Below are positions 1-24,497 of a stretch of 24,497 nt of DNA, piece by piece (the stretch's first letter is position 1; every line of letters begins with the position of its first letter). Both the position numbers and the translations under genes were made by a program. This stretch comes from a virus: the IMG/VR virus record IMGVR_UViG_3300034375_001388, positions 1 to 24,497 of that record, one strand, 5' to 3'. The notes under the pieces were generated by a model, which saw only the letters and a list, made by a program, of their open reading frames with translations, was not told the origin of the DNA and ran no database searches.

Positions 1-256
1 GCGGGGCTATTTTGGGTAATACGATGATTGAGAAGATAGCGGATAGGGCAATGATTCGTCTAGTCCAGGCGAAGTGAGTATCACGTAGTCCATATTCCCT
101 GGCAGACTGAACGATCTTAGCTTCCTCAGTGAGAGCGGCGATATACATCTTGTTTCGCTCATGGGATGCTTTGATACTCTGGCCCCAGACAGACATGATA
201 CCACCGAGAACTGTTGAGAACAGTAAGGTGAATATCTCCATAGGTAAGCCGGTCAT
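1..256 (-). CDS. Holin-like small membrane protein, 3' end cut by the window edge
   Basis: The frame starts at ATG 256-254 and stays open to base 1, giving 85 residues without the C-terminus. The start overlaps the stop of the upstream 1307-residue gene as ATGA, and AAGGA lies about nine bases before it. The protein begins MTGLPMEIFTLLFSTVLGG, a hydrophobic segment. A charged, helical middle follows (SIKASHERNKMYIAALTEEA), and a second hydrophobic segment (RIIALSAIFSIIVLP) reaches the edge. One membrane helix, a charged linker and further membrane helices recall the three-helix holins of phages and gene transfer agents. The position, last in the virion module, fits a lysis gene. A second ATG at 241 is possible but has no ribosome-binding site. 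The membrane topology is visible; the holin role is inferred. Confidence 0.7.
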   Translation of the reverse strand, partial: MTGLPMEIFTLLFSTVLGGIMSVWGQSIKASHERNKMYIAALTEEAKIVQSAREYGLRDTHFAWTRRIIALSAIFSIIVLPKIAP

Positions 257-3200
257 TGAGAAGATTCCTTGAGTACCCTTTCACCACCAAATGTAATAAA
301 AGGACTTAGAATATTTGTTTCAGACAAAGTTCCGATACCCTTAAGGCGACGGTAAAGATCAATAGTAGCTAGAAGTCTCTGATTATAGTCTTGGTTATCT
401 TCTACTCTCTCGTCTCTATACCTTAGATCCGGGATGATCTGACTCATAACTTCTTCATCGGACATGTTTCTTGTATTGAATCCGCTGTCATTCAAGGAGT
501 TCCTGGCGGTAGCAATAACTCCAGGGGTAGGGTTACGTAAGCTGGCAAGAACGTCGGCTTCGTCTCCTTTACTGAAACCCTCTTTAACCCTGTAAAGTTC
601 GTACAGTACAGGGTATTCTTTCTTCACCAGTTCGTTTGCAATCTGCCTGAAATTCTTAAACTCTTTAATACCGAGATTGCGGAGAGTGTCTCTATATTGT
701 TTGGGTTGATCCGAGGATGCTTTACCAAAGTAAGCCACCTCTAGCAGTTTACGCTTTCCTGCGGCATCCCGGTTTCTATATTCTTGTGATCGGATTAGAT
801 CCATACCAAGTACTCTAGATACAACACCTAGCATACGGTTTCTGACGTTATCGTACTGAGGTACTTCTGTATAACTATTGAGACTATACAAGTTGATACC
901 AGCCTTCTCTAGTTCATTTTTGACTAAATCATCATCTAGAGCCGGAGTAGCACCGGTTAACTGACGGAAGACCTGTCCTCGACCCGTCATTAGTTTACCA
1001 CCTGTTGGTGATTGAGCGAGTGGAGTATCCGAGAAGACAGCACCCTCAAGAAAACTTCCCTTAACAGACTCTTTGATCATACCATTAAAGAAGCCTTCAA
1101 TGGATTTGCGTAGAGTCGGGTCTTCCGGTAGCAATGCTTCTGGTAGCAAAACCTGTTGTAGTCTACGATCAATAAATTCGCGCTCAGTAACGCCAAAGGT
1201 TTTTAACGCTTCGTCAACTGGACGCAAAGGAACCGCTAGACCACCAACAAATCCGCCGACAGAAGTACCGATCATTTCAAAGAAACCTTTAGCGGCTTCT
1301 TCCGCCCGGTCGGGGTTATTGTCCAGCATTGCCTCAAGGTAATCGCCTACCAGAGAAGCACTAGCACCCCGACGTGTAGACAACCCGGCAATGATTTCCG
1401 GGGCGTCAGTAAAAAATGAGTCTCGTTGCTTTTGACCGGTAACCCACCTGTTAATACTATCAATCATTAGAAGGAAACCGTTAAGCGGGGCAACAGTACG
1501 AAGGTCGTACTCTTGATCACCGACCCTGATTGTCATCGCTTTATCCCCGCCCATCGCCCAATAGATAGTACCGGCCGCCGCGTATAAAGATACACCGCCA
1601 GCAAATTCTACAATTCCTTCCTTAAGTCTTAGGGTCTCTCTTTCAAGAGCGATTTGGTTTTGAACAGTCCGACCAGCCTCAGCACCTTCCTTTAATAGTT
1701 TTTGGACTTTTGTATAGGATAACCCCCATTTAATCAATCCCCCAGGGAGAAACACCCGGTTGGTCATATACACAAAGTTACTAAATGCGTAGTTAAAGAA
1801 CGGGACTTGTGTTCTAGCTAAAGCATTCTTATCAAAGAAATTCGATAGGCTGTCCTGTAACTCTTGAAAAAATTTACCACCGATAAACATTTTCGACCCG
1901 GCTTGTCTATTTTGAAACGACATATCCAAAGCAAACGAAACCGCTTCTCGGTACATCTCGTCTGTTAGTAGATCGAATCTCTGATAAGAAATTACATCAC
2001 GTATGTTGGTGAGCTTCTTAGCGGTTCCGTCAGGTAGAGTAACTACAGGTGCTTTGATTCGATCCAAGTTAACCGCACGAACATACTGACGTTCAAGTTC
2101 AGTAAGGAACGCAGCCGACTTAAACCAACGATCCTGAGCACGGTTAAGTGTGTTAGCTACAGTGACCGCCTTAGCCGCAGTTTCAAGACCTTTAACGGAT
2201 CTTAACTCATTCGGAATAAGATCATCCATAACCTGAAACATTCGGAAGTCTACTTCCTCGTTCATCATAGCGGTATATCGCGCCATACGAACCACTTCTT
2301 CTGGGCTGGCAAAGTTTTGTAATACTTTTAACGGGTTAGTTGTTAAAGCGTCGGTGGCATCAATTGGCTTAAGACCAAGTAACTCTCTTTCCCAGTTAAT
2401 AAGTGAGTTGTCTAGTGCAGAACGGAAGACTTCTTCTGGAAGGCGGGTTGCTGTACCTTGTACGTTACGGACCATAGTAACCGGCTGAGATACGAGAGCC
2501 GCTCGCCAGATATCTACAAATGTGCTAAAGAACCCAGGAGCTTGACCTTCGGTTTTATCTATCTCATATATTTTCCTTAGATAGCTGTCCAACTCCTGAC
2601 GTGCCGCAGCATCAGCCGTGTCGACTGTCTGACCGAAAGCGATGAGTTCATTGATAGCACCGGGCGCTTGCGTTTGTATTTTAGCACCGGCCACACTAAT
2701 ATCAGAACGGTAAATCTTTCCTAGATCTTCGCGCTTGATACCATTATCCGACAAGAACTGTTTAAAATCATCCAACTTTTCAGGTGGTAACATATCTATA
2801 ATCTGAGCGTAACGTTCGGTTTCTTTAAGACGAGGGTCAAGGTTCTTAACCGCAAACAGAGGAGTATTCGGCATCTCTGTTAGCACATATCTGTTAGCAG
2901 TATCCCGAAGTTTAATGATCTGCGCCGGAGATAGCATTAGGTCTAATTTCTCGTTCGGTATATTAGGATCAAGTTGCTTTAAGAACTTTTTACCTTCTTC
3001 TATTTCTTTCGGGTCTAGGAATGTTCCGTAGTCCTTGATATACTGGTTAGCCATTTTCCTGGCTGTTTCCAGTTTCGGGGATTGTAGGTTAGATAGAGGT
3101 ACTTCAACATTAATAGCACCTTTATCAAACATATCTTTACGATACTGGGCTTTTCTCTCAACCTTAGTACCTTCCGGTAGATACTGCACCACGGCTGTCT

Positions 3201-4176
3201 TTTTGGTTTCATCCAAAGACAGGACACGACCAAGTTTATCGTATCCTTCGGGAACGACATCAGCAGCTTCTTTAGCGATAACATAGGTGTTGGCGATATC
3301 TTTGACCGGATCGATAGGTTTAGTAGTACCACGAACAGTTGGCGGTGCCATAACAGCCTTTTCTAAATCATCGAAAGCAGCCAGACTACCTTGTGTACTT
3401 GACCGATCAGCTTCCGCTAACCATCTATTAGTTTCTTCGGCTGACCTCTTACCGAGCTTACCACCGAGAGCACCGATAGCACCGCCTGTTAAACCACTGA
3501 TACCACCAGCTAGACCTACTTGACCCCAGTCAGTCTCGTCCCGTACATCTAGATCCTTCTCTGCTTTTTGGACAGCATATTCCGTTGCTGCACCAGTAGG
3601 GCCTTCTACGGCTGCACCAGATACAGCACCGGCTAAGACCGGACGTTTAGCCGCAGTCTCGAATACCCGACCCATCAAACCCTTAATAGCACCTCGACCG
3701 GCTGTAGACGCAATTGCTTTACCAGCACCGAATCCGAGCAGGTTGATAGGGTCGAAAATGTTGTAGGCCAGGATTTCACCAGCCGCCATCAGGCCAGACC
3801 CAACCCCCTCAACATCAGCAAAGTTTTCCAGTTCATTATCAAAGGTGTTGTACAACTGGCCTAACTGTGCTTTATACTCTGGATCTTCAATCTCAGACGC
3901 ATAGTTAGCAAAGGTTAAGGTATTAAAGGTATTGTTCTGGATACCACGATACTCTGACAGGAAGTCTTCTAAGGCTTCGTCCTTGTCTAAGTAGTCGGTA
4001 CCATACCTATCCTGATAATATCTTCGGATAGTCGGCATGACAGATGGATCTTTTTTTAGATCCTCGAACGTAAGTTTGCCGGAGGGTTTTGATTCCTCAG
4101 GCTGAGTGGGCTGAACTGGTTGAATTCCAGCCGCTCTAGCTTTACGTTCTTCTGCTCCGGTAAGATCGATTGCCAT
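253..4176 (-). CDS. Very large internal virion / DNA-ejection-type protein (1307 aa)
   Basis: This is the largest protein here and the penultimate gene of the module. I do not recognise a catalytic domain. Residues 125-160 and 185-241 are glycine- and alanine-rich hydrophobic segments, including GLAGGISGLTGGAIGALGG, that could insert in a membrane. The middle is long, charged and mostly helical. Around residues 791-812 an aromatic stretch (PFFNYAFSNFVYM) and at about 857-877 another hydrophobic segment (SLYAAAGTIYWAMGG) resemble parts of the giant internal proteins of podoviruses. The start is ATG at 4176, two bases after the TAA of the upstream gene. The Shine-Dalgarno sequence is weak, so translation may be coupled. 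Size, position after the tail genes and amphipathic segments suggest an ejectosome component comparable in role to T7 gp15/gp16. A large polyvalent protein with undetected enzymatic activity is the alternative. Confidence 0.75.
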   Translation of the reverse strand: MAIDLTGAEERKARAAGIQPVQPTQPEESKPSGKLTFEDLKKDPSVMPTIRRYYQDRYGTDYLDKDEALEDFLSEYRGIQNNTFNTLTFANYASEIEDPEYKAQLGQLYNTFDNELENFADVEGVGSGLMAAGEILAYNIFDPINLLGFGAGKAIASTAGRGAIKGLMGRVFETAAKRPVLAGAVSGAAVEGPTGAATEYAVQKAEKDLDVRDETDWGQVGLAGGISGLTGGAIGALGGKLGKRSAEETNRWLAEADRSSTQGSLAAFDDLEKAVMAPPTVRGTTKPIDPVKDIANTYVIAKEAADVVPEGYDKLGRVLSLDETKKTAVVQYLPEGTKVERKAQYRKDMFDKGAINVEVPLSNLQSPKLETARKMANQYIKDYGTFLDPKEIEEGKKFLKQLDPNIPNEKLDLMLSPAQIIKLRDTANRYVLTEMPNTPLFAVKNLDPRLKETERYAQIIDMLPPEKLDDFKQFLSDNGIKREDLGKIYRSDISVAGAKIQTQAPGAINELIAFGQTVDTADAAARQELDSYLRKIYEIDKTEGQAPGFFSTFVDIWRAALVSQPVTMVRNVQGTATRLPEEVFRSALDNSLINWERELLGLKPIDATDALTTNPLKVLQNFASPEEVVRMARYTAMMNEEVDFRMFQVMDDLIPNELRSVKGLETAAKAVTVANTLNRAQDRWFKSAAFLTELERQYVRAVNLDRIKAPVVTLPDGTAKKLTNIRDVISYQRFDLLTDEMYREAVSFALDMSFQNRQAGSKMFIGGKFFQELQDSLSNFFDKNALARTQVPFFNYAFSNFVYMTNRVFLPGGLIKWGLSYTKVQKLLKEGAEAGRTVQNQIALERETLRLKEGIVEFAGGVSLYAAAGTIYWAMGGDKAMTIRVGDQEYDLRTVAPLNGFLLMIDSINRWVTGQKQRDSFFTDAPEIIAGLSTRRGASASLVGDYLEAMLDNNPDRAEEAAKGFFEMIGTSVGGFVGGLAVPLRPVDEALKTFGVTEREFIDRRLQQVLLPEALLPEDPTLRKSIEGFFNGMIKESVKGSFLEGAVFSDTPLAQSPTGGKLMTGRGQVFRQLTGATPALDDDLVKNELEKAGINLYSLNSYTEVPQYDNVRNRMLGVVSRVLGMDLIRSQEYRNRDAAGKRKLLEVAYFGKASSDQPKQYRDTLRNLGIKEFKNFRQIANELVKKEYPVLYELYRVKEGFSKGDEADVLASLRNPTPGVIATARNSLNDSGFNTRNMSDEEVMSQIIPDLRYRDERVEDNQDYNQRLLATIDLYRRLKGIGTLSETNILSPFITFGGERVLKESSQ

Positions 4177-4178
4177 TA

Positions 4179-5372
4179 TTACTGCTCGCTGACAGGCGTT
4201 ACACTTAGGATAATTGGGTTGCTATTCTCGTCATTGGCGATACGATATACTTTACCATTGTCTTCAAAAGTATAAATTATTCGTCCGTTTTCGTCTCTAT
4301 CACTATTGTCCTGCCGCCAGGACGGGTTTTTAAGTTTGGCTTGTAACTTTGCTAGAAGATCTGCTGGAACAGGTTGATTAACGGCTTTACCAGTCGGATC
4401 TGGAACCGTCTCGGTAGGTGGTTGATTTACCGTTTTAGGAGTACCCGGCGGCCCGGGAGGTGTCTTGCTAACAATTTTGTACTTCTCTAAGTTATTAAGA
4501 ACTTCTGATACACTGGTCTCATTCATATCTTTAGCAATCTGAGTTACGATTGTATTAAACTGATCGCCTGAATTTTCAACTTTCTTATAGATTTCGTTGA
4601 CATGACCGATAATACCACCGATATCATCTTCTGTGTAAGCCTGATTATTACGTAAGGCGTTAATGATACTTAGTTTTGCTTTAATTTCTGTTTCGGAGTT
4701 CGCGGCATCAAGGAGCTTATCAAGACTGTACTGACCTGTAGGGGTCATACCGAGTTCAATATCTTCAGCGTCTGCAAATGATTTATACGCCTTGTTCCAC
4801 GCAGAATCATCAAAGTCTAAGGGATTATAAATTCTACCCAGATTAAGAGACGCTTCCCGGATATCCGTGGTAAGTCTTGAGGGATCAGTTTCCGCCAGTT
4901 CTTGTTGAGAAGGTGCGCCGGTAATACCTCGGAAAGCCCTACCTAAGAAACCTTCCTCAGTCGGCTCCTCTACACCCATCTTAGGAGGTTCTTTAATATT
5001 AAACACTTTTGTGGGATCAAACTTACCTTCCTCAGTCATACCGCTGAGTAAAAGACTCTTATTGAAATTACTCGGTGTTAGTCCACGAGTTTGTGATTGA
5101 ATCTTAAAACTCTTACCAGCCGCCGCCAGCAATGCAGGGTCATCCCCGATATGAATTTTAAGTTCAGGTGACAGAACTTCCTTCGCAAGATCAACGTATT
5201 GTTGCTCTGTCATCTTTTTTTGATTTAGTTCTCGTTTAGCCTCACGACTTAACTGATCAAACTGATTACGTCTACGCTCCATCATCTCAGCGTTACGTTC
5301 CTTAGCATCCTCAATCTGATTAGTGAGGCTACTAGCAGCACCGATAACAAACCCGGGTGAAAAGAAACCCAT
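4179..5372 (-). CDS. Unrecognised virion-module protein with N-terminal coiled coil (397 aa)
   Basis: I do not recognise a family. The N-terminus (MGFFSPGFVIGAASSL) is short and hydrophobic with glycines. Residues about 18-60 are a highly charged helix likely to form a coiled coil (DAKERNAEMMERRRNQFDQL). The central part is helical and mixed. Residues about 305-340 form a proline- and threonine-rich linker (TPPGPPGTPKTVNQPP), followed by a small C-terminal domain that looks beta-rich (GRIIYTFEDNGKVYRIAND). The start ATG shares its A with the stop of the upstream gene (TAATG). It is sandwiched between candidate internal virion genes, so a structural or ejection role is the working inference; no enzymatic motif is visible. 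Confidence 0.7.
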   Translation of the reverse strand: MGFFSPGFVIGAASSLTNQIEDAKERNAEMMERRRNQFDQLSREAKRELNQKKMTEQQYVDLAKEVLSPELKIHIGDDPALLAAAGKSFKIQSQTRGLTPSNFNKSLLLSGMTEEGKFDPTKVFNIKEPPKMGVEEPTEEGFLGRAFRGITGAPSQQELAETDPSRLTTDIREASLNLGRIYNPLDFDDSAWNKAYKSFADAEDIELGMTPTGQYSLDKLLDAANSETEIKAKLSIINALRNNQAYTEDDIGGIIGHVNEIYKKVENSGDQFNTIVTQIAKDMNETSVSEVLNNLEKYKIVSKTPPGPPGTPKTVNQPPTETVPDPTGKAVNQPVPADLLAKLQAKLKNPSWRQDNSDRDENGRIIYTFEDNGKVYRIANDENSNPIILSVTPVSEQ

Positions 5373-5935
5373 TATTCCGGCCTCCCCATTAGACCGCTAG
5401 AAGGAGCAGACACTTCTTCTTCTTCAACAGGTGCCTGATCCATTAACGATTCAGTAGGCTCTGATACGACTTCTTCTTGCATCATTTCTGGTTGTTCGTC
5501 TTCATCACCGGGTTCATCAAGACCCTGCTCTAGAGCCTCACGTTTCTTGTAGAGCATGTCAAGAAGGTTCTCGTAGGACTCGTCTTGCTTTCGCGGGGCT
5601 AATGGGATATAGTCCACACCAGATTTCTCTAGTAGCTTACCGGTAAGCTCAAAGATAGGACCGGCGATAAGGTGCATCACATCATTGGTGTAGTAGCCTT
5701 CAGCCCAACCAGCGAAGACAATAGGTCTGACCATAAGTTCCAGAGGTACGCCTAGTTCTGCTGCTACAGCGATACGCTTAAACACATCAGGGTTAGCAAT
5801 ACGATCAACCAGAAAATCGTATGCTTCTGTTGGGTCAACATACATAGGCGGACGTTCATCCGGTTGAGACCCTAACTCGTGGGTTAAGGAAGCACCAGGA
5901 ATAGGCCCGTTAAAACTTTGATCATTGGGTTGCAT
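5372..5935 (-). CDS. Unrecognised acidic-tailed structural-module protein (187 aa)
   Basis: The core, residues about 30-115, has a compact helical pattern (VDPTEAYDFLVDRIANPDVF, then LELMVRPIVFAGWAEGYYT). Similar small proteins of unknown function occur beside internal virion genes in marine podoviruses, as far as I can recall. From about residue 130 the tail is very acidic and methionine/glutamine rich (DEPGDEDEQPEMMQEE) and is probably disordered. It ends SSGLMGRPE, a short motif that recurs at the end of the protein encoded at 8176-9246. The start ATG at 5935 is preceded by AAGGTG, placed directly after the TAA of the upstream gene at 5944. The function is unknown. Confidence 0.7.
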   Translation of the reverse strand: MQPNDQSFNGPIPGASLTHELGSQPDERPPMYVDPTEAYDFLVDRIANPDVFKRIAVAAELGVPLELMVRPIVFAGWAEGYYTNDVMHLIAGPIFELTGKLLEKSGVDYIPLAPRKQDESYENLLDMLYKKREALEQGLDEPGDEDEQPEMMQEEVVSEPTESLMDQAPVEEEEVSAPSSGLMGRPE

Positions 5936-5943
5936 AAGACACC

Positions 5944-6246
5944 TTAGTAATTATATCGACCGATACCACCGGATGATAGAGACCCTGCCGCACCAGCATC
6001 AGCGTCAATAGCATTAAGCATCGCCTCGTGACGATTGATAAGCGTTTGAATTGTACCAAATGAAGCGGATTCTTCTGGTAATGTTTCCATGCCTCGGGTG
6101 TCGGGTTCCATAACGTTCTCTACCCTGCGCCGGAATGGGGCGGGACGACGATCAAATTTAGCAGGTAGGGTTTGAGATTTACTGCCACCACCAAGAATGG
6201 ATGATACTGCACTACCTGCTACCGATGCGATAATACTTCCGATCAT
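5944..6246 (-). CDS. Small glycine-zipper protein of unknown function (100 aa)
   Basis: The first 20 residues (IGSIIASVAGSAVSSILGGG) are small and hydrophobic with regularly spaced glycine, alanine and serine. Such a segment could pack as a membrane helix or in a helical assembly. The rest is charged and contains a short helix (TIQTLINRHEAMLNAIDADA) and a glycine-rich end. The ATG at 6246 follows AGAGG at seven bases, and that ribosome-binding site touches the TAA of the upstream gene. The gene lies between two candidate internal virion genes. I infer a minor virion or ejection component; the name is not supported by any recognised family. Confidence 0.65.
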   Translation of the reverse strand: MIGSIIASVAGSAVSSILGGGSKSQTLPAKFDRRPAPFRRRVENVMEPDTRGMETLPEESASFGTIQTLINRHEAMLNAIDADAGAAGSLSSGGIGRYNY

Positions 6247-6257
6247 TATTTACCTCT

Positions 6258-8159
6258 TTATCCAGTTGGTTTCGGGGTAGGGCCAAATATAGAGCCGATA
6301 ATACCACCTGCGATACTACCAAATAATCCGCCTACAGCCAAGTCAGATGCTAGATCTAGATCCTTATCATAAGCAAAAGAAGCTAAGGCCAGATTATTCC
6401 GATATTCCTGATCATTCAAAGCAGCAACCCGAGCAAAGTTAATCTCATCCCGCTGCTGCTGTAGGATCTGAGCCTGAGCATTCTGACTGATATTGAACAG
6501 GTTACGTACGTTAAACTCATTCTCAGCATTAGCGATTGCAGTATTAGCGGTATTAATCTGTCTGCGATATACAGCGTTAGCCTGATCGATAACGATGCTG
6601 TTCTTAAGGTTGAACTGTTCTCGCTGATTTGCCAACTCTGAGTTAAACTGTGCTACGGCATTAGTCTGACCGGCGTTAAACTGTGAGATAGCATTTTTCT
6701 GAGCAGCATTAAACTGTGCAGTCTGATTAAACAGACCCGCAAAGAACTGATCATTCTGTTGCTCGGAGGTCGCATTAAACTGTCTAGCACTGTTGGTCGC
6801 AGCCTGATCGTTAAATAGACTTTGGATCTGATTCTGCGTGTTGGTTACCCGAGCCTGCTGTTCATTGCTTAGGTTCTGTAGATCCATCTGCAATGTCATC
6901 TGAGCGTTCAAAACTTCAGCTTGCTGACGGTTGTTCAGGTTTAGTTCCTGCATACGCCGGTATGTTTCGGCATCGGCAGCGGCAATAGGTGTACTAGCCT
7001 CCATAGCAGCCTGAACAATAGCAGCACCGGCCATACTAGAGGCACCCATGCCCCTGGCAGCTAGTCTCTGTTCAGCGGTACGAATAGCACCGGCAGCAAA
7101 GGCAGGAATCTGACCGCCTTCAAACTGCTGCATAAGTTGAGCAAGTTGACCCTGAACAGTAGACTTTACATCCACCTCACCTTTAGCAGGTTCTACATAA
7201 TCTGTCAAGCCTTGCTGTTTAGCGGCCTGGATCTGAGTTTTAGCAACCCGATCAGCAACCTGATTAGCCTCGTATGAAGTAGCATCGGTCTTAGTCGGAT
7301 CTACAGCCTGAGATACTTGAGCCTGGGCGGCTTGGATATTATATTTAGTAGGAGTTGCCTTATACTTATCAGCATCAAGAAACTCGTCAGGCTGTGCTTG
7401 ATAACGCTGTAGAGATAGTTCTGTACCCGGAGGAAGTTCAGGATTCTCGGCAAGTTCAGCCATCCTACCTAATGGTGTAGTCTTACCGTACGGATCAGCA
7501 TAGGACTGCTTAGAACCTACAGCTTGTTTATACCGGTCATAACCGCCTTCACCGAATACACCTAGATACCCTGTATCTCTAGCGGTCTTGCGCTCACCTA
7601 GAGTATCAAGGATGGACTTTAGTTCTAGTACAGCCGGGTCATTAGGATCAGTAGCGTTCTTAGCAGCGTCAATCTTTTCCTGTAGATTCAGGTCTTCTGG
7701 AATACCTGTACCGCCTAAAAGGTCTTGGCGAATTTTTTTAGTTTCTGGATCTAGGAATGCTGATATACCTGTCTCGTATTGGCCTACAGTACCTCTAGTA
7801 GTTTGATATCCCTGGATCGTTGCCACTTCGTCCGCTGATCTACGGAATAGATCAGGCCCCTGTTGCTGGTATTGTCCTGGTAACTGTATCCGAGGATCGC
7901 CTGGGAACACACCTTGGTAATGAGCATATAAGGATTCATCACGGGTAGGCGCTCTACCATACTGCTGTAGGAACAGGTCTCTTTGTCTGTACTGATCTTT
8001 CGACCACCCACCTGTAAAACCGGGGTCTTGAGCAACATCGGGTCGGGCTGCTAGATATGCTTCTGGGTCGAACTCGGCATAAGACAAAGTTCCCTCTCGT
8101 GGTGTATAAGCACCAGAGCTATAATAATCGCTGTAATTATAGTTGCCGATCTGAACCAT
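6258..8159 (-). CDS. Candidate internal virion protein with QFNA repeats and C-terminal glycine zipper (633 aa)
   Basis: The N-terminal half is tyrosine-, proline- and glutamine-rich. It includes a segment (PEAYLAARPDVAQDPGF) that resembles the repeats seen in some marine bacterial surface proteins. Residues about 366-390 read GMGASSMAGAAIVQAAMEA, which I associate with internal structural proteins of marine phages from memory only. Residues about 390-600 are a long, asparagine- and glutamine-rich helix; at roughly 456-520 a short unit of the form QFNAxxxNAxx repeats several times. The last 30 residues (AVGGLFGSIAGGIIGSIFG) are a glycine zipper suited to membrane insertion. A long helical body with a membrane-active tail fits an ejection protein released into the cell envelope. 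The ribosome-binding site (AGAG, six bases before ATG) is modest. Confidence 0.75.
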   Translation of the reverse strand: MVQIGNYNYSDYYSSGAYTPREGTLSYAEFDPEAYLAARPDVAQDPGFTGGWSKDQYRQRDLFLQQYGRAPTRDESLYAHYQGVFPGDPRIQLPGQYQQQGPDLFRRSADEVATIQGYQTTRGTVGQYETGISAFLDPETKKIRQDLLGGTGIPEDLNLQEKIDAAKNATDPNDPAVLELKSILDTLGERKTARDTGYLGVFGEGGYDRYKQAVGSKQSYADPYGKTTPLGRMAELAENPELPPGTELSLQRYQAQPDEFLDADKYKATPTKYNIQAAQAQVSQAVDPTKTDATSYEANQVADRVAKTQIQAAKQQGLTDYVEPAKGEVDVKSTVQGQLAQLMQQFEGGQIPAFAAGAIRTAEQRLAARGMGASSMAGAAIVQAAMEASTPIAAADAETYRRMQELNLNNRQQAEVLNAQMTLQMDLQNLSNEQQARVTNTQNQIQSLFNDQAATNSARQFNATSEQQNDQFFAGLFNQTAQFNAAQKNAISQFNAGQTNAVAQFNSELANQREQFNLKNSIVIDQANAVYRRQINTANTAIANAENEFNVRNLFNISQNAQAQILQQQRDEINFARVAALNDQEYRNNLALASFAYDKDLDLASDLAVGGLFGSIAGGIIGSIFGPTPKPTG

Positions 8160-8175
8160 GCCTTACTCTTTTCTT

Positions 8176-9246
8176 TTATACAGGATAATTCATTAGGCCA
8201 GATGAAGACACTGGCTGAGTTACTTGGTCTCGTGGATCGACTGTCATCGGACCCAACGGACCCATAATGGTTTGTTGACCTTGGGCTGGTGGGGCAAACT
8301 TTTGGGTTTGGGCATACTGAGTAGCAGCCTGAGTAGCCCCACCCGGTTGAATACCCGCTGTAGCACCCATAGCAGCGACAGGAGCAGCCATACCCCCCAT
8401 AAGAGAACGCGGCTGTTCTACCCCGGTATTGACCTGTTGTCCTACGTCTGCTACCTGTCTAGCAATCTGTTCTCGACCTGTCATACCGGAAGTCTGGATC
8501 TGAGCACGCTGACGTTGGGCTTCACGCTGATACTGTTCCGCCGCCCGCTCTAGTGCATCAATGTTTTGAGATACACCACCAACTGCACCAGTAATATCCT
8601 GAATACCTCCGGTTAGCTGTTGACCTAGAGCCTGTTGACCGCCCATAAGACCGGCCTGACCAGCGAATAAGGTCTGCGGCTGACCTTCTGCGGGAGCACC
8701 GATTGCCCCTTGAATTGCACCTTGACCCGCACCAAGTGCCTGTTGACCGCCTAGGATACCTTGCTGACCGGTTTCTAGACCGGTGATACCCGTTTGGATA
8801 TTCTCTTGTCCGGTCATAAGACCTTGTTGACCTGTCTCTAGACCAGTGATACCTGTCTGTAAACCTTGCTGACCTGTCTCTAGGCCAGTAATACCGGTCT
8901 GGATATTCTGCTGACCGGTCATAAGACCCTGCTGACCTGTCCCTAGACCCGTGATACCGGTCTGAATAGAAGAAAGATCCGGTAGCTGTTGAGCCTGATT
9001 AGATTGTACGACCGTGGTTGTACCGGGCGCGAAGGAACCAGACCCGTAAATATTCTCTAGAGCACGGTATGCAGATTGCTGTTCAGGAGTTGTTCCGGCA
9101 ATATACTGCTGAAACCGTTGAGTAGGGTCGGCTGAGAACTGACCGGTGTATCCTGTTGCTTGGCGAAGGGCTGCATGATACTGTGGTAGACCAGCCTGCA
9201 CTTCAGCCGGTGAATAAAACAATTGCCCGTTAACTGCTGTAGGCAT
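8176..9246 (-). CDS. Heptad-repeat, glycine/glutamine-rich protein of unknown function (356 aa)
   Basis: Residues 1-70 form a small folded-looking region (LFYSPAEVQAGLPQYHAAL). Residues 94-184 are about thirteen tandem seven-residue units such as LETGQQG, LMTGQQN and IQTGITG, each opening with Leu or Ile. A charged coiled-coil-like stretch follows at about residues 229-246 (ALERAAEQYQREAQRQRAQ). The C-terminus is low-complexity and ends SSSGLMNYPV. A strict seven-residue period with one hydrophobic position and many glycines is unusual for a normal coiled coil; a fibrous or helical rod is possible. The start follows AGAGG at about eight bases. It sits between the tail-tip genes and the candidate internal proteins, so either a tail accessory or an ejection role is possible. 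I do not recognise the family. Confidence 0.7.
   Translation of the reverse strand: MPTAVNGQLFYSPAEVQAGLPQYHAALRQATGYTGQFSADPTQRFQQYIAGTTPEQQSAYRALENIYGSGSFAPGTTTVVQSNQAQQLPDLSSIQTGITGLGTGQQGLMTGQQNIQTGITGLETGQQGLQTGITGLETGQQGLMTGQENIQTGITGLETGQQGILGGQQALGAGQGAIQGAIGAPAEGQPQTLFAGQAGLMGGQQALGQQLTGGIQDITGAVGGVSQNIDALERAAEQYQREAQRQRAQIQTSGMTGREQIARQVADVGQQVNTGVEQPRSLMGGMAAPVAAMGATAGIQPGGATQAATQYAQTQKFAPPAQGQQTIMGPLGPMTVDPRDQVTQPVSSSGLMNYPV
8707..8967 (-). repeat. 21-bp tandem repeats coding the heptad array
   Basis: This is the DNA of the heptad array in the 8176-9246 gene. On the plus strand, units such as gacctgtctctagaccagtg recur with silent and missense differences about every 21 bases. 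The best-preserved part is about 8740-8967, and the units degrade toward 8707. The copies encode nearly identical heptads despite many third-base changes, which points to selection on the protein repeat and not only to recent slippage. Confidence 0.85.
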
Positions 9247-9250
9247 GATC

Positions 9251-9481
9251 TTACCTCTTTTCTAGTATTTTGTCAAGTTTATCTTCGAGTCGATTGAGAC
9301 TTTCCATAACTCGTCTCATATCTTCCCTAAGTTCTGCACGAGTGGCGTATTCTTCCCTGGTCTCTTGAAGTTTACCTTCTAATCTTTTAATCTCTGAGAA
9401 TAAGGACTTGAACACCCAAGCGGCTGGGGCTACAATAAGAGACAGAACTATATTCCAGATAACTGTAGGAGAAAGGTCCAT
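9251..9481 (-). CDS. Small membrane-anchored coiled-coil protein, possible lysis accessory (76 aa)
   Basis: An N-terminal hydrophobic helix (VIWNIVLSLIVAPAAWVF, residues about 7-24) is followed by a charged, heptad-patterned helix to the end (EIKRLEGKLQETREEY, later SLNRLEDKLDKILEKR). One membrane anchor plus a coiled coil recalls XhlA-type small proteins that work with holins, and also simple tail or envelope-spanning accessories. It follows the fibre-assembly candidate closely: its ATG at 9481 comes four bases after that gene's stop. Its stop codon lies next to the ribosome-binding site of the heptad-repeat gene. Base composition is back to the AT-richer style of the phage, in contrast to its upstream neighbour. 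The topology is clear; the lysis role is a guess. Confidence 0.65.
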   Translation of the reverse strand: MDLSPTVIWNIVLSLIVAPAAWVFKSLFSEIKRLEGKLQETREEYATRAELREDMRRVMESLNRLEDKLDKILEKR

Positions 9482-9485
9482 CTAT

Positions 9486-10265
9486 TTATTCCCAGTGAGT
9501 GCTTGAAGTTACATCTAGTTGATCTAGTTCTACCGAAGTCATAGAATAGCCGTCCTCCCAGGTGATCGCGGCGATCACAGCCGGGTCGGTCTCGGCCTCG
9601 TCGAAGATCAGCGGGCGCAGACGGCGAGTGTAGCCGTGAACGTCATCTTGATGCTGGGCGACCAGCAGGCCCATCGCCTGGACCTCGGCCACCGAAAGAT
9701 CCTGCACGATATTGTCGGCGTCCGTGAACTGGAAGGTCGGCGCCGGATCTTCCCCGGCCCGGAGCGTTGCCACTTGGGTCAGACCCGAAATCACCAGATA
9801 TTCCCGATCTGACCTGATATCGACGCCGAAGGTCTTGGCGCCGATCGTCACGGAGAGCGGCGTGCTCGTGTAGATCCGGGCCTCGCGCTCCTTCTTCATC
9901 TGCGCCCACTTGGCTGCACGGGCCGCAGCCAACTCCGCGTCAAGTTCGCCCTGCGATTTGTCGACCGCCGCCACCGTATAGACCCATCGGTTGTTCTCCG
10001 CGTCCAGGGCGCCGGTACCCCGCGCGCCGAGCTTCTGACCGGTGGTCGGCGTGGCGCGGTCCTCATATTCATCGAAGTAACCGAAGCCTACAAACTCATC
10101 GTCACAATTAAGCACAGCCGCGCCAGGATTAAATCGAGCCTGTTCGCCGACGACTTCCGGCCTCGACCAAGCTGCAATCTTGCGCGGGAGACGAGAAAGC
10201 GATTCCACGTTCACGCCGTCAACGAGACGAACTTTGGCTATCGTACCGAGCGCGATTAAAGCCAT
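9486..10265 (-). CDS. DUF4376-type probable tail-fibre assembly/tip protein (259 aa)
   Basis: Residues about 115-230 match the DUF4376 style found in proteins encoded beside phage tail fibres. There is a basic helix (RAAKWAQMKKEREARI), then small beta segments (LSVTIGAKTFGVDIRSDRE), and a helical end. The N-terminal 100 residues are beta-rich and unrecognised. These proteins are usually fibre chaperones or distal tip components. A strong ribosome-binding site, GGAGGA, lies eight bases before ATG 10265 and inside the end of the upstream gene. Most of the gene is GC-rich (row 9601 is about 62% GC by hand count). The last 20 or so codons, ending SSTHWE, are AT-richer like the genes beyond, so the composition boundary falls inside this gene. 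Confidence 0.7.
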   Translation of the reverse strand: MALIALGTIAKVRLVDGVNVESLSRLPRKIAAWSRPEVVGEQARFNPGAAVLNCDDEFVGFGYFDEYEDRATPTTGQKLGARGTGALDAENNRWVYTVAAVDKSQGELDAELAAARAAKWAQMKKEREARIYTSTPLSVTIGAKTFGVDIRSDREYLVISGLTQVATLRAGEDPAPTFQFTDADNIVQDLSVAEVQAMGLLVAQHQDDVHGYTRRLRPLIFDEAETDPAVIAAITWEDGYSMTSVELDQLDVTSSTHWE

Positions 10266-12250
10266 TTTATGCTTCCTCCGATTTCAGGGTCAGGATCGAC
10301 GTGCCGTCGCCGATCACGATCGCTGACGTGGCGTCAATTGCCAGCCCGATCGTACTGCCTCTACCGTCCGTGTCGGTGATCGGCTCGCCATTCGCACCGG
10401 CATACAGAAGGTCGCCAGCCGTATGCCCGGTGAAGCCCGCGCCGGTCTCAGTCGAGGGGATCGTGATGTCGACCGATGCCGCAGCCGACGCCGACGCGGC
10501 GGCCACGCCCACGACCTTGGTGGCGAATCCAGCGAAGGTGCTTGCGACCGGGTCGTAGAAGATGAAGATCGGCCCGTTACCGGACGATGCGGCAACCGCT
10601 GCCAGCCAACGTCCGTCGTAGACCGTCAACGCTCGCCAGCGGAGATTGCCCGCGTACATCAGGTCGCCCCCGTCCGTGCTCAGGGCGGTGATCGCCCCCC
10701 GGCTCTCGAAGTCGTTGGTGTCCACGGTATAGCTGGGAGCGGTCGTATTGGATTGAGGCGTAATCTCCGCGTGACTGATGCCGCTTGAGCCATTGTTCGC
10801 GAAGATGAACAGCCGGGTGGCGGTCGAGTCGTACCCAGTTAGCATCCAGGTGTTGAACGCCGGGGCCATGGTGGCGCTGCTGGCTGACGTAAAGGTGCCG
10901 GAGGTAGAACTTGGCGTCGCCGACGCGCCGGTCCCGGTGATCGAGAAGGGCTGGACGCTGATCTTTCCGCTACTCGGCAGGATGCCGTACCAAATGTCTT
11001 CGTCCGAGTCGTAGATCAGGCCGATTGGATAAAGGAGGCTCGCCGTGCTGATCAGTGAGAGCGTGTTACCGCACACGACGGTCGAACCGGAGACGCTGAT
11101 CGGAGTGACGTAGTGATTGGTCGATGCGGACCCATCCTTGGAGAAAACCACAACCCGCGCACTCGCAGCGTCTACCGCAATGGCGACGCCATTGTCGGTG
11201 TTAATACGGCAAGGTCCGGTCACGGCGCTTCCGATAGCAGTAACCGCGCTATCAGAAAAAGTGATCAGCCGGGTCTCGAATGCAACAGAAGTAGCTCCAG
11301 CCACCAAGATGGCCTGCCCGGATGCGGTCAGCCCCATAACGGCGACCTCAGTCGCGGTGCCGATAGTGGTGGAGGTCGCGGCGGTCGTCATCGTGGTCGC
11401 CGAAGCCACCTTGAAATGGACCAGCTCGATCGTTGTGCTGCTGTTGGCTCCAGACACGACGCCCGCACCCAGGGCTTCATCAAAGACGAACCCACAGTTC
11501 CGGTGATTGAGCGAGAAGGAGCCGGTCGCGTTCTCCGCCAGGGTGTCCGCGTCGAACAGCGTCCACCGCATGATGGACCCCCCATACTCGGGCGAGAACA
11601 GGCCGACGACATTATAGGTACTGTCGTAGAAGACATAGCCGCCCTCGTCCCGCACGGAGGCGGTGGCGTTCGGACTCTGGGCTGGGTCATAGCCGACGGC
11701 CTTGGCCACCTTCCCGGCGCTGGACCGGGCGATCAGGTCTCCAGCCGTGATCGCCTTCTCAGCGGTGGCCGTGATGGTCAGGCCGCCACCTGCGCCGCCG
11801 ACATTGATGGGGATCAGCGTGGGCATCAGAAAGCTCCTGTAGCGGCTGAATAAAAGATCGTCCCGTCGGGTGCCTGCCAGAAAGCGAGGATTACGCTCTC
11901 ATCGGCGCCCAGGCTGGACGTGTCGAAGGCCGTCGCCGAGGCCGAGGTCGCGCCCACGATCGTTAGGGTGCGGGAGCCAACTGCGTCCATCGTCACCTGA
12001 AGAATGGCGCCGTCTACCTGATAGCCTGCCGTCGCGCCCGAAGTGACGGTCAGGGTCGTCGACCCATCGATCTGTATCCAGTGCTTGCTGTACGGCAGCA
12101 GGGTCAGGCTCTGCGCGCCGGACACCGCAGCCGGGAGGCTGGTCGCGCTCGGCAGGCTTTCGGTGCCGGTCTCGAACTTCACTCCGTCGACCGTCAGCCC
12201 GAAGCCGTTCATATCGAACGCACCACCTGCCGTCAGAGCATTAGCATCGC
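9550..12250. other. GC-rich mosaic block: probable acquired tail-tip cassette
   Basis: Hand counts of 60-base rows give about 62% GC at 9601 and 60% at 11281, against about 35% at 6361 and 50% at 13201. The block covers the last fifth of the fibre gene, the whole putative receptor-binding gene and most of the DUF4376 gene. Both borders lie inside reading frames that remain open, so any exchange preserved the frame. Long antisense open frames in this block are a by-product of its GC-rich third positions. The acquisition is inferred from composition and gene content. Confidence 0.75.
10267..11826 (-). CDS. Putative distal tail / receptor-binding protein (519 aa)
   Basis: The protein is rich in Ser, Thr, Ala and Gly, as is common for fibre tips. 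From about residue 60 to 430 short beta segments recur about every 45-60 residues (for example RLITFSDSAVTAIGSAVTG, RVVVFSKDGSASTNHYVTP, RLFIFANNGSSGISHAEIT). This suggests about six repeated blades, possibly a beta-propeller or stacked beta structure. The N-terminus contains TAEKAITAGDLIARSSAGK. The C-terminus contains AGDLLYAGANGEPITDTDG, which resembles the small phage domains that bind or cap structural proteins. The ATG at 11826 shares a base with the stop of the fibre gene, and AGGAG lies seven bases upstream. Whole-gene base composition is GC-rich, unlike the phage backbone. No family is recognised; the receptor-binding role is inferred from its place. Confidence 0.65.
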   Translation of the reverse strand: MPTLIPINVGGAGGGLTITATAEKAITAGDLIARSSAGKVAKAVGYDPAQSPNATASVRDEGGYVFYDSTYNVVGLFSPEYGGSIMRWTLFDADTLAENATGSFSLNHRNCGFVFDEALGAGVVSGANSSTTIELVHFKVASATTMTTAATSTTIGTATEVAVMGLTASGQAILVAGATSVAFETRLITFSDSAVTAIGSAVTGPCRINTDNGVAIAVDAASARVVVFSKDGSASTNHYVTPISVSGSTVVCGNTLSLISTASLLYPIGLIYDSDEDIWYGILPSSGKISVQPFSITGTGASATPSSTSGTFTSASSATMAPAFNTWMLTGYDSTATRLFIFANNGSSGISHAEITPQSNTTAPSYTVDTNDFESRGAITALSTDGGDLMYAGNLRWRALTVYDGRWLAAVAASSGNGPIFIFYDPVASTFAGFATKVVGVAAASASAAASVDITIPSTETGAGFTGHTAGDLLYAGANGEPITDTDGRGSTIGLAIDATSAIVIGDGTSILTLKSEEA

Positions 12251-13817
12251 TCAGTGTCCACCCGCTGTTTTGGAGAGTGCTACCACCCGTGCCATCGAAT
12301 CGAACAAGAGCGTTATCCGTACTACTTGCTGGGCCAATTGCCCCGGCTGTAGTCTGGGTTGTACTATCAGGGAATCTGAACCCACTCGTTGTTGATTCGA
12401 TAAGGCCGGAGGTAGCTAAGTTACCGCTGTCATCAATGATAACCCCGGAATCTTGAACTAGACTTCCTCCGGTACCATCCCAGCGAACAATAGCATTATC
12501 TGTAGAACTAGCCGGACCGGTTACATCACCGGGATCACCTTTGTCACCGGCTAGGTTAATCTCTAAGAAAACATTATCGCTATTTGAAAACGGACTAGCA
12601 GAACTAAATGACGTATTATCAATAGTCAGCTTAGTGTACCCGGCAGCGTTAGTTACACCTGTGACCTTAAACTGTAGGAATGTTTCTGGGCTAAATTCTT
12701 TACGTAAAGTAATAGTACCTAGAACAGACGACGGGTTGTTACCACCCGATAGCAACTGAATAAAAGCAGATACATCAGCGGCATTAGCCTCTTCATCGTC
12801 AATGTAAATCTGTGTGGCGGCATTCTGAGTAGCGTTATTAAGTCTTAGTACACCGCTACCAGGATCAGAATCAGTTGTGGTTGTGCTAAAGGAATAAGGA
12901 AGGGCGTTACCGATATCAGATAGGTTACTAATACCAGAGATAGTACCGCCTGTAATTGCCACGCTATTTGCGTTTTGTGTGGCAAGAGTACCCAGACCAA
13001 GTGTAGTCCGTTGAGCAGAAGCATCAGCATCATCTAGCAATGCCCGACCGGCTGAGGTGAGACTAGTGGTGGCATAAGTATCAGATGACGTGGTGTAGAT
13101 CATCTGGTCGGCTGTGGTGGTCAGACCAGAGATAGACTGTAGACCGGCATCGTAGGCTTGGACATTAGTACCGATTGCTAGACCAAGATTAGTCCGGGCG
13201 GCAGAAGCAGTAGATGCACCTGTACCACCGTCAGCAACTGCTAGATCAGTGATACCTGTAATAGATCCACCTGAAATAGTGACTGTGGTAAAGGTTCCGC
13301 CGTTAGATACAGTAGCACCGGAGAAATCAATAGTGCTTCCCGTCGATACGGTCAGGTTAGTAAGGGTAGCAGCAGCAGGAGTGGTAGCACCGATAACTGT
13401 ATTATCAATTGTACCGGCATTAATATCAGCGGTATCTGCTACTAGAGAATCAATATTAGCAGTACCATCGATATAAAGATCCTTGAACTCAAAAGAAGAA
13501 GAACCTAAATCAATATCGTTGTCAGTGAACGGTACGATAGCCCCGTCCTGGATACTGATCTGACCTACTTGGGCAGCACTTGACTCTACATAGAAGTTGA
13601 TCTGGTTAGCACTGGTGTCTACGAAGATAAGGTTGTTCTGGTCCAGGTCAGCGATACGATCAATTGGCGGACCTTCGGCAGCGGTACCGTCATGCTTATG
13701 ACCTGTAGAGTTGTTAAACGCCGCAAGGATCTGGTTAAACTCAGCGTTAAGCGGTGGAGCAGATACAATCTCACCGTTAAGAATCTGAGCTAAAGACTGA
13801 CGTGTATAACCTGCCAT
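11826..13817 (-). CDS. Tail fibre protein, chimeric in base composition (663 aa)
   Basis: The N-terminus is typical of marine podovirus fibres: a short attachment region with GHKHDGT (residues about 38-44), then a repeat of the form DIDLGSSSFEFKDLYIDGTA. Long Ser/Thr/Gly-rich shaft sequence follows, with fibre-type units such as ITDLAVADGGTGASTASAAR. Near residue 424 there is a short collagen-like run (GDKGDPGD). Two copies of GPASSTDNAxVRxDGTGG follow at about residues 433 and 492. The last 140 residues (from about 522) form a compact beta-rich end, with YSKHWIQIDGSTTLTVTSG. The DNA changes from about 45-50% GC to about 60% GC near 12250-12300, so this C-terminal part appears to have a different origin. 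The start shares its A with the upstream stop (TAATG). Confidence 0.85.
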   Translation of the reverse strand: MAGYTRQSLAQILNGEIVSAPPLNAEFNQILAAFNNSTGHKHDGTAAEGPPIDRIADLDQNNLIFVDTSANQINFYVESSAAQVGQISIQDGAIVPFTDNDIDLGSSSFEFKDLYIDGTANIDSLVADTADINAGTIDNTVIGATTPAAATLTNLTVSTGSTIDFSGATVSNGGTFTTVTISGGSITGITDLAVADGGTGASTASAARTNLGLAIGTNVQAYDAGLQSISGLTTTADQMIYTTSSDTYATTSLTSAGRALLDDADASAQRTTLGLGTLATQNANSVAITGGTISGISNLSDIGNALPYSFSTTTTDSDPGSGVLRLNNATQNAATQIYIDDEEANAADVSAFIQLLSGGNNPSSVLGTITLRKEFSPETFLQFKVTGVTNAAGYTKLTIDNTSFSSASPFSNSDNVFLEINLAGDKGDPGDVTGPASSTDNAIVRWDGTGGSLVQDSGVIIDDSGNLATSGLIESTTSGFRFPDSTTQTTAGAIGPASSTDNALVRFDGTGGSTLQNSGWTLSDANALTAGGAFDMNGFGLTVDGVKFETGTESLPSATSLPAAVSGAQSLTLLPYSKHWIQIDGSTTLTVTSGATAGYQVDGAILQVTMDAVGSRTLTIVGATSASATAFDTSSLGADESVILAFWQAPDGTIFYSAATGAF

Positions 13818-15952
13818 TATCTATATCCTGCTTCTTGGAAAGTAAGGCCCCAGCCTTGAATACTATAAGGTGCTTGTGTACCGATTGAGGTGATAACAAA
13901 GCTGACAGACCTACCTGAGCCTTGTATATTCTTTTCTAGAACGGGACTACTAGAACCGCCAAAAGTAAAGGTTGACCCATAGGTTCCTCCGGTAGAGAAA
14001 TAACGAAGGATTGCACCTTGAGTGGAAAGACCGTAAGAGTTAGGATTATATTTGTTAGGGTCATCCCAATCGTAATACACCGCTAAGTTAAACTCCGACG
14101 TGCCTTCTGGTCGGGTATAGATAGAGAGTTTATGAAATATCTTACGTCGTTCTGTACTATCAAAATAGAAGAACGGGGTAGCGTAGACAGCAATAACATC
14201 CGCGCCGTTAAACGAGTTACCCGACTCCTGCTTAAATACGTATCCGTCTAGGTCTCCATGAACCGTGGTCTCAATACTGTTAATGGTATCTGAGTAAGCC
14301 ACGAATGAACGAATGCCTAGTAGTTCCCCGAACTCCCATCCGACGCTGTTATTAGCAAACCGGAGACCACCGATAATACCGAAAGCGTCTGATGCTGACC
14401 CGGTTTCATTAGGGAAGAAATACCGGAACTGAGACTTGTTCTTGATAACTACAGAACTCATTAGGTCCAGGTCGTAGGTTTCCGGTAGACCTTGCAAGAT
14501 CTGTTGAATCGGTTTAGATACAGTCTGTAGTTCGATATCACCGATACGGGCTGTACCCTGGATAGGTCGAATGCCATCTGATGCTAGGAACAGGATATCA
14601 CCACCGATCTCAATAATACTATCAGAAGCGATACAACCGATATTACTTGTTACTTCTGAAAGAACAAAGTCAGACGAGTTGTTACCCTGTAGTCGTTTGA
14701 TCTGTCTCTCACCGAATATATATAAAGCATCACGGAACTTAGCTATACCAGTAACGGTAAAACCTGCGTTAATCTCTCCCGCACCACCAGCCGGATCATA
14801 TCTTAGGTCTGAGTTAGGATTACTAAAGGTGATACTGTTGGAGTTATCCCCAGAACCGGCAAAGAATAGGTGGTTTCGGAAATCCGTGACGAACTTAGCA
14901 CCTTCGATATTTGCGATATCTATATGGGTATAGAACCAGTTTACCGCCGTGCCTCCGACATTGTTCTGAGATGATGTAGCGGTAGCGGATATAACGAAGG
15001 TATAAGAGTCCGCATCAACCACGGTAGCAATAGTATAATCATTACCATTAATGTCTTCCGTACCGATATTGACATTGACATTGCTGAAATTAACAATATC
15101 TCCAACGTGCATACCATGAGCAACATGAGCTACAGTGACTATACTGGTTCCGTTGCTGATTGAGAAAGGGTTAGATAGTTGATCTTCGGTTTCAGTTAGA
15201 CTAGAACCTTGTCGGTCATAAAGTTCAATAGGGGTTGTTGAGTTATGTCTTAGTGGCCGGTTAACACCGTCTACGACAATTACAACTTCTGACCCGGTAA
15301 AGCTATGTTCGTTAGTTCTGAGTTTAGTTACGCCTACAGCACTACGAGTATTAGTATCAGAGGTGTTGTTTACCGCTGACCAACCTACTCCATCAGCATG
15401 ATCATAGATGGTGTAGTATCGGCTGACCGTGTAAGTGATATTAGCGGCTGTACTGGATACTGTGCTGTCCGCAGCCTCGTCAGCGACAAAGGTAAAACTG
15501 TCAGCCGTAGCAGTCGAAGCCACATTAAATTCAGTATTGTTAAGATCTAACCCGCCAAGGCTAGCATCAATGTTACTAAATGTTACCCATTCTCCCACAG
15601 ATAATCCATGAGCAGTAGAGGTAACAGTTACAATTGAACTACCAGAACTAAGGGAGATAGCGCCTACAGGTAACGTTGCCGAAGTAGAATCAATTGCGTT
15701 ACGTCTTGCGGCGTAGACCTTATCGTTGTGAATCCAGACACCAAGGACTTTACCCGCACCAGGGACTTGCGGATTATCAGCATCGTAATATTCATAACCG
15801 TTAATCCGTCTATACCCACCAAACTGTGAAACCTCAAAGTTTGTCATACGGATTGCTGAACCCGGTTCAGTACCGGCAAGGGTTAGCGCATCCTCGTTAG
15901 TGTATAGACCGCCTCTAGCAATGATTGTTACATCGCGGAGATTGTCAGCCAT
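13817..15952 (-). CDS. Tail tubular protein B / stabilisation-like nozzle protein with two FCCH-like repeats (711 aa)
   Basis: The N-terminus (MTNFEVSQFGGYRRINGYEY, residues about 36-55) resembles that of podovirus tail stabilisation and tail-tube proteins of the TtpB/P22 gp10 type, which follow the adaptor gene and form the nozzle. Residues about 100-165 and 264-325 are two related inserts. Each has a motif like VTVTSTAHGLSVGEWVTFSN, then DLNNTEFNVAS or DINGNDYTIAT, then DSFTFV or DSYTFV. This pattern is seen in FCCH-like beta domains of phage tail proteins. The C-terminal 300 residues carry beta segments such as KFRDALYIFGERQIKRLQG. The ATG shares its A with the upstream stop, and AGGA lies before it. 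Its position after the TtpA-like gene supports the call. Confidence 0.8.
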   Translation of the reverse strand: MADNLRDVTIIARGGLYTNEDALTLAGTEPGSAIRMTNFEVSQFGGYRRINGYEYYDADNPQVPGAGKVLGVWIHNDKVYAARRNAIDSTSATLPVGAISLSSGSSIVTVTSTAHGLSVGEWVTFSNIDASLGGLDLNNTEFNVASTATADSFTFVADEAADSTVSSTAANITYTVSRYYTIYDHADGVGWSAVNNTSDTNTRSAVGVTKLRTNEHSFTGSEVVIVVDGVNRPLRHNSTTPIELYDRQGSSLTETEDQLSNPFSISNGTSIVTVAHVAHGMHVGDIVNFSNVNVNIGTEDINGNDYTIATVVDADSYTFVISATATSSQNNVGGTAVNWFYTHIDIANIEGAKFVTDFRNHLFFAGSGDNSNSITFSNPNSDLRYDPAGGAGEINAGFTVTGIAKFRDALYIFGERQIKRLQGNNSSDFVLSEVTSNIGCIASDSIIEIGGDILFLASDGIRPIQGTARIGDIELQTVSKPIQQILQGLPETYDLDLMSSVVIKNKSQFRYFFPNETGSASDAFGIIGGLRFANNSVGWEFGELLGIRSFVAYSDTINSIETTVHGDLDGYVFKQESGNSFNGADVIAVYATPFFYFDSTERRKIFHKLSIYTRPEGTSEFNLAVYYDWDDPNKYNPNSYGLSTQGAILRYFSTGGTYGSTFTFGGSSSPVLEKNIQGSGRSVSFVITSIGTQAPYSIQGWGLTFQEAGYR

Positions 15953-16668
15953 TACTTACTTCCTGCCGGTACGTTAATTAGTCTATTAACCCTGGTGTCA
16001 CGAAGATCAGTAAAGTTGTTGACTAGGATTTTCCGCATGTTCTCGATACCACGAGTAAACCGCTGCTGGGCAATAGTAGCCTGTTGGGAATTATCCCGGA
16101 ACATATAGCAGTGATACATAGCGCCATCGATCACTACATTCTTAAACTGGTCAGGAACAGACATGGTATCAGTGGCGTTGGTTAATGTAGTCTGATACTG
16201 GTAGTAATCGTAGTTGATAGTGTAGGCTTTGTCTGGGATAGGGCTGAATGCAATTTCATTACCGAGAGTACGATAAACATAGATAGGGGTATCGTAATCC
16301 TCTGTCCCAGCGTTACCGTCTCTGATGTAGAACCGCTGAATGTAAGTGTCGTAGTTAATCTGTCTCAACCTTACCGCACCGATATTCTCTGCTTCATCCT
16401 TGACAATGCGAAAGGAATCCCAATCTACCACTTTCATATCGCTTGGTGCTGCATAGGTTGACGTGCCAGCTACCAGGGTTAACGAACCTGTCTGGTGGTT
16501 AAACGGAAATCCAAACTGTTCCTGACCGATTTCTTCCAAAGCGATATTGACCGCATCCTTAACGGAGGCATGAAAACCAATAGCGGTTGCAAATTCGTCC
16601 GAGGTAAGCTGGACTTCATTCAACCGCTTTAGTGTATCATTGACCAAGGTTAGAAAAGTTGTCGCCAT
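15952..16668 (-). CDS. Tail tubular protein A (gp11-like) head-tail adaptor (238 aa)
   Basis: The protein starts FLTLVNDTLKRLNEVQLTSD and continues with DAVNIALEEIGQEQFGFPFN. This helical opening and the later DDSQQ/ARTRF-style helix (here RDNSQQATIAQQRFTRGIEN, residues about 192-211) are characteristic of the T7 gp11-like adaptors that sit between portal and nozzle. The middle carries the usual beta segments (LTLVAGTSTYAAPSDMKVVD; IYVYRTLGNEIAFSPIPD). Length is close to the family norm of about 200 residues. The ATG abuts the TAA of the DUF115 gene, with AAGG eight bases upstream. It is followed immediately by the TtpB-like gene, the standard pairing. I am fairly confident of the adaptor role. 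Confidence 0.85.
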   Translation of the reverse strand: MATTFLTLVNDTLKRLNEVQLTSDEFATAIGFHASVKDAVNIALEEIGQEQFGFPFNHQTGSLTLVAGTSTYAAPSDMKVVDWDSFRIVKDEAENIGAVRLRQINYDTYIQRFYIRDGNAGTEDYDTPIYVYRTLGNEIAFSPIPDKAYTINYDYYQYQTTLTNATDTMSVPDQFKNVVIDGAMYHCYMFRDNSQQATIAQQRFTRGIENMRKILVNNFTDLRDTRVNRLINVPAGSK

Positions 16669-17475
16669 TTAAGCAGCCTTTAACCAGCGAACAGGGAAAT
16701 CATCCTGCAAAGAATAGGAATGTTTATTGATATTGTTTTGAATCAAACACTTTAGTAATGTGTCACCGTATAGATTAAACCTGATACCTTTTTGAGTATG
16801 TAGTATCTGGATAATCTTCATTGCTTCTTCTGCCATACCGATATATTCAGTTGTGGTATAGTAAAGATTATTAGTGATAGGGCAGGATACGGTTACTTCT
16901 TTATAGGTTTCGTCGTGCTTGTTTTCTCGGTTGACTCGGTAATCATCTACTGTTTTGTTATAACCGCAGTCAAATCCGAACAGGTTTATTTTCTTATATC
17001 CGAGCCATACAGATAAAAGAATAGCATGAACAGTGGAGTTAGATCCAGCAGACATACATTTATCAGAAGGTTGCCACGTCTTGGAAGTGACAGTATCTAT
17101 CATATATGTTTTGTAATTCTTTAGCGCGTCAAATAGACTAGGGTCACACTGAGAGGAAATAATGTAGTTGGTTTTTTTGTTTAGTTGGGCTTTATTACCG
17201 GACTCTCTAGGATCAATAGACACGCTGTATCTTGGATCGCAACCGATAGAGGTTAGGTAATTAACAGTCTTAGACGCAAAGATATCGTTCTTAGAAATAC
17301 GAAGGAACTTCTCAAACTGTCTAATACTTGGACCGGCAGCACAAATATTAATTTCTTCGCTACGTTTATGTGGGCTGTTCTTTAGTTTGGGAAGAGATGG
17401 TAGGTCGCGGTTCCTATTAATTTCGTAGTTAGACTTGAGAGTATCTTCCGAAACAGAACAGTGTAACTGTACCAT
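16669..17475 (-). CDS. DUF115 / MptE-like domain protein in the structural operon (268 aa)
   Basis: Residues 42-50 (INICAAGPS) are the nucleotide-sugar-type loop of DUF115 proteins. SIDPR at 86-90 and the segment from GSNSTVHAILLSVWLGY to INLFGFDCGY (144-172) are the other conserved marks. Known relatives include 6-hydroxymethylpterin pyrophosphokinase (MptE) and the Maf flagellin glycosyltransferases, so a phosphotransfer or glycosyltransfer activity is plausible. The substrate cannot be told. The gene lies between the decoration and adaptor genes, where no enzyme is normally required, and is visibly AT-richer than its neighbours (row 16741 is about 35% GC by eye). That suggests a later insertion. 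The ATG follows GGAG at five bases. Glycosylation of a virion protein or of the host surface are two possible roles; both are inferred. Confidence 0.8.
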   Translation of the reverse strand: MVQLHCSVSEDTLKSNYEINRNRDLPSLPKLKNSPHKRSEEINICAAGPSIRQFEKFLRISKNDIFASKTVNYLTSIGCDPRYSVSIDPRESGNKAQLNKKTNYIISSQCDPSLFDALKNYKTYMIDTVTSKTWQPSDKCMSAGSNSTVHAILLSVWLGYKKINLFGFDCGYNKTVDDYRVNRENKHDETYKEVTVSCPITNNLYYTTTEYIGMAEEAMKIIQILHTQKGIRFNLYGDTLLKCLIQNNINKHSYSLQDDFPVRWLKAA

Positions 17476-17494
17476 GCAATCTCCAAGTAGTCAA
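17466..17494 (-). promoter_or_regulatory. Weak candidate sigma70 promoter before the DUF115 gene
   Basis: On the minus strand TTGACT (17494-17489) is followed after 17 bases by TACAGT (17471-17466). This is 5/6 and 4/6 match to consensus with ideal spacing. It begins directly after the terminator-like hairpin, so it could restart transcription of the tail genes. Its start site would fall inside the first codons of the DUF115 gene, which weakens the case for that gene itself. Confidence 0.25.
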
Positions 17495-17518
17495 GGGGAG
17501 ACCCCGAAGGATCTCCCC
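17495..17518 (-). terminator. Terminator-like hairpin after the decoration gene
   Basis: Read on the minus strand, GGGGAGATCC and GGGTCTCCCC form a ten-pair stem with one G-U wobble, closed by the very stable loop TTCG. It lies seven bases after the decoration stop codon and before the next start. The downstream bases (TTGACTACTT) contain only a broken T run, so it may be a partial terminator or a 3' stability hairpin. Its place after the capsid genes parallels the T-phi terminator of T7. Confidence 0.65.
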
Positions 17519-17525
17519 AAGTTTG

Positions 17526-18014
17526 TTAGGCGAAGTCGCGACCAACCTCAGCCGGACCAGGGATCTCGGCAAGGTCAGACATGTAAGCAACAACACGGAT
17601 AACACCGTTAGCCGGTACGACAGAACCGCCGACGTTTAGCTTTACGTCAATGGTGTCAGCCGAAGCGACAATAACAGAGTTAGCGCCGAAGGGAAGCAGA
17701 CCGTTTGAACCGGCAGCAGCCCAACCGACAGTGTTGAAGTCACCGCCGTCGACAAAGCTGTCACCAGCAGCAACATCGATGTCAAAAGTGGCAGCGGTGG
17801 AGGAATCGACAGTCTCGACGTAAGCAACCGCACCGTGGACTAGAGTGTTAGCCGGAACCGGGATAACCTCTAGAATATCGGCGTTAGCAAGGGCGGAACC
17901 CTTGGCGGTGGTTGCATCAGCCATAGAGACAGTCTTCTCTACGGTGTATGGTACGTTAGCACCAGTACGCGACTTGTGGTTGGTAGTGGAACCATTAGTT
18001 AGATCGTAAGCCAT
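17526..18014 (-). CDS. Probable capsid decoration / head structural protein (162 aa)
   Basis: This is a small, Ala-, Val-, Asp- and Thr-rich protein with alternating beta segments (LEVIPVPANTLVHGAVAYVE; ADTIDVKLNVGGSVV). It has few charged side chains apart from acidic ones and no membrane segment. Genes of this size and style directly after a major capsid gene usually encode a head decoration or minor head protein. It follows the capsid stop by 14 bases with a strong GGGAGG ribosome-binding site nine bases before ATG 18014. It therefore shares the capsid promoter, and the hairpin at 17495-17518 ends the unit. The sequence itself is not diagnostic, so the assignment rests mainly on position. 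Confidence 0.65.
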   Translation of the reverse strand: MAYDLTNGSTTNHKSRTGANVPYTVEKTVSMADATTAKGSALANADILEVIPVPANTLVHGAVAYVETVDSSTAATFDIDVAAGDSFVDGGDFNTVGWAAAGSNGLLPFGANSVIVASADTIDVKLNVGGSVVPANGVIRVVAYMSDLAEIPGPAEVGRDFA

Positions 18015-18028
18015 GATTCATACCTCCC

Positions 18029-19081
18029 TTATTCGTACACGTTATAGATGGCGCGGGTGACTGCTTCTGGACGAAGTAGCTTACGGCCATAAAGGTGCAG
18101 ACCACGAACAACGTCGCTAAAGCTGTCATTGTCGCGATAGGTCTCTACCTTCTCGATCTGAGAAGCGGTAGCAACGGCAGAGTCGTGACCGGCAATGATA
18201 ACACCGAAGTTAGCGGCGGAACCACCGGTAGCGACAGTACCCGGACCAGTACCAATAATCGGCAGGTTGTTTGACATGTAGATGCGGAAACCGCGAACCA
18301 TGCCATCGACGATACGACCGTTACGGAGGATATCGCCTGCATCCTGGCGACCGGCAAAGTCATTGCTTAGTAGCTTTGAGTTTTCGTCGTTAAGCTGCTC
18401 GGCAAAGACTGGATCGACAACTAGCCAACGACCGTCACGATCAACGTTCTGCTGGTCTAGCTTGCGAGCCATACGGTTGATAACAGCCAGTGGCGAGATA
18501 GCACTGGTGTTCTGACCGACCGGAATGGAGTTAGCAGTACCACCGAAGTCGCTAAGGTCTAGCTTCATGGAAGCAAGAAGACCATCAGCATCGGATGACA
18601 CCGGATCAGTACCGGATTTGTCAGCGGCAACACGAGCGGTACTAGCATTGGCATGTAGAGCGGCCTGCTTGTAACCGGACATGTAACCGAAGATCTCCTG
18701 GTCAAACTGGTCACGAAGGCGATAACCAGCGCGATCAGTAGCAAGAGATTCGAAGTTCACATGGGAATGTGCAGCTTCAATGTCATCGATCTTGAACGCG
18801 AAGTAGTTTGCCTGATCGATAACAAGAGTGAAATCTTCGTCGTCCAGATCCTGTGGGACAACCTGTGTACCACGGGAATAAGCCTGAACAGAGACTTCTG
18901 GCTCTTTGATAATACGAACGGAATCACCAAAGTTGGAGATCTCGCCCATGTAGTCGTTGTTAGTGATGTCCTCAACTACTGAGGTTTTCCGAAAGGCAGT
19001 TTGTACCTTCTTAGAATAGATAACTGGACTAAAGTTACCATTAGGAAGGTTACCATATCCTGCCGCACTCCTAAATGCCAT
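18029..19081 (-). CDS. Major capsid protein, HK97-fold type (350 aa)
   Basis: Length and composition fit a podovirus coat protein. Recognisable capsid elements are an N-terminal region ending in DYMGEISNFGDSVRI (residues about 43-57), the E-loop-like VSVQAYSRGTQVV (about 63-75), then the strand and spine helix ANYFAFKIDDIEAAHSHVNF (91-110) and AGYRLRDQFDQEIFGYMSG (118-136). The A-domain has GRWLVVDPVFAEQL, MSNNLPIIG and the C-terminal VVRGLHLYGRKLLRPEAV. It lies after the scaffold gene and before the decoration gene, which is the canonical order. AGGAG (19093-19089) lies seven bases before the ATG. Expression appears boosted by a private consensus promoter and a structured leader upstream. 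I am confident of the identity. Confidence 0.93.
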   Translation of the reverse strand: MAFRSAAGYGNLPNGNFSPVIYSKKVQTAFRKTSVVEDITNNDYMGEISNFGDSVRIIKEPEVSVQAYSRGTQVVPQDLDDEDFTLVIDQANYFAFKIDDIEAAHSHVNFESLATDRAGYRLRDQFDQEIFGYMSGYKQAALHANASTARVAADKSGTDPVSSDADGLLASMKLDLSDFGGTANSIPVGQNTSAISPLAVINRMARKLDQQNVDRDGRWLVVDPVFAEQLNDENSKLLSNDFAGRQDAGDILRNGRIVDGMVRGFRIYMSNNLPIIGTGPGTVATGGSAANFGVIIAGHDSAVATASQIEKVETYRDNDSFSDVVRGLHLYGRKLLRPEAVTRAIYNVYE

Positions 19082-19186
19082 GAGTTTTCTCCTTTCAAAA
19101 AGTGCGGAAAAGAGCTAACGTCGGTCATCCAAGGCTGACAAAGGATAGGGTGGGTAATTAAACCGGCCTAGTTTATCAGGTAGTTG

Positions 19187-19246
19187 AAAGCGAAGGTTAG
19201 CCGCTGTCGAATTGTAAGCGGTGGTCCCAACCTCGGGAGGCGCTTT
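19187..19246 (-). promoter_or_regulatory. Structured RNA element in the capsid leader
   Basis: On the minus strand one unbroken 19-base 3' arm (19205-19187) pairs with three 5' segments. AAAGCG (19246-19241) pairs with CGCTTT; GAGGTTGG (19234-19227) pairs with CTAACCTT using two G-U pairs; CCGCT (19221-19217) pairs with AGCGG. The 5' arm has two bulges, CCTCCC and GACCA, and the apical loop is eleven bases. The element starts about ten bases after the predicted transcription start. The bulge contains CTCC, complementary to GGAG of the capsid ribosome-binding site, which is only four pairs and may be chance. Confidence 0.7.
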
Positions 19247-19262
19247 GGTATTAATATGCACT

Positions 19263-19291
19263 ATTATAGTCTAATCCTAAAATGGTGTCAA
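19263..19291 (-). promoter_or_regulatory. Perfect consensus sigma70 promoter for the capsid gene
   Basis: The minus strand carries TTGACA (19291-19286), a 17-base spacer and TATAAT (19268-19263): both hexamers match the bacterial consensus exactly at optimal spacing. Transcription should start near 19257, giving a leader of about 175 bases before the capsid ATG at 19081. It begins eight bases beyond the scaffold stop codon. It is the only full consensus promoter I noticed in the window, and points to use of the host RNA polymerase for late genes. Confidence 0.9.
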
Positions 19292-19299
19292 GTAAAAAA

Positions 19300-20148
19300 T
19301 TACCTAGCACCACCTGAAATATCATAATCAAAGTTACCGGAACGGATAGCGTTCTCGATATCCTTTTCAAACTTTTCGTATTCTTGGGCTGTTAGACGCT
19401 TAACCCGAGACTCTGACCAAGTGACTTTGCCATCACTCAGGTCTTCTCTGCGGTTCCGGGTCGGTACTGACCGGGCTGCGTCAGTGTCCTTAGTGCGCTT
19501 CTTACGGCCATTCTCTGATTTATACAGGTCAATAGCCTTAGCGGCACCTAAGAAATCCGTATCGTTATCATACAGTGCGCTTTGAATCCACCTAGGCTGC
19601 TGAGAAACCCACTCATGGAAAGATTTGTCCTGGCGTAGTTCATCGAAGTCCGGATGAAGTCGGGCTAGTTCTTTCTCGGCTTTCTCCCGCGCAATCTTAG
19701 TCTCTAGTTCCTCGACTCGTTTTAGCCGCTGGTCTACTTCGCCTCGTGCTTCCATAGCCTTTTTAGTAGCGATAGTCTCAACGATCTTAGCAACGTCTGG
19801 ATACTTCTTAGCCCACGCATCAAGTTCCTCGTCAGACTTAGGAAGTTTAATCTGCTTCTTAGTAAGAGACCCAACCTGCTCTTGTAGTGATCGTAGTTGG
19901 CGATTGTTTTCCTCCTGAGTTCGCTGCATATGGCGTCGAAGGTCTCCATAACGCTTCTTAAATGTAGCTTCTTCTGCATCAAGGTTAGCATCTTCCTCTT
20001 CTTCTGCGCGCTGTTCAGGGGATTTGTTTCGTTCAGCTTCTAGTTCTGCTAGTTCTCGTTCATCCCGTTCTGCCCGGTTGTTCCGGTATTTCATGGTAGT
20101 ATAGTTATTTTCTTCTACTTCTGCAACCACAGACATGATAGTCTCCAT
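19300..20148 (-). CDS. Head scaffolding protein (282 aa)
   Basis: The protein is highly charged and helical throughout. It has an acidic N-terminal third (PEQRAEEEEDANLDAEEATF), a coiled coil (QEENNRQLRSLQEQVGSL) and another at EVDQRLKRVEELETKIAREK. A conserved-looking segment follows (ELARLHPDFDELRQDKSFHE), then WVSQQPRWIQSALYDND and a basic C-terminus (ESRVKRLTAQEYEKFEKDIE), as expected for scaffolds that bind capsid through basic C-terminal residues. Size and place directly before the major capsid gene agree. Two starts are possible: ATG 20148 with AGAGG eight bases upstream, and ATG 20136 (MSVVAEVEEN) with GGAG six bases upstream. The second has the better spacing, and both may be used. 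Confidence 0.88.
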   Translation of the reverse strand: METIMSVVAEVEENNYTTMKYRNNRAERDERELAELEAERNKSPEQRAEEEEDANLDAEEATFKKRYGDLRRHMQRTQEENNRQLRSLQEQVGSLTKKQIKLPKSDEELDAWAKKYPDVAKIVETIATKKAMEARGEVDQRLKRVEELETKIAREKAEKELARLHPDFDELRQDKSFHEWVSQQPRWIQSALYDNDTDFLGAAKAIDLYKSENGRKKRTKDTDAARSVPTRNRREDLSDGKVTWSESRVKRLTAQEYEKFEKDIENAIRSGNFDYDISGGAR

Positions 20149-20165
20149 TCGGGGGCCTCTAGTAG

Positions 20166-20214
20166 CCTCTCACCACGAGAGGGGTATAGGGTAGCCCTCA
20201 GATTTGACCCTATA
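20166..20214 (-). other. Two consecutive stem-loops between lysozyme-containing gene and scaffold
   Basis: On the minus strand TATAGGGT (20214-20207) and ACCCTATA (20192-20185) form an eight-pair stem with a 14-base loop that begins at the upstream stop codon. A second stem of CCTCTC and GAGAGG (20182-20166) encloses GTGGT. There is no T tract, so this is not a standard terminator. An RNA processing or stability element between two assembly genes is a possible reading. Confidence 0.5.
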
Positions 20215-23200
20215 GTTCTTCGTTAGGGTCACTCATAATTCCGATAGTCCTTAGAAAACCGGGTGTAAAAATAGATGATAAATTTAATGAAGCCGACTCA
20301 ATAGAAGTCGCCCTACGTGATGTTGGTACGTAGCCGATACCCTTAACATAGGTATAGCCTTCATAGGGATCTGTTGGCTTTTCTTCTTCTACTACTTCTG
20401 GTTCTAAGTCTTCCACGAATTCGCTCATGCCACCGCCATGCCCCTCTCCTGGGCCTGGGTCACCGCCGCCGCCGCCTTGACCATTAAATGACATTAAACC
20501 CTTTGGGCCTAAATGCTGATATTGACCGTCAGATACTTCCAGACCATTACCTTCGGAACTAAACCCCTGCTTTGCTTGGCGTAAGGAGGCGGCTTCTTCC
20601 GGTGTAATGTACGCGAGATAAGCAGTTTTACCAGGAGCACTGGAAAATGCAATAGGAGCAGTAATTACTTTATCGCTTTCTACCACATTTTCGGAATCAA
20701 CCGATCTATCAATATTTACTTGGGCGTATACTCCCTCCGAGAAAATATCAGAGGTCGGTAAAACTTGACCTTCTTCAAAGGAAGAATCTGAATTAATCAT
20801 ACCACCCTCTGAGTAACCTCTAGCCATGATGCCGTTACGAGTTACGTAACCTCCGGCTTTAAGTTCACTAAGTGGTTTAACGCTCCTTACTTTACGGCGG
20901 TAACCAACGCCAGGGACATATATGTAGTCACTTAAGGGGTCTGTGTCTGTTGATTTTTCAGTATCCGTATCTGCTTTTTCTTCTTCGGGAAACTCCTGGG
21001 AGCCGCCACCAATATCATTAGTGGAAGCCTCTTGGACATCAACCCCGGCTTCAACGGCAGCGTTTACAGCCGCCTGACCTATTCCGGCAAGACCACCTGC
21101 GATAGAGCCTAAACCCATCCCCACGGCTGATGCAACAGATTTAGGATCTCTGACGTCTTTTTCCGTGTAGGATCTGGATACCGATGCCAGACCCCCCGGC
21201 CCGTAAACTTCGCCAGTATTTGGGTCTGTGACACCCTTACCCGCGTACCCGTGGGTTGGGTCGAACCCCATAAACTCGTTTATTGCGCCGACCACGCCAC
21301 CTATAGGGGACTCGTCTTGTTCGGCTTTCGCGGCACCGGGGTCGGTAGCGTCGTCTTCGTCTCCTGCCCCAGAAGAACTTGAAGCGCTTGAGCCGCCGTG
21401 GTCGTTGCTGCCGCCCATCCCAGGCTCGGGGAACGCCGGAACGCCGCCGGGGCCGTATATCTGGGCGCCGTCGAGGCCGAGGCCGCCGCCGGCGTCGCGG
21501 AGCATCTGCTGCTCATCCGACGTGAGGTACGAAAGGACGTGGTACTGGCCCTGGATTTCCGCCGTACGCGGCAGGGACGCGATGCCCCCCGAGCCGCGCG
21601 GTGCGTCCTGCACCATCAGACCTTTAGGATGATGCTCAGCAACTACAATCTCAACCACACCTTCCGGCTTCATATAGTCCATCTCGTCATCATCTTCTTC
21701 AACATAGCCGTTCTCGTCTACGTTCTCGATGATATCAAGATCTTCCATCTGTTGTAGTTCAGCCAAGGCGCGTTGGTGCATCCCGGTGATATTCTTAAGA
21801 CCGATATACCGAACTACATTAGCAGGTAGGACATACTCACCTGTGGATAGATAAGCAGGAATATCGTCTGCTACTTCTTCTGGTGTTGCACCTGGGGGTG
21901 GATCAGGTACATCGTCATCGTCATCTTCTTTGACAAACTCGACTTCCTTTTCGACTGAACCACCTTCTGCTTTTTCTAAAACCGCAGGGCCTTGATCTTC
22001 TAAATTAGAACCTGGGGCGGGCTCTACAAATCCGTAATCTTCAACGGGTGGAGGAGTCAGTGTACGCCTATCCGGGTTGTAAATTAAATTTCTTTTTTCT
22101 AATTCTTCAGGTGGATAGATCACTCCTGTACTTAGCTGAGGCGTTAATTCTCTATCAACAACGCCAAACCGTGTAGGCATCTGATCTACGACTACAGGAG
22201 TTTTACCCTTACTCAACTCTTTTACAAGTTCAACAGCAGACTTAATAAAATCGTCTTTTGTCTCAAACTGTTTTGCTAAAGCTGCACCGACCTGATAATT
22301 AACGATATCTATATTGGCTTCTTCGATTGACTGGTCATAATAACTTTTTCTGTATTTATCTTCGGAGTTAGAGTCTAGCAATCTCTGTGCGTAAATCTGG
22401 ATCTTTTCGAACAACTCTGTTCCCTGTAAAAGGGGTTGAGTAAAGTCCTTACCAATATATTTTAGAAGTCCGGCACCTAAAATATGTCTAAGAGTGTCAA
22501 CTTCTCTTTCGTTCAATCTGTACTTTTTAGCCTCCGACGTAGCTTCTTGAGAACTTTCGTACACCCCGAGTTGTTGCGCTACCATATCCCGGAGCTTTCT
22601 CGCGGATGCACGTGATCCTCCTGTAGTTGCTAATGAATAAACATCCCTTGCCGCGTCGGCTACGTTGAAAGATGGTGTTTTTGTCTGACTAGGACGGGGA
22701 GTAGGGAGGGGCGGAGTATCTGTCCGACCGGGACGGGGAGTAGGGAGGGGCGGAGTATCTGTCCGACCGGGACGGGGAGTAGGGAGGGGCGGAGTATCGT
22801 TCGAACTACTTGACTGTTGTTCTTCTTCTAAACCTAACAGACGACGTAGTTTATCACCTACACTTTCTGCAACCCCTTCTAGAGTGTCTACAGTTTCACT
22901 TACATATTCAGAGGCAGTATCGTAAGCATCACCAACATACTCACCTACTGTGTCTAGGAATCCAGGTTCTTCCTCAGCCTGATCGCCAGTAACAGTGCCG
23001 GTATCAGAAGGAACGGTGTCATCTTCGGAACGAAAGGTGTCCTCCGGCTGTTCCCCAGACAGCATCTGATCGGTCTGTGTATCCGCTTGCATACTAGAAA
23101 GCACCGCTGAGACACGATCAGAGGTAACACCTGTATTTTGACCTTTATAAGTACCTGTCTCTGTACCGGGCTTAGGGATACTAGCGAACTGAGAGGATAG

Positions 23201-23617
23201 CTTTTCCTGAAATTTTTCTGGAGTAATTAGTCCTGCCAAGAGTTTTTGTAGACCTTGTTCTTCCATTAGCGCGTCGAATAGACGATCCTGCACCTCTGGA
23301 CTAAACACATCAGTATCTTTATACCCTAAACGGTTTTTAAGGTTTTCTAAGGTCGGCCCTATAAACTGATAACGACCGACAGCACTCGTACCACGATTAG
23401 TATTATCAAAAGTTCCCTTAGTAGCATTAATCTGCTTTTTCTGAAAATCATCTAGTTCTTTAAAGGTCATTTGAGAAATAGGTTTACTAGGCTGTAGATA
23501 CTGACCGTATGCAAAAGGGACATCATATCCAGAAGCAAAGTTTTCCTGAGAAGCCTTAGCGTCAGTCGTACCCTCTGCTTCCGCAACTAAATTTCTAAGG
23601 TCAACAATATCAACCAT
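20210..23617 (-). CDS. Large modular virion protein with N-terminal lambda-R-type lysozyme domain (1135 aa)
   Basis: Residues 1-175 form a lysozyme-like domain. E15 in AEGT matches the catalytic Glu of the lambda endolysin family (GH104), and YDVPFAYGQY (31-40), SAVGRYQF (78-85), FSPEVQDRLFDALMEEQG (105-122) align with it. Residues 273-311 are a perfect proline-rich tandem repeat (PPLPTPRPGRTDT). A helical region follows at about 320-470. At about 582-622 is DDIPAYLSTGEYVLPANVVR, a motif seen in other phage proteins near the portal. Residues about 668-792 fall in GC-rich DNA. Two related modules occur (YLTSDEQQMLRDAG at about 697 and YITPEEAASLRQAK at about 1000). It stands between portal and scaffold, so I infer a packaged protein with peptidoglycan-cutting activity. 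Its start shares A with the upstream stop. The lysozyme call is good; the rest is unknown. Confidence 0.8.
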   Translation of the reverse strand: MVDIVDLRNLVAEAEGTTDAKASQENFASGYDVPFAYGQYLQPSKPISQMTFKELDDFQKKQINATKGTFDNTNRGTSAVGRYQFIGPTLENLKNRLGYKDTDVFSPEVQDRLFDALMEEQGLQKLLAGLITPEKFQEKLSSQFASIPKPGTETGTYKGQNTGVTSDRVSAVLSSMQADTQTDQMLSGEQPEDTFRSEDDTVPSDTGTVTGDQAEEEPGFLDTVGEYVGDAYDTASEYVSETVDTLEGVAESVGDKLRRLLGLEEEQQSSSSNDTPPLPTPRPGRTDTPPLPTPRPGRTDTPPLPTPRPSQTKTPSFNVADAARDVYSLATTGGSRASARKLRDMVAQQLGVYESSQEATSEAKKYRLNEREVDTLRHILGAGLLKYIGKDFTQPLLQGTELFEKIQIYAQRLLDSNSEDKYRKSYYDQSIEEANIDIVNYQVGAALAKQFETKDDFIKSAVELVKELSKGKTPVVVDQMPTRFGVVDRELTPQLSTGVIYPPEELEKRNLIYNPDRRTLTPPPVEDYGFVEPAPGSNLEDQGPAVLEKAEGGSVEKEVEFVKEDDDDDVPDPPPGATPEEVADDIPAYLSTGEYVLPANVVRYIGLKNITGMHQRALAELQQMEDLDIIENVDENGYVEEDDDEMDYMKPEGVVEIVVAEHHPKGLMVQDAPRGSGGIASLPRTAEIQGQYHVLSYLTSDEQQMLRDAGGGLGLDGAQIYGPGGVPAFPEPGMGGSNDHGGSSASSSSGAGDEDDATDPGAAKAEQDESPIGGVVGAINEFMGFDPTHGYAGKGVTDPNTGEVYGPGGLASVSRSYTEKDVRDPKSVASAVGMGLGSIAGGLAGIGQAAVNAAVEAGVDVQEASTNDIGGGSQEFPEEEKADTDTEKSTDTDPLSDYIYVPGVGYRRKVRSVKPLSELKAGGYVTRNGIMARGYSEGGMINSDSSFEEGQVLPTSDIFSEGVYAQVNIDRSVDSENVVESDKVITAPIAFSSAPGKTAYLAYITPEEAASLRQAKQGFSSEGNGLEVSDGQYQHLGPKGLMSFNGQGGGGGDPGPGEGHGGGMSEFVEDLEPEVVEEEKPTDPYEGYTYVKGIGYVPTSRRATSIESASLNLSSIFTPGFLRTIGIMSDPNEEL
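21241..21615. other. GC-rich patch inside the lysozyme-containing gene
   Basis: Hand counts give about 75% GC for row 21421 and 68% for row 21481, while rows on both sides are in the usual phage range. It encodes residues about 668-792, including ASLPRTAEIQGQYHVLSYLT and GPGGVPAFPEPGMGGSNDHG. The edges are fairly sharp on the two sides and the frame is kept. A recombination event from a GC-rich relative is the simplest explanation. Confidence 0.7.
22692..22798 (-). repeat. Perfect 39-bp tandem repeat (2.7 copies) coding a proline-rich linker
   Basis: Copies at 22692-22730, 22731-22769 and a partial 22770-22798 are identical in DNA. Each full copy encodes thirteen residues, TPPLPTPRPGRTD in rotation. 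Exact identity, including third bases, implies recent slippage or gene conversion. The linker separates the lysozyme-bearing region from the helical middle of the protein. Confidence 0.95.
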
Positions 23618-23841
23618 TACTTATCCCTCTCCGCAGAACTTTGAATTTCAGCCTTCATACTCTTAAGCCGTCTTAGGATTGACGCAGCCCCTTGTGCTCG
23701 ATAGATAACGTGCGTATCTACAGACTGCTCCATAATCTTATATTGTTCTGAGATCTTTTCGTCCAAGTAGATACCGATAAGTTCAGCAAAGTCTGGATTA
23801 CTTACTAGAGGCAGAACATCTCGTGCAACTTTAGGGTTCAT
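23617..23841 (-). CDS. Small helical protein between portal and lysozyme-containing gene (74 aa)
   Basis: This is an all-helical protein beginning MNPKVARDVLPLVSNPDFAE, with a helix of the form DEKISEQYKIMEQSVDTHVI followed by AQGAASILRRLKSMKAEIQS. The spacing of hydrophobic residues suggests a short helical hairpin. The AQGAASILRRL segment resembles helices in small proteins encoded after portals in other marine phages, though I cannot name the family. Both of its ends overlap the neighbours as TAATG, so it should be translated with the portal and the lysozyme-containing gene. Function is unknown; a packaging or portal-associated role is possible from position only. Confidence 0.7.
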   Translation of the reverse strand: MNPKVARDVLPLVSNPDFAELIGIYLDEKISEQYKIMEQSVDTHVIYRAQGAASILRRLKSMKAEIQSSAERDK

Positions 23842-24497
23842 TATTGACCACCAGCCTGTAACAGAGCCATCAGTTCAGGTGGGATACCCTGGCCGCCACC
23901 TTGCTGTGGTTGGCCTTGTTGAGGTTGAGGACCGCCACCTGTTGGGAAACCTTGTTCACCAGGGACAGGGGCTTGACCAACACCGATATTACCCCCGCCT
24001 GTACCCATAGCGTCCTGGCCGACAGCCGCTTCTGGTTGATCAGCTTGCATACGTTGCTGCATCTGCTTAAGTAGTTCAGCTTGACGGAAGGCTTCCTCTG
24101 GGCTGTTAGCAACCTTGTCCACGTCAAGGTCCATCGTAGCAGCAATCTCACGCATGATGTAAGGGAACTTGGCAAACGGGGCCAGTACAGGATTACTAGC
24201 GATCTGTAGGAAGCTGATAAGACGCTGTGACCGTACCTCATTCTGCATGAATGATTCAGTACCACGAGCGCGAACCTCTAGGTCACCCTTGATCTCAGGA
24301 TCGAAGTCGAACTGCATATTAAATGCAAACATTGCCTCTCCCAAAGGACGAAGCAGATAATCATCAAAGTTCTTAATAACTGTACGGATCGAACCTGACG
24401 CCGCACCCATAAGCATAGAGATACCAGCCGCTGTTCGACCTGTACCACTTACACCGGTCTGACCATATGAGAAAGATGGTAGGCCAGAAGATTCGTC
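23841..24497 (-). CDS. Portal protein, C-terminal part (5' end beyond the right edge)
   Basis: The frame remains open to the edge, giving 218 residues. It starts mid-protein with SSGLPSFSYGQTGVSG, so an ATG at 24416 (MLMGAAS) is internal and not the start. VIKNFDDYLLRPLGEAMFAF and RGTESFMQNEVRSQRLISFL are helical pieces typical of portals (long crown and stem helices), and the phrase SNPVLAPFAKFPYIMREIAA suits the same family. The tail is Gln-, Gly- and Pro-rich (GGGPQPQQGQPQQGG) and probably flexible. It precedes the scaffold and capsid genes with only two genes between, as in many podoviruses. The call rests on context and remembered family style. Confidence 0.75.
   Translation of the reverse strand, partial: DESSGLPSFSYGQTGVSGTGRTAAGISMLMGAASGSIRTVIKNFDDYLLRPLGEAMFAFNMQFDFDPEIKGDLEVRARGTESFMQNEVRSQRLISFLQIASNPVLAPFAKFPYIMREIAATMDLDVDKVANSPEEAFRQAELLKQMQQRMQADQPEAAVGQDAMGTGGGNIGVGQAPVPGEQGFPTGGGPQPQQGQPQQGGGQGIPPELMALLQAGGQ

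Follow-up and report, generated by a model that had tools for sequence, protein, structure and literature searches.

What does the 218-nt gap encode that, in an HMO-2011-type phage, separates the gene in the scaffold position from the major capsid protein (MCP) gene? The window, that is, the whole 24,497-nucleotide stretch of IMG/VR record IMGVR_UViG_3300034375_001388 analyzed here, derives from such a phage: its MCP is 61-65% identical to those of Puniceispirillum phage HMO-2011 and of roseophages, with DNA matches to the same phages. Phages of the HMO-2011 type rank among the dominant marine phages, and the paper describing the group mentions no promoters, terminators, intergenic or noncoding elements (PMC9038755); the note on phiM6, a phage of Sinorhizobium meliloti, likewise mentions no promoters. 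A first-pass annotation, made from the sequence alone, had drawn a structured RNA leader as a three-helix hairpin across 19187-19246, a span that sits in the gap. The question addressed here is which RNA structure this leader conserves and what that structure may do.

The capsid leader and the hairpin first drawn in it

The MCP gene stands at the head of a long one-strand late operon of roughly 18 kb, behind its own promoter (Table 1), and the open reading frame upstream of it is a putative scaffold gene on the basis of gene position only. Within the structural operon, at 16669-17475, an MptE-like (6-hydroxymethylpterin diphosphokinase-like) protein is encoded (Pfam E 1e-14). The consensus promoter that the first-pass annotation had noted upstream of the element was confirmed (Table 1) and, because the match is perfect, we take the MCP leader to extend from a predicted transcription start at ~19256 to 19082, with the MCP start at 19081. 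Promoters matching at least 9 of 12 consensus positions precede MCP in 81 of 104 relatives, versus 29 in shuffled sequence. No intrinsic terminator, the feature looked for in a transcription attenuator, was found inside the leader (19081-19255).

Table 1. Features of the capsid locus, in window coordinates.
Feature	Position	Strand	Evidence or remark
Major capsid protein (MCP) gene, P22/HK97-type coat	18029..19081	-	PHROG 267 major head protein, E 4e-68; Pfam Phage_capsid_4
Upstream ORF in scaffold position, 282 aa	19300..20148	-	PHROG 13678, no function given
Sigma-70 promoter TTGACA-17-TATAAT	19263..19291	-	12/12 consensus match
Hairpin A, AAGCG-(CC)-UCCC..GGGA-(CCAC)-CGCUU	19216..19245	-	Third copy of the CC/(N)YAC internal loop, 5' in leader
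P2 outer helix, 5' strand GGCUAAC	19196..19202	-	Pairs with 19119-19113
P2 outer helix, 3' strand GUUAGCU	19113..19119	-	Two bases in common with Shine-Dalgarno hairpin
Core, whole	19128..19188	-	R1 match and covariation
P3	19188-19184/19132-19128	-	Core helix
Loop 1	CUAC 19183-19180, CC 19134-19133	-	Core internal loop
P4	19179-19175/19139-19135	-	Core helix
P5	19170-19167/19149-19146	-	Core helix
Loop 2	CC 19166-19165, CAC 19152-19150	-	Core internal loop
P6, apical loop UUAAUU	19164-19162/19155-19153	-	Core terminal stem, short
Possible hairpin CUCUUUUC/GAAAGGAG over MCP Shine-Dalgarno (19096-19089)	19089..19114	-	Predicted

Minimum free energy (MFE) folding of the minus strand from 19246 to 19187 reproduced the hairpin as drawn (-18.1 kcal/mol), with the helices AAAGCG/CGCUUU, GAGGUUGG/CUAACCUU and CCGCU/AGCGG and the one-sided bulges CCUCCC and GACCA. 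The further claim that such a hairpin would be unexpected by chance was not borne out, since the 60-nt hairpin has a z score of -1.52 and 16 of 200 dinucleotide shuffles are equally stable; it is the full 178-nt leader that folds better than chance (z -2.75, 1/200 shuffles). The pairing is also lost in relatives. The MFE fold of L001, which has a 100% identical MCP, is a different, local hairpin (AAGCG-CC-UCCC..GGGA-CCAC-CGCUU), and in L004 and L028 (MCP 81-88% identical) nothing in the upstream strand pairs with the 3' arm. The leaders of these last two have z scores of about -6 and fold into the local hairpin, termed hairpin A, plus others; hairpin A is the MFE fold in all three relatives.

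As a conserved fold, the three-helix hairpin is rejected by the shuffles and by its loss in relatives; its pairing is an artefact that arises when one sequence is folded alone. Its left arm is part of the local hairpin at 19245-19216, whereas its right arm contributes to an outer helix (19202-19196 with 19119-19113) and to the beginning of the core described below. What holds of the original description is that the capsid gene has a structured RNA leader; its coordinates cover the 5' third only and its pairing was wrong. The check for covariation among at least ten diverged leaders that had been proposed for the hairpin is failed by that hairpin and strongly passed by another structure in the same leader. 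There is only a very slight chance that the long hairpin is a real alternative conformer, competing with hairpin A and P2 as a built-in switch: by standard energies, which ignore non-canonical pairs, it is ~4 kcal/mol better than the conserved fold and it is still likely in L003, but it is lost in L001, L004 and L028 and displays no covariation.

The annotation's statement that no known RNA family could be assigned agrees with searches of Rfam 15 at gathering and relaxed thresholds, which returned no match in the window or its leader. Leaders of relatives were likewise without match, the Rfam matches in these loci lying outside the leader (group I intron and tRNA, with SorX and sR52 below threshold).

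A rod with two inverted internal loops

Some 410 loci that encode relatives of the MCP were gathered from IMG/VR, from reference phages and from GTDB contigs. Their leaders contain a core whose order, recognized by eye and then by script, is common to all major groups: P3-(N)YAC-C..P4..P5-G-CC-P6..P6'-(N)YAC-C-P5'..P4'-G-CC-P3'. The core is a rod in which one internal loop, CC opposite (N)YAC, occurs twice in opposite orientation, the two copies being ~16 nt apart. This loop is of the 2x3/2x4 type (G-CC-Y opposite R-(N)YAC-C), and its copies lie about one helical turn apart in an approximately two-fold layout. A strict descriptor of this arrangement (score at least 20) matched 148 of 316 non-identical leaders and none of 948 mononucleotide-shuffled sequences, while an earlier descriptor lacking the optional N had matched only 60 of the 316. 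Among the 148 descriptor-positive leaders, the spacing from loop to loop is exactly 16 nt in 112, despite the variable length and sequence of P4 and P5.

Hairpin A, further 5' in the leader, contains a third copy of the same internal loop. Hairpins of this type occur in 35 of 104 leaders versus 0.7 in shuffles, and the count falls to 0-3 when the loop letters are altered. The "bulge" that had been matched to the capsid ribosome-binding site in the first-pass annotation has its CC from one of these three copies of a conserved loop motif, and that match is accordingly dropped.

Covariation supports the core at several levels. When 18 leaders of the HMO group were aligned with plain MAFFT, 97% of cells were paired and both sides had changed in 12 of 21 pairs; none of 500 shuffles was as good, and sliding reduced the pairing to 31-42%. 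RNAalifold predicted identical helices save for a small shift in P5. A covariance model built from those 18 leaders with the window left out (R1) nevertheless finds the window at 19126-19189 (E 2.3e-8), and across 100 diverse sources 58 of its 58 matches lie in MCP leaders. A second model (R2) widens the element to the phiM6, Rhizobium, CRP-207 and CRP-738 groups. With 100 diverged members aligned, double changes were seen in 21/21 pairs (605 cells), and seven of the eight core loop letters are kept in 100/100 leaders and the eighth in 97/100; these 100-member alignments were made to the model and are biased in its favor, unlike the 18-leader MAFFT alignment. In a phylogeny-aware test, wherein column-wise substitutions were re-thrown on the MCP tree and scored with an APC-corrected G-test, 14 of 21 pairs reached E<0.05, and the sole extra pair of columns above threshold was the next pair of P5. 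A conserved folded RNA structure in the MCP leader is therefore near certain.

Outside the core the picture is more varied. The core is enclosed by P2, which reads GCUAAC/GUUAGC in the window, GCAAAC/GUUUGC in HMO-2011 types and CAGAAG/CUUCUG in the CRP-738 group. This helix differs between groups and hardly within them, which we count against our best explanation; because P2 is uniform inside each group, its support comes from between-group changes only. Closer to the start codon, the Shine-Dalgarno sequence of the window has an unpaired probability of 0.07 versus 0.27 with shuffled flanks, and in 82 of 128 leaders the Shine-Dalgarno is less accessible than shuffled. The effect is strong in the window and the CRP-207 group and on average absent in the HMO-2011 group, a result that does not support universal Shine-Dalgarno masking and on account of which no general on/off switch is visible.

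Two further features were seen in this part of the leader. In L035, L040, L043, L082 and L139 another hairpin (GCGUAU/AUAUGC, GCAU/AUGC) immediately precedes the Shine-Dalgarno and overlaps the 3' strand of P2, an arrangement that might act as a switch. Leaders of the CRP-207, CRP-738 and L035 groups have in common a GCCAU(A/U)UC-like stretch before the Shine-Dalgarno, 15-30 nt before the ATG, whose UGCC might, in some members, base-pair with an apical loop reading GGCA.

Occurrence upstream of the MCP gene

Complete phages carry one confident copy each, upstream of MCP (HMO-2011, CRP-1, -3, -207, -212, -235, -345, -603, ctYwJ313, phiM6 and RHph_N3_13), and CRP-738 has a degenerate copy at most. 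No leader element was found in the HMO-2011-type pelagiphages HTVC033P and HTVC115P, a second point counted against our best explanation, nor did one turn up in front of the MCP of Aeromonas 1233 or of Vibrio CHOED, in which MCP directly adjoins the gene upstream. As a control independent of MCP, 80 loci were fetched by DNA pattern: 32 of 32 strong model matches are immediately followed by an MCP gene, which in one case is interrupted, and two other matches are at chance level. Weak R2 matches away from MCP (G002:C1:50457-50505, E 0.008; W16 (CHOED) 7298-7379, E 0.016) are probably due to chance. A general operon-head element is rejected by whole-genome searches, which give one copy per phage.

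The distance from the end of the core to the MCP start codon is mostly 43-63 nt (median 53), whereas that from the predicted start of transcription or promoter to the core is spread over 44-129 nt. Because the former is narrow and the latter spread, the element appears tied to the start of MCP translation and not to the promoter. Like an operator, it is exclusive to one gene and near the start codon of that gene. Translational control, which the first-pass annotation had suggested from the match between bulge and ribosome-binding site, consequently stays the best guess on different grounds, namely that the element is tied to MCP only and keeps a narrow distance to its start codon.

These same data bear on two other readings. 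A cis-acting antiterminator that, like the HK022 put RNAs, attaches to RNA polymerase and thereby lets it read a late operon of roughly 18 kb would suit an element at the head of a long one-strand operon with its own promoter, but we consider it improbable given one copy per genome, absence from other operon heads and a position fixed to the ATG, not the promoter. A riboswitch or metabolite sensor in the capsid leader would account for the strongly conserved loop letters and compact fold, yet it is more doubtful still: Rfam has no match, model searches never place the element before metabolic genes, and the loops are pyrimidine-rich and form two identical sites.

Several neighboring features were recorded in these loci. 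The MCP gene of L429 (600-1500) is interrupted by a group I intron-looking insert with a homing-endonuclease-like ORF, its leader being intact at 296-372, and L029 has a group I intron (RF00028, 72 bits) at 2574-2813, the 3' end of the MCP gene. In phage ctYwJ313 an HNH endonuclease gene separates the upstream gene from the MCP leader (L085:1-484); a tRNA gene is found a short way upstream of the leader at L052:489-561, and a SorX-like sRNA match (41 bits, just below gathering) at L402:108-171 on the minus strand of an HMO-type phage contig. L418-L424 and L429 are HMO-2011-type phage contigs within bacterial and archaeal MAGs, including two identical pairs common to a Flavobacteriales and a Marinimicrobia MAG; their presence there is binning contamination.

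Palindromic apical loops and possible functions

Members with a long P6 have apical loops rich in palindromes. A 4-nt palindrome occurs in 27 of 41 distinct loops (same-letter shuffles: mean 11.8, maximum 22 in 3000 shuffles) and a 6-nt palindrome in 13 of 41 (mean 1.5, maximum 6). Some 9-nt apical loops read AA, a 6-nt palindrome and R, the arrangement of the HIV-1 DIS; the HMO-2011 leader has CGGCCA and that of CRP-1 CUGAUCA. Six palindromes recur (GGCC, GAUC, AGCU, GUAC, CUAG and GCGC), none confined to a single MCP group, such that long-P6 members keep a self-complementary apical loop through sequence changes, as DIS-like elements do. Because the letters swap while self-complementarity stays, the long-P6 leaders are predicted, from sequence, to form kissing homodimers through this loop. 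The short-P6 group, to which the window copy belongs (Table 1), has no enrichment of 4-nt palindromes. An intramolecular GGC/GCC pseudoknot of the apical loop was rejected as a misfit with the GAUC, AGCU and GUAC lineages. The palindromes could instead act in the DNA, as a protein site or mutational by-product, given that in DNA a stem capped by a palindromic loop amounts to a long inverted repeat. This is unlikely in view of six different palindromes at the same place and of the lack of excess in other hairpin loops of the same leaders (31/128 vs 34.7 expected) and in hairpin loops of the MCP coding region (150/902 vs 206 expected).

We tentatively favor the reading that this is a conserved cis-acting RNA element in the MCP mRNA 5' leader of HMO-2011-type phages, serving translational control by a factor that binds the twin loops; what we say of its ligand, of the direction of control and of dimerization in vivo is what we infer. 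The promoter between the scaffold-position gene and MCP would yield a transcript whose leader folds into the 5' hairpin, the outer helix and the rod. With their roughly two-fold arrangement, the inverted twin loops may be where a factor docks, the simplest candidate being a symmetric protein dimer; once bound, it would set MCP translation via the nearby ribosome-binding site. In long-P6 lineages, two leaders might also be joined by the palindromic kissing loop. Candidate factors include the coat or scaffold protein itself, which would give autogenous control, and a conserved host RNA-binding factor. When four phages with the leader were compared with two without it, the frames confined to leader-bearing phages were all antisense and internal to the MCP and terminase genes. 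This presence/absence pattern rejects a dedicated phage regulator and, since no gene is so confined, the factor would be a shared structural protein, a host factor or the RNA alone by dimerization.

The last of these options can be carried further into a self-sensing RNA, in which two capsid mRNAs, each bearing the twin loops and, in most long-P6 lineages, a palindromic apical loop, would kiss into a symmetric dimer and thereby tune or localize coat synthesis for shell assembly. Dimerization, with or without coat or scaffold on the twin loops, would report the local capsid mRNA concentration or link two translating mRNAs; we regard this as possible, though doubtful. Another proposal, that the folded leader shields an abundant late transcript from 5'-end-dependent decay and has no specific ligand, draws on the capsid requiring the most mRNA, on a stable 5' structure near the predicted transcription start and on the presence of the element on the MCP gene only. 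It is rather unlikely, as shielding would not call for invariant letters in the internal loops, for loops spaced at a fixed 16 nt or for a narrow distance to the start codon.

Autogenous mRNA leaders such as ribosomal-protein leaders and the thrS operator have symmetric or repeated binding sites that fit a dimeric protein. The MCP leader resembles them as a folded 5' leader positioned close to the start codon of its own gene, and differs in sequence and fold, in having no Rfam match and in belonging to a phage capsid gene. Palindromic kissing-loop dimers are known from the HIV-1 DIS and oskar mRNA (PMC7357161), with which long-P6 MCP leaders share a long stem topped by a self-complementary apical loop of 4-6 nt; unlike these, the MCP leader is part of a DNA phage mRNA, uses many palindromes and has no genome RNA to package, and the window copy lacks the palindrome feature. 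The phi29 prohead pRNA (PMC7357161) is likewise a phage RNA oligomerizing by loop-loop pairing, which is predicted for long-P6 MCP leaders, but pRNA is a free RNA of the packaging motor whereas the element described here forms part of the MCP mRNA. HK022 put RNAs are also structured phage RNAs shortly behind a promoter; the MCP leader is set apart from them by its single copy and its fixed position relative to the start codon. Finally, the manA, wcaG and PhotoRC-II cyanophage leader RNAs (PMC2864571) are structured cis RNAs known mainly, as here, from marine phage and metagenome DNA, with other genes and folds and no match of the MCP leader in the Rfam search.

We thus class the MCP leader RNA as a new structured mRNA leader family, part of which has predicted kissing-dimer capacity, and do not claim for it a place among DIS-like dimers or autogenous operators. 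To our knowledge, a homodimerizing regulatory mRNA leader in a DNA phage would be new, if true. The element is compact and defined, has invariant letters and sits on the gene that phages express most. It makes two questions testable: how coat and scaffold are balanced in DNA phages, and whether homodimerization serves as regulation in phage mRNAs.
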